Shown one piece after another: positions 1 through 64,000 of a stretch of DNA of 64,000 nucleotides; positions within the stretch are counted from its first letter, which is position 1; each line of letters begins with the position of its first letter. The translations under genes were made by a program, and so were the position numbers. Under the pieces are notes generated by a model. The model was not told the origin of the DNA. It ran no database searches and was given only the letters and a program-made list of their open reading frames with translations. Origin of the DNA: Ulva prolifera (lineage: Eukaryota > Chlorophyta > Ulvophyceae > Ulvales > Ulvaceae); the NCBI GenBank assembly GCA_023078555.1, contig CM041196.1, positions 10,868,985 through 10,932,984 on the forward strand. The letters run 5' to 3'.

Positions 1-145
1 TTCGACCTCCAGCACCTCAGTCGAGATGACCAACTTAGTGACGCACGTAACGGTCCTTGTTGCTTGTGCTGTGTTTGTGGAGGCCCGTTCTCTCTTCAGA
101 AACACTTCACCGTCGTCGCCAGGCCTCGCTGGCGCGATGTCCCGC

Positions 146-179
146 CAGAAAGAATGATCATCGATGATCATTCTTTCTG
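146..179. repeat. 34-bp perfect palindrome
   Basis: The 17 bases 146-162 are followed directly by their exact reverse complement (163-179), with the centre at ATCGAT. No gene was recognised around it. It could extrude as a cruciform or bind a dimeric protein, but nothing in the sequence decides this. Confidence 0.85.
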
Positions 180-650
180 CAGCATACATCTCATCAACTG
201 GCAATGCGCATTGCAATTCGTTCAGCAATTTCCGTCTGGGATATTTGATCCAGTCCAGGACGAGCTGTGGAGAGCATTGCCATCGTGAGGTAAAGTTTTA
301 TGCATTGCTTGCGTTGCTAGGATGGAATACCTGGCACAGGAATCCCAGGGATCGATTTGATCCTGAAGTAATTCATATTTCTCAGAGTGCACAGCAGAGT
401 GAGGTCAGAGTCAAATGCTCACAGCAGTACACAAACATGTGACATCAGGCACCATGCTGGCAAAAGGGTAGGCGTCAAACATAAAGCAGATGTGGAGAAG
501 CGGACCAAGGAATTCTTCATGCACCTATTAGCTGCAGGCCAACACACATGTGGTTTGCTGTGGGTGGGTGCCATAGCATTGCATCTTCCAACAGACCGTC
601 TGACATGCACTTGCAGTCATGCATTGCCAACACAGTGGAAAGTTCGTAAT

Positions 651-1946
651 CTAGGCGGAGGCCAGACATGATGCTCTAGGCTGCCCTCTATGGTCAGATC
701 TTGCACAACAATGGCATGTGTGCATGTCTGCTTGATGTCCATAGACATCCACACGGGTGCGCAGGACGCGTACAGACGCATCCATGCTAGCAAAAATCAT
801 AGGAGTTATGACGTCCGTGAGGTTGGCACAAGTGGCATCAAGCTTTTGCACTGCTTCCTGCACCTGTGTCAGTGTCCGTGTACCGCAACCAACAGCAAGT
901 ATTTGGCGCTCACCAAACAGGTCAGTCCACCGTGGCTGCAGAAACCGCCACATATACTCAGAATCATGTACCTACACTTATTAACTGTGCTTGAGGACAG
1001 CCAAATTTCAGTGCTGCTGTCACCTCTCCTAACATTGGCCAATGCGACTACGGCACTCCTGCATTGACGAAGACGTGAAGAGGCATCCGTGCTGTTGAAA
1101 TCTTGATTACTTCCTTGCGCTGTCTTGCTGCACTTTTGTACTCGCTTCGAGGCCGCAGAGTTGCACTGAATCGTTGGACGATGTTGCAACACTGTGGGTG
1201 TAACCATCGCTGAATATTGAAGTTCTGAGACAAAAGAACTATGATTTCAAGGTAATGGAACAACAACAATACCCCTTGGAATTCGCAAGGGGGATCACGA
1301 GCCCGGCGCTTGCACGGGGCGCGGCCTTCCGACGCACGTTTGCCAGGTTTCTGCCCGCGTGTCCGGGAGGCAACAAAACGGTACAGGATAGTAGCAAGAC
1401 CCTGAATAGACCACGAAGCGCTCCAGGCTAGAATAAAGTGGGTGCTCCGTGCAAACGGCGTTGTGTCCTGAGATGGAAAAATGCAGCAGCGAAGAGCACG
1501 GCAATAGTACCATGTGCAGGTGGCGTAATGTTGATCCTAGCAAACCTTTGGTGGTGCACTACTGAGTTCGCGTCACGATTCAGGCAACGTGCGCATGAGC
1601 TCTTGCGGACTGAGCAGGCGACCAGGTGGGAGGTATTCGCCTGGAGTGCCACAACGTGCGGGCCGCGCCACAGCATACAGATCATATTATCACATCTTGC
1701 AGGCGAACAGCATATAGCATGACCGGGCCCCAGTAGTGGCGTGTCATGACGAGACAGCATTCTTTGCGCTTGCGTGGCGAAAGTGGCGTCCAAGGCCGGC
1801 GTGCGAGGTGACTGCCAATCGGTGATGGCGGGCATTCTACAGGATGCAAAGACGTCACAGATAAAGTAGCAAGGCAGTACGTCACACCAACGCACTCGCA
1901 TGCAGGTGACCCAGTGACCTGGCAGTCTCAATTCCCCGGCGCGCAC
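651..1946 (-). CDS. unidentified protein-coding segments (minus strand)
   Basis: Three minus-strand open stretches read like protein rather than noise: 1428-1946, 1048-1269 and 651-953. The last contains QVQEAVQKLDATCANL, a helix-like run, and ends with a Cys/His cluster (HTCHCCARSDH). The first has a CCSPARCDNMICM cysteine group and a hydrophobic stretch near its end. Codon choice is mixed rather than GC3-extreme, like the first exons of the recognised genes here. I could not join the pieces with confident splice sites, so they may be exons of one gene or of two. No family was recognised. Confidence 0.35.
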
Positions 1947-2389
1947 ACAGCATCACTCCCTTGTCGGCCGCTGCCCCCAGCTTCATGAGCTGTCACATGC
2001 CCCTTCATTGATTTAATAGCCTATTGTTGCCCTCTGAGCACCGCTTTGAGCTCATGAACCGGTGTGCCCCTTTCAGGACCCCGCGTGATCGTAGGCTTCG
2101 ATGACAGCGCGAGCCTCATGACATCAACTCAGGCCACCGCTGCACCTGAAGGCATTTTCACACAGATACTGTTTACGAGGAGTGCAATGCTCGACACTGC
2201 ATGTGTATCTGCCAGACCAGGCGCGCACAGCACTGGCGCGCCCACTCATGCGCCCAGCCAGTGCCTGTACAGCAACGGATTGACGGCTGCGATACAATGT
2301 TATACATTGTGTATGTATGAGACTCTGCTGTGAGCATAGCTGCAGCGCCCGCCCGCTAGGCGTGCCTGCCCTATCCTGCGTTTGACCAC
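1947..2389. other. no gene seen
   Basis: This is intergenic sequence upstream of the nuclease gene, presumably holding its promoter and 5' leader. No clear TATA box or repeat was recognised. Confidence 0.4.
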
Positions 2390-5300
2390 ATGTCTCCGGG
2401 GCACAGCGAGCAGCTGCCCGTACAACTCAACAACAGCTCCGTCCTACGCAGGCTTCCAGCTAGTCTATCCGACCCAGCTATGGAGCCGCTCCACGCTCGG
2501 GGCCGCGGCTCCAGCACACCAGCTGTCTCCACATCCGCCCTGATGCGCTCCAGGCTGCACCAGCTCACATCCGGAGCGTCCATATGCACCTCCCCACTCG
2601 AGCCACACTCCGGCCTCCACCAGCCTTCTCCTGTCTCCACTCCGCCGCCATCCGACACCCTTCATGCCCCCCCGGCCCCGGAGACCTCCCCGCTCGGCCC
2701 CCTCGCTGCCCTCCCCATATCCGCAGCGATCATCGCCGCTGCAGCGAGCGCCGCTCTCGCGCTGCAAGCCGAACCGGCGATCGCGGAGACGCTGACCGGA
2801 GCGCCGCGGGTCGTTGACGGCGACACGCTGGAGTTTGGCTCGGAGCGCGTGCGGCTGTACGGCGTCGATGCGCCGGAGTCGAAGCAGAGCTGCAAGGACC
2901 GCTCCGGCAAAGACTTCCCCTGCGGTGCGCCTCGTCCATCACCCCGCCAGGGACACCGCGGCCGCTGCGCTGGCAGCTGAGCTGCTATGAGAGATGAACA
3001 CGACCTCGCCATGCGACCTGCCCGTGTGGCAGTGCGGCCGCTGCGGCCTCAGTCCGGACCATTGCGCCATCGCACGGCCGTGGCGAGCAACTAGGCCCCA
3101 ACGTTTACAATTATCCTGTAGTACTGCGTGTCGCGTCGACCTCTCGGCCCCCAGCACGGCAGCGCAGCTGCCGGGCACTGCGCCCCTGCGGCTGGGCTGC
3201 TCTGCGCCCGTGAGCACAGCCCAGGCTCGAGCGCCGGGCCTGCGGGTTTGCGGAGGCTGAGTTATAGAGCAGACAAACACCTGTGGCCATCCCATCTTGG
3301 GGGTGCAGTTTCTGAGGACGTTTCCTGGCCGTCCCAGGCAACGAGGCGCTTCCTTGTGCCTCAGCGGGTGGGCCGGGCCTGCGTCGCCTCGGGGTGTGCA
3401 CCATGTGTGCCGTTCTGGCGGCCAGCTGCATGCTGACAGCGCTGCCGCAGCAATGTGCCCCGGGGACGGCGTGACACTACGGCTCGCGGCGGCTGTCTGC
3501 CCCCAGCAGACACTCCCCCCCACCGCCTGTGGCGTAGGCGGCGCCCGCCGCCGGCACAATGACCTCAGCCTCCGCCCCTCACTCACCGGAATCCACCACA
3601 CTTCTGCAGCCGACACGCGCACGCATGTGGCACAGAACACACACCCGTAGAGCCACACGCGCATCCACTCACATGCATGGCACACATGCATGCTGCGCAT
3701 GCAGGCGTCGTCGCGAAGGACGACCTCGTGAAGCACATCGCCGGGCGGCCGGTGTCGTGCGAGGTGAAGAACAAGGACCAGTACGGGCGCAACGTAAGTG
3801 TGTGCGTTGTGGACGGCGGCGGGCTGCGCGGCGGCCGGGAGGACCTCAACGGCTGGCTCGTGGCGCAGGGCGACGCGGTGGCGTACACGCAGTACTCAAA
3901 GGACTACGTCGCGGCGGAGCAGCAGGCCAAGGCCGAGCGCCGGGTGCGCGTCCTGGCACCCTCTCTGTCGATATTTATCGGGTACATGTGGCAATCCAGT
4001 GGTATGGCCGCTACACCACTGGACCCTTGCACATCGCGACGTGCAAGGGTCCAGTGGTGTAGCGGCCATATCACTGGATTGCCACATGCCCACCACCACC
4101 ATCGCCCTTCCGAGATCGTCATCTTTGGAATGGAACCGCTTGTGTCTCCAGCGCCCCGTAGCATGCTTCGGTGCTCTGCAACGCCATGGCCCAGGTCTTC
4201 GAGAATTGTTTCATACAGAAGTAGTACAAACTTGGAGAGCCCGGGCCGGTGCATGGCAGAGCACCGGATCAGCGGACACGGCGAGAGTGTTCAACCAGTG
4301 TTGGGTCGCTGTGCAGTTTTTTCCAGGACTGCCACCCCAAAATCAGGCCTGAATATTCAGAATTGTTACATATGATCGGGCCCGACGACCCAACACTGCT
4401 CTCAATCCGCGGGACAAACTCGTCCCATGTACTTCGCGAGGTCCACATGTGCGTTGATAGGTGACAGCAGTTCTGCCATTGAGTATTTTTTTTTTACGAG
4501 TATTGTATGAATGGTCTGCGACCGCGCTGCCGTGTGAAACCGCCTGAAACAGAGTTGCGCAAGCACCCGCCATTGCATGGCAGATCACTGGCACGGAATC
4601 CGCGTTGCCATCGTATCAGTGCACGTTGTGTTGGTTGAGCACAGCCTCGCAGCATGTACAGCAGCACGCGTGGCAATCCAGTGGTTCAACGGCCATATCA
4701 CCGGGTTGCCACAGCACGCCCAGAGGACTGCAGGGCAGCCCACCCGCCCACTTTGTACGTTCGCCGCTTTACTTAGCTTGTCCTCACCCTCGACCACCCT
4801 GGGCACGGCTGCCATATGCACTCCTCCCATCAGAGCACTCATAACCTGCCCACACCGGCTCATGGACGCCGGGGGCGAAAGGATCCTCATGCCGCTGTGT
4901 GCTGTGTGCTGTGCATGGTGGAGGCGCATGGCGTGATGGGCCTGTGCCTGCGCGGCTTTAGTTGGAGGCTTATGGGCTCGCGGTGGGAGTGGTGGGAGAT
5001 TTGGATGACACTGATGGTCGTCTGTGGGGTACAGCGCAGTGACCCTGAGTTTACTGAGCCGAGGTGCTTGCATGTAAAGTAAAATAAATGTGAATGTGGA
5101 TGGCAGACGTACTGTGATACAAGAGTAAAGTCAGAGATGTGCAGAGGTGTTTCCAGCATAGTTGCACACTTGCCCACCATGTTCTGGCCATTGTGACCCG
5201 TATGTGCATGGGGCGCTCTTGAGGACACTTCAACCTGCACCTCAGGGCAGATTCTGCTGCCTCAGATTCTACTGCCTGAGCATAACCTGCAAGTACTCTG

Positions 5301-6552
5301 ATACACACGCTCAGATTCTGGTGCCTACTCTGGCAATGCATGGCAGTCAGACCAGGCTGGCACCTGTGAGCCTGCCGCACAGGTGTGAATGATATGCATG
5401 CATTGATGGTGACTGCAGGGTGCAATGTGTTGATGGGCTGACGGGATCTGAGGGGATTGAACAGCTACCACTTGCATTAGGAATTCAGGGTTTTCAGTGA
5501 TGTTCACACCGGTCGTCATCCCGGGTGGTAATCCTGAGAGGGGATCTGTGGGGCCCCCATGATGCGCAGCCGCTGCCTGCAGTTGCTGCCTGCAGTTTCT
5601 CACAACAAACCACTTTATGAAGGCCGGCCACCAAGCCACTCATTCACGTTCAGCCACATTCAGCCACATTCTCATTCACCAATTGCGACCGACCGCACAT
5701 CCACCACTTCACCAATTGCACGTTTACGTTTTCGTTTACGTTTTCGTTCAGCCGAGGAGATAGCATCAGAAGCAGCATGTGGCACATGGACAGCAACAAT
5801 AACACATGCTATCGCTCGGTTCAAGGCATGTGTGCACAGGACTGAAAGAGCCCGGGAGTTTCCCCTCCCTGACTGGAGGTTATGCATATGCTTGCAGGTC
5901 ATGCATGTGCACAGCTTCAGAATACGGCTCAGTCATTCTAAATTAATCTAAATTCCCTCTGACTGGACTTTACGTACTACTCTGTCACACGACGCCGAGC
6001 TCGCATCGACTCACAGTCTCATGACTGAGTCAGGACAAGCCGCTGCACCTGAGCTGCCTATACTGCCCCTGTAATCGCACAGACCATCCCAAAACGTGCC
6101 CTCTGGAGGACAGCTGTAGTGACCAGTCTGTGCGAGCCGTGACCACATGCATGCCTCTGATGTGGGAAGACCCTATAGCATAGCCACGCGTGGCCACGTT
6201 CCGGTGATGTGCGTGATCATGGGGCCGTTGCGTGCCCGATGGACAGGCTGTGGCAATCCAGTGGTAAAGCGGCCATATCACCGGGTTGCCGCAAAACATG
6301 GGTTCTTGAGGTCGGTGGATTGACACCCGCCTTGCACTGCCTCGATGGACAGGCCCTCGATGAAACAGGGGCTGGGCGTGTAGCTGCTGTTTGGCACTGG
6401 CAAATGCGTAGAGGCGGGTAGCGCCGCCGGCGCCGCAGGGGGTGCGACAGCAAACAGCAGACGCTGCATTCTGTGGGTCCGTTTGCTCCGGTGATCGGCA
6501 GGGTGCATCAACTCGGGTCCGGTCGCTGCAGTTTTAAAAGGCATGATGTTGG

Positions 6553-6586
<34 letters not shown>

Positions 6587-7307
6587 CGGGAGATCCCCAG
6601 ATCTCGCGGGAGGCTGCAGTGGTATCTATACAGAGGTCAATGTGCAGCGCGGCTCCAGGTGGCTGCTCAGGGTCCGCTCAATGCCCTGTCGGCCCTCCAC
6701 GTTGATCTCACATAAAAAGGCTTCCACAGGATAGTGCCTGCTGCGCGGTGGGTGCCGGGATGGCGCGATAGAACATGTCACGCAGTTCGATGTTTTCCGC
6801 CTTGAGGTTTGTGGTGGCAGCCCCGATAAGCCATGGGCGCGACCCAGTTCTACAGTGCAGCCTGCGGAATGGTCCCCGGCCCGCTGTCAGCCCCCTCCTG
6901 GAACCTCTTCAATCCGGGGATCGCCGGTCCTTGTTCCTGCAATACCACTCACCGCCCCACCTCGCCGTTGCTGAGGTCTCGCGGCTCACATCTCACGCCG
7001 CGTGCAGGGGATCTGGGCCGGAGAGTTTGAGAACCCTGCGCAGTGGCGCAAGGACAACCCCCGCGGCGGCAACGTCCAGTACGTGTCCGCCGGCGGCGGC
7101 CCCCGCCCCTCCGTCGCCCCCACCACCACCGCCCCGGACCCGCGCTGCCCGATCAAAGGCAACATAAGCAACAGTGGCGAGAAGATCTTCCACTCGCCTG
7201 GAGGCCGGTACTACGATAGCACCGTCATCGACGTCGCCGCCGGGGAGCGGTGGTTCTGCTCGGCGACAGAGGCCGAGAAGGCGGGGTGGAGGGCCTCGCG
7301 TTCCTGA
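2390..7307 (+). CDS. staphylococcal-nuclease-like (SNase) domain protein
   Basis: Model: exons 2390-2924, 3705-3943 and 7008-7307, all splice phases agreeing, giving 357 aa. The SNase fold starts near residue 135 (PRVVDGDTLEF). The catalytic set is visible: Arg and Glu in VRLYGVDAPES (R35/E43 of the staphylococcal enzyme) and Arg in QYGRNVSV (R87). Exon 2 continues the fold (DLNGWLVAQGDAVAYTQYS) and exon 3 gives GIWAGEFENPAQWRKDNP, the usual end of the domain. The family hydrolyses nucleic-acid phosphodiester bonds. About 130 residues precede the domain: a Ser/Pro-rich region, then a hydrophobic stretch (PISAAIIAAAASAALAL) ending near AIA, which resembles a bipartite plastid/thylakoid-lumen signal (inference). 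The donors are GTGCGC. Intron 2 (3.06 kb) is filled with short transposons. A later Met at 2480 is an alternative start. Confidence 0.85.
3985..4088. mobile_element. long-form palindromic element (GGCAATCCAGTG family)
   Basis: This is an approximately 104-bp near-perfect inverted repeat. It runs from CATGTGGCAATCCAGTGG to the complementary CCACTGGATTGCCACATG, around a central ACCCTTGCAC / GTGCAAGGGT arm pair. Full-length folding would give one long hairpin. It lies in intron 2 of the SNase gene. It is the best-preserved long copy of a family found about ten times in the window. Confidence 0.85.
4296..4398 (+). mobile_element. hAT-like MITE (CAGTGTTGGGTC family)
   Basis: A 103-bp element starting CAGTGTTGGGTCG and ending CGACCCAACACTG, that is, inverted termini of about 13 bp of the CAGTG type. 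The interior (CAGGCCTGAATATTCAGAATTG) matches copies near 23.1 and 62.1 kb. It lies in SNase intron 2. It has no coding capacity. The flanks do not show a clean target duplication. Confidence 0.75.
4670..4712. mobile_element. short-form palindromic element
   Basis: A GTGGCAATCCAGTGG arm faces CACCGGGTTGCCAC across a short centre (about 43 bp). It is the internally deleted form of the element at 3985-4088, also within SNase intron 2. Confidence 0.75.
5042..5100 (-). repeat. degenerate GTAAATCTGAATTTACTGAG repeat
   Basis: Related short sequences (GTAAATCTGAATT..CTGAGCCGTATCC) occur at about 5925-5970, 28729-28760, 54896-54950 and 63119-63165. They are short, degenerate and non-coding, probably the remains of another MITE or SINE. 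Boundaries are approximate. Confidence 0.45.
6250..6292. mobile_element. short-form palindromic element
   Basis: TGTGGCAATCCAGTGGTAAAG with complementary GGCCATATCACCGGGTTGCC. This is the third copy of the family inside SNase intron 2. Confidence 0.7.
6556..6586. repeat. G homopolymer (31 bp)
   Basis: An uninterrupted run of about 31 G inside SNase intron 2, roughly 420 bp before the last exon. It is able to form G-quadruplexes. Length is likely variable and error-prone in assembly. Confidence 0.9.
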
Positions 7308-8395
7308 CGCACATGCATGGAGTGTATGCATTTGGGTTGTAGACGTGATCATATCGTGCTGTGCGTGTGTATACATGCTGTTCGGCCTGCGCGCTTGTTC
7401 GCCAGCTGGGGCTGCGTGTTAAGTTCACGCTCATCGCACCGGTATTGGATTTGTTCAGCTTTTTAATTTGTGTCTCTGTGGCAAGGAGGGGAGGGGAGGC
7501 GCCGCGAATGCGCGGTCCGGTCGGGGATCCGGGCGTAGATTGAGTCGGGCAGGCGCGGGCTCCGTGTGGTGTCCACAGGTGCACAGGGCAAACGCGGGCT
7601 CCGAGTGGTGCCACGTTCACGTTGTGTGCCTGTGTGCATAGCGAGAGGCATGAGGCAGCGACGGGGTGGTGGGGTATCGGTCAGCGTCGCCGCAGCCGTG
7701 GCTAGCGGCGCGATGCAGCAGAAGGCGGCCACCCACTGACGCACTTTGGCACAGCACGATCGCCTTGCATATCAAAGGGTTTGTGGCGGGGGACGGCCGG
7801 CTCCAGTCCAGCTGGTGTTGGGCTGTGCTGCTCATGCTGTGCACAGCACGCAGCATGTGGCTACTCGGGTGTCTCCGAATTGGAGTCAAAATAGCGCAGC
7901 GAGAGGCGCTGCTAGTGCTTCCGTCGACCTTTACGGAACCTGCAAGCGTGCGTGGTCGCGGCGGGGCGCGATTAGTGGCCAGGGGTTGCGAGGGGGAGGC
8001 GCTGTAGGGGAGAGGTTGGCTCCGTGCTTCGGGGGCATCTCCCAGATGACGCACCGCGGAGGACGCCTCGATTGAGATGTCTTCTCCCTCCCTCCCGCTG
8101 CCGATTGCGATTAGGTTATTTATTTATTTCATTCTTCACAACTATGACGATGCAGTAAATGCGCGTCACTTCTCTGTGCTGGCTCCGCGACTGCGTTGTT
8201 TGCTAGGAGGTGGTCCGGATATGCAAGAAGCCAGAAACAAGGAACAGCGGCACAGATCTGCTGGCCTATGTATCGTCCGCAAAGGCTTATGCTGGCCTGA
8301 AACTGCAGTGCTGTGTGCATTAGCAAAAAGGTACGGCCTCTATGTAGATACCACGGAAGTGTCACATGCATATTGTATTGTATTGTGCGGGAGAT
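7308..8395. other. SNase 3' region; no gene seen
   Basis: This is 3' untranslated and intergenic sequence. Several overlapping open frames on both strands are Arg/Pro/Ala-rich and look like by-products of GC-rich DNA. No domain was recognised. Confidence 0.4.
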
Positions 8396-8460
8396 GTGGT
8401 ATCCAGTGATGTGGCGCGACACCACTGGACCCTTACACATCTCATGGTATGGCGGCCACA
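8396..8460. mobile_element. decayed palindromic element
   Basis: GTGGTATCCAGTGATGTGGCGCGACACCACTGGACCC.. ends in TGGCGGCCACAG. It is a mutated long-form copy of the GGCAATCCAGTG family. Confidence 0.55.
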
Positions 8461-8934
8461 GCAGAGCTCCTGTTGGAACCGGGAGCTCTCTGTTCCTGCG
8501 AGGCATGTGGTCCCGCTCACGTTCGGAGTGGCCGATGTTCTCTAAAGGAAACAGATCAGTAAAACCAGAATGATTTTACTTGAGTTTTGCAAGCGCAGTG
8601 TGTGTCGCAAGTTGTGCTCTCATCTGCTTTTGTAAGCACAGTGTACCGAATCATGTGATAGATGAATACAGGCATACTAGCCCCCACTGTGTTTGACCTG
8701 AAGTGCCTAGAGATAAGACGGTGCGTTCCTGCAGTAGAGTGCAGTTGCTGCATGCAGCTTGCTTTGTGTACAGTCGCTGGCCGTCCATGCGTCTACCAGT
8801 CAGTCTGTGCAACGAACACTGATGTTTCTGGGGAATTAGGCCAGGCGGCATCATATCCCTGATAGAATGCCACCGAAGCAGTCAGGAGCATGCGCTTGTG
8901 TACCTCGCCCTGGACATCTAGGGAGGCCAGCAAC

Positions 8935-10103
8935 TAGGCCAGCCAAACTTCACACCAGATCTCGAGGTGTTGAATCCCCAACATATCCCTGGTGTAACTG
9001 GGGAACACGATTTGATGGCGGCTCATGGAGAGCCATGGAGAGTGTACAGCTATGGACTCGCAGCTTTCCTTAGTAACGAATAGCTAGCTACGAAATGTGA
9101 TCAATCTGTGCAGTGACCAATGCCAGAAGGTCCATCCCGGACAAAGTAAAGGTGATACCACAGGAAAGCACAACAAGAGCTCGCGGATGATGTCTACAGC
9201 TGATTTTCCAGTTGGGATCTCTGACAGACGGGAACTCAGGCTGGGCTCTCATCGGCATCTAGCCGTGCGTCACTTACGCCATTCACCGGAACCTTGAACC
9301 ATGCAGGGGACTGCGGCCACCCGGAGAGTCGCCATGACTTTCAACTCGATCGTCATCTCAGCTGCTCATGTCTCTTGTCCCATGGCAAGAGCGACGTAGC
9401 ACAATTTCCGACACCTCCGCCGTGCCTCAGAGATAGGCAACAGCACTGCTCTGCATGTTCTTGAGAATCAAAGCTGCAGCGGTTGATTTCCGTTGGTGTA
9501 GTGCGATGATCTTGCTCTGCCGTGCTGGTGTATCTGGCTGGTCGACAGCATATGGCTCATTTATTGGATGGAGAGCTGTTAGCTCTTCCGGTAGCCCAAG
9601 GCGCCATACTTGGACATTTTGACGGCATGAAGTTCACACTGTCTGATCTAATTTGTGCAGCGTCAATGTACGTTTTGGCGTCTCATCTGCTGCATCGACG
9701 AGCAATCATCACTGGTGTTCCAAGAAGCATATCTGAGTTGATGACACTCTGGTCTTGAATGCTAATGTCGCGCCACAGGCTCAGACTTGACCTCGCAAGT
9801 TGCTGAACCTGGATGTCGCTTCGTGCTCCACGGCCCGAGGACCTCGGGTGTTGCTGCTTGCCGATCAAAGCCGCGAAGCTCACAGGTGAGTGGACTTGGC
9901 GCATGGGATTTTGTCATGTTGTTCGCTGGTCGAAACGCACGCAGCACGCTGCTTGAGTAAATGACTGATCAGGGCAAGGCCAGTTTGAGTCATGCCTGAC
10001 ACAATGCCCCACGTACGCTTGCCTCAACGTACGCAGGCACGACCATAATCGGCTGCTGGAAGCCTTTGCGTGGGCAAGCACATCTGACGGAACAGCCAAC
10101 TGA
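8935..10103 (+). CDS. unidentified multi-exon gene (partial model)
   Basis: Three exons splice in phase: 9522 (or slightly earlier)-9714, 9779-9885 and 9984-10103, ending at TGA. The reading includes HFDGMKFTLSDLICAAS, then SDLTSQVAEPGCRFVLHG, then YACLNVRRHDHNRLLEAF. Donors are GTGTTC and GTGAGT. Further upstream on the same strand, 8935-9075 reads NPQHIPGVTGEHDLMAAHGE and also looks coding, but its junction to 9.5 kb was not resolved. Codon use is less GC-rich than in the recognised genes. No known family was identified; I treat it as a real but unassigned gene. The 1.7 kb terminal-inverted-repeat element begins 300 bp downstream. Confidence 0.4.
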
Positions 10104-10862
10104 ACTTCTGTCAAGCTGACAGTCATGGTCCAACAAGGACAAGTTGGCTAAGGCCATCGAACATTCTTCCCTACACAGTCAAGTGGGTCAATGACTCTTT
10201 CTGCGGCCATGTGTCGGACTGGGTAACATGGCTGTAGGATCCCTGTTTCGTTCCTGTCATGCAAGCTTATGGAGAGACAGCTAGCCAAACTCATGTACCT
10301 CACATGAACCTTGGTAGGCCTGACAGACCTGAAACAGGTATACGCATCTAATCGTGCTCAGTATTCCTCCGACTAGTCTGATGAATTACCCTTCAGGTGG
10401 TGTATGTATATGTGTACCGTATCACCGCTAATTATTGAGACCACGTGCAAAATTTTCGGTGGTCCAAATTTGACCCCGCTAATTCTACGCGGCTGGTCCA
10501 AAAAGTTCAAATCCTTGATACATGCTAGTCCAATCCATTCGCGGAGTGCACTTTCAGCGGCTTTATGCCGCCGTCCCAATCGAATCGTACGGACTGCGTG
10601 TACCTACCGCTCTGCTCGTACATGCCTCGTGAAAGCGCCTCGGTATTGCTTTCTCATTGCAGGCCGCTTGTCCAGATCCGGGCAGGCACACGCACAAACG
10701 CTGCTTGTATGATCAAACTCAGTTAGAGCAACTTTATAATGCGACTATTAGTATGACTGTGTCGAAGGCAGTTCCTGTCGTACGAAGTTCCGGCCGTTTT
10801 GTGACAGAACTGCGGCAATAGCTCAGCCACAGCAGCAGGCTCGCTGCAATGCTGATTGACGA

Positions 10863-11023
10863 AGGAAGTATGGAAAGTGAAGAATGCGTCGCTGCCCTTA
10901 GCACTTCTTGATGCGGAGGCAGTGGAGCGGCCGCAACAGTACATGAAGCTAACAAGCCATGAGGCAGAAGTCGCGGCCCACCTAGCGAACTCAAGGGAAA
11001 CGAATGCATCGCTAAAATCTAAT
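10863..11023 (+). pseudogene. coding-like cargo inside the inverted-repeat element
   Basis: In the + direction 10863-11023 reads VWKVKNASLPLALLDAEAVE, then QQYMKLTSHEAEVAAHLANS, and stops. A second segment near 11060-11166 reads LQRYRAALADKPEPSKSPAK, then stops. The codon pattern looks protein-coding, but no transposase motif was seen. It may be a captured host-gene fragment or a decayed element gene; alternatively, the transposon lies in an intron of the upstream unidentified gene. Confidence 0.3.
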
Positions 11024-11513
11024 TGACTGTCCAATCATGCGCATAAATGCTAGGATCTGCAACGTCAACACGAATCTGCAACGTTATCGAGCAGCGCTCG
11101 CGGACAAGCCTGAGCCATCGAAGTCACCAGCGAAGCCATTTGGGAACGTCCAAATTTTTTCTGAGTGATGAGTTCCGGCGCTGTAAGCGAAGCTGAGGTG
11201 TGTCGCGGCCTGCCTTATCAATGTTGATCGCAACAGTTGTGCAGCGCTGCAAATAGTCACGTTGACGCCACATGCGATCACCAGCTAGCCCAGTCATGTT
11301 ATCCTGCTGTACTTAAATGTCATGACACCATGACATGCAGATCTCGAAAACCTCGTACATTGGTCGAAAAACTCAGCCTCAGCGAGAAACTGATAGCATT
11401 CTACAATGTAGAGTCTACATCATGGACAGCTAGCCCGTGCAAATCAGAAAAAACTCAAATGGAGCTGCATCCTCTGGCAAGACAGGCAGGTGTGCTAATC
11501 TGCGGCTAGCTGC

Positions 11514-11626
<113 letters not shown>

Positions 11627-12109
11627 CACTGTCTGTCTGTGTGTCGACCATTCTTTTTTTATGCTGATGTGCTTCAGAGCTGCTGAGAATTTTAACATAC
11701 TGAAAGAATACAAGATAGCTTTGCTGCAGGCTTTGGTGCCAGGATCCCAGCACATGATGCAGACCCGGGCATCGTGATGGCAAGCTTGGCTCCAGCTGCT
11801 CCACTGCCCATGTGGGCGGGCAGAGGCTGCCCGAATGATTAGTGCTGGCATCGCTGGGAATGGCAAAACTACTAAGGCTTGTGCCTCACTGCTGATAGGG
11901 TACATGCCAGATGCACATTTTCTGGTTGTAGTGCCCTGTTAAAGCATCCTAATTAATTTGACCTTTTGGACTGGTCCAATAATTAGAGTGCCCGCGGACA
12001 GTTGGTCCAATATTTAGCGGTGACCGGCCGCAGTGGTCCAGTTACTTAGCGGTGACCGACAAGACGGTCCAATAATTCGAGGTCTCAATAATTAGCGGTG
12101 ATACGGTAC

Positions 12110-13283
12110 TGAGATGGCCTGATTACACGTCAGACTGGTGACATGAGCCTTGACCCAAGTAGCCTTGGCCCAAGTAGGCTGCCGGACACTCCCATACTTT
12201 CCAAATCCCCCACCATGCACCAGTCGAACCAGGGCCTTGCATGAAATTGTACTGCTTTGTCATATGCTCATGTGCCTCATGCAGAGATGCCCACCATGGA
12301 GGCACCCAGTTGGCAGTGTGCAAGCCTGCATCGTGGCAACCCGGAAATATGACTACACTGCAATGGCTGCAATCACGCAGTCATCTAGGTTGCCCAAGAC
12401 CTCATGGGTCCTCGAACTCTGCTGGCCACCCACAGCTCCGCTCCTTCCAGATGCCGATGTGGTCACTTCCCAGTCAAACACGTGACAGGATGATTGCCAC
12501 ACTTGGCAGTCACCACACGCAATGAGCCTGTGACCTCAAGCAAAGGTGTGTGCCACCTGACTGTGAGCAGACAGCAACACTGTGGAACCTCGAACTTTCC
12601 CTAGCAGTGTTTCCTGAGGAAAATCCCAGTTGGGTAGACTGGTTGTGCCCACAGCAGCTGCTAGCCCCGCACAACAGATCATCACACAAAGGGTAGGGTC
12701 TAATTATGGACAGTTGTTCCTGGTCAGAACCGCAGTCAGGCTGTGTCAATGCCTGCAAGCCTGACCCATCCCCCTGACACACTCCCTGTCCCTCCCAGCT
12801 TGCAACAGCACACATATGCATGGCATAGCTGTTGGAGGTGCACAGTCCTGAACTGCCACAACCACTTTGCACTACATCAGCAGTACTTCAGCTGTGCGGG
12901 GATAGACTTCCTACCCTGCATGCTGGCCTAGGCTAGTGTGCTATGCTAGGCTTGTCCTCCTGTACTGTGTCTCTGCTCAAGCTTTGGCCTTGTAGCATGG
13001 TCCAGATCAGGCATGGTCTATGATGGTCATCCAACTAGCATTATGCAGTAACGATTTTGCTGCAGCCCTAGTACATGCAGTGCCAAGCCACTAGTGACAC
13101 TGCATGTTTTTTGCTGGACTTCCACTAAGTTCATGTGATTTGTGGCAATGCACTCTTTCTGCGTTTCTGCGAACTGCTCTGAGAATCCAGTCAACTGCAC
13201 AGGCAGGTCACTCTGCCTGCTATGCAGTATACACAAGGTGTGGCATGGGGCAGCAGGCCATGGGGTCCCACAATCCTATTATG
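12110..13283. other. no gene seen
   Basis: No recognisable gene or repeat. Open frames are short and unlike protein. Confidence 0.4.
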
Positions 13284-13395
13284 GATTACAAAAGAGTGAA
13301 AGGGAGAACAAACACTGAAACCGAATCTCATCCGAATCAACATTAACATACACTCACTCACATGAGAACACTACAACCGCACTCACACCCCTATT
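13284..13395 (-). mobile_element. retroelement-like repeat ending TTCACTCTTTTGTAA
   Basis: On the minus strand the copy runs GTTGATTCGGATGAGATTCGG.. to CTCTTTTGTAA. The same unit recurs at 16.7, 17.3, 17.5 and 17.8 kb. Its TTTGTAA end resembles the TTTGTAACTA end of the retroelement array at 31-37 kb, suggesting (inference) a second short element using a related 3' recognition tail. Confidence 0.6.
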
Positions 13396-14100
13396 ATGGA
13401 AATCGTCATCATGGCAGCAGACTAGGCTGGCTAGGTGGCCTGCCTGCCTCTGCTTTGCAAACATGGTGCAGCATCCATGCCTCTCCATCATGATCATCAT
13501 TGCGCTGTGTCCTCATCCATCATGCCAAAAGGTGTCACTGCAAAAGAAGTTCACAATCCTGGCCACGGGGGCAGCAGATGTGGCACCAGCCCAGCATGCA
13601 GGTAAGTAGCACACACAGCCTTACACAGGCCAGGCGTGTCTGCCATCTAGCCTGTGGCTATGTGATTGTGCATCCATATATCCAAACTGCAGAGGGGCCT
13701 CTTGGGCGTGCACGGCCGTCCCTCATGGTGTGTTGCAGCGAATGCCAAGAGAACACATTAGCTTCAACTGCCTCATGGCATGGGGTGTTGCAGATGAGGC
13801 AAGCTCCAGCTGCATCAGGGCCTGCCTGCCTGCTTCACAGCTTATCCCTCCCTGGGCTGTGCTTTGCGGTCACCGCTGTGCGTGCCGTCCACTGGGCCAC
13901 TGTGTATGTTACAAGGACAAAGGCAGCAAGGCGGGCAGCACCGCGAAAGAAGCAAACAGACGAAGCAAACACACAGACACCCACGCACGCGAAACCCACC
14001 ACGCCCAAAAAAAAAAAACCCATCACCGGCGCAGCAAAAGACACTGTGTTTGTGCCATGGCAGTGGCTGTGTTTGCCTGTTGATGTGATGGCGGCCGTCC
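13396..14100. other. no gene seen
   Basis: Non-coding sequence with a 12-base A run near 14008. Open frames here are not convincing. Confidence 0.35.
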
Positions 14101-14212
14101 ACTGCGCATGAGCACAGTCCACTACGCATGAGCACAGTCCACTACGCATGAGCACAGTCCACTACGCATGAGCACAGTCCACTACGCATGAGCACAGTCC
14201 ACTGCGCATGAG
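14101..14212. repeat. 20-bp tandem repeat, 5.5 copies
   Basis: The unit ACTACGCATGAGCACAGTCC repeats at 14101, 14121, 14141, 14161 and 14181 with a partial sixth copy. The first and last copies carry ACTGCGCATG. It is a minisatellite in intergenic DNA. Confidence 0.95.
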
Positions 14213-14931
14213 AATGAGCATGATTCCGTTGTGTACAAGCAATGGCAGTGTCAGTGGCATGTCTGTGATGTATCCTCTGACATCCGCAACTGCGTCCACA
14301 CTTATTCAAACCATTTTGCATTCGGTAGCAAGGTACACACATCGCAGACTTGCCAGGTGTACTCCGCATGCATGGCCCGTCACGCCGCACGTCAACAGCA
14401 GTGACAATGTCACCACATCTGCATGGGATCTGGCCAAGTCGATCCTGATTGCTTTGTGTTGACCACATCAGTGTCCAGATCTATAGAGTATACTACATTG
14501 ACCCAGGTAAGCCAGGTAATTTAAGAACCACACCAGCATACGTTACATCATTGAATCGGAGACACCACGACGGATAGAGGGAGGGCTGTACATATGCTTC
14601 AGAGGAGCGATCGATATCTAGCTGGTAGACCATTTCGGCGTCGAGGGCCAGCCGTCCGGGAGCCTGGGCCAGCTGTTGATGTCGCCTTCAACGCGCCCTC
14701 TTTTCTAGATCTGATACGCTCGGATACGGCGACATGCAATCGCGGACGCCAACAATCAGTGCACCGTGCAAAGGCGCCAGGGCCCGGACGTTTCTCGGTA
14801 TATTGAGACAGTGCCGGTGTGATTACCGGCATCAGCGTTGCCTGTGTGTTGCCCGAACGTTGCCGGAACGCTGCGGTGGGTTCACCCGGCCTGTCACGTC
14901 GCAAGCGGCCGCTGCAGATCTGTGGCAATCC
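14213..14931. other. no gene seen
   Basis: No gene recognised; the open frames at 14.6-15.2 kb resemble antisense noise in GC-rich DNA. Confidence 0.35.
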
Positions 14932-14964
14932 AGTGATATGGCCGTTATACCACTGGATTGCCAC
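14932..14964. mobile_element. short-form palindromic element
   Basis: GTGGCAATCCAGTGATATGG faces GTTATACCACTGGATTGCCAC. A nearly perfect 33-bp palindrome, the most compact copy of the family. Confidence 0.8.
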
Positions 14965-15543
14965 AAGATCCATTTGTGAGTGTTCAGCTCGGCTAGCATG
15001 CATGATCAGCATGCACGGGCGCCGCAGTACGGCCTGGGCCCCACATACCTCACAAGGTAGATACATATATGAGTATTCATCAACATACTGCTCTCCACTA
15101 GCTGCTGTGGTGCTGCAGTGACGGCGGCGATTGGTCGCCTCCAAGGTGATAGCCTTGTTGAGGGGGTGTCCACAAGGGCACACTGGGATTGCGGCTGAGG
15201 GCAAGACCAAGCCTAGGCCCTACTCTAGCGAGGTACGAAGAATTAGTGAATGCATGCAATGGCATGGGGCGGATGTCACTGAGTACGTTGATGATCATCA
15301 CAATGGCTATGCAGCACAAGGTTGAGCCCAAAACAAATGAGCCCAAAACAAAACAAACCAGTCTGTACTGCACCTTTGCTTGACATCTCAACATTTACCA
15401 GGTGCTCCTCCTCTGTCTGGGGATGTGCGTGCCGTGTGATGTGCAATCGCCTTACAAGCCTGCCTGGAACAGCACTGCAGCAGCCACTGGATTACTATGT
15501 ATATACTTTTCAGGACTCCATGAATGTCGGTCCCATTACATGT

Positions 15544-15722
15544 TCATGTGTTCGCGGCGCAGTTGAAGACGCACCGGCTAGTATCGATGCAAACAGTCAA
15601 CTCTTGATCGTGTTGACTTATGGCCTCCTGAATGTCCGCTGCAGCGGCCACGGCCTTGCACTGTTGAGCTGCATCGCCATGCGCGGCTACCAGCTGCAGC
15701 TGCAGCACGGAAAAAGACGACC
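15544..15722 (-). CDS. isolated coding-like exon, unidentified
   Basis: The minus strand reads LQLQLVAAHGDAAQQCKAVA, then DIQEAISQHDQELTVCID, with plausible codon choice and amphipathic character. No adjacent exon or family could be recognised. The opposite strand is also open (GLLNVRCSGHGLALLSC), so the coding strand is uncertain. Confidence 0.25.
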
Positions 15723-15831
15723 AACAGCCCCAGAGCAAGCTGCCCCTGGCATAGACACCACATACTATTAGTAAGCATTTCTGTGCAGCTGCAACGTGCA
15801 TCTCAACTGCTGAGCATGCAGCTGAGGTGTT

Positions 15832-15915
15832 GTGGCAATCCAGTGATATGGCCGCTACACCACTCGCGACGTGCAAGGGTCCAGTGGTATAGCGGCCATA
15901 TCACTGGATTGCCAC
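15832..15915. mobile_element. long-form palindromic element
   Basis: GTGGCAATCCAGTGATATGG... to ...CCATATCACTGGATTGCCAC with a partial central arm (GTGCAAGGGTCCAGTGG). One central half-arm has been deleted compared with the copy at 3985-4088. Confidence 0.8.
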
Positions 15916-16683
15916 AGGTGTGGAGAATTCATCTGCATCTTGCTGTTCCTGCCATGCTGCATGGTCATAGATCCATTGGTCTCAGAACATGTACATCTGG
16001 TGCCCAGCGACATGGCTGAGCTGGGAACAGATGCGCTTCTGGCTCTGCACGGGTGCAACTAGTATACACCCTCATGTGGCATTGTATAATGTTACAGAAA
16101 AGTAAGTTTGAGTTAGCTATAGCACTCAGCTCAAACTAGCACACTGCAACATATGTGCACAGGCGCATTACGACTACAGTCTCAAGCACTCTTAAGGAGC
16201 TCCTATGGCTGCAGACGCCGGATCCCATAACAAAAACAGATCCCATAATAAAAGCAGATGCTCGAGTGATCACGTCTGCTGTGCTTGTCCAGTCCCGTTC
16301 ACTGTTCTTCCTGGCCCCATTTTGTACATCCCCTTCAACTGGCACCCTGGTCGCGGCCTAGATTCCCTCTTCTGTAATTACCTACTCTTTTGTAACTCCA
16401 GATGTCACCACTTCACGGCTGAGGTGTCACCATGGTGCACCATCGCCCCCATCGACAACGCACACGCCACCCATCGACGTCGACATCACCTACGCCCCTG
16501 ACCGCCAACCTCGCGAGGCCCCGGCCGAGGTCCGCATGCACGCCAAGACCGTACGCGACCAGTTGCACGTGCCGACGACGACGACTTCGCCGTCCATCGC
16601 CTCCGGAGCACAGCCGCGCGTGCGCGTGCACGTCATGACGGCCGACATAGCTGTCTACAAAGCTACCTAATTACAACAGTTTG

Positions 16684-16747
16684 TTGCTGTTGATTCGGAT
16701 GAGATTCGGTTTTGGGGTCTGTCTTCTGCCGTTCACTCTTTTGTAAC
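16684..16747 (+). mobile_element. TTTTGTAA-end repeat, plus copy
   Basis: TGCTGTTGATTCGGATGAGA.. to GCCGTTCACTCTTTTGTAA. Same family as 13284-13395, opposite orientation. A degraded copy in the other direction (GAGTAAACGGGAATAG..) follows at about 16846-16950. Confidence 0.6.
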
Positions 16748-16972
16748 AACAGAGTGAACGGCCGGGAGAAGAAAGCTGTCCTACAGCGCCGGCACCGGCG
16801 CACGTACACGACACCACGCGTTTACAGATCTGCAACTCTTCGAAGAGTAAACGGGAATAGACACACACAACAAAGGAATGTCTTCCGAATCAACAGCGCC
16901 ACACACCGTGACACACTCATACACGGCAACACTACACCACCACTTGCAGTGATTGCAGAAACTGTACAATGC

Positions 16973-17004
16973 ACTACTAGTGCACTGTACAGTGCACTAG
17001 TAGT
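16973..17004. repeat. 32-bp perfect palindrome
   Basis: ACTACTAGTGCACTGT followed by its exact reverse complement. One half (ACTACTAGTGCA) is repeated immediately downstream. No gene context. Confidence 0.85.
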
Positions 17005-17301
17005 ACTACTAGTGCATGGGTCTCATGATATCATTTGCCACATGCGGCTCCGGCCGCGGTGGTGTGATCACAGCAGGAGATTGTTCCTCGATGCTATCCC
17101 GGCATAGCGTCCACACATGTCTGCAGAGCCGATCGAGGCGCCTTGGTCGCGTGGCGATGTCGACACTGTCCCTCCGAGTTCTTGTGTGACTGTCGTATGA
17201 CGAGTCGATCGTGTGTATCTCGAGATATGTATAGTCCACTGGCTCACGAAGCCGGGAGTTGCCCCCGGGGGGCCCTTTTCTCAGAGAGCCCGCATGTAAT
17301 G

Positions 17302-17410
17302 ATTACAAAAGAGTGAACGGGAGAAAACAAACACTGAAACCGAATACCATCCGAATCAACATCAACATACACTCACACACACACGAACACTACAACCGAA
17401 CTCACACCTC
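17302..17410 (-). mobile_element. TTTTGTAA-end repeat, minus copy
   Basis: TTACAAAAGAGTGAACGGGA, then AAACACTGAAACCGAATACC.. through CACACGAACACTACAACCG. It aligns over its length with the copy at 13284-13395. Confidence 0.65.
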
Positions 17411-17468
17411 AGTCCGGCAGCTATATAGATAACGCTCGTGTGAGATACATTCTCCCGTTTGCACCATG

Positions 17469-17537
17469 GTTACAAAAGAGTGAACGGGAGAAAACAAACA
17501 CTGAAACCGAACATTCTCCCGTTCACTCTTTTGTAAG
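17469..17537. mobile_element. head-to-head pair of TTTTGTAA ends
   Basis: A minus copy (TTACAAAAGAGTGAACGGG.., 17469-17511) meets a plus-oriented end (CTCCCGTTCACTCTTTTGTAA, to about 17537), so the 21-bp ends form an inverted repeat. A further doubled plus end lies at 17776-17820. Confidence 0.6.
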
Positions 17538-17775
17538 CCGGACGCTGGTGTACATCATGCCGTGTGCACCGCGAGCGGGACTCCTGCGCTACGCAGTCAA
17601 AACTGACTACACCCGTACACCCCTCTGTGAAATTCACGCGTGACGTCCGTGACGCATGCGCAGCCGTGAAGTCCGTGTATCGCAGGGGTCGTCTTATGCG
17701 CACGACAAGCTTAAGCATGTGCACATGCTTTCGAAGGCCTAGGGGAACGAGACTGCACATGTCACATGTCATGAT

Positions 17776-17820
17776 GTTGTTTCTCCCGTTCACATTGTTT
17801 CTCCCGTTCACTCTTTTGTA
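17776..17820 (+). mobile_element. doubled truncated TTTTGTAA end
   Basis: TTTCTCCCGTTCACA is followed by TTTCTCCCGTTCACTCTTTT and GTAA. These are two very short plus-oriented fragments placed head to tail, as seen for the TTTGTAACTA family elsewhere. Confidence 0.5.
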
Positions 17821-18205
17821 ATATGTTGCAATTGCACCCCACACGCGGCGAACGCAGAGGCAAGCAGTCGAACCACTCAGGACCACAGCCGGCGCCAACA
17901 CGTGATGTGAAGTACTCCACATCAGTCCATCTGACGTGCATGCACATGATTGTGCTGCACTGCGTCACCTCGATCGAGCTCGAGCCGCCTGCGCCGCACC
18001 CGATGGGCTCGACGACTTGAGCTAGGTCTCTGTGCCGTATACATACATGCACATGCACGGATCTCGGATACGGGATCTGTGGCGCGATGGATGTGTCTGT
18101 GCTGCGTTGCCCCGGGGATCCCCGCGGCACCGCTAGAGTGGAGTCGTGGCCGCCGTCACCTGCGGGGCAGCAGCGCGACACGTGTTACGCTTCCATGCGT
18201 ATATA

Positions 18206-18329
18206 CATTCACCGGCAGGGGTGTGGTGCGCGCTCGTGCCCGGCCTGGTACCATGAATGAGTGAGTGGATTTGCGAGTGGGTTCCGAGAAACGTACGGCT
18301 CGATGCCCGGCCTCTGTCCTTTGTAACTA
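18206..18329 (+). mobile_element. 5'-truncated copy of the TTTGTAACTA retroelement
   Basis: Matches the end of the full-length element at 37370-37493: TCACCGGC.., GCTCGTGCCCGGCCT.., GTGAGTGGATTTGCG.., GCCCGGCCTCTGTCC then TTTGTAACTA. It is diverged from the 37 kb copy, so it is an older insertion. It lies just upstream of the bioF start. Confidence 0.75.
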
Positions 18330-18461
18330 CGCACACGTCTAGACTCCTCTGGATGCGGCTGCAGCGCCCGCTGCGCCGTCGCGGCGCGCATGCGAGGGAT
18401 CTAGCTGGAGAAGACAAACACCAAAACCGTGCATGCGAGGGATATAGCTAGCTAGCTATAG

Positions 18462-21400
18462 ATGCACGCCATGGCGCTTAAGCTTGACCAGTCGCCGTTG
18501 GGCGCGGGGAGGAGCAGCTTGTGGGACGAGGCAGGCAAGTGTGACGGACAGCAGTACTGTCTGTCGTGGCAAGTCTCGATTGCGCAGTTTCGAGCGCAGG
18601 CGCACATCAATGCGGTCACGATGCGCGGCTTGATTTACCTGCGTCATGCTGCGAGTAGGAAGGTATCTCGAGATAGCCACGGAGCCTGCGTATCAGGACT
18701 CTCCCCGCAAATCGCCTTGCAAGAATTAGCAGCGCTCCCGATCGGTCGATCTGAGGCCGCACGGGGCGCAGCAGGGTATATGTGGCGCCTTCCTCTTTAC
18801 TGAGCAAGTGGCGGTGCGTTGACCGCGGCGTAGAACGGAACAGGCCGCTGTCGCGGTGCGGTCATGGGGGTGACATCAACGAGGTCGAACTGCAGTGTGA
18901 CGTGTCGAAAAGGCGTCAGTTCCGGCGCGCCATCCTAGCCCACGTACCGATCGAACCATCGCTTAACGACCTTGTGCCATCGCTGACCGGTCACACGCTC
19001 CTATGCATGGCCGATCCATGGCGTCACAAGCTCCGGCTCGGCACTGCGCCCGTCTGGACAGGGCCTCAAAGGCACGCGGATCTGGGAGTGATGTGCACTA
19101 TTATGTTGGTGACTGCAGAGACGCTAGGTATCAGCACCCGCCTGTTCGCTGTCGGAATCAGTGTGTGCCTGACAGGCCATCGTCGTGCTCGTGGCATCCC
19201 AGCCTTCCCACAGCAGCAGCGGAAATCGCGGAGCTCCAGCATCAGTGCGTTAAGATCACATCCTGCTACATCGAGTGCTCGAATTGTGCGCGTGTGCTGC
19301 TGTCGCGTGCCGCGTGTAGTCTGCTCTATTCTGCACTACCGCAGCCGCTACCGGCTCGCCTGAGCCCCGCTGTAAGTCGCAGAAGCAAGGAATAGCTGTT
19401 CAGTGGTCTGTGTTGACGATCTCGGGTGCTGCAGCGCGCGCAATCGTCGGTGCATCGAGCCTGAAGCCTTCGGCCACATGGTCGCAGAAGATCAGGCCAG
19501 CCTCGGGGTAGCCGGCCAGCGGCAGTGGCGGGACTATGTCGCCCAGCAGTGTGACAGTCGAGCAGCCAATAACTTCATGCGGGTTCCGACGGCTCTGACT
19601 CCGGGGGAGGACTCCTCCGTGCGGGTGCGTGTGCGCTAGCGCGCTATAGCAGCCATCGCATCATCTTCGCCCATGCGGTTATCTTGCACGCTCGTCGTCA
19701 CGGCCGCGGCAGCGCCTTGAGCTTGCGGTCCGGATCGACCGCGGCTCGGGTGACTCATAACGCACCCTGTACACTCGTGCTCACCACTGGCCCGCAATTC
19801 CCCACCTCCGCGGCCTCTGCAGCTGTCCGTGCCCCTCGTGTTACGAAGCCAACGCAGCTCGCACATCCCAGAGCATCGCAGGTGCTGCATAACAAATCCT
19901 CAGCTGGGTCTTCCGCATGCCGCTGTGGTGTTCGACGGGCGTATCCCCCATGCATGCTCTCTCGCTTCTCTCGCACGCTCTATCCTCTGTAGAGTGACCT
20001 CCGCTCCTCACATGTATGTACAAAGCTCATCGACGACGAGGGTCGCATATCCGCAGGTGATGGTGCGGTACCAGGGCAGCAGCTTGCATCGTGTGACGCT
20101 CTTCAGCACGAACGACTACCTAGGTCTCAGTGGCCATCCGCATGTGCGGCAAGCCGTGGCCGAAGCCGCCACAGTCTTCGGGATGGGCCCGAGGACGGCG
20201 CCGCTGGTGGCAGGCCACACCACCCTCCACGCGCGGCTCGAACGCGAGCTCGCGCTACTCAAAAACGCCGAGTCCTGCCTGCTGTTCCCGACAGGTTTCG
20301 CGGCATGCATGGCCGCCGTGTCCGCGCTCGCCGCGGACAGCCGCGCCACCGTGTTCTCCGACGCGCTGAACCACGCCTCCCTCATCGACGGCTGCCGCCT
20401 AGCGTCGCGGCGGGGCGCCCAAACGTACATCTACCGGCATCGGGACTACGCGCATCTGAACGAGTTGTTACTGAAGCACAGAGATGTACCGAACAAGCTG
20501 GTCGTGACCGATGGGGTCTTCAGCATGGACGGCGACATCGCGGACTTGAAGGTGTGTGCCTGCCTGCCGGCCTGGAGGTGCCTGCCTGCCCGGCTGCCCC
20601 TGTGCTGTGCTGCTCTGTACTGTACTGTGCATTGCGGCATGCCGTATCGTGTCGGGGCCTCTGCATGCGTGCTCCCTGCGGCTGCGCCCATCGCCTTGCT
20701 GGGCCCCCCTCTGTTGTCGAGCTGTGCGAGAGGGGCCCCTGACTCACTGAGGGGCCCTGAGTGCTGTTTGATTCCGCTCATCTGTACCTTGTGCTGTGTG
20801 GTGTTGCACGCGGCGCTGTGATGGCAGACATCGCCCTGCTGTCCACCTCCTGAGCCAGCTGTAGCCTGTCCTGGGATTCTGTGACGTACACAATGACAAC
20901 TCTCTCGCGTGCCATGTATCACATGCCCATCTGGGAAGCCATAATCGTTGTTTGGAGGGGGGGGGGGAGCTGCAGCCTGGGGGTGAGGGGGCACGGCAGA
21001 GGGGTGATGCGCTGTCACGCCGTGACTGCCATCTAGGGAGAGCTCAGCGGATCCGCTCTGCACATCTGGCGCAGCCCCACCTTGGTTGAGCTTTCTGCGA
21101 TGGCTTGCACCAGCTGTGTCACACCATGCTGTGTCACACCACGCTGCGGCCACCAGCCCTGGCCTGACGCACCGGCGCTGGTCCCTCCCCAATCCCCTCC
21201 CATCACGATGCCAGTTCAGCACCCTCTCCTCTCCTTGGGTTCGAAGCGAAGGGTACCAACTCCAACTCCATCTCATCGCCACGAGGCACTCAGATCGCAC
21301 CAGCACCAGCAGCCCCAGCACGCGCAGCATGCAGGAGCTCGCGCGGCTCAAGGCGGAGCACGGCTTTCTTCTCGCAGTGGATGATGCGCATGGGACGCTC

Positions 21401-24400
21401 GTGCTCGGGCCGGCGGGGGGCGGCACGGCGGAGCAGTCGGGGACGTGCGAAGCAATCGACGTGCACATCGGGACGCTCAGCAAGGCCTTCGGCACGCACG
21501 GCGGCTTCATCGCGTGCTCGGAGGAGATCAAGACGCTGCTGGTGAACTTTGGTCGGACGTATGTGTTCTCGACGGCGCTGCCGGCGCCGACGATCGCCGG
21601 CGCGCTGGCCTCCCTCGAGGTTGTCCGCAAGTGCGCCCCGGCCTCTCCTCGCTCTCTCTCCGCCCCCCCCTTCACCTGTGAACAGCAAACAACAAATAAA
21701 TACAACCGTGGATGCTCCTTGTGTCACATGCCGCCGACGGGGCAGTTGTTTCATTGCCTGATCATGTCAAGCGGTGGCAAGTCCAGTCGTGCCGCCAGGA
21801 GTGGAGTCCGCCTCTGGATGAGAGGGGAGACGGTAGGGTCAATGGTCCTGTGACTGTGCATAGCAAGGCTCAGCAGTGGGTGCCGGGTGTGAGGTGTAGA
21901 AGCTGTGCTCCCTGTTCTTCCCCTGGGAGATGCAGATGTGGTATGCCTGGACTCCCAGGCATCACTAGGAACTCAGCCCTTTTCTGGCCTGATTGTACAG
22001 CATACACATGCCTTTGTTAGGTTCCACCTGCCTCATGCTGTCAGATGGATGCCATGATGGCAGCTTCAAATGAGGAGCTGGTGGAGATGATCCAGGATGC
22101 GTAGTGTCTGTGCAGCCTGGGTCATTATCTATTACAGCAGCTCATCTCATGTAGTCTGTGCCAGCTTGCCCTGATGGATGCTGTGCATTAGTGTGGCACT
22201 TGCTGCACCAAGTATGGTGTGCGGACAGAACAGAATACATCCAGATCCAGCTCAGAATTTTCCACATGCATAACATTACGACTGTCATGGCGTGCTGCAT
22301 GCATACATGACAAGCAGTTTCTCATGGAGTGTTTTTTTTTGTTACTTGCTGCTTCAGCTTGTGCACTGGGCTCATGAAACCCTAACAACGAAATGTGATT
22401 GAGGCTCACAACAGAGCCTTCTGACAGAGCTGTGCCATTTTTTGAACACAGGCAGCAGCCAGGGTGTTCTGTAGAGCGGAGCATGATGGACAGCCACGCT
22501 GTTGCAGGAGAAATGAGCCATGTTTTTAGAAGTTTAAGATACACAACATGTGTTTGCATGGTGCTATGGTGCCTCGCATTTCGGTGCCATGTGCAGTTGC
22601 AGGCAGCCTCGCAACCCTGTCTCCTCCTGTCTCCTCCTGTGGTGCATCGTTGTGTGGCAGGGACAAGCACTGCACAGGACCCTGCACAGGAACATAACAA
22701 GCCACAGGAGTCGGTGACGTCATCTTGTATCCGTATGGTCAGTGTGATGTGTGCATGTGACAGAACACAGACAGGGTAGGGGGTTGGGGGACAGGTATGT
22801 GCCACCCCTGTCACCACCAGATACCAGATAAACCAAATGGCATTCGAGCAGGCATAACGAGACCACGCTACAGGGGTATTAGCAGTGTTACATGGCAGCA
22901 CTTTCATGCCCGCTGGTAGCAAGGTGGGTAGATACCTACCCCAAGGCAGTCCTTGCTGCCCTGGCCACAGCTTCAGCATGTTGCATGCCTCAATTCTGAT
23001 ACAAATGGGGCAACATGAAGAATGAGGCAGCAGCGTGCTCAGTAGCGTGCTGCACGTCCAGTCTCTGCCTCACTGGTCTTGCTACTGAACATGACAGGCA
23101 GTTGTGCACCAGTGTTGGGTTGCTTTGCGGCATTTCCAGCGCTGTCACCCGGGAATCAGACCTTAATATACGGAACTGTTCTATGTGATCGGGCCCAATG
23201 ACCCAACACTATATGATACGTACTATGCACTGTACACATACTGTACACGTGGTGAACTGCGTGGAGCTCAGGCCGAGGTTGATCTCCAGCACAGATCTGT
23301 TCATCCATCCGGGACAACAATTTAAGTTCGACTTGTTCTACACATCTGATCCGCATGTCGCTTCCACAGTCATTCTGCCACATAGCCACAGCACAGGGCT
23401 TCGGAGATGTAGATGTTGGTCGGTGTGGGTGTGTGTGGCAATCCAGTGGTACAGCGGCCGTACCACTGGATTGCCACAGTGTTGAGGGACCCCTGCCAGG
23501 TGTTGGGAGCAGTGGGAGAACCCATGGTGCCCACCACAGCACGGCCCAGGATCACTGGGTGGCAATCCCACCGTGTGACACAGACATACACAACACACAG
23601 ACATACATGGACTCATATGCAGTCCTCAGGGGTGGCAGGCTGTAGGGGTGCCAGGAGTGGCAGCCTTGAGTGACAGATGCATGTATGATATGGTGGACAA
23701 ACACACATAGATCATGCAGTGAAGATATATCACTGGTTGCTACAGCATACTGTTGCTTTCTCACAGCTTGTGGGATTATTCTCCACTGTCCTAGCAGCGT
23801 GTGTCATGCTTGAAATTAAGAAAGACTTGCTGAAAGCAGTCTGGATGTGCTCTGAGGCGAATTCGGGCAGTGCACACAATGGTGTTGTGAACGAAAGTGT
23901 CTTGTGTCAAATATTGAGTTCATTTACAGCCGCTGACATTATACATTTATACATACATTGCGAGTGCCCGGCCTCTGTCCTTTGTAACTACATACATTGC
24001 GAATGTGTATACACTTATCCATGTATTGCGAGTGGATTCCAGTGGATTCCAGTAACCGGCCTCTGTCCTTTGTAAATATTGACATGCATAGAGAACTGGT
24101 GCCATGCCCATCCTCTGTCCTCGGTGAGTCCAATTGATACACGAACAGCTTGTGTAGCTAGTTCCTTGAGACCACTTAGCCTGCACAGCACTGTGCTTAC
24201 ATATGTTCGCATGAAATACATTCACCTGAACTGCAGGACAGTAGACTGCAGTAGCACCAGATGATGCCAAGTTCTCAGCACACAGAGAATTTCGCAGGCT
24301 CACCTGCGTCGCTGCAGGTGCCCTGTTCCAGTCGCACAGCTCAACTGCAGCACGCCACAGCACGGGCATCAAGCATGTGGTTCACGTTTCCTTTTGTGCA

Positions 24401-27169
24401 TGCATACACACAGCATGTCTGAGTAACGCAGCCCGCCGCTCCGTGTCGCCGTCGCCCAGGCTTCGCCGAGGCTGAAAAACTTCCGGAATCTGAGCAGACG
24501 TGTCTGCTGCAAGTCCGGCAATGGATCGGTGCGTGCGCCCATCCACTGCTCCATGACGAGCTTTCAGCATCAGCTGACCCACAAGCAGGATCCCGCCAGA
24601 CTGACGGACCTCATCCGAGCTCGGCGCGCACGTCGAGTTCGGCAGGCGCAAATATTGGCAGCATCTTCTGTGACGCGTGGATGTCACACATCCCCCATCT
24701 TGCTTGTCCGCTGTTGTAGACGTGAGGGTCTGTCGCATGCACTCAGTGTATATATCGATATCGGTGCTCTGTGCAAGACGTGCTGACACCGAAGGTTCGT
24801 GCAACGTACATGGCGGCCCGCAAATATAACTCTGTGGAGCATGAACAGTCGATTGTGCCGCATGCGGCCTTTCACCTGCTTCGTGGTGTGAGCTCATGAG
24901 CTGGGCTGGGGGGGTACGACGTCGGCTTGCGACACACGTGCGCGGATTCGCCGTCAATCACGGCCGAGCCTGATCGATTTTGTGGATACGCGACCTCTTG
25001 ACAGGCCCCCGCGGGCCCCGCGTGGACTCCACGCAGTCCGCTGTCTGCCCCCGGCAGTATCAGGATCGATACGGCCGCCGACATGTCGCCGGCGCGACAG
25101 CTGTGCAGCATGATTACATACCATGAAGTACCATCATGACGCATGTATTTACGTATGCATGCGTCGCTTTCTCAGCAGCACGCCTTAGCGCACTGTCACG
25201 TACACCCTTGACAGGCTTTTTTTGCTGGGCGTTGACCGGTCGAACTGAGTGATTGCAGCGCAACTGCCTCCCCAGGCAGAGGCCGGAAGCGCTGAAGCAG
25301 AGTGTCACACAGTGTTGGGGAACCCTGTGTCGCCCGTGTGCGACAAGTGCACGCTTTTGACGCGCCCGGCCCACGCGCCGTCCGTCAGCTACCCCGTAAG
25401 CGGTGGGAGACTCTGGTGGTGCGCCGCGGCCGCGCGGTGGGCCGTGAATGCACTCACATGCCATCCGAGTCTGGCCTGAAATGCTGCTGCCTCCCTGAGC
25501 GGCTGATGTGGTGCTTGAGGCCGATTCGCCACTCGGCACTCTTGTTGGGATTTTCCGGCTGGGTCCACATGCATGCATGCATGCAGTAGTAGGGACACGG
25601 ACCTGAGTCTGCAGCTGGGAAATCCCAATGGCACAGTGCATGCGCTGGACAGCCCCAGTGGATTGCCACAGTGTGTTGCATGGTATGTCTGCAAGCGAGT
25701 ACAAGTGAGTATGCTTGATTGCACGGTTGTGTGCCCCTGAATCAGATCTGATTCAGCCCCAGGTCAGGCTGCATGCTGCAAGGTGTCCACTGTGGGGCTG
25801 TGTGGCATAGGGCACCATGTCACATGGGGGCCCGCAGCCCACATCTGCTGTCCAGGTCACACACATTCAGCTGCCAACTTTGTAACACATTCAGCTGCCA
25901 CTGTATCTCTGTAGAGATATGGGTGCCCACAGCAATCGCGGCCATGGCCATGTTTCTGGATCATTTGGTGCGCCTGGCCTGACCAATCCTGTGACCACAG
26001 CGATGACCGGACACTCAAGGATCCAGTATGTTCAGCATAGCCACATGCTTTGTCGCCTCGGGTGTGTGAAACCTGTTCTGCTGCGCTGGGTTTGTCCACC
26101 AGGTTTGTCCACTGGTGTCTCTTGTCTCTCACATTTGTGAGGACACAGACAACTACAGGAGGGTGTGTTGAAGCCTGGCAACCTGAGGTATCACAGTGCC
26201 AAGCGGACATCTGATATCTGACAGGAATGGCTGTTGTAATACCTCACTTTTGCAACCAAGTGATGTAACAGCTGGATTGACCAGTGATGACTCACCTGGC
26301 TGACTCACCTGGCTTCGGAGACGCCCACCTTTCTTCAAGGCTATGGTGACACCTGATGTGCAGCCATGCAGCTACAAGAGTATGCATGTGCTATGGAATC
26401 ATACTTACACAGATACATGCATGCTTGACTGATTGGTATTGTGTGATTGGGATTGTGTCCACTGTACTGATAGGCTTCACGATGCCGGTCCATGATGTTC
26501 ATGTAATACAGCATCAACCAGTGAACTTTCTACCTCAGTACACTGTACTGATAGGCTTCCTCAACAGTAGGAAGTTGCAGCAGCAGCTGGACCATGCATG
26601 AGCCACCAAACCCAGGTACCACAGCATCAAACCAGCATGCACTGCACCCAGCCACCACTGTTTGATGGCCATGCGGCATCCATCGACCTGCTGACATTCT
26701 GAACCAGCCATCCGAACCTGCTCTGTGTGATCTGGCCCGTCCTGCCAATTCAGATTTGCTGTCCGGTTCTTCACAATCCAGATTTGCTTTCAAGGTTTTT
26801 CCCCCCTGCTTGACCCCACAATGACGATGCCGGCCCGTGTGCAGTGAACCCTGGCGCATCAAGCACCTCCGCGACCTCCAGGCCCTCGTGTCTAAGCACC
26901 TCAACCAAGCCGTCGACACCCCTATCGTCCGCATCATCATCGGCAACACCGAGGAGGTCATCCGCATGTCCGACACGTTGTGGGCCAAGGGCTTCCACGT
27001 GCCCGCGATCCGGCCGCCGGTCGTCCCAAACGGCACGAGCCGCCTGCGAGTCAGCCTCAGCACGGAGCACACCGCCGAGGAGGTGCAGGAACTGCTCAAG
27101 TGCCTCGACGACATGGGCTTGCGCTCGTACATGAAGGCCGCCGGGAAGGCGGCGCAGGCGGCGCTGTGA
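18462..27169 (+). CDS. bioF: 8-amino-7-oxononanoate (KAPA) synthase
   Basis: Catalyses PLP-dependent condensation of pimeloyl thioester with alanine to KAPA, the first committed step of biotin synthesis. Model: 18462-18662, 20057-20551, 21335-21630 and 26845-27169; all phases agree, 438 aa. Exon 1 (WDEAGKCDGQQYCLSWQVSI) resembles the extra N-terminal region of plant enzymes and is the least certain exon. Exon 2 has FSTNDYLGLSGHP, GPRTAPLVAGHTT and FPTGFAACMAA; exon 3 has VDDAHG and the PLP-lysine motif IGTLSKAFGTHGG (Lys about 282). Exon 4 gives AIRPPVVPNGTSRLRVSLS, typical of the C-terminal domain. Intron 3 is 5.2 kb and full of repeats. The end (GKAAQAAL) has no peroxisomal SKL-type signal, unlike the Arabidopsis enzyme. 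An AONS-family paralogue such as KBL is possible, but AIRPP and the plant-like N-terminus favour BioF. Confidence 0.88.
23110..23211 (+). mobile_element. hAT-like MITE (CAGTGTTGGGT family)
   Basis: CAGTGTTGGGTTGCTTTGC... to ...AATGACCCAACACTA. The interior (AATCAGACCTTAATATACGG) aligns with the copies at 4.3 and 62.1 kb. It lies in bioF intron 3. Confidence 0.75.
23435..23477. mobile_element. short-form palindromic element
   Basis: GTGGCAATCCAGTGGTACAG faces GGCCGTACCACTGGATTGCC, in bioF intron 3. A half copy (CAGTGGATTGCCACAGTG) is at about 25657-25675. Confidence 0.8.
23964..23990 (+). mobile_element. 27-bp micro-insertion of the TTTGTAACTA retroelement
   Basis: Only GTGCCCGGCCTCTGTCC plus TTTGTAACTA is inserted. 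It is flanked by a perfect 12-bp target duplication, CATACATTGCGA (23952-23963 and 23991-24002). A second fragment (ACCGGCCTCTGTCCTTTGTA) is at about 24055-24078. Both are within bioF intron 3. Confidence 0.85.
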
Positions 27170-28464
27170 AGCGGCGGTGCGCGGGGCGGGGCTGCTGCCT
27201 TCGTGTCGGCGACCGGGGTGCTGCGGCGCCGCCGCAAGTGTGCCGGCCGTGGGCTCGCGGTTGGCAGCGGTGTGGGGGTTTTGACTGTGCAGGTGCTCGC
27301 TCGATTCCGCCGCGGTCCTCTTGTTTGCTCGACTCCTAGGCAATGGGACCAGTTTTGACTTTTTGACTGCAGCCGAGTCTGCTTGGGGGGGGGGGGTCAG
27401 GGAGGCAGGTCTCGCTGAGGGCATTGAGATATGTAACTGTACAGCTGCAATGTGGACACGTGGCAGGGTGTGGCGTATGGCTTGAGATTGCGTCGACGCC
27501 ACTGTCCAGGGGAGTGCTGTGGCTGTATGCCCGAGGACGCTGTAGCCGCAAGGGGTGCGGTTGGTTGCTGCCGGGGTGTTGCAGCGTTACGACTGCTTGC
27601 CGATCGAATTATGGAGCTTGTGAAGGGACGCTTTGCAGGTGGGTGTTGGGGTCACGCGAGGGCGGCATACGCCGTCCCTACCTTGCGATTGTGACCGGAA
27701 AAGCGGGGCCGCCGACGCGTCCGCGCGTGCGGCTACAAGTGACAGGATGCGTCGCCGGCCTGGTGATTGTATCGGGCCTGCAGCAGCAGGGGCCGACCTT
27801 TTACCTGTCCATGCGGGAGGGGCCATGATGCATGGGACACATGCGTGGTGTTTGCGCGCTTTTCCTGCGGACTGCCGTCGTCGCAGATCAGTCCGCGGAC
27901 AGCGCGCCAGGACCGTTCCGGGGGCCTGATGGTGGTGTTTGGCAATGGTCTTGCTGTAGAAGCAGATGAAGCAAAAGATGAAAGGCCGGAGTGGAGCAAC
28001 GTGGTCCAACGTGCACGCTCAGACCTCGTTCCACGTGTTGACGTGATGTTGCGGTCATGTGCGGGAGCTCTGGCCGGGGATGTGGGTGGAGTGGAGGAGT
28101 GTCACCCGCAGGTTAGGGGGAATGGCCTGCCGCCGCGGGTCCCCCCCGGAACGGTGGAGTCCATTGCCGATGTGGCGTATGTGTCTGGAATGCTGTGCAA
28201 AATATAAACGCCAGGTGCCGATGGAGAGGTGGGATGGGCGCGATGTGTGCGTTCCGGCCGGGTCGCACTCCTCTCAACAGACTGCATCGCTGTGCGAATG
28301 TAAGTGACTTGCCCTGTCTAGCCTATCCATGCATATGGAACAGCCAGTTCACTGCCATTCACATTGCTCACACACTGTGCCTTTCAATTGTCAGCTACAT
28401 GCATGGGTCATGCGACACCACTTGCAGACCACTCGGTAGAGCGAACGGACAGGTGAGAAAATGT
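27170..28464. other. bioF 3' region; no gene seen
   Basis: Contains a G run (about 27386-27396) and overlapping GC-rich open frames on both strands without recognisable domains; probably 3' UTR and intergenic DNA. Confidence 0.4.
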
Positions 28465-28571
28465 CTAGTGCGGCAACGTCTTGCGGCAGGATGGCAGGGT
28501 TGCTATCGAGGCTGTTGAGACCTGATTCCGCAGAGCTGTTCTATGTGTTCGCGCCCAGCAACCCAACACTG
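28465..28571 (+). mobile_element. decayed hAT-like MITE
   Basis: Starts AGTGCGGCAACG and ends GCAACCCAACACTG. The interior (GAGACCTGATTCCGCAGAGC) is a mutated match to the 62.1 kb copy. Confidence 0.55.
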
Positions 28572-29694
28572 GTGTGCTCCTCATCTACCTCCAAGTACCG
28601 GTTGCTGTATTCAGCGGCCAGGCTGGGTGTGTGCATGGGGCACATGCATGGTAGAATGTCAAAGGACCAGAATGGACCTCAGCAAATATCTTGAACAGAT
28701 GGTGACAGCACCAGTGTCCAATAGGATACGGCTCAGTAAATTCAGATTTACTTTACTTTACCAGAGCCCCTCGATGTCCAGGACATAAGGTGCAGAACAC
28801 AGGTCCATTGCGGACTGTTGACTAAAGTTTGCTCACCGGGCGGGTTGACAACCCAGCTTGCGTACACTCGGCCATCACTTGTGATTGGCTGTTGCAGCAT
28901 GCGGACTGTTGAAATTTCGATCAAGATGATCTTGGCATCAACATAGCCCAGACAAGCCACGGCCAGCATCTCTCACAATCAACTCACCATGCAGTTGCAA
29001 CTGCCCCCCCAAAAAAAAAAAACCTCCACCGCCATGGTATACACCCTGCGCCCCATATACAAGCAGACCCAGAATACCCACGCGGCCGCACACCATGGAA
29101 GCTCCTGGACGTGGCCCTGTGCAGTGCTGCAGTGCTACGTGCCTCCCCGGCTGGGCCTTCGCACCAAATTCACTGTTGCTGCATGTCGAGAAGTGGTATG
29201 CCTAGGCTGGCTATAGCTGCAGTGTGCATATGGCCCACCGTGCCACCGTCCTCTTGCAATTTTTGTACCTCGCCATCGACCCTGGCGAACGACACGAGCT
29301 CTAATGAGACCGCGGTGGGATCTCGCGGGAGTCGGCCGGCCGGCAGAGGCGCAAATTCGACAAAAATCTTGAAACGGTGCCGCAATGCATGGGCGTGCAG
29401 TCGTCTGGAAGAGTGCTATAGCATGCTAACGGAGCTCCGCGGAGTCTGCAGCTTGACCAAGGTGGGCAATCACATGACGTCGATGATGTGGCATATATCT
29501 GCATTCAGATTCACATGAACGAAAATCGGTTGCTGGCACAGGACGCACCGAAGCTGTCACGCGGTCGCCTGGTCCGTGTGACAAAGCAGCGACAGCGGCC
29601 GTGCGCACCCGCACGATAGCTGCTCTGCGACAATTGCGTCTGCATTTTAGCGTTTGCCAGCAGATCCGGTCGATTTGGAAGTTCGTCTGCGGAC
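28572..29694. other. unresolved; possible coding on either strand
   Basis: At 29170-29385 the minus strand reads RFKIFVEFAPLPAGRLPRD, then AVSLELVSFARVDGEVQKL, which looks protein-like. The plus strand over the same bases is also open. I could not decide between them and call no gene. Confidence 0.25.
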
Positions 29695-30375
29695 ATGTGG
29701 AGTTGGGCGCGCTCCCAGACGGGACAAGTAGAAGGCGTCCTTACGCTACGCGACGATCCTGTTGAATCATCGATCCAACGTCGTTACCGTCAGCTTCCAC
29801 AGGTTAGTGCCGTTGTATGTTATAGGTCGGCCAATGGGAGCCTGACCGATGCTGTGCGAAGGAGCACGCCCGTTGTGCAGGTGACTCCGCTATACGAGAC
29901 GGAGACAACGATATGGCGAGCACAGCAGGATGATGTACCACTGCACATTAGAACCATGCTTCGCAGCGTGGAAGCTCGAGAAGCAGCTGCAAGCGTAGCC
30001 AGATTTATCAGCACCATGGACCACAACGTCACGTCCAGCCAGCATGCAGTAGAGGCGGAAGTCGATCATGCCGCACAGATGGTTGAGGCAGCATTGCGAA
30101 CCGTTGATACGTAAGCCGTTTCCAACCTGCGGTGTTCAAAATGCCAACCCGGGCATGTCGCTCCATCTTGCGAAACTTTCTCCAGACAGTGCTCTTATGA
30201 CCGCTGAAGTCCATGCTGCAGCGGACGATGGCAACTCGGAAGTATACAACAGCACATAGCTTCAGAAGCTGACCTTCTTGGACGCGTTGGCTGTTTGGTG
30301 GATCGAGTTTCCAGTACGCTCACCTACAACCGCTGCACCCGCCTGTCTGGAGCCCGTCATGCCACATTTGTTTGA
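29695..30375 (+). CDS. unidentified 163-aa helical protein
   Basis: Three exons agree in phase: 29695-29802, 29881-30110 and 30222-30375, ending at TGA. Introns are 78 and 111 bp with donors GTTAGT and GTAAGC and acceptors TGTGCAG and GCTGCAG. The protein is mostly predicted helix by eye (LHIRTMLRSVEAREAAASVA, HAVEAEVDHAAQMVEAALRT, LGSIQQHIASEADLLGRVG), as in small coiled-coil complex subunits. No family could be named. The ATG at 29695 is the first in the open frame; an upstream exon is possible. Codon use is moderate GC, similar to the first exons of PUS1. Confidence 0.5.
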
Positions 30376-31023
30376 GATCTGCGAGATTCGCCAGGCATGA
30401 ACACAAAACGTTAGCCCAGGGCATCTCCCCGCGTTCTGTAACTGTGGCGGGCTTGTCCAACGGAGCACTGCATCAGCAGACTGGCTCTGCTAGAACAGCT
30501 TCATTGCCATTCGACCTTACCTGCAGGCCAGCATGAACGTACATGACAGATACATGCTTCAGGGCTTCAATTCGAGGTCCAAGACCTGAAGGCATGCCGC
30601 CAGGGACAAGCACAAGGTCGGTCTGGCCTTGTATCAACAGCCCCTGAGGCTTGCACGCCACCGCTTCCGATTTCAAGGGGGACACGCCTCCCTGACAGGT
30701 CCCCAGCATCCCCCAGCAGCCAGCAGTCTGACTGACACCTGCAGCATGGATGCTGCTTGCCACGCTGCCCCCTCGGTTGCTGGCAGCTGTCTAGTCTGGC
30801 CACAGCCACCTCCCAGCCTAGGCATGACCCGACCCGCCTCTGTGTGGTCCTTCACTCTGCCCTTACAAAGCACTGCTCATGACACATACTCCATGAGTCT
30901 GTTACTCATTGCCTCAGCAGACTCCATGCATCGTGCATGCATGCGTGGGGCTCGCACGCTGCTCATGCCACAAATCACTAGGTCACTTTTCAATTGGTAA
31001 GGCCGGGCTTTAACCTTAAACAG

Positions 31024-31300
31024 ATCGTTGTGAAATGCCCAAGCAAGGATGTAACAGCACCTGCTCCATTGCAAGGGCAGGCGCAGATACAGCAGGAGTC
31101 CCCTCCAGATCGCATGGCAACGGAACGTGTCTTAAGTTTGGGACGATGCGCTGCCCGCAGGGAGGTTGCTCCAGGCTGGTGGCCTCCAGCATGGCGTATG
31201 CCAGATGCCGGGGTACACAAACGCACTTTGTGTCGAACACCTCCTACTGGCAGTCATTTGAGGGCACTCGTGTCGATGCAGTGCATATGCCACAGCAGGT
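31024..31300 (+). CDS. cysteine-rich exon of an unidentified gene
   Basis: After an acceptor (TTAAACAG) the + strand reads RCEMPKQGCNSTCSIARAG, then GTCLKFGTMRCPQGGCSRLV, then QTHFVSNTSYWQSFEGTRVD, and ends at a consensus donor (CAGCAG|GTGAGT). At least seven cysteines suggest a secreted or disulfide/zinc-bound module. The retroelement array starts about 100 bp after the donor, so it may fill this gene's next intron or have cut the gene. No downstream exon was found. Confidence 0.4.
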
Positions 31301-31427
31301 GAGTGGGCCTCGCGTCCTTTGCTGTGCATTTATTGAATACAGATTTCGTCCCGGATTTCGGAGTTGTCAATGTCCAAATGGACACAGCTATGTAATCATG
31401 CATACATACATACATAGACACGGTGGC

Positions 31428-31456
31428 ATACATACATGCTCTGTCCTTTGTAACTA
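31428..31456 (+). mobile_element. 29-bp micro-insertion of the TTTGTAACTA retroelement
   Basis: The insert (ATACATACATGCTCTGTCC plus TTTGTAACTA) sits between two perfect 19-bp copies of CATACATAGACACGGTGGC (31409-31427 and 31457-31475). It is the first member of the array. Confidence 0.85.
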
Positions 31457-31475
31457 CATACATAGACACGGTGGC

Positions 31476-32386
31476 TTGTTATTATATTGATTATCGTCGT
31501 TCGTTTCTTCACTCCATAGCTCGGGTCGGTCGTGCTGCGGTGCACGGCCGGCTCGTAGTCGTTGATTTAAATGTCCATACTGCTGTCTGATTCTTTCGCG
31601 CTCGTTCGTTTCGTGTCGTCTCTGCTCTGCGCACCACAGGATTGGCACGCTCTGGCCCGACTCAGCTGTGACGGCATGTCTGCTACTCCTGCCGCTATGT
31701 CCCTTGGCGGCGAAGGTCATACGGTTGCACTACAAGTTATCACTTTAATATTGTGCGGCGTTTGGCTCGCTTCTGGGCATGGCGGATTGCCAGCATGCTC
31801 CGTTCTGCGGGTCGGCTTGGGGCGGTACCGGCGAGGCACACATGTCTGCATGTTGCCTTCCGTTGTCAGCGGTCGCGCGGACGAGGTTCAGCGAAGCTTT
31901 TCATCTAGGTTCACGTTTCAGTGGCGCCGCTATACCCTTTTATGGCGCCCTAGCGGCTTCGAGATGATCATGGCTTCAGCGGTCCCGCGTCCTGCTGCAC
32001 TGCTGCGTACAGCCAATTCTGTCGGCACCCAGCTGCTGCGTACAGGTTCCCAGTGTGGAAGTTATGATCCCATGTTCATCCGCTACGATACCCCGTTCTC
32101 TGAAAATTTGCGGTGCGTGAGGAGATGGTTTCCTGCTGGCTGTACGCCAGCGCTGTTTGCTGCAACGGCTTTGACGGTCATGCGACGATGGGCTGCGTGG
32201 TTGATGACTAGCTGCTTCCTTGTGAAGCTGGATGCCTGTGTTTTTTCTAATTGTGAAGACGCTTTTGAAGTTTCTCATGTGCAGTGCACTTGCCCGTAGT
32301 GGGTGTGCACTGGCCTGGTGAATGAGTGGATTTGCGTGTGAGTTCCTGGCAATGGCTCGGTGCCCGGCCTCTGTCCTTTGTAACTA
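31476..32386 (+). mobile_element. 911-bp non-autonomous retroelement, copy 1
   Basis: Begins TTGTTATTATATTGATTATC and ends in the shared tail GTGAGTTCCTGGCAATGGCT.. GCCCGGCCTCTGTCC TTTGTAACTA. Flanked by 15-bp CATAGACACGGTGGC (31461-31475 and 32387-32401). Its last approximately 70 bp match the autonomous element's end; the rest does not. It carries a 242-aa open frame at 31571-32299 (MSILLSDSFALVRFVSSLLC..) with no recognised domain and a His/Trp/Arg-rich sequence; this may be chance. It appears identical to copy 2. Confidence 0.8.
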
Positions 32387-32401
32387 CATAGACACGGTGG
32401 C

Positions 32402-33312
32402 TTGTTATTATATTGATTATCGTCGTTCGTTTCTTCACTCCATAGCTCGGGTCGGTCGTGCTGCGGTGCACGGCCGGCTCGTAGTCGTTGATTTAAATGT
32501 CCATACTGCTGTCTGATTCTTTCGCGCTCGTTCGTTTCGTGTCGTCTCTGCTCTGCGCACCACAGGATTGGCACGCTCTGGCCCGACTCAGCTGTGACGG
32601 CATGTCTGCTACTCCTGCCGCTATGTCCCTTGGCGGCGAAGGTCATACGGTTGCACTACAAGTTATCACTTTAATATTGTGCGGCGTTTGGCTCGCTTCT
32701 GGGCATGGCGGATTGCCAGCATGCTCCGTTCTGCGGGTCGGCTTGGGGCGGTACCGGCGAGGCACACATGTCTGCATGTTGCCTTCCGTTGTCAGCGGTC
32801 GCGCGGACGAGGTTCAGCGAAGCTTTTCATCTAGGTTCACGTTTCAGTGGCGCCGCTATACCCTTTTATGGCGCCCTAGCGGCTTCGAGATGATCATGGC
32901 TTCAGCGGTCCCGCGTCCTGCTGCACTGCTGCGTACAGCCAATTCTGTCGGCACCCAGCTGCTGCGTACAGGTTCCCAGTGTGGAAGTTATGATCCCATG
33001 TTCATCCGCTACGATACCCCGTTCTCTGAAAATTTGCGGTGCGTGAGGAGATGGTTTCCTGCTGGCTGTACGCCAGCGCTGTTTGCTGCAACGGCTTTGA
33101 CGGTCATGCGACGATGGGCTGCGTGGTTGATGACTAGCTGCTTCCTTGTGAAGCTGGATGCCTGTGTTTTTTCTAATTGTGAAGACGCTTTTGAAGTTTC
33201 TCATGTGCAGTGCACTTGCCCGTAGTGGGTGTGCACTGGCCTGGTGAATGAGTGGATTTGCGTGTGAGTTCCTGGCAATGGCTCGGTGCCCGGCCTCTGT
33301 CCTTTGTAACTA
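32402..33312 (+). mobile_element. 911-bp non-autonomous retroelement, copy 2
   Basis: Repeats copy 1 at a period of 926 bp (911 bp of element plus 15 bp of target). The 242-aa frames (31571-32299 and 32497-33225) translate identically. Either two successive insertions into the same target or an unequal-crossover duplication would explain this; the perfect identity shows it is recent. Confidence 0.8.
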
Positions 33313-33327
33313 CATACATACACATTA

Positions 33328-36300
33328 CATACAGACATACGTATCTTTGTCGTACGTCTGTCGTCTGTGCTGTGTCGTGGTCCCGATGTAGACGCATGCC
33401 AAAAGAACCCGGCTGCGGGAGGCAGCAAAAAGAAAACGAATAGGCCCTTAGTTGTGTTCTGTCGTCCGCTGTCGTGCAGCTGCAACGAATACGCGCGCCA
33501 GCTGCCAGTGTTCCGTCGTTCTGCAGCCCCACTAGAATGCCAGCGGACTAACCGCCAGTGGCCTGCAGCCTTGCCCATTTGGAACACCTAGATGTCTGTT
33601 GTATGTTTCGCCTGGCCTTCCTGGTGACCCGCTTGGCTGTGCAGCCGTCATGTCGGCGCGGGCCGCTGGCTGCCCGCGTGCCGTTGTCCGGCAGTCCCAC
33701 TGGCAATCCTGCGGACTAGCCGCAGGTGATCTGCAGATTTGATTCGTTAAAAGTGTTGTGTGTTTGTTGTTTTAGTTTTGTGCCGTCTGGCCGGTTCAAT
33801 GGCCCGTTAGACCGCACCGTTAGTGTGTCCGCTTTCAGCGGAACGAGTCCCTGCGTATGAGCTTTCAGTGTCCATATGACGGATGCAGCGCTAGTCTCTC
33901 CTCCCATTCAAGTCTGTTCACCCACATCCGAGGAATCCATCGCGACGGGCCGAGGCTGCCTACTGCGAAGCTGCACGAACTCAATGCCGCGTACTGCTCT
34001 CACTGTGGCATATTCGGCTCCACCAAGACCCCTAAGGCGCATAAATGTGTGGGAGGTCAGAACAGGAGCTTGAGGTCAGGTCACTGCGTGCTGCCCGCCA
34101 CACATCCGGCCCGACAGCCCGCCCCAGCCCAACCCGCCCCAGCCCAGCCCGCCCCAGCCCAGCCCGCCCAGCCGCAGCCCGCCCAGCCGCAGCCTGCCCA
34201 GCCTGCCCAGCCGCACCCCCATCAGCCACCCCGTCACTTCACCGAAGCCCCCGCCGCCGCCCACAACACCGCCCAGCCCAGGCCCTCCCCGAAGGTCCCG
34301 GACACCGTCCATCCGGAGTTCGGCGACGCAACGGCCGAGCTCCTCAGAGATTTCAACGATGCCAGCGACGCGTCCAACATCGACGGAGCACGACTGGCCC
34401 TGGGCCGCGTCCTCGACTTCCCTGGTAAGGTTCTGTCGCTGAAGGGAGGGGACGGCACGGCGCGCCGCGCTCGTACATGCATCACGCTGTTCATGGACGG
34501 CGAGGAGCCCAGGCTGGCGGAGCCCACTCCGAGCCAGAAGCGCAGAATGAATCAGAACCAGGATCGCCGCCTGGCGGGCTCCGTCCACAGGTCACTGAGC
34601 GACGGTAATGTCCGCAAAGGCGCGGAGAAAGTGGAGGCGCCGCCCATCGCCAGGTACACCCCGGAAGTGCATGAGGCGCTGCGGCACCTGCATCCCGCAG
34701 AAGCGCTCCCCCCCGACACCCAGCCCGCCGAGCCCGCGCCCCCGCTGCAAATCGACGAGGCGACGCTCCGCGCACTGCTCGACAAGCTGCCGAAGGGCAG
34801 CGGCCCAGGCCTGTCGGGGTGGACGTATGAGCACATCCGGGCTGCTGGCACGGCCTCCACGGCCGCATTCACGGAGATTCACCGCTTCGTGAACGCGGCC
34901 CTCGCCGGCCGGCTGCCACACCTCCCGCGCTTGCTGGACTGCCGCCTCCTCCCGCAGGAGAAGCCACAGGGAGGCGTCCGCCCTATCGCCATTGCAGAGA
35001 CGTGGCAGCGCCTGGTAAGCCTGTGCGCCATGACCCTGTGCAGTGGCCTGGGTGCCTCCCTCGCGCCGCTGCAGGTGGGGGTCGGGGTGCCAGGGGGCGC
35101 GCAGAACCTGGGCCATGCTGCGCGCGCCGTGCTGCAAGCGTGGGACGATGTCGTGCTTGTGCAGCTGGACTGGAAGAATGCATTCAACATGATGTCCCGT
35201 GCAGCCATCTTGGAGGCCGTTGCGTCTCACAAGCCTGCGCTGCTGCCCTTCGCCACCATGCTTTACAGGTTCCCCGCAAATCTCTACATCGAAGGCGCAC
35301 CGCCCGGCACCGCTGCAATCACGTCGCAGCGCGGCGTGCGTCAAGGCGACCCCATCAGCCCGCTGCTCTTCGCCCTGGCCCTCCAGGGCCCCCTCCAGGC
35401 AGTGCAGGCCCAGCACCAGCCGCCCGGGAGGGAGGTCACGGCCGCCCTCATGGCGTATCATGACGACTGCACCATCGCCGGGCAGCGCGTGGACGCCGCC
35501 GCCGCATTCCGTGCGCTGGTCTCGGCAGCAGAGCCCCTCGGGCTGGAGCCCCAGCTGCACAAGTGCACGGCCTACTCGCGCGACCCCCAGCATGCGGGAT
35601 CCGTCGCGGCCGCGCTCGGCATAACGCATGCCACGGAGGGCACCGTCATCACCGGCACGCCCATCGGCACCCCGGCGTTCGAGTCGGCGCACGCGGAAGC
35701 GACGGCCGACAAGGTGTGCGCCACCATCGAAAAGATGATGCGCTTGCCCCTGAAAGCGCAAGACCAGTTCTTGCTGCTCACGATGTCCTGCCAACGCCGT
35801 ATGCTGCACTACGCCAGGGCGGTGCCGTGGGCGCACATTTCCGATCACATGCGCCGGACGGAGGCGTCCGTCCTGGCTGCGGTGAATGAAATCATGCGCG
35901 TCCCGCGGGACGACACTCGTGCGGCCGCACAAGCCGTCCTTCCAGCGCGCCTCGGAGGCCTGGGCGTCACGTCCACGCCGCAGGAGGTCGCGGACGGAGC
36001 GTACCTCGCTGCGGCGGCGGTGAGCCAAAAGGCGTTCGCAGGAGGCCCCGAGTGCATGCAGCCGTACCGGGGGCCGCACGGGCAACAATTGCAGGAAACC
36101 TGGCAGGCCCTCAACGTCGCTCAGCAGCTCCATCCGGAGCTGCCCGGGCCGGCGAGCGGCGACACCATCGCCAAGGTGTTACCTGGTATGCAGCAGCGTA
36201 TCACAAAGTTGGTTGCCCTGCGCCGCCGGGCAGCTCTGCTTGCCAGCCATGACGTCGCCACGCTCGAGGGTGCATGCAACTTGGCACGGCTTCGCAGCTG

Positions 36301-37493
36301 TGCTTGCCGTGCAGCCACCCTTTGGTTGAGCACCCTGCCGCTCTCCCAGGCGCTGCGCATGACTGACATTGAGTTCATGTTGTGCATCAGGTATCTCCTG
36401 GGCATGTCCCCAGCCCCTCCCAATGCGGTCGGCTCGCGCTGCGAATGTGGCACTCTCATACAGCCGCATGATCTCGATCACGCGATGAATTGCACACACA
36501 ATGCGGGGACCTGGACTTCGCGCCACAATATCGTTGAAAAACAATGGCGCGAGATCGGGTCCCACGCGTGTGTGGCATCCACGCGCATCCCGCGCACAGC
36601 GCCGTTCGTCCGCGCGCGGCTCGCGGCCGCATCGAGGCAGATCCATGCTGGCCCGTTGGGCCCGCCCCCCCCTGCTCCGCCCCAGCCCGCCTCCCAGGTC
36701 GCGGGCCCTTCGCGTGGGGCAGCCTTGCCCGCGGCGCCGATGCCTGCAGCCCCGCCGCCGCCGCCGACCGCGCGCGCGGACGAGGCGCCGGCACCTACGC
36801 CTGCTCCGGCCGCCGACGCCGATGCTGGACACAGCGCCCACATGGGGCGCCACGCGCCAGACGCAGCGCAGGCTGCGGCCCTGGCGGCGGCGGCGGCGCC
36901 GGGTGGTCAGGATCCAGCGGGGCCTGGGGAGCAGGCCGCTGCCGCGCAGGCAACGGCGCTGGATGAGGTGTTCAGGGCAGTGGCCCAGGAGAAACTGGGG
37001 GACATCATGTTTATGCCGCCGGGCGACCCTTTGTGCATAGGAGATGTGTCGGTTGTGAACCCCTGTGCTGGTTCCTATTGCGGCCGTGCGGCCCGCGAGG
37101 ACGGGGGTGCTGCGGAGACGCGGGACGTGCAGAAACGCACTGCTTATCGTTTGTACGACCCTGATGCGTATAGTTTCGTGCCGTTGTCGCATGAGACGCA
37201 TGGTCGCTTGGGGCGGCCTGCCATGAATCACTTGAATCGGCTGGCGGAGGTTGCGTCTCGGTGTGGTAAGGTGAACCGTGCTTTGTTTGTGACGAATGCT
37301 CTGCGCCGGTTGAGTGTGGCGTTGTGCAAGGGGAATGCTCTTGTGCTCCGTGCGGGGCTTCAATCTTTGGCTGGCATCACCGGCCGCGCTGTGGTACGTG
37401 CTCGTGCCCGGCCTAGTGCCATGACTGCGTGAGTGGATTTGCGTGTGTATTCCTGGCAACGGCTCGCTGCCCGGCCTCTGTCCTTTGTAACTA
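33328..37493 (+). mobile_element. full-length non-LTR retrotransposon with restriction-like endonuclease
   Basis: About 4.17 kb, bounded by the 11-bp target duplication CATACACATTA (33317-33327 and 37494-37504). It has a 530-bp 5' leader, one ORF (33857-37432) and a short 3' UTR ending TTTGTAACTA, without a poly(A) tail. It is inserted immediately downstream of the second 911-bp unit. ORF, boundaries and duplication are all intact, so it may be a recent and potentially active insertion (inference). The single ORF with a C-terminal endonuclease places it with the R2/NeSL/CRE-type lineages and not with L1. Confidence 0.88.
33857..37432 (+). CDS. retrotransposon ORF: zinc finger, reverse transcriptase, RLE endonuclease
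   Basis: 1,191 aa, uninterrupted. The N-terminus has a C2H2 finger (CPYDGC..HIRGIH, residues 5-28) and a second Cys/His group (YCSHCG..HKC). A Pro/Ala/Gln repeat (PAPAQPAPAQPAQPQ) covers about 90-130. Reverse-transcriptase motifs: RPIAIAETWQRL (about 375), QLDWKNAFN (catalytic Asp, about 435), RQGDPISPLLFALAL (about 494) and AYHDDCTIAG (about 534; the usual YADD is YHDD). A zinc knuckle CECG..HDLDHAMNC lies near 861. The restriction-like endonuclease follows: IGDVSVVNP (about 1061), then RDVQKRTAYRLYD and FVPLSHETHGRLG. An Ala/Pro-rich linker (about 935-1045) separates knuckle and endonuclease. It performs target-primed reverse transcription. The next ATG choices would lose the finger, so 33857 is preferred. 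Confidence 0.92.
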   Translation: MSFQCPYDGCSASLSSHSSLFTHIRGIHRDGPRLPTAKLHELNAAYCSHCGIFGSTKTPKAHKCVGGQNRSLRSGHCVLPATHPARQPAPAQPAPAQPAPAQPAQPQPAQPQPAQPAQPHPHQPPRHFTEAPAAAHNTAQPRPSPKVPDTVHPEFGDATAELLRDFNDASDASNIDGARLALGRVLDFPGKVLSLKGGDGTARRARTCITLFMDGEEPRLAEPTPSQKRRMNQNQDRRLAGSVHRSLSDGNVRKGAEKVEAPPIARYTPEVHEALRHLHPAEALPPDTQPAEPAPPLQIDEATLRALLDKLPKGSGPGLSGWTYEHIRAAGTASTAAFTEIHRFVNAALAGRLPHLPRLLDCRLLPQEKPQGGVRPIAIAETWQRLVSLCAMTLCSGLGASLAPLQVGVGVPGGAQNLGHAARAVLQAWDDVVLVQLDWKNAFNMMSRAAILEAVASHKPALLPFATMLYRFPANLYIEGAPPGTAAITSQRGVRQGDPISPLLFALALQGPLQAVQAQHQPPGREVTAALMAYHDDCTIAGQRVDAAAAFRALVSAAEPLGLEPQLHKCTAYSRDPQHAGSVAAALGITHATEGTVITGTPIGTPAFESAHAEATADKVCATIEKMMRLPLKAQDQFLLLTMSCQRRMLHYARAVPWAHISDHMRRTEASVLAAVNEIMRVPRDDTRAAAQAVLPARLGGLGVTSTPQEVADGAYLAAAAVSQKAFAGGPECMQPYRGPHGQQLQETWQALNVAQQLHPELPGPASGDTIAKVLPGMQQRITKLVALRRRAALLASHDVATLEGACNLARLRSCACRAATLWLSTLPLSQALRMTDIEFMLCIRYLLGMSPAPPNAVGSRCECGTLIQPHDLDHAMNCTHNAGTWTSRHNIVEKQWREIGSHACVASTRIPRTAPFVRARLAAASRQIHAGPLGPPPPAPPQPASQVAGPSRGAALPAAPMPAAPPPPPTARADEAPAPTPAPAADADAGHSAHMGRHAPDAAQAAALAAAAAPGGQDPAGPGEQAAAAQATALDEVFRAVAQEKLGDIMFMPPGDPLCIGDVSVVNPCAGSYCGRAAREDGGAAETRDVQKRTAYRLYDPDAYSFVPLSHETHGRLGRPAMNHLNRLAEVASRCGKVNRALFVTNALRRLSVALCKGNALVLRAGLQSLAGITGRAVVRARARPSAMTA

Positions 37494-37504
37494 CATACAC
37501 ATTA

Positions 37505-37663
37505 ATGCTCTTGTGCTCCGTGCGGGGCTTCAATCTTTGGCTGGCATCACCGGCCGAGCTGTGGTACGTGCTCGTGCCCGGCCTAGTGCCATGACTGCGT
37601 GAGTGGATTTGCGTGTGTATTCCTGGCAACGGCTCGCTGCCCGGCCTCTGTCCTTTGTAACTA
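37505..37663 (+). mobile_element. 5'-truncated tandem copy of the retrotransposon
   Basis: Starting at ATGCTCTTGTGCTCCGTGCG it repeats 37335-37493 almost exactly (one difference seen: CGCGCT versus CGAGCT). It lies head to tail directly after the full-length element's CATACACATTA. It is followed by CATACATACATACAG. Confidence 0.85.
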
Positions 37664-38634
37664 CATACATACATACAGATCGTAGCATGGCAGTCCGTCC
37701 CATGCCGAACCTGGAACTGGGCCAATCAACACTCCAGCCGCACCACAAGCACATCTTCAGACGCGCGATCAGAACGTCATCCTCCGGGTGGGTGCATGTA
37801 TGCTACAGCATGGGGCGTGTTGGCCGACAGGGGCGGGTTGGCACCTGTGGCCGCACGCCCATATCACAACCCAACACCAGCACCTTCACTTTCAGTCCTT
37901 TGACGCAACTACACACAACCCTGCAGCGTCACGGCCGCCCGGCTCTGTACAGAACCACAATGCACAGAATCATCTAGCACCTTTCCCTTCCAGCGCAGCC
38001 CCCCCCCCCCCCCCCCCCCCCCCCCCTTGTTTTCTGTAGTCTGATCCACCACTCGCAGGCAGTGCTGCCGACCCGTGGATCGGCGCCGCCAGGCAGACCC
38101 TTCCGCCCCATGCACGACATGCCCGCATCACACTGCAGCAGGCCCTGCGGGCCGCGCGACAGCGAGCCCGCTGGCTGGCCACGTGACAGCTGGCGCGGTG
38201 CGTGCATGCATGCATGAGGGCACTGATGAACACAGCTGGGAACGTCATCCGGTGCCTCGCCCCCCGACCGCTGTGGCCATGCAGCTGCCGCAGAGGGGCG
38301 CCCGACGGGCACCCGCTGTGGACGACAGCTGTCACGTCGGTTCAGACAGACAGGGGGCGGTGCGTGGAAGTGGACATGCGCCGTGGCCGGGAGATGACGT
38401 GACACATGCTCCTGCCTCTCATGCGTGCAGCCGTCCGCCGCAGCGGCAAACGCAGCCGCTGTACCGGGGACATCACAGCCGGCAGTCTGATAAGCACGGT
38501 TCGCAGCCTATCATGCGATCGTGCAGCTGCCGCTCCACCGTTGAGGGCTTGGGGTATAGGGTGACGTATGCATGTGTGACATGCATGCATTCTTACACAG
38601 CCGCATCCGTTCGCCTCGTAGCGCCGAGCGGCAC
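37664..38634. other. intergenic; C homopolymer at 37999-38026
   Basis: No gene recognised between the array and the 3' end of the pseudouridine synthase gene. It contains a 28-base C run. Confidence 0.45.
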
Positions 38635-41625
38635 CTAGCTATCCCCGGCAGACGCGGCGGCTGCGGCCTCCGGCGCCGCAGGCTGGGCCGCAGCGGCCGC
38701 TTTCTCTGCCTCCCGTGCAGCGCGCCGCTGCTCCACGTCAGCCACCCATTTGCGGTGCTCCTCCAGCCACGTCGCCGTGGCGGCGCGGTCCACCGCGATG
38801 TGGTCCAGAGACGCCGCCCACTCCCGCCACGACCCGGCGGAAGGGTCCAGAACCTTCGCGAGGCCCTCGGCGAGGGCGCCGGCCTCGAAGGCGGCGCGGC
38901 CGGTGCCGCCGCCGTCGCGCAGGGCGAGCTGCTCGCCGCTCGCGGCCACCGCCGGCGGCGTGGAGCTGCCGGGCTGCTGCTTGAACGGCCGGAACTCGTT
39001 CTCGGAGAGCACGAGGGATTCCGGCGGAGCGAGGGGGACCCTACAGTGCGCCACGGCTGCTCGTGGCCCAAACCGAAAAGAAAGGCTGCAATGGACTCCG
39101 CTGTGGCGCATGAACTAAACAGAGAATCAAAGGGGAGACGCGGGTGGCGTGGCAGACATCGCACGTCAACACAGGCACATGACCGCTGCCGGGCATTGTA
39201 TGGTCTAGTTCGCCTCCACGCCGCGACAGAGGGGAAACCACGTGCAATGCGATACACATCCAGAGGCACGGCGCAGGGTGCTGCGGTGCGAGTGGCGCAC
39301 GTGCACAGCGCGCTCATGCATAGCGACGGCTCCACATATTCCAGCGGCAGAGCGCCTCTGGCCACCGCGACCGACATGCCCACGAGGTGCCGGATCATGT
39401 TGAACATGAAGGACTCGCCGTGCACCGAGATCTTCACGGCGGGAACCCGGTCAGGCCCGAGGTACTCGATGTCGCCAGCCTCTAGCCTGCATGCGGAAAC
39501 GATGACCAATGACTGTTCCTGTTGATTGCACCACGAGCTCGGGCCAGTTCATGGCAGATCACTTTGACAGAGTGGGACAGGATCGCAGCCAAGCACACTC
39601 AACTCGAACACCCCGCTAGCACACCGTCCAGAAACGACAAAAACATCATGTGCTCATGGCGGATCCCCCCGGATCGCTGACTGGTTGTGAGTATCAGGCC
39701 TCTAGCCTGCGCCAGGTGGGGTGGCTTGGTGGGTAACGTCAATCCGATTATTGATGTGAAGGGGGCGATGGAGCACCGCACGTGGTTTGCGGGGCAGCAG
39801 CCCCCGCAAAAAGCAACAGAGAGCCTGGGGCCTGCTCTGCGTGGGTGGGCTATTAGGCGGCGCTGTGTGGCATGTGGCGCCGGGGCACCCTGGAGCACGC
39901 AACGGCACAGAACGGCACAGCACAGCACAGCGGCCCGCATGCATGCCGGGGCACCGCGGCATGACAGCGCACAGCATAACACGGCACAGCACAGCACAGC
40001 GGCCCGCATGCATGCCGGGGCACCGCGGCATGACAGCGCACAGCATAACACGGCACAGCACAGCACGGCGGCCCGCATGCATGCCGGGGCACCGCGGCAT
40101 GACAGCGCACAGCATAACACGGCACAGCACAGCACGGCGGCCCGCATGCATGCCGGGGCAGCGCCGGGGTGCGGAGACCACGCATCCCATAGAGAGATAC
40201 GGACGCAGCACAGCACAGCACAGCACAGCACAGCGGGGCGGGGCGGGGCGCGCACGTGTAGACGCGGCGCCAGTGCGCGCGGAAGACCTTGGAGCGCTCG
40301 ACGCCCTCCTGCGGCGGCTGCCACGCCGCCTGGAACGCAAACGGCTGCCAGCGCGGCCCAAACTCCTGCAGCAGCGCCGCCTTGGTCTCTGCGTCGACGC
40401 TCATCCACGGATCTGCAGCAGGGTGCGGCGCCGCTTTGTGCGTGCTACACCGTTCTACGCCGCTTGGATGCGTCGCGGTCTGTCAGGTGTGGCCGCTACG
40501 CTCCCAGCAGAACAATGCACGGCAGGGACGCCTGATACACCAGCAGCCCACCTGCGGTTCGCCAGGAGTTGTCGACCTCTGTAGCTGCCGCCGTGGCCTC
40601 GGCATGTTTGCCTTTGCCTCTGTCGCCAGGCCGCGGAGCGTCCTCGTCATCGCCGACGCACTCCTCCTCTGCCGCTGCGGCGGGGGCCGCATGAGTGGCC
40701 TCGGCGACGGCCACGGCCGCATCCGGCGAGGCCGCCGCGGCGGCCGGCGGCGGCTGGCCGCGGCCGCGCTTGCGCGACACCGCGCGCTGCGGCGTGTTCT
40801 TACTCGGGATGTAGCGTTGCCTACATGCGGGTCCCGCTGCTGCGTCTGTCTCAACAAAGGCAGGACAGCGCACTCACCTCCCTTGCATCAACACACACCC
40901 CCCAGGCCATATCCCATGCCGCCACACACAACCCACGCTAGCCATCTGTACCAGTCAAGGACAGGTGCACCGTCGCACACAGGATCACCTTCACTGCAGT
41001 GTCCAGAGCAGTGATCTACAACTTGCCGGTCTTCCCGCTTAAATAGACGATTTTCCCGGAATATCCGCCAGGACTGGAAAACACTCATGGGATTCGCCGC
41101 TGGAAACGGGCTGTCAGAGCCAACAGTCCCGTGCGCAGCTGGAACCTGTCCCTCTGCGCCGCAGAGCCGCTCGATGCTGCTTAAATCCGGTGGAAACCCG
41201 TCCGAGGAAAAAAGGCCTGGTACAGCACTGGTCCAGAGCGGAGCCCACCTCTTGGTGTAGTTGTGGAACGGCCGCTCCCCCACGAGACCCTGCAGCGCCG
41301 CCCGCAGCCGCCGCATCACCTCCGCGTTGTGCGCCGCGTCCGCGGCCCCCTCTCCGCCGTCCGCCGCAGTGCCGCGGAGGCCTAGCACGGCTGCAGGGAC
41401 GTGGTACTCGTACGCGCGGTTGATGCACATCGCGCGGCAGTTGAAGCTGTTGGACACGCGCTGCACCGAGAAGATGCGGATGTCTGCCGGGAGGTGCCTG
41501 CACGGTGCACGGTGCACGATCAGCGCAGCACGCAGCATGACGGCCTTGCGGCTGTGATATGTGGAGTGGGCGGCAAAGCGGGGCTGGCACGCCGGTCCGA
41601 GGCATGTGTCGGAGAGGCACAGGCG

Positions 41626-41663
<38 letters not shown>

Positions 41664-43740
41664 CTGTGCTTGCGTCGGGGCGTTGTCCGTACTGCTGTGC
41701 TTGGAATAGACGGTGTGGCATCCGGCTGGGAGTTCGGCGATTGTGCTGGGCCATGCGTGCGTGCGTGGTACGTGTGCAGTTTCAACGTGTGAGATACAGT
41801 CAGGCATACACGCATACAAGACACACAGCAGTGCAGTGGCGGGGGGCGTTGCAGAGGCGCCTCCATATGGGATGGGATGGGACAGGACGGCGCCTGAGAT
41901 GGGATGGGATGGGACAGGACGGCGCCTGAGATGGGATGGGATGGGACAGGACGGCGCCGGCATGCAACAGCTGTGGCCGGTCCAAGCAGCCTGACCTGGA
42001 TCCAGAACAGACCCCGTTCCACTCCTGCATTCCGTCCGCGGTATGGATCCAGAACAGACCTCTTTCTCCATACCGGCGCCACAGCTGCCACAGCCGCTGC
42101 CCCCGCGCGGCTACGGGCGCATTCTGGAGGCCTCAGCTTGCCCAGGACCGGACCGACGCCGGCACAGCCTCCCCCACCACCGGACCGCGCGGCACAGCAC
42201 AGCACAAGCTCTGCACACCGCGTGCGCGGCTCGTGACACCGCGAGGCCGTGCGGACGCCCTCGCAGGCCGAAGCAGCATGCATGCAGCAACGGCGGACCG
42301 GCGGAAGTTGCTGTCGCGACCTCGTCTGCGTTGGCTCATGCAAGCCGACCCGCTGGGTTGTACGCTGGGCCATGAGTTGCGAGGCTGGAGTGAGGGAGAC
42401 ACGGAGCACCGCAGGAAGGGAGGTGCGTTTCATGGTGCAGGAGAGGCATTGTGGACTGGACGAGTGGTGGAGCAGTCACGAGTGGCAGTCACTGGATTGG
42501 ACTGTCCCTGGGGAGCCACATGGACTGCCACCTGCAGGCTGTTGGCTGCCACCAGCAGATGCGCGTGTGAGGCCCCATGCAGTGCACATGATGGCACCAG
42601 GGAGGCACATCAATGTAGCCATTGAAAGTAGTGCCACTGCCGCGGCAGTGGCACCACAGCCTGGCAGATGCTGCATGCTGTATTGCATGCTGATTGGGGC
42701 TGTTGTGTGCCTAGGCTAGGCTGCTTCCTGCAGCTGCATGGTGTTCACACAGTCGTGCACACAGTCGTGCATCACAAACAGCGGCGTTCGAGGCGTCAAC
42801 GTTGACTGCGGCTTTGGTCACGATTCAGCATTGTGCACATGGAAGGAGGGTCATGCCTGTGTCACCGCCGGCAAGCTTGCTTTGTGGGCACCGAAGCCAC
42901 AGGAAACCTGGGCACTCTGTTGCGCCGTAGTGTGGCACAGTCACCCGCAAGAGGCAGTACAAACAGGTGTAGAGCATCGATGCGCGATGCCGGAGATGCT
43001 GTCTTCTTCCACGGCGTGTCGTCTGCGTCGAATGCGACACGTGTGTGGGAATGGCCAAGGACGCACTTGTTGATCGCTGCTGCATACTCCAGGCCCTCGG
43101 GGTCATCTTGCCACGATTCATCTCTGCAGTGCATCTTTAGGCTGACTACAGTCGCGACCGAATGCACTCCTTTGTCTGTTCGGCTGCTGCGAGTCCACGA
43201 CACTTTCGTCGGGTATCCGTAGTTCTCCTTGCGCATGAAGCCGGCCTTCATGATTGCAAAAGCAACAATATCCTCTACTGCTTTGACCGGATTGGCTAGT
43301 TGAACATCGTCAATGGTCATCTGACTTCCTGCGAGGCCACGCCGGGTATGCGTTGGCAACGTCCGTCGTCAACAATGACCTCGCAGTTTTGAAAGTGATA
43401 CTCAGGCATTTTAAAAATCATCTCCCCACGCACCGCGGTAGTTGGTCCCTACATAGCCGATGTGTAGCGCGACGACGCGTTTAGGCAATTTGGTGGGGTC
43501 GATGTCTTGCGCTTCCTGCTGAAGCTCCTTCGGGAGTGGTTTCGGGCCATCACCGTATCCGCGGACATTTTTATTCCTCGGTGAAGTTACAGGCTTGGCT
43601 TCACTGGCACTACCTGCGACCGCGTCTTCGGTAGTGGCGGATGCCATAGCGTGGCAGTAACGGGCAGGCGGGCCAATACACAGAGAGCGGAGTTGGTTGA
43701 AAAGGGTAAATCGAGGCGCGATACCGGCTGCAGTATACAT
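38635..43740 (-). CDS. PUS1: tRNA pseudouridine synthase, PUS1/TruA family
   Basis: Isomerises uridine to pseudouridine in tRNA; acts without cofactor. Model (complement): 43434-43740, 43067-43328, 41249-41497, 40552-40820, 40256-40412, 39301-39486 and 38635-39040. All six junctions agree in phase, 611 aa. Signatures: HIGYVGTNYRG; the catalytic motif RSSRTDKGVHSVAT (Asp about 154); LPADIRIFSVQRVSNSFNCR; YEYHVPA; GERPFHNYTKR; HGESFMFNMIRHLVGM; VPLAPPESLVLSENEF. The eukaryotic PUS1 layout is clear. An Ala/Glu/Asp-rich, low-complexity insert (exon 4) separates NYTKR from the last fold segments, and the C-terminus has an Ala-rich charged tail. A Met at residue 32 (MASATTED) is an alternative start; the first 31 residues could be an organelle signal. 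Exons 1-2 are clearly less GC-rich than exons 3-7. Confidence 0.92.
39926..40165. repeat. 69-bp tandem repeat, about 3.5 copies
   Basis: CGGCCCGCATGCATGCCGGG recurs at 39931, 40000, 40069 and 40138 (period 69). It lies in intron 5 of PUS1. Because 69 is a multiple of three, all six frames stay open and produce repetitive pseudo-peptides. A GCACA dinucleotide-like tract follows at 40205-40235. Confidence 0.93.
41630..41661. repeat. G homopolymer (C on coding strand)
   Basis: About 32 G in PUS1 intron 2, shortly upstream of exon 3 in transcript order; on the transcribed sense it is a C run and may act as the polypyrimidine tract. Confidence 0.9.
41870..41965. repeat. 32-bp tandem repeat, three copies
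   Basis: GATGGGATGGGACAGGACGG with CGCCTGAGATGG repeats at 41881, 41913 and 41945 (GACAGGAC positions), in PUS1 intron 2. A nearby direct repeat, GGATCCAGAACAGACC, occurs at about 41998 and 42046. Confidence 0.9.
42631..42654. repeat. 24-bp perfect palindrome
   Basis: GTGCCACTGCCG followed by its reverse complement, within PUS1 intron 2. Confidence 0.85.
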
Positions 43741-43845
43741 AGCGTCCGTATGTACACACAGAACGGCCGCAGTGGATGCGCGCGCTGCTGCCCTTTAGAG
43801 CAGCCACTCCCGTTACAAGTGCAGCAAGGCCTGCTGAAGGGAATT

Positions 43846-44339
43846 TCAACAATTGAATATAACGAACACGATCACTGCAGAATTAACATGGCAATAGATG
43901 CTTGAAGCGGTCAACCAGCTAGAGGGTAGGTCACATCGCCCTGGCTTGTAGAACACCATGTAGACACACTGGGCAAGGCTGGGCCATATCTCTGTTTGCG
44001 CGCACTTGTAGTGCATATCCCAGGGCAGCGGGACAACGTGAGAACCTGGTAAGTGCTTCGGGAAAGGTGGAACATTCCAATCGTACATCACGCTGACAAC
44101 GACGTGAGCAAGTTGTCATTGGCCAGTGCTGGTGATGGCCAGTGCTGGTGATGGCCACGGTGCCAGCCACTCCAGCTGCAGCCCGCTCTCGAAACTCTTA
44201 TGTCCAAGAAAATGGGTACTGATTCTGAGCTAGCTGATCCCCTCAACGGAATGCTGCATGCCTCCGCACTCCGGTCGATTTGCGCTACATCGTCCCCGCC
44301 GTACGCGCCCGGACCCGACTCCACCTTGATCAAAGCCAA
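43846..44339 (-). CDS. unidentified minus-strand coding segments upstream of PUS1
   Basis: Two minus-strand stretches look coding. About 44180-44339 reads LIKVESGPGAYGGDDVAQID, then PIFLDIRVSRAGC. 43846-44091 reads YDWNVPPFPKHLPGSHVVPL, then WPSLAQCVYMVFYKPGRC, and ends at a stop 105 bp before the PUS1 ATG. The connecting splice sites were not resolved. If real, this is a tandem same-strand neighbour with a very short gap to PUS1. No family recognised. Confidence 0.35.
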
Positions 44340-45478
44340 GCTAGAGCTTGCTGCAAAACATAGCTGTTAAAACTCTGTCTGTATGCACTTCTGGCGTCAC
44401 TGCAGGCGACGCTGTGCCTCCGCGTCCAATGCCTCGTGGCTACCCTGGGCTTGCTCGTTTCCAATGCAGTGTGTTGTTCCTTGCCATGCTGGGAGTCCAC
44501 CATGTGTCACATCCAGGCCGTTGTTTGCCGTGGCTGATGGCAAGAAAACAAACCTTTTCGGGATATGCAAGAGCAGACACCATTCACATGAGGATGTGCC
44601 AACAGCACTGGCGCAAGACCTGGGCACACCACGGCCGAACGTATGCAGTAAAGTGGCAAGCGGTGCTATGATAAGTTTTCACAGAAAGTTGATCCGGCAC
44701 CACCATCATGGCCCTGCACCGCCATCGTGGTCCTGCATGCAATGATCTGAGCTCCAAGAGATGCCTGGCACCAATATAAATGTGCTCGATGCCAGTGCCT
44801 GGTAGCATCGCCTGGGTCGCTCATTCCACACCCTGTCCATGGGCCCCGTGTATCAACAGTCCACCTCTGGTTTGCACCGCGAAGCTGTATGGTCTTGCAC
44901 CTTCGTATGCACCTTTGAGGCTCTCAGGCTAACATCCATGCCTCTGCCATCATCTAGCGATGCCCACACCATTCTGGTCATGTGTGTTGCGGCGGCTGCA
45001 TGTCCGACGTGCTGTTGACGATCTCAAAGGCGCGAACAACTTGAGCTTGATAACCCGCGAAAAACTCGAAGCGGCGGCTACATTGGCCAGCTTGCTGTCT
45101 CCACAGGAACCAGCACTCAGTCCAAATGCACCGCGTACCCCACGACACCCCCAGCCGCCGGTTCTGACTCCCTCTGCCTCAAGCGTAGGGAGGTGTCGCG
45201 CCCGTCTCTCACGCCGACGCCGCTCAATCCTGACAGGCAGGCCGCAGTGCTGCAAGTCTGCGCTCCACACACCGCACCGTGCTGTATGACTGCTGTAGAC
45301 GCCCCCATACTCGGCAGGGAGCAGGGTCCCCGCACACCAGGCACACACCCAGGCGACGACTGCGCTGAACCAAGATGTCCACCTCCTAGCGCCTGCAATA
45401 CAAGCGGGGATGCTCCTGTATGCGAGGAATGTTGACCGATGCCCCGCTGCGGCCGCCGTGCACGGTGTGCCACCGGTG
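44340..45478. other. unresolved; possible coding near 44970-45095
   Basis: Near 44970-45095 both strands look protein-like (plus: VDDLKGANNLSLITREKLEA; minus: RRFEFFAGYQAQVVRAFEIV ending at TGA). The minus reading could be a terminal exon of the leucine-rich-repeat gene. The rest shows no recognisable gene. Confidence 0.25.
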
Positions 45479-45903
45479 TCACTCCAGCATCGCCGCCGCG
45501 GACGGCCACAGCGTCTGCATCGCGCTCACGGCGCGGCCGCCATGCAACGGAGGGTGGGCGTGGCCGTACGCCGCGCTGCGGCCGTCGTGCCACGCTGTCT
45601 CCAGCGGCTGCCACCCGGCGGCGCTGCGCGCGCCGGGGCGTGGCGGCGCGTCACGCGCGAGCGCGAGCCGCTCGACGTGCTCCGCTGCGGCATCGACCAT
45701 GCGCAGCGTCATCGCGAGGTCCTCGCCGACGGGCGGGAGGTCCGCGACGGCCGCCGAGAGGTCCGCGCGCAGCGACGCTGCGCGGGGGCTGCGTGTTGAG
45801 GGGCTACGCGCAATCGGGGACCTGCTGCCGCCAGATCCTGCACAGTATGCCTCGGACTCAAGAAGCGCCGCCAGTGGGTCTGATCCTAGTGTGCTATTAC
45901 TAG
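45479..45903 (-). CDS. probable additional 3' exon of the leucine-rich-repeat gene
   Basis: The minus strand reads SDPLAALLESEAYCAG, then LRADLSAAVADLPPVGEDLA and LRMVDAAAEHVERLALARDA, ending MLE before TGA. Third-position G/C is very high, as in exons of the recognised genes. It follows the leucine-rich-repeat gene on the same strand after about 290 bp. A phase-compatible junction exists (GGTG|GTGTGA at about 46245 to an acceptor in TGTGCAG|GATC near 45837), but it is not compelling. It may instead be a separate small gene. Confidence 0.4.
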
Positions 45904-46194
45904 AAGAGTGAACAACACACGCAGCTGTCCATTTGGTGGCAAGCACGGGCACGGGTGCCTACACCTCGCGGTATCTCAACGTGAGACCCTTGCGAGACCA
46001 CCGGTTGGGGGGTGACATCGCATGGCAGCAAACATGGAGGCCACGCCTGACAAATTACACTGACCGATGCGCGGACCAGCAGCTTCAAAACTCGTTGAAA
46101 CACGACACCTCACTTTTTGGAGCCTCGGCACTGTAAAGAAGCAGCCTCCACAATAGACACATGACTTTGGCTGTGCCGATGCGGTCCAATCGGC

Positions 46195-49173
46195 TCAAGC
46201 ATTCAGCGCCAGCAAGCGATCACATCGCCGCGGCAGAGCGGTGGTGATCACACCACCCGAGTCCCCGCGCGTCGTCCTCACCGCACGCGCCGCCGCCGCC
46301 GCCGCGGCGGCGGCAATCGCTGCGCAGTCCCGCAGCTGCTCAAAGGCGCCGCAGAGCCTGCTGTGGGCTGCGGACGAGGCGCCGCCGCGGCGCGCCTCGC
46401 GCGCGCTGCCACCGCGCCGCAGAGCCTGCCGTGCGCGCGCCGCCGGGAACGGGCCACCCACAGCGCCGCTGCCCATCGCAGCATCGCTGCGCCTGCAGGG
46501 GCCGCGACAACGTCAGGGGAGCAGTGCAACAGGCCGCCGCTGCTGCAGCGTCCGGCACAGCACGCGCAGCACACAGCACGCGCAGCACACCTGTCCTCCT
46601 CCGGGGTGCTGTGCAGGCGGCTGAGCCTGTCCAGCCATCCGTCGCTCGGCTCCGCGTGCTCGAGGGCCCCCTCAGACACCCCCTCCTCAAGGTTGTCCGG
46701 GAAGCCTCCCGTCCCACCTCCCGATCCCGATGCGTCGTCCGCGAGCATGTGCGGCTGCCAGACGCTGAAGCGCGACCGCACCGCCATGGCGGTGCCAGCG
46801 CAGCTGCCCTCTGCTTCCCCGTCGGAGGACGGTGAGCGTAGCGAGGCAATGCGTGACGCGAAAGATGGGTGGGGCGGGGGCGGGCATGAGAGGTGCCCTG
46901 CCGGCGCAGGCGTCAGCATCACCCCGGAGCCTCCTGCGGCGATGCGCACACTGCTGCCGCTGTTGGTGCACGGGAGCTTCCGGGGCGGCAGTGGTGAGGC
47001 CGGGGCGTCCATGCGCGGCCACGTGGCGAGCGCAGCTCGGAGCGTGGCGCCGGTGCGCGGCGCCGCCGACGCCGCGCGGTCGGCGGCGGCCACGGCAAGC
47101 AGCAGATGAACGAATGGTTCGGCTGCAGCGCGGATCCAGACTTCCGGAGCGCATGGGGTCACCCCGCGCGCCGCGGCCTGCGCCGGGGCGAGAGCTGCGG
47201 AGGCCGGGAGCATGGGGACCGGCGGCGGTGGCACCGGGACGGCCGGGGTGGTTGGGGAGAGCTGCAGTGGCTGGTACACCGAGCGCACGACGGGGGCAGT
47301 GGTGGCAGGGGCAGGTGTTGTGGACTGAGCCGGGGGGGGCCGCCGCGCCGGGCTGCGGGAGAGGGGGCGGCCGTCCAGGGTGCCCGCAAAGGGGAAGAAT
47401 GCCATCACGGCGCGGCGGACGGCCGAGAGGGGGGCGGAGGTGGTGCAGGGGTTGTCGGCGAGGGTGATGTGCTGGAGGTGGGTCGCGGCGGCGAGGGGGC
47501 GGAGGGAGGGGAGGGACTGGAGGTGGTTGCGATGGAGGAGCACGGCTTCCAGGTTGACGCAACCTGTACTAGCAGTCATATGTGTGTATGCATGGTGTGC
47601 ATGTGATTGTAGGGGGCAGCTGTGATTCTGCACCTTTGACAGAACAGCGGAACGGTGAGTGTGGTGCAGGGCCAGCCGGGAGGGAGGCATGCCACGCCGC
47701 GCGCGAGGGGGGGGGCGTGGCATGTGTGCATGTGTGCAAGAGGCGAGCGCATGGGGTTCTGATTTGGACCCAATGGAAATGTGGTGAAGCTGCTGACAGG
47801 GATTCCTGTGATGGCTATGGCTGGGCAGGACAGGCTTGCGCATAGATGCCTGTGCACAGACACAGGCTCATGCACAGACACAGGCTCATGCACAGGCATA
47901 GGCTCATGCAGACCACATATGCTGCGAATGTAGGTGGTCCATGTGTCAACAGGTAAGCACATGCTGAGCAAACACTACAATGGAGCAATGACTCCATACA
48001 CATGACTGCATGGGAATTGGGAGAGTGCATTGTGGGAATCAAGGCAGTTGGCCTGAAAACCAGACAACCACTACAACCAGGTCGATGGCAGGTTTCCAAC
48101 TGAAGAACTGAACAACGGTTCCCATGCAGTAAGACACCCGCACATCTTGAAGGCATGTGCATGGAGTAGGAAAGAGGTGTTCTCTGGACTGCTATGTGTA
48201 TGTGCAAGCACATGGCTGTGTTGCATGCAATGTGTGTGTGACAAGGCACATGCAGAGCAAGTCAGTTAAGAACATGCACATTGCTGGGTGATGGAGTGAA
48301 TGGCTTGCTCTTGGGTACAGTCAGCAGACACCAACCCAGCTAGATGGCACTGTGTGTGCAGTCAGCTGATTTGGGCACAGCTGGATGGTACCAGCAGTAG
48401 TGGAGGTGGAGAGATGGCTTGGCCAGGAAACAACCATGGTGCATGAATGACCTTTCCAGTGCTGTGCTATCCATGCCTGGGTGCATGTATGCAGCACTTC
48501 GGTGGTAGCATGGTCATATCATACCACTAGATTACCAGGATATGAGGCCCATGGCTCAAGTATCACAAGATTGGAAGTGAGTGACCATGCTGGGGACTGG
48601 ATTCATGTAGCTGCCTGCAAATCAGACAATTAAGAAGAGGAACAGCTGTCAGTGACAGTGGCCATTGCTGACAGGCAGGTCAGGCATGCACAGCTGTCAT
48701 CAAGGTGGTTAGTTGTGGACTCAGGACAGCAGCAGGCTCAGGTGCGAACAGGGATCAATGCTGCAGACAGCCCCTATGCAAAGAAATAGCAACTCACCAG
48801 CAAGGGAGCTGACGTCTGACACTTGGTTGTTGTTGACTGCTAGCTCTCTCAGCTGCCCGCAATGCTGCAGTCCTTTCAACGTGGCCAGACGGTTGCCACT
48901 GACATTGAGGTACACCAGGTAGTGCAGTTGCTCAAGTGCTTGCAGGGATGTGATCTTGTTCTGCGAAAGATCCGCATATAACAGATATTTCGGCAGCTGC
49001 AAAAGACGCATCGACTTTGGAGTGAAAGTTGACGCAGGCTGGAGCATCTGTGTCGTATGTATGAAGTGGCAGTTGTTGGACCGACACACCTGTGGTGGGT
49101 GCGCGAGCCTACTACGAGGAGCCGTGAGCGCAACTAGGAGCGGGAATACAGAGCCAAGGTCCGTCGTTTTCAT
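46195..49173 (-). CDS. leucine-rich-repeat protein (SDS22-like repeats) with low-complexity tail
   Basis: Model (complement): 48798-49173, 46591-47563 and 46195-46492, phases agreeing, 548 aa. SDS22-type leucine-rich repeats are clear in exon 1 (LYADLSQNKITSLQALEQL, YLVYLNVSGNRLATLKGLQ, LRELAVNNNQVSDVSSLA). They continue across the intron (VNLEAVLLHRNHLQSL, HLQHITLADNPC), with a cap-like end FFPFAGTLDGRPL. The remaining 300-odd residues are Pro/Ala/Ser-rich with short helical patches. Such proteins serve as protein-protein scaffolds, including ciliary and phosphatase-regulating ones; no specific orthologue is claimed. The start at MKTTDLGS was chosen because a divergent gene begins at 49431. 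The frame stays open upstream to 49542, and a 42-bp in-frame intron-like stretch (GTGTGT..ACACAG) lies near residue 28. Confidence 0.7.
47851..47912. repeat. 18-bp tandem repeat, about 3.5 copies
   Basis: GCACAGACACAGGCTCAT repeats with one diverged copy (GCACAGGCATAGGCTCAT). It lies in the intron of the leucine-rich-repeat gene. Confidence 0.9.
48490..48540. mobile_element. decayed palindromic element
   Basis: CGGTGGTAGCATGGTCATAT then CATACCACTAGATTACCAGG. It weakly matches one half of the GGCAATCCAGTG family. Confidence 0.35.
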
Positions 49174-49430
49174 GTCGCATCGGGCACATTCTAGACTAAC
49201 GACATCCGCCGTGCCTGTTGCTTGTGGCGCAGCGGCCTGGATGTAAGAGTCCAGCGCACACAAGGTACCAGCACACACTGTGACCGAGAGGGGCATGGCT
49301 GAAAATATACCTTCTACAGCTTCTACAGCAAGCGAGTCTGCTAGTTGTGGACAGTCACCAAAACATATTGTTGGTTGCGCTGTTGAGTTGGTGATGTCGT
49401 GCACGTGGACGACAAACTCGCAATTGCGAG

Positions 49431-49908
49431 ATGTCGGACCTGCCCACACGGCAGCTGTGTGCCTGTTGCGTTCATCTCGGAGAATGCATACCCGACATTG
49501 TAAGCCGTCCGAGCGATTCCACTCCAACGTCTGATGAGGCACGCGACGATGGAGGCCCTGTCGACACGGATGCAGTGGAGGTTGACCCCCGCGACGACTA
49601 CAAAGCTGTTCAACATGATGTGCAGCTGTGCAACAGCTTGAAATGTTCAGTGATTGCTGATGTGGTAAGAAAGCACATTGGTCTTGTTTGGGAGCATTAG
49701 ATGCTCAACGACTTGCGACCGTGATGAGCTTGACGGATGTTCGGCACAGGAGTTGCTTTCGGAACATTTGCCGATACGGCGTATGTATGTGCTAGACAGA
49801 TGGGGCCGTGCAACTGTTGCTATCGTGGGATTTCACAGCAAGCTGTATCGGATGCTGGTGAAACGCGGCCTGGCTAGCTGTAGCGCGCCTTCACAAAGGT
49901 TTCCACAG
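49431..49908 (+). CDS. small unidentified gene, divergent from the LRR gene
   Basis: Exons 49431-49499, 49539-49664 and 49750-49908 agree in phase, with donors GTAAGC and GTAAGA. The start reads MSDLPTRQLCACCVHLGECI. Exon 2 has DPRDDYKAVQHDVQLCNSLK; exon 3 has HLPIRRMYVLDRWGRATVAI, then KLYRMLVKRGLAS. The last donor (GTCTCG) is weak; a final short exon from 49969 (RAHVSIVWRRGIL then stop) would close the frame, giving about 130 aa. No family recognised. Its first intron is only 39 bp, which is short even for algae and lowers confidence. The start lies 258 bp from the proposed LRR start. Confidence 0.45.
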
Positions 49909-50777
49909 GTCTCGTGCGTGCATGCAACTGTGGCTGCGGCCGTGGCTGCTGCACCAATTTCCGCAGAGAGCCCATGTGTCGATAGTATGGAGACGCGGCA
50001 TCTTGTGAGGGGGAACCAGCTGACGTGCAAATGCAGCGGGGGGGCTCGGGGCGGCTTGCGTCTGGCACAGTCTGGGAAACGATGGGAAGTACACATGTAC
50101 ACACATGTCCACCAACAAAGACAGCACTGAAGATCGCGGCTTGAGAAATTCCAGTGGATGGTGGTCGTAGAACTGATATGCCACAGCCTCTCATGTGCAC
50201 ATCAAAGTTGTGACTGTTGTATTCACTGAGTCGAGTGACTCGAAGCTCAGCCGTTCAGCATCTTCTGAGCAGGTGAAGTCCCAGTCAGTGGTCGTCAGTG
50301 GTAGACGACTGCAGTGGTGAGGATGCCCCATCAGCGAATCTTCAGATGGATGGCTGCTGCCAAACATGTGATCCTGCACTCGCATGCCACCTGCATGCAA
50401 TGCCTTCATGTGGCCACAATGGCTTCCCAATCGCTGATATGTGCTACATGGACAAAGTCAGAGACAGAGACGTTGGTGTCACCGACGTGTGTGTACTCTG
50501 GGCCTTATGTTGTTGTTCTGTAGCACCATGATCAGCTTTATGCTGCTGTGATCAGCTGGAGTGCCCTGCTGCCGTCCAACAAAAACCCACGAGATTATCA
50601 TTTAAACGCACATCTCAAAGCCTCACATGAACGATATCCAGACCGTGGAAGCTGAATGCGGACATTTTGGCATTCTCATTCGCAATCACATGGGAGAGCT
50701 GCCTCTTGCATATTGCTTCCACCATGCGCTCGGCTGAATGGCCTCAGGAAGTTTGCAAACCGCAAACAACTGAGGAT
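49909..50777. other. no further gene seen
   Basis: Possible 3' exon of the small gene at 49969-50011; otherwise non-coding by inspection. Confidence 0.35.
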
Positions 50778-50895
50778 GTGGCAATCCAGTGACATGGCCG
50801 CTGCACCACTGGCCACTTGCACCTCGCAATGTGCAAGGGTCCAGTGGTATAGCGGGCTATATCAACGATCAGCGGCCATGTCAACGGGTTGCCAC
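50778..50895. mobile_element. long-form palindromic element
   Basis: GTGGCAATCCAGTGACATGG... to ...GCGGCCATGTCAACGGGTTG and CCAC. The central arms (TGGCCACTTGCAC / GTGCAAGGGTCCAGTGG) are retained, with an extra 17-bp partial duplication near the right arm. Confidence 0.75.
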
Positions 50896-51190
50896 AGTGG
50901 ACGTACCTCAAATTCAGGGATCGTGGCCAATATGTGTGCCATAATGATGATAATCACACAGGTGGCCAGCATTTCAGAAAACGATGCAGCGATGGCTTTC
51001 TAGAGACACAACTGGTGGTGCAGCTTGCACAACGGGGCGTGTGAACATGCACATACACAAACACAGAACCACTGGTGGCAGTGCACACCAAAGACCAGAG
51101 TCCTGGTGAGTGACCAGTGGCACCGTGTCGCATTACCGCTGTACCACTGGATCCCAGCACCACTGGGACACGTTGTGACGATCAAGGGAA

Positions 51191-51249
51191 GTGGTAATTC
51201 AGTGGTGTAGGAATCCATTGGTATAGCGGCCATATCACTGGATTGCCAC
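51191..51249. mobile_element. palindromic element, partly decayed
   Basis: GTGGTAATTCAGTGGTGTAG.. then TATAGCGGCCATATCACTGG and ATTGCCAC. The right arm is intact, the left arm mutated. A further degraded copy (GTGGCAGTGCAGTGATAAGA..) is at 51734-51797. Confidence 0.65.
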
Positions 51250-51570
51250 AAGGGTTCATTGGTATCGTGGTCACATCACAGGTCACAACAAAGGCTGGGC
51301 CCTCTCTGGTTCAGGCTGATCAGTCCACAGCCTTCAGCACACAGGCAGACTGTCATCAAGTTGAACAAATGCATCACGGCTCTAGCTGGCACAATGCATC
51401 AGCTCACATTCTGTTGCTCTGATCATAGCTGCTCAAGGCATCAGCTCGCAGCTGTGCTGAGGCAGAGTAGGCTGCTGATGCCAGGGCATGGGGACATGAT
51501 GCATCATGATGCCTAGATGATGCAGACCTGTTGAGCCCAGCAGCTGAGAACCTGCGCCCAGCTCCTGCGG

Positions 51571-51625
51571 GCAGATACGTCACCAAGACAGATACGTCAC
51601 CAAGACAGATACGTCACCAAGAGCG
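51571..51625. repeat. 17-bp tandem repeat, three copies
   Basis: CAGATACGTCACCAAGA repeated three times head to tail in non-coding DNA. Confidence 0.93.
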
Positions 51626-52299
51626 GCATGCGGAGTCATGGCCGAACGTGGTGCTTAGTCTGGCACTGTGCAGCTGCGTTAGAGCGGCAAACTTTTTAAC
51701 TTTCGGGAGCATGCAGGTCAGGCTGTCAGACTGTGGCAGTGCAGTGATAAGACCGCTCTACCACTGGAGACTTGCACGGACACTTGCACACTTGCAGACC
51801 CGGTGCTGCCTCCACTCCGTAGACAGTGCAGGGCAAGCAGTGATTGACTTGGGCGCAGCAGTATGTCGACTGAACATGGTTGGGGTTGTTGGCCTGGTGC
51901 AGCTCCACACATTTGCTGTGGTTGCCCTGCCATCCAGAAACTGATCGCTGAGGATCAAGCAAGCCACGAGATGGACCACCATCATTTATCTAGATAAGTG
52001 CAGAGAAGTCGTGCAGGATGGCACCGGCAAAAGCGGAACGGACGTTGGCAGGGACTTTGACAGGTGAAGTGTAGAGGATAGTTTATCTTTGGCGGATCCT
52101 TGAGAATACTGTTGTGTGCAGATGATGCAGGTCATTTTGCAGTGAGATTGAGCTGCGTACAACCGTGGCTTGTTTGCAGCCTGACCGGATGCTGTCTTGA
52201 TGACAGTTGACGTCAACGTTTGTCCAGAGCGTCAGCAGGGGCGTCTTTCTCACACAGGCGTGGCCTCTGCCTCCCTCCTGTGAGGCGCCTGGTTGCCAG

Positions 52300-53380
52300 C
52301 GCTGGCGCCAGGCTGCCTTCACACGCCGCATACCAATCTCCGTGCACCGTCGAATAGTTTTAATGACATGCGCTCTTGGGGTGTGTTGTCACTCAATCGA
52401 AACCCCAACGCGTTGCATAAGCGACATGCACATGGACCATCTTTGTCAGGAGACACGATGGCGTGCATGCTGCTGCAGGTGCCTGGGAGTCCATACCTCG
52501 GTGCCACCTAAAACAAGCATCACAAGCATCGGAGTACGTACCCTGGTACACTGATGTTCCTCGCGGGTTCCTGTTGAAGTAGATCACGCCAGCACTAGGA
52601 GGAGCTGTATTCTCCGACACCAACACCTTCCTTGAGGGAACAGCAGCGAACAACGCTACACGTTACATTCAAGCTGCCCATACAAAGCCACTCGTTGCTG
52701 TGGGGACTCCTCCCGGGCCTGGAAGCACGATTGCGTGCCGTGGAAATCCGCAAGTGCGCCTCTGCTCAATGCGAGCGCGATGACAGCGTGCCGATGTAGT
52801 GACCAACATCCCAGCCATATGGTACAATGCATAAATGTTAGTGGCTCAATACAGTGCGTTGAGAAGTTTACAGCGCTTTTCAGCGCACAGATATTGTCGC
52901 GGCCTCTGCTCGTCACCGCTCCTGTACGCTGACCACACACCAACAGTTACCCAAGGTCCGTCAAACAGACGCAACAAATAATGCATGACAATTGGGAAGT
53001 TGTCACCGGAGGCATTATGCACTCCACGGAGACGTCTCCCTGAACAGCCCAGCACCCTTCCTAGCTGCCGGCAGCAACAGGCAGTGAGCAGCCAGGCTCA
53101 TGCCCACATTGACCTGACCATTCCGTGCTAAACCATGTAGCTACAGATCATGCGCGCTGCTATCACGAAAGCATTCGTTCACGCGCGACACCAGGCGCCC
53201 CATGCATTATTTGGCAGGGTCGGGTTCGCCCGCGTCGAGGCTATTCGAGCGTTCACAGGGCGCTGCGAGCAATAGTATTCCAGCCAGCACAATCGCGGTC
53301 CATCAAACCCTCGTCGGTCGCTTGCCGAAGGACAGGCAGCTCGTTCTAGCTGATGCCGTCGTTTGGCTACGGGCCGTGCC
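52300..53380 (-). CDS. unidentified minus-strand coding segments
   Basis: Several minus-strand stretches look like exons: about 53190-53380 (FDGPRLCWLEYYCSQRPVNA), about 52960-53055 (NFPIVMHYLLRLFDGPW before a GTAACT donor), about 52545-52653 (VSENTAPPSAGVIYFNRNPR before a GTACGT donor) and about 52330-52480 (PDKDGPCACRLCNALGFRLS ending at TGA). They share orientation and spacing suitable for one spliced gene, but the junctions were not all resolved and no family is recognised. Confidence 0.35.
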
Positions 53381-54441
53381 AACGGCGCAAAGCAATGCCA
53401 GGCGGCATTTTGTCACCTTCGTCACGTCAGGCTTACGGCACCAGCCGCAACGAGTTCAGGGGGGGTCCTGCTGACCTGGATCCACGAGTCCGAGCCCTTA
53501 TCGGCCGTACTGCAGCTAGCTCGTTCCTCTGTTGCGGAGTCGTCTGCACGACCAGGCTGACTTGCATTATTTGTGAAAAAATGAGCCCAGCAACCAACAG
53601 CTGTACGTGTGCTTGCCGCCTTTATCTTGTAACACTGCACTACGTGTGCTCACGAGCACCTGCATGCAGCAGGAGACCTTTCGTCATTCACATACGGACC
53701 TCTGCATGCTCTGAGAGTTGTGTTTCACGGACTGCAGCTTCCTTCACTGATTGGTGTGTTCCCCCGAATGAAGCTTCCTCTATTGAAGCCGAATTCAGCC
53801 ATGATGCATCCCGGCAGGGGACCTTGTGCTGTTCCAAAGTCTCAATATACAATCACGTCCAGCCAGCTGCAGCATGCATCAACCAGCTGCATCATCACTC
53901 TCCACGAGCACCTCGTTCTTCCCTTGCACAATCCGGGATAGCTGCCAATCCGAAGGCGCTTTTCTTGCGTCCACAAAATTCCAGTTACCCACACACTGGG
54001 GCCAGTGCTGATGATCAGTTGCTGCTTGAGGTGCTGTTTATGCTGCACAGTGCCTGTGGTGCTACCTGCCTCTCTGTCTTTGTCACTGTGACACAAACCC
54101 AGTCGCTGAACGATTTGTGCCTGTTCTCCTGTTGGCATTACCTGTTTACCTGTTTCCCTGTGGGTGGGCGTCTGGTTGGGGCTTGCCCAAGGAGGTTGGC
54201 CAACTGCCTTGGCCACAACAAAGCACGCCCTGGTCCATCATCCCAGATACCTGATATCCCTGAGTGCCTGGCTGCGGTCTGGAGGTTGTGTTACTTGTGC
54301 AGCAGGTCATGTTGCTTGGTCAGCCTGAGTTGCACAGCGACTCCTCGTCGCTGTGCAACTCTTCGTCGTGTGTGCACCACTGCCCTTCTGCAGCCGTCTA
54401 GGTGGGTCCATGTACACGTTGCTGGTGTACATGCACATGTG
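53381..54441. other. long open frame, probably not a gene
   Basis: A 373-codon plus frame (53353-54474) spans this stretch, but the protein is Cys/Ser/His-rich with no regular structure. It runs into the truncated retroelement. A 14-bp-stem hairpin lies at 54328-54360. Confidence 0.3.
54328..54360. repeat. perfect 14-bp-stem hairpin
   Basis: AGTTGCACAGCGAC, loop TCCTC, then GTCGCTGTGCAACT. No neighbouring gene end was recognised that would make it a processing signal. Confidence 0.8.
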
Positions 54442-54451
54442 CATCCGCAGC

Positions 54452-54745
54452 CAGGCACCCACGGACTGCCATGAATCACTTGAATCGGCTGGCGGAGGTT
54501 GCGTCTCGGTGTGGTAAGGTGAACCGTGCGTTGTTTGTGACGAATGCTCTGCGCCGGTTGAGTGTGGCGTTGTGCAAGGGGAATGCTCTTGTGCTCCGTG
54601 CGGGGCTTCAATCTTTAGCTGGCATCACCGGCCACAGTAGCTGTGGTACGTGCTCGTGCCCGGCCTAGTGCCATGACTGCGTGAGTGGATTTGCGTGTAC
54701 ATTCCTGGCAACGGCTCGCTGCCCGGCCTCTGTCCTTTGTAACTA
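54452..54745 (+). mobile_element. 5'-truncated retrotransposon copy with target duplication
   Basis: From CTGCCATGAATCACTTGAAT it matches the full-length element from 37218 to its end, TTTGTAACTA. It reads the same last ORF residues (NRALFVTNALRRLSVALCKG) with a small insertion after ATCACCGGCC. It is flanked by a perfect 10-bp CATCCGCAGC (54442-54451 and 54746-54755); about 15 non-matching bases sit at the 5' junction. Confidence 0.88.
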
Positions 54746-54755
54746 CATCCGCAGC

Positions 54756-55673
54756 ACACATCCGATCGTCATGTGCGTCTTCTTTTGGGCCGGACATACC
54801 TAGCCATGTTTGCCTGCATGGCAGTCGCAGCAGACCAGGCGCAGCATCGCTGCCCTGTCCGAGACTCCCGAGAGCACGGTCCAGACCGTGCTTTGTGAAG
54901 TAAATGTAAATCTGAATTCACTGAGCCGTATCCTGAGCCGTATATCCCATTGGACATTGACAACATTTGTGGTCATGATGCCCTCTCCATGTTTGGTTCA
55001 ATCAATGAACGCCAAAAGCTGTCTGCCTTGGGGCGTGATGCCTGGATCGTCTGCGTCTTGCGCTTTTCCAGCCCGTGCAAATAGAGCATATACCTGGAGA
55101 TACTGAACAGATATTCCTGGAGATACGGCGCATCTGGCCACCGGTACGCGTTACAGCGAGGTGTTTCAACGCCGCTGCAGGCCTGCGTTATGCGTTACGT
55201 GTCGATGGGTTTAATTCAGTACGGTACATGTGCAGCTGCAACAGCAGGAATTACAAATTACACACCGCCACATCCATTGAGACATTGAAATCTCGCGAGT
55301 CTGGGACCAAGTGCCCATCGCCTCGTGAGGCGTGATGCCCTCGTCGGGCACACTGACTATCTCGCCGGTGCTTTCAGCACAGCTCGCCAGTCCAACCTCC
55401 TCTTCCGTGCCGGATACAGTGACCCAATCACAGAGACGCATGTGCAGGGCCTCCTCTAGCCACCGATCAGTGATCACCCACACACACACGTCATCGCCGA
55501 CTACAGATCACACAATCACCGACAACGCTCCTGCACCCTCCCCCCCTGTGTCTTCTACGAGCGCGTACTCCACGGCGGCTGGGAGGGACCGGAGCCGCAT
55601 CGCGCGATATCCAGGCGCAGTGCTGTCGCAGACGCAGCGGTTCAGTGTCTAGGAGGGAGCTAGCGGCGGCCAC
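54756..55673. other. upstream region of the methyltransferase gene
   Basis: Contains a GTAAATCTGAATTCACTGAG repeat copy near 54899. The open frame at 55332-55652 is Ser/Thr/Pro-rich without a domain. An in-frame TAG 24 bases before the methyltransferase ATG supports the chosen start. Confidence 0.4.
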
Positions 55674-58600
55674 ATGAAGGTGGTGTCGCTGTTCACGGGC
55701 ATCGGCGGCCTCGACCTCGGTCTCAAGCAGGTGCGCCCCTCCCCCCCCCCCTGTATGCATGCAGCCCATGTATGCGGACCAATGCAATGATCGGCATGCG
55801 GCGGCGGCTCTCAGAAGGGTGAGCCTGGTCTGAGGCAGGTGCACCCCAGGAGCATGTAGTGACAAAGGACGGAGGCCGGGCATGGAGCCGGTTCCCGGAA
55901 TCCACTCACACATCCACTCACGCATCCATGGCACCAGGCCGCGCGCCAGGAGTATTTATGCATACATGCATGGCCGCATAGGCCTGTCCATACGGACGCC
56001 GCGCTCCACCCAGCACCTGTGCCACAAACACCTGCAGAGTCATGCAAGAGAAAAGTGGTTCGATGTTCCGTCTGCTGTCGGGCATTTGCGATGCATGTGA
56101 CGCATGCGTGCGGCTGTGTGCAGGCCGGACATGAGATCATCATGATGTGCGAGTGCGACCCCGGCGCGCAGCAGGTCCTCAAAACCCACTTCCCGGGGGT
56201 GCTGCTGCTGCCGGACGTGGCCGCGGTGGCGCAGCTGCCACACGAGACGGAGGTCGTGGCTGCGGGGTTCCCATGCATTGACGTCTCTCGTGCGGGGCTG
56301 CGCAAGGGCATCCACCAGGGCGCGGTGCGCCTCCCCCCCCCCCCCCCCCCCCTCCCTCCATCTGCCCTGTTAGTTCACAGTCGCTGCGTCTCGCGGTGGC
56401 GCAGCATACGGCGATGGTGGTCCGGTGTTGGCCGAGGCATGGCCAAGTCTGCGGACCCACGACAGCAGAGCGGCCAGTGCATACTCGATGTTTCACCCGA
56501 CCTGCGCCAAAATTGATGCGAATCAAATCGTTTGGTTGTCAAAAGAAAAGTACAACTCCCAAATTGCCCGAGTGGCCCGAGGTGCCCCACAGCACAAGTG
56601 GTGACAATTGTTAGAGTAAGGAAACGAGCTCAGCACGAGCGTGGGGCTGCAGAGCACCGGGCTCGTGCGCCACGTGTTTCGGCTGCTGGACGACTCGATC
56701 CGCCGCGGCCGCCCGGTTCCGTGGGTGCTGCTGGAGAACGTGGAGGCCCTGCTGGACCGCCACGGCGACGCCGCTCCCGCCGTGCACCACGTCACCGCCG
56801 CCCTCGAGGCCCTCGGCTACCACAGCTGGGCGCAGCGCACCGTCTGCAGCGCGGCCTTCGGAGTCCCGAACCGCCGCAAGCGCGTCTTCATCGTCGCGTC
56901 GTGGCACGGCGACGCCCGCGACGTCCTCCTCTCGCAGGTGCGTGCCGCGTGCTGCACGCGCTGTGACTGTTCGTCTTCCGCCGTGCTGTGACTGTTTGTA
57001 TTCCGCCATGCTGTGCTGTGGGCGCATATGTCAGAATGCGTGCGCCGTCTCCGGCCCGGGGGTGTGCGGCACTCCAGTGACGTGACCGCCGGGCCACTCT
57101 ATGGTATGATGCGCTGTTGCGTGTGTATGCATGGAGTGTATGCCCCGCATGACTACAGCATATCACGGGATCGCCACATCTGGCCACAGCGCGTGCTGTG
57201 CAGGGCCCACAGCGCTGCCTCGGCAGCTGCGTCCAGACGACCGACGGCGGCGGCGGTGCCGCCGGCGGCAGCAAGGCCGACGCCGCCACGCCCGGCGCGG
57301 AGTGCTTCCGCTGCCATGAGCCCGACGTCGACGATCTCGACGCATGCAGCATCGCCCTCGACCTCGGCAACGCGCGCAGCGCCCCCGGCATCGACCTCGT
57401 GCCGACCTTCACCACCTCCAACAAGCGCATCTGCCTGCTCCTCGCGACCGGCCAGATGGGCATGCTGCGCATCGAGGACGCCGAGCGGCTGCAGGTGCGT
57501 GCTGCGTGCTGCGTGCTGTGTTTAGGTGGGCGCGGGGCCGCATGTGGCGGCTGAGGAGGTCGCGCAGTCGGCCCGGAGCTCTGAAATGCGCTGCGGGTGT
57601 TCGTGCATGTCTTTCCTGCATTCTGCGGGTGTGACATAGCCGCATATCGGCGCTGCTATCTTGCGGTGCCGGCCATGATGTCAGGCAACTGTAAGGGACC
57701 CCCCCCCCCCCCCCCCCCCCCCCCCCGCCGCCTTGCAGTCATGGGGCTGTGCTTAGCAGGCCCCGCCGCTGACGGGTTCACGCTGTTCAGGGGTTTCCGT
57801 CAGGGTGGACGGAGCCGGCGTACCCGGTGGTCGGCCCGGGTGTCGGCGCACACAGGGGCGCGGCCGCGAATGAGGACGCAAATGAGCGCAGCACGGAAAA
57901 GGCGGCCGCAGCACGCTTCATGCTCATCGGCAACGCCGTCACTGTCCAGGCACGCGCTCCGCCTCATCAACGCATGCCACCTCATGTGTTCCATGCCGCA
58001 TGCCTCCCATGCCTTACTGCCCCCTCCACACCGCCTCCGCGACCCTCATGCATGCCATACCGCACCGCCTTCCAAGTCCTAGACAGCACCTCCCCGGTCC
58101 ATGGCAGCAACTACAGACAACGTCTGTTCGCAAGCTTCGGGCCGGTGTGCCTGAGAGTTCGTGCGACGCGTTACTTATCAGCCGTTCGTGATCACGCCTG
58201 GCCGTCGGCGCGCGCACGCCTTCATTTCATTTCTGTCCGACACAAACTGAACGCGGCCAGACTGCAGGTGGCGGAGTGGCTTGGGCGGCGCCTGAAGCGG
58301 CCTTACGGCCGCAAGTTCATCCCCACTGAGAACGACCTGCAGGTGCGCCCCCCGTTCCCCCGGCCCCCGCCTTTGCGCACCAGCATCCCAGCTCTCATGC
58401 CTCCAGCCCCTCTACGTTCCTGCTCACAGCACCATTTCCACGCCGTAGCCTCACATCCCCAAGCACCACCACAACCGCAGCAGCCTTGCCCGGATTTTGC
58501 ACTGTGGTGGGCACACTGTTCAGTACCGGCCGTGTGACCGGTGCTGCCGCCGCCTGCAGATCCATGACAGCATCCAGACCGTGGCTGAGCTCGACGTCGC

Positions 58601-61600
58601 GGGGGACGACTATGATGGCACCGACCTCAACGACACCATGGACGACCATGGCCTCCTCATCCGCCAGGCCCCCGCCGCCACCGGCGGCGCCGGCGCGGCG
58701 GCCTGGCAGGCCGCCGACGCCGCGGTCGCCGGCGCGCACGCGCGTGCCGCCGCGCAGGAGGAGCGGGCGGCGCCGCCGCTGCGGCGGCGGCGGCCGCGCG
58801 GCGCCGCGGAGGCAGCGGTGCCGGAGCGCAGCGGCTCGCTGGCGAGCAGCGCGGAGCGGGTGGTCGTGTCGGACGCCGACGCGCCGGCGCCGTCGCCCAT
58901 GGCGGCGCTGGAGGGTGGCGCAGGGTCCGACGTGGAGGGGGGGCCCGGTACCGACGGGGAGTCAGAGGACGAGCGACGGGAGTGGCGTGTGCCGACAACC
59001 ACGGACACTGATGCCGCGCGCGCCGTCGGGTGCGCACCCCTGGCCACCACCACATGCCTGTCCCTGCGCCTCCCTGCACACCTGCAAACAGACCTCAAGA
59101 GGTTCTGCAGTCTCACAGCTACAGCCCTGGCTCCGGGGCGAGCCGCCCAGCCGCACTGCATGGCCTGTGACTGCCGGCTCGTTGCAGCTACTCATCACCG
59201 CAACAGTACCTGCGTAATTCCGCACACAACCACAACCCGAGCAGGCGAGCCGCTCTGACTGTACGTCCGCCTTGCATCACACGCGATCAGGCTGGACAGC
59301 AGTCAGGCCAGAGTGTGTCAACACATGCATGCAGTGCATGCATATTCATGTGTGCAGGATGTCGCGGCAGGTGCACAAGGGCCTCCCGAAGGCGTGGCCG
59401 CGGACCTGGCCCAAGGCCGCCTGGTGGCTGAGGGGCGGCCTCCGCCACCGCACTGAGTGCTCCGACGCCCCCGTGAAGATCCCGCTTCAGGTGACCCCCT
59501 CCCCCACCCTTCCCCTGGCGCCGCCCGACACCACCCTGAGCATAAAAGGCACTCGATCTTGTGGTGCAGACCATGGCCGTGGCCATTCAGGCGCATGCAT
59601 GAGCGCTGCACCACTCGGCCTTGCACGCCGTGACGCATGCAAGGGGTTGCCCTACCTGTCCTCGAGTGGCGGCCGCTCGCTTGGCTTGTTGGCTTGTTGT
59701 GTGTGTTAGATTGATGTCTTTATTTGCTTTGCCATACAATGGCTCGGTATGTGTAACCTGTGTGGAAAAGACCTGTCCGGGGGATGCCCCCGGGGACCCC
59801 AGCAGTGCTCAGGGTAGTCACCCGCCTGCAGCCGAGGCCTGCACTATGGGCCGCGGTCGCTCCACGCATGCATGATCACTCGCCGCTCCCACACGCCGGA
59901 GCGCACGATGGCGCAGCAGGCTCCACACAGCGCCCTTCGTGAGCACCACCACCATCTGCGTGGCGCTGCGGGAGCGTGCTGCGTCATCGTGCGCGGGCGT
60001 GTGGGAGCGGCGAGTGATCATGCATGCGTGGCGCTGCGGGATCATGCATGCGTGGGGCTGCAGGAGCGTGCTGCTGCTGCGTATCCCCCCCCCCCCCCCG
60101 CCCCCCCCCCCCGCCCTGCTCCGTGCTGTGTGGGCGCTGCCAAAGCGTGCTGCGTGCTGCGCAGGTGCTGCACGAGTTCATCACGACGCTGGGGCCGCTG
60201 CCGCCGCAGACGGCGATGAACACGTACGTGAACCGGCTGCGGGAGCACGGCTGGAACGTGTGGCGCACGGTGCAGAAGGCCCTGAAGTGCGGGGCGCACC
60301 TCGACGCCGAGGTCTCCGGCGTCCTCCGCCTCCCCGTGCGCACCCGGCATTGATGATTCCCTCTCTGATCCCTCCCTGATTTGTTATTCCCCATAGCGAT
60401 ACCGACTTGTTTCCGTCGTGGCACATCACGATTCCCCATCGTTGACTCATGATTGTCATCTTGATTAAAATTGATGTTTCTAAACCCGCTCGGTATGATG
60501 TCAAGCCTGACTTCGGCGCCAAAGTTACCTGTGTGTGTGACCCCTGGACAGTGGCGTGTTGTCGCCAGTGCGGCTGCAGAGCATGCTCGCCACCGGGTGT
60601 CAGCGGCGTATGGCTCGCTCGGTTCTGTGTCGTTCGTTCGCCATGATTTGATTGCCTCTTTCTTCTCGCTGCTTCGATCTACATCTGGTGGGGTAGAACA
60701 GGCAAGGGTTGTGGCGGGGGGCGGGATGGACGGAGTGAGGTGACGTGCGAGTTGCTGCAGGGGGCCAACACGGACCGGGACTCGATCGGGGAGCTCGTGT
60801 GGGCGCCCGCCGTCAGCAACGAGCACGTGCGCTGGCCCGCCGAGGCGCTCGACCCGCTCAACCCGCCCAAGGGCCGCACCGTGCCGCGCGAGGCGCTCGC
60901 TGCCCTCAACCAGACCGAGCGCCTCGCCCTCCAGCACGCCGAGCAGCAGCGCGCCCGCGCCGCCATCCGCAACAGCAAGGCCGACGCCGCCTTGCCCGCG
61001 ACCCCCGCCGCAGCCGGCGGCTCCGCCGCTGGCAGCAGCGGCGCCGTCGCCGTGGCGGACGGCGGCGGCGGCGAAGCCGCTGCACCGGCGCCGGAGGCGC
61101 CGGCCACGCCGGCCACGCCGGCTACGCCGGCGACGCCTGCGGTGCCCGCGGCACCGGTGGACGGCACCGAGGCGCCGCGTGGCGGCAAGGCGGCGCCGGT
61201 GCGCATGGCAACACAGCCCAAGATGCTGGTGGTCTACTTCGGCACCGCGCGGTGGGCGTGGATGGAGCGCGAGCGGCTTCTCGACTTTGACGAGCACGAG
61301 CTGTGCGCTCCACCCTCAAGCACGCCACGCATGCTCGCTTATCACCCTCTCCCCTGGCTTGCCGCCGCTTTCGTTTGTCAGGTGGAGCTACACCTTGACC
61401 AGGCCTTGCAACGTTCTGCAGGGAGAGCCTCGCGCGCGCAGAGTCCCTCAAACTTAAGAAGCAGATGCCGCACCCGCGCCTCTTCGACGCGGCGGTCGAG
61501 GAGGCCCGCGCATACCACCGCATCCGCGTCGGCGCGACCGGCGCGGCCGCGGCCGCCGCCGCCGCGCAGGTCGCCGCCACCAACGCCGCAAACGTCAACA

Positions 61601-64000
61601 ACATGCCCCGCTGCCGCAAGTGCGAGGCGTGCGTCAACCTGCTGAGCAGCGGCCGCCGCCGCTGCCTGCTCGTGCGCGCGTTCGCGGCGGCCGCCGCGGG
61701 CCACACCGGCGCACAGCTTGCGATCCTCGGCACGCAGGCGGTCGGCGCGAGAGTGCAGGTGTGATGACAAAATCCATAACCAAGAATGCGTTGTAGTGAG
61801 CCGTAGTGCTGTTCGTTACAATGGACGCACTTGTGTGATTGGTCTTGCATTATTTTCGTATGCTGCTGTATCACATTATCTCGTTAACTGAAGAAACTGC
61901 CTATCACACGTTCAAGGGTGGCTGTGATGTAATTGTAAGCCTGGTGCGCTGTGAATGCGCTCGTGAGGTAATTGTCCGGCCCGAATCCCACCCAAGTGCA
62001 AACATAACATAGGAACGTACAATGTTGAAACGTATTGATTCAAGCTTTCGGAGTGCAGGTCTGGTGGCCTCTGGATGAGGACTGGTACCCTGGAGTCATC
62101 ACAGGGTGCGCTCCCCACCAGGGTTGGGTCGCTTTGCATCATTTCCAGCTCTGCCACCCAGGAATCAGACCTGAATATTCGGAACTGTCACATATGATCG
62201 GGCCCAATGACCCAGCACTGCTCTCCACCTTCCCAGACCTGTTGTTCTTTGCGTTCTGCTGCTGCCCCATGCCTCCATGTCTGCCGCCATCGCCTGCGCA
62301 GATGTGCGCGGTTGGAGTGTTTGCTTGCGCACCACCCTTGCGTTCTCTTGTGCATCTACACAACCAAAACCCCAGATGGATACCCTGGTTTGGCATCAGA
62401 ATTGGGGCGCCCGACGTCAGGCTGTGCACATGCCCTGTCGGCCGTAATGTAGCCAAACCTGGGTCAGCCACCGCACCGCAGACATGCGGCCCCTTGCAAA
62501 ATCCAGCTGTGGCTCGCACGCAATTGACCGGGATGGTGGCTGTGTGTCGGTGCCTGTGCTCTTACGCTGCTTGCTGGTGTCGCGTGGTGCTGCCCGCCTT
62601 GCCGCGATCATCCTTGTGTCGCAATCCGGCTGCGACCCGAAACCGCACTCCGGCACACTGTTGAGACCCGTTCCAGTTCTCCCTCAACGTACGCACCGAG
62701 GACTCCCTTTCAACACTCAACAGGACCGCGGCGCATTGGCACGCACCCTCCGGTCAATCGTCGGCCATACTACCGGTCACCCGTTGGCGGTCGTTTGTCT
62801 CCCCGCCCGGCACCGGCAACTCCTGCCATAACCCGTTTGGGTTGTCCGTGCGCAGGTACGATGAGCTGCGGGTGCGCCACACGGTGAACTACAAGGACGG
62901 AGACGTTGAGATCATCCCGCTGTGGAAGCCGACGCAGATGCTGAAGGTGACCAACTCGGTGAAGGAGTTTGCCGCGGAGGCGGCGACGCTCGAGGCCGGC
63001 CGCGCGAAGGACGCCGCCGCCGCGGCCCGCCGCCGCAACGACCTCCGCTCCGTGCGCCCCGCAGCCGCGCCGCTCTGCAATGCGCTGTGTGACGTAAGCC
63101 TGGTTTGCCTTTTATGTCACGTAAATCTAACAAGTACATCTGGATTTACTCAGCCGTGTCCTGAAGAGGACAACGACAACTCTGAATGAACAGAAATGCA
63201 TGCCAACGTGTGAGTAAGATGGACAATGGCGGCGCGCCGGGGAGCAGTGATGTGCTTCGCTGTAGCCAAGGCGCGGTGCCGTGCCGATGCACCGCGCTGC
63301 GCTGTGCTGTGCTGTGCTGCGCTGTGCGCCTGATGGCAAATCTCACAACACAGGCGACCCGCACCCTTGCATGATAGAACACACCCCCCCCCCCCCCCCC
63401 CCCCCCACTGTTTCCACATAGGCTGCGGGTCATGTGTCTGAGATGTACTAAGAAGCGACAGTTACTCTAGATGCTCGCCGCAGATCACCATTCAATGTGA
63501 CTTGCTCATGTAGCGCATGTGCGGCGGCGGGACCCGCGCTCGATGGGATGCGACCCGGTGACTGATATGAAAATCGGAGTCGAACCGGCCTGTGCCTGGG
63601 GCGCAGTGCGCCTCCCGCCCGTGCCATCGTCGGTGATTACGGTCCAAGCTCGTCGCCGTAACGAGGTGGCGGTTGCTGCACTGGTGCCGCTCGCGACGAA
63701 CGGTGTATGTGAGCAGGAGGCGCGGGTGACGCTGGAGCCGCAGACGGAGCTCGAGACGGACCGCCACGCCAAGATGCAGAAGAACCAGGCCTTCCTCAAG
63801 CAGCTGCTGGAGAAGGAAGGGCAACCCGACTCCGACGCAGGCGCCGGCGGCAGCGGCTCCGGCAAAGCCAGCGGCGCCGATGGCGCCGAGACGTCTCCGG
63901 CCGTGACGGCGCCGGTGACCCCGTCGCCATGGAAGCCCCCGACACCCGCGCCGGACGTCGCGACGCCGGCGTCCCCGTCTGCCATGCACCCGCGTGCCGA
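55674..64000 (+). CDS. cytosine-5 DNA methyltransferase with C-terminal PWWP and Tudor-like segments (3' end missing)
   Basis: Transfers methyl from S-adenosylmethionine to cytosine C5 in nuclear DNA. Exons in phase: 55674-55730, 56124-56324, 56653-56937, 57204-57494, 57791-57949, 58268-58342, 58560-59029, 59358-59490, 60165-60335, 60761-61302, 61422-61758, 62059-62105, 62856-63093 and 63717 onward, about 1,096 aa so far. Motif [15 protein letters not shown] starts at residue 3; motif [12 protein letters not shown] (Cys 70); [11 protein letters not shown] (Glu 114); [30 protein letters not shown] and [16 protein letters not shown] Cys-rich insert (CLGSC..CFRCH) lies in the target-recognition region. 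Then acidic and helical regions, a PWWP split by a long Ala/Pro insert (GELVWA..; [20 protein letters not shown]), a Cys cluster ([18 protein letters not shown]) and a Tudor-like [16 protein letters not shown] / [14 protein letters not shown]. Not DNMT2-like. One intron is GC-AG. Confidence 0.92.
55857..55975 (-). mobile_element. 5'-truncated retroelement copy in methyltransferase intron 1
   Basis: On the minus strand: GCCTGGTGCCATGGATGCGT.., GTGAGTGGATTCC.., GCCCGGCCTCCGTCCTTTGT then CACTA. A diverged copy of the TTTGTAACTA family with a mutated end. The only clearly minus-oriented copy seen. Confidence 0.7.
56333..56352. repeat. C homopolymer, methyltransferase intron 2
   Basis: 20 C beginning 8 bases after the GTGCGC donor. 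Similar C runs lie in intron 1 (about 55740-55751), intron 4 (57699-57726, 28 C), intron 8 (60085-60112, interrupted) and intron 13 (63384-63406, 23 C). Confidence 0.9.
57699..57726. repeat. C homopolymer, methyltransferase intron 4
   Basis: 28 uninterrupted C about 65 bp before exon 5; may serve as an extreme polypyrimidine tract. Confidence 0.9.
62119..62220 (+). mobile_element. hAT-like MITE in methyltransferase intron 12
   Basis: 102 bp, CAGGGTTGGGTCG.. to ..GACCCAGCACTG, flanked by an 8-bp near-duplicate target (CTCCCCAC 62111-62118, CTCTCCAC 62221-62228). The 8-bp duplication and CAGTG-type ends are typical of hAT elements. It starts 14 bp after the exon 12 donor, so the Tudor-like domain is split by an intron that carries it. 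Confidence 0.8.

Follow-up and report, generated by a model that had tools for sequence, protein, structure and literature searches.

Five copies of one retroelement family stand head to tail in a 64,000-nt stretch of the Ulva prolifera genome (the whole stretch analyzed, hereafter the window), raising the question of how an element comes to insert again and again at one place. A first-pass annotation had proposed that the enzyme cleaves beside the 3′ junction of the element itself, TAACTA|CATA, with each insertion landing behind an existing end.

The array in the window

The family, FamA, is 4.17 kb long and has a fixed TTTGTAACTA 3′ end. Five same-strand FamA insertions follow one another in the window, head to tail, with CATA-starting spacers between them; their TTTGTAACTA ends share one orientation and start at 31447, 32377, 33303, 37484, and 37654. 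The window holds eight TTTGTAACTA ends in total, all on the plus strand, with 0.01 expected. The five members recognized in the first-pass annotation are all present in the same orientation: the 29-bp fragment, the two identical units, the 4166-bp element, and the 160-bp truncated copy.

The array is preceded by a 3′-end remnant of a second family, FamB (31344..31400, plus strand), which ends in TATGTAATCATG, is 95% identical to the 3′ end of FamB over 62 bp, and shares its end with other loci. Behind the remnant lies a (CATA)4 tract (31401..31416, plus strand), into which the array as a whole presumably inserted. Neither the remnant nor the tract had been described as the array start. FamB encodes an APE domain (Exo_endo_phos, 3.2e-15) and a reverse transcriptase (RT) domain in one frame, and its ends are followed by CATA repeats at several loci. 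Judged by these features, FamB is a second, APE-type LINE, and the window array stands on its CATA tail.

The array members all lie on the plus strand. The 29-bp FamA fragment (31428..31456) consists of 11 bp of CATA-like filler and 18 bp of FamA end. It is followed by two identical non-autonomous elements of 922 bp, unit 1 (31465..32386) and unit 2 (32391..33312), the last 64 bp of which are common to FamA; unit 2 may have arisen either by a second insertion or by tandem duplication. The 4166-bp FamA element (33328..37493) is flanked by the 11-bp target duplication CATACACATTA (left copy, 33317..33327; right copy, 37494..37504), with the last 5 bp of the right copy at the 5′ junction of the next member. 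This is a 160-bp, 5′-truncated FamA copy (37504..37663), which we propose to be the oldest in the array, and it is followed by the right-hand flank CATACATACATACAGA (37664..37679, plus strand). An Rfam search of 31300-37700 gave no match near the gathering score.

The two units had been given as 911 bp long. The difference lies in the string GACACGGTGGC, which occurs at 31417-31427, 31465-31475, and 32391-32401. Joined to the unit start, it is found three times in the genome, twice in the window and once in another array at a distance of ~285 kb, where TAACTA and CATACATA precede it. Because the string and the unit start recur together in a different array, GACACGGTGGC most plausibly forms the unit's 5′ end, which brings the unit to 922 bp. 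It follows that CATAGACACGGTGGC, previously taken as a target duplication, would be CATA plus the unit's own start. Two of the duplications reported earlier thus contain the 5′ end of the non-autonomous element. The duplication CATACATAGACACGGTGGC around the 29-bp fragment is genuine and 19 bp long (31409-31427 / 31457-31475), reaching 11 bp into unit 1, and CATACACATTA around the full element is retained as reported. As they stand, the exact duplications of unit 2 (4 bp) and the truncated copy (6 bp) are short.

The full element carries an open 1191-aa ORF with a reverse transcriptase (33857..37432, plus strand), which matches RVT_1 in Pfam at residues 369-574 (8.3e-11) and has R2 proteins as its best PDB matches (1.1e-5); its RT appears to be of the non-LTR kind. 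The N-terminus shows a weak zf-C2H2 match (E=0.52), below the curated cut-off. The C-terminal 333 aa (residues 859-1191) had no match in Pfam or in PDB, and an AlphaFold model made without an alignment (pLDDT 38) was too poor for a fold search. By eye, we take a motif in this region to be that of a restriction-like endonuclease (RLE) and regard the region as a candidate RLE. The ORF had no Pfam match to Exo_endo_phos (APE), and a search for relatives in viral contigs found none. FamA copies have a fixed 3′ end, variable 5′ truncation, and target duplications. The best explanation is that FamA is a non-LTR retrotransposon, putatively of the RLE type by the motif seen by eye.

Target site and clustering of FamA

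Genome-wide, we found 745 exact FamA ends, and CAT comes next at 635 of them. These counts uphold the earlier reading that insertion is directed to a target, recurs in one orientation, and is strongly enriched at CATA; the part of it that we do not retain is cutting at the element's own TAACTA|CATA junction. Counts of TACATACA and TACATACATACA had been compared with the reversed patterns, but reversal merely shifts the phase of this repeat, so the comparison does not serve as a control. From 23 sites preceded by neither a FamA end nor a FamB end, we built a site motif of approximately CATGCATA^CATACATA. Of 87 ends read, 54 have duplications, with a median of 10.5 bp. Among the first 100 ends, 23 were unreadable and excluded, and a clear duplication was missing at 27 of the 77 readable ones. 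The ends, pairs, and arrays that we read cover part of contig C1.

FamA insertions are strongly clustered. For the first 100 ends on C1, 30 of 99 neighbor spacings are at most 1 kb (0.9 expected), and 29 of these 30 close neighbors are on the same strand. Comparable arrays are found at 4.13, 4.49, 11.10, and 11.18 Mb of C1, and 26 of the 92 matches to TTTGTAACTACATACA on this contig fall within 0.47 Mb. Copy number, truncation points, and spacers vary from one array to another, which makes an assembly artefact an unlikely source. The arrays that we read are internal to C1 (12.7 Mb), several of them within 4.13-11.2 Mb; two common algal telomere repeats, (CCCTAAA)3 and (CCCTAAAA)3, are absent from the assembly, so the arrays are positioned only as internal to C1.

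The association with FamB extends beyond the window. Counting exact ends on C1:1-11.2 Mb, 11 of 19 FamB ends are followed within 4.6 kb by a FamA end on the same strand, compared to a background of 2.6%. A FamB-like upstream flank is present at 8 of 11 array founders, which were assigned by hand, versus 7 of 38 single insertions. Insertions are unevenly spread over tails: some tails hold 5-10, yet 8 of the 19 FamB ends hold none. The motif model does not account for clustering this strong, and a further factor, accessibility or local re-insertion, must contribute.

Order of insertion and growth of arrays

We consider it probable that FamA arrays grow because a single upstream site, rebuilt by each target duplication, is used repeatedly. 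The proposal builds on features read from the sequence (the motif, the duplications, the orientation, the FamB founder, and the order in a few pairs) and would further involve target-primed reverse transcription, a presumed first-nicked strand and endonuclease type, and upstream growth as a presumed general rule. FamA would nick short CATA-type tracts (~CATGCATA^CATACATA) and prime cDNA there, so that in every copy the terminal TAACTA would run directly into the right half-site. Since the nick would mark the left edge of the ~10-bp duplication, an insertion would restore a complete site immediately upstream of itself, as left half plus duplicated right half; behind its 3′ end only half a site would be left. 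The next insertion would take the rebuilt site and shift older copies downstream, giving one-orientation, head-to-tail arrays in which age increases from 5′ to 3′. The CATA tail of FamB would be a rich source of sites, so arrays would form mostly behind FamB. In the window, the order would run from the FamB tail through the truncated copy, the full element, unit 2, and unit 1 to the 29-bp fragment.

Duplications discriminate the order of insertion in 6 of 31 neighboring pairs, and the upstream copy is the later one in all 6 (reverse, 0). Three of the 6 involve identical units and are possibly tandem duplications, and one (the 434k pair) is weak because of a mismatch in the older copy's duplication. 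Four further pairs agree that the upstream copy is later; these were picked by hand, making the order evidence partly hand-picked. A pair of a 140-bp copy and a unit, reaching 1 bp beyond the tract, was too weak and is not counted. We note that with the upstream copy removed, duplication length can gain from CATA repeats alone, and such gains are therefore no independent proof for the cases at 10901371, 10906478, and 4491297.

Divergence offers a second view of age. It rises from 5′ to 3′ in the L071 and 4.13-Mb arrays (rho 0.86 and 0.83, respectively; 0/5000 permutations), both picked for their spread, and these two arrays thus run from young to old. The 11.18-Mb array shows no clear age trend. 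Over 36 pairs, at least one of them non-contiguous, there is no age direction (upstream younger in 16, downstream younger in 13, ties in 7), and single-pair tests (n=27) gave p<0.05 for upstream younger in 4 and downstream younger in 2.

Recognition by the enzyme of its own TAACTA/CATA junction, with arrays extending downstream behind existing ends, is in our judgment unlikely. In its favor, 75 of the first 100 ends were readable for this purpose and 26 of them lie directly behind another FamA end, and a nick exactly at TAACTA^CATA fits 15 of the 22 nested copies having a duplication. Moreover, the motif predicts ~4% of insertions at own 3′ ends, versus 18 of 50 when all nested copies are so read, an excess far above chance if these insertions were genuine. 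Taken alone, this gap could reflect an attraction of insertions to own ends over and above the motif; it speaks against own-end cutting only on the condition that the nested copies arose by renewed use of the upstream site. TAACTA is a poor match to the left half of the site motif. What tells against own-end cutting is the insertion order, with the upstream copy later in all discriminating pairs, and tract occupancy: (CATA)≥3 tracts are occupied at 19 of 35 own ends, 7 of 11 FamB ends, and 11 of 28 tracts of other origin, about equally for own and other (p=0.31). Downstream growth in the window would also need GACACGGTGGC to be host sequence, and this string precedes the 922-bp unit in another array too. 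On order and occupancy we rejected own-end recognition as the cause of the arrays; the motif alone underpredicts the clustering.

The position of a TGTAA motif, ending 3 nt before the FamA end, bears on two further readings. TGTAA is described as the chlorophyte poly(A) signal in PMC1868727, which places signals usually ~15-20 nt before the cleavage site. FamA RNA 3′ ends would therefore lie ~10-15 nt into the flank, and a tail bearing the donor's own CATACATA might pair with the nicked target and guide priming; target preference would then pass from copy to copy, FamB tails would be parasitized, and newest-first arrays would record the order. We regard such guidance as quite doubtful. DNA-level tandem duplication of single insertions, by unequal crossing-over or slippage, is highly improbable as a general source of arrays: it suits the identical units 1 and 2 with their 926-bp spacing and the two 69-bp copies of L073 with matching truncation and filler, but most members differ in truncation point, subfamily, and length, as in L071, where truncation points vary copy to copy, which duplication cannot yield, and by sequence it is excluded for most members. 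Equally improbable is a single event in which the RT jumps to further RNAs with read-through CATA 3′ ends, the spacers deriving from RNA rather than target; the TGTAA position means that transcripts could carry CATA tails, and some full-length 5′ ends have extra CATA-rich stretches (L075, L078), but the spacers are array-specific and repeat their own array's duplication (e.g., CATACATAGT in L071), and divergence varies along two arrays, whose members are therefore not of one age.

Under re-use of the upstream site, what looks like insertion behind own ends may come from repeated use of one site that, as the target duplications suggest, stays available by being rebuilt with every duplication. 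If so, head-to-tail arrays would be ordered records of insertion, and a rule would follow for a site-specific element to form arrays: its duplication has to span the right half-site.

Comparison with known elements

In our literature search, no title described a CATA-tract target or upstream-growing arrays. RLE-type elements have targets that include microsatellites and transposons, with Togen specific for (TG)n, and a layout of N-terminal fingers, RT, and then a finger and the RLE, as described in PMC4640811. FamA resembles R2, R4/Dong, NeSL/Utopia/Togen, HERO, and CRE in its single ORF, central RT, and defined target, a likeness drawn from RT matches, with the endonuclease a candidate; among solved proteins, its RT is closest to R2. 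Unlike them, it targets a CATA tract, in many cases the tail of another LINE, and forms arrays there.

FamB, in turn, can be likened by domains and tail to green-algal L1 elements with (CATA)n 3′ repeats, as listed in Table 3 of PMC3747384: it has APE and RT domains and CATA repeats at its end. The difference is that FamB hosts the array and is not the array element. Such (CATA)n L1 tails, together with the TGTAA ends, suggest by themselves that the genome is that of a green alga. In the same source, (A)n 3′ repeats are given for Zepp. Zepp and Zepp-like LINEs are described as forming nested clusters in green algae (PMC3446292, PMC8226300), as FamA does in its arrays. Zepp-like elements belong to the L1 clade and form centromere-like clusters, whereas FamA has no APE domain match and its arrays are scattered and short. 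In the MoTeR arrays of Magnaporthe, described in PMC7367193, members are set apart by target-repeat tracts, as they are in FamA arrays. MoTeR elements insert into the telomere repeat at the ends of chromosomes, whereas FamA inserts into an internal CATA tract. El-Sawy and Deininger reportedly described tandem Alu insertions in A-tails, the older element's tail being the target of further insertions, much as we propose here. The Alu tail comes from the same kind of element, whereas FamA uses mainly the tail of another family and would be a LINE depending largely on another LINE's tail.

Composition and genome-wide distribution of the array family

In the window sequence, positions 31409-37680 hold five head-to-tail insertions on one strand that share the 3′ end CTCTGTCCTTTGTAACTA, bearing out the number and orientation reported in the first-pass annotation. 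The full-length copy (33328-37493, 4166 bp) of the array's retroelement family, hereafter FamA, carries an open 1191-aa ORF with reverse transcriptase (RVT_1 match, 8.3e-11), for which R2 retrotransposon proteins were the best matches among solved structures (1.1e-5). For FamA, the mechanism (target-primed reverse transcription) and the type of endonuclease are inferred from its family; microsatellite-targeting RLE elements are already known (PMC4640811). The two units, previously placed at 911 bp, are present, and their length is amended to 922 bp with GACACGGTGGC counted in, because the junction of GACACGGTGGC with the unit start recurs in a separate array ~285 kb away (three genome occurrences, the other two in the window array). 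Their similarity to FamA is restricted to the last 64 bp (93.75% identity), so they look like non-autonomous partners of FamA.

Across the 88.9-Mb assembly (44 contigs), we counted 745 exact FamA 3′ ends (378 on the plus and 367 on the minus strand; reversed-pattern control, 0/0), 635 of them followed immediately by CAT, as well as 23 copies of a 31-bp string taken from the FamA 5′ region. For the first 100 ends on the 12.7-Mb contig holding the window (C1), neighbor spacing was ≤1 kb in 30 of 99 cases, against an expectation of 0.9, with both ends on the same strand in 29 of the 30. By position, 7 of the 10 C1 copies with the 5′ string start ≤100 bp behind TTTGTAACTACATACA. C1:10.83-11.30 Mb, which includes the window array, holds 26 of C1's 92 TTTGTAACTACATACA matches within 0.47 Mb and is perhaps a pericentromeric or insertion-tolerant region. 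On another contig (C2:911704-914883), six TTTGTAACTACATACA matches on one strand inside 3.2 kb probably mark another FamA array. The window has further FamA ends at 18320-18329 (diverged, 83% over 121 bp, without CAT behind) and 54736-54745 (insert of ~294 bp, 10-bp duplication). A 69-bp tandem repeat at 39912-40164 (3.7 copies) showed no FamA relation.

CATA tracts and FamB tails as insertion sites

The presumed founder position of the window array is the 3′ end (31344-31400) of a second, APE-type LINE, FamB. One FamB copy (L041:2-4282) contains an uninterrupted frame, ≥1426 aa long and continuing past the locus edge, with an exo/endo/phosphatase domain (3.2e-15) and RT (2.9e-24). Its stop codon lies within the terminal TATGTAATCATG, 5 nt before the 3′ end, and FamB is therefore almost without a 3′ UTR ahead of its CATA tail. 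CATA repeats follow the FamB end in most read copies retaining TATGTAATCATG, like the (CATA)n 3′ repeats listed for green-algal L1 families (PMC3747384). There are 128 exact FamB ends genome-wide. Of the 19 on C1:1-11.2 Mb, 11 lie ≤4.6 kb from a FamA end on the same strand (background, 2.6%), and one further C1 copy with the 5′ string, of the 10, starts behind an exact FamB end by position. A FamB-like upstream flank was found at 15 of 49 FamA sites not directly behind another FamA end. The share was 8 of 11 among array founders and 7 of 38 among single insertions, with founder status assigned by hand (p=0.0014).

Flanks were read for 77 of the first 100 C1 ends; a target duplication was found in 50 and none was clear in 27. 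When all loci are counted, duplications were seen at 54 of 87 ends, with a median of 10.5 bp and a range of 6-24 bp whose upper bound is the maximum length tried, and 21 of these 54 inserts were <100 bp. Tiny inserts are common, such as one of 27 bp at window positions 23964-23990 with a clear 12-bp duplication, CATACATTGCGA. The FamA site, derived from the 23 sites that remained after those behind a FamA end or at a FamB end were set aside, is approximately CATGCATA^CATACATA; most positions between -8 and +8 carry information. One copy (C1:1731244-1736244) sits in a (TA)n microsatellite instead of CATA. At two other loci (L075 and L078), full-length 5′ ends carry variable additional sequence, CATA-rich and partly repeating the element start, as though reverse transcriptase had jumped between target and template.

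The first-pass annotation proposed that cleavage beside FamA's own TAACTA|CATA junction may build the array. We examined 74 (CATA)≥3 tracts in the first 11.2 Mb of C1, grouped as 35 that start no more than 40 bp past a FamA end, 11 behind an exact FamB end, and 28 others. A FamA end lay ≤4.6 kb away at 19/35, 7/11 and 11/28, respectively; because insertion splits a tract, lengths at occupied sites come out too short, and the "other" class may include decayed ends of FamB or FamA. No own-end excess over other tracts was found in this set (19/35 versus 11/28, p=0.31), and FamA's own ends do not stand out from other long CATA tracts. For shorter motifs, own-end use was far above the motif model (18/50 versus ~4% predicted). 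Re-use of a site upstream of an existing copy has to account for this excess and would do so only if copies directly behind another FamA end are such upstream-site re-uses.

Order and age of copies along arrays

The simplest account is that FamA is a CATA-tract-specific non-LTR element whose arrays, mostly behind FamB tails, are ordered newest first. Insertion would yield LEFT^R[element]TAACTA^R, keeping the full site upstream (LEFT^R) and a half site downstream (TAACTA^R). The target duplication would thereby rebuild the insertion site at the array's upstream edge, which is why arrays would stack newest first.

Insertion into the upstream or downstream site gives an identical outcome unless the duplication extends past the older one, and an automatic order test discriminated in 6 of 31 neighboring pairs. 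The upstream copy was later in all six and the reverse was never seen; three of the six concern units of identical sequence, which may reflect tandem duplication, and the 434k case is weak. Four more pairs, selected by hand, agree, in a sample that is small and partly hand-picked overall: the window fragment's duplication reaches 11 bp into unit 1, the full element at 4.13 Mb has a duplication covering 7 bp from the beginning of the following copy, a 22-bp duplication at 11.18 Mb takes in the next copy's filler, and at L071, for copies A1 and A2, an additional CATA in the 3′ flank of the downstream copy is not produced if the order is reversed. In the window, CATACACATTA of the full element contains CATTA, as does the truncated copy's 5′ junction; CATTA is missing from the array's right-hand flank, CATACATACATACAGA.

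Over all 36 pairs, including at least one that is non-contiguous, age had no direction (upstream younger in 16, downstream younger in 13, 7 ties), and the 11.18-Mb array had no clear trend. Of 27 single-pair tests, p<0.05 was reached with the upstream copy younger in four and the downstream copy younger in two, one of the latter cut by a locus edge. Divergence from the reference copy, 5′ to 3′, was 1.0, 0.4, 0.7, 2.5, 4.8, 10.9, 5.1 and 5.9% at L071 (8 ends) and 0.9, 0.6, 1.8, 1.0, 5.0 and 4.2% in the 4.13-Mb array (6 ends); for these two arrays, selected for their divergence spread, the combined trend was reached in 0 of 5000 permutations.

Nested LINE clusters are already known in green algae, and MoTeR array members are likewise separated by target tracts. 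A literature search by titles found no LINE aimed at another LINE's tetranucleotide tail together with upstream-edge growth from overlapping duplications; this combination may be new. Site use is uneven, with 8 of 19 exact FamB ends lacking FamA and others having 5-10 insertions, which suggests an additional role for accessibility or local re-insertion in FamA placement. At another locus (C1:5289400-5290100), two 69-bp FamA copies with identical truncation and identical filler are probably a true tandem duplication.
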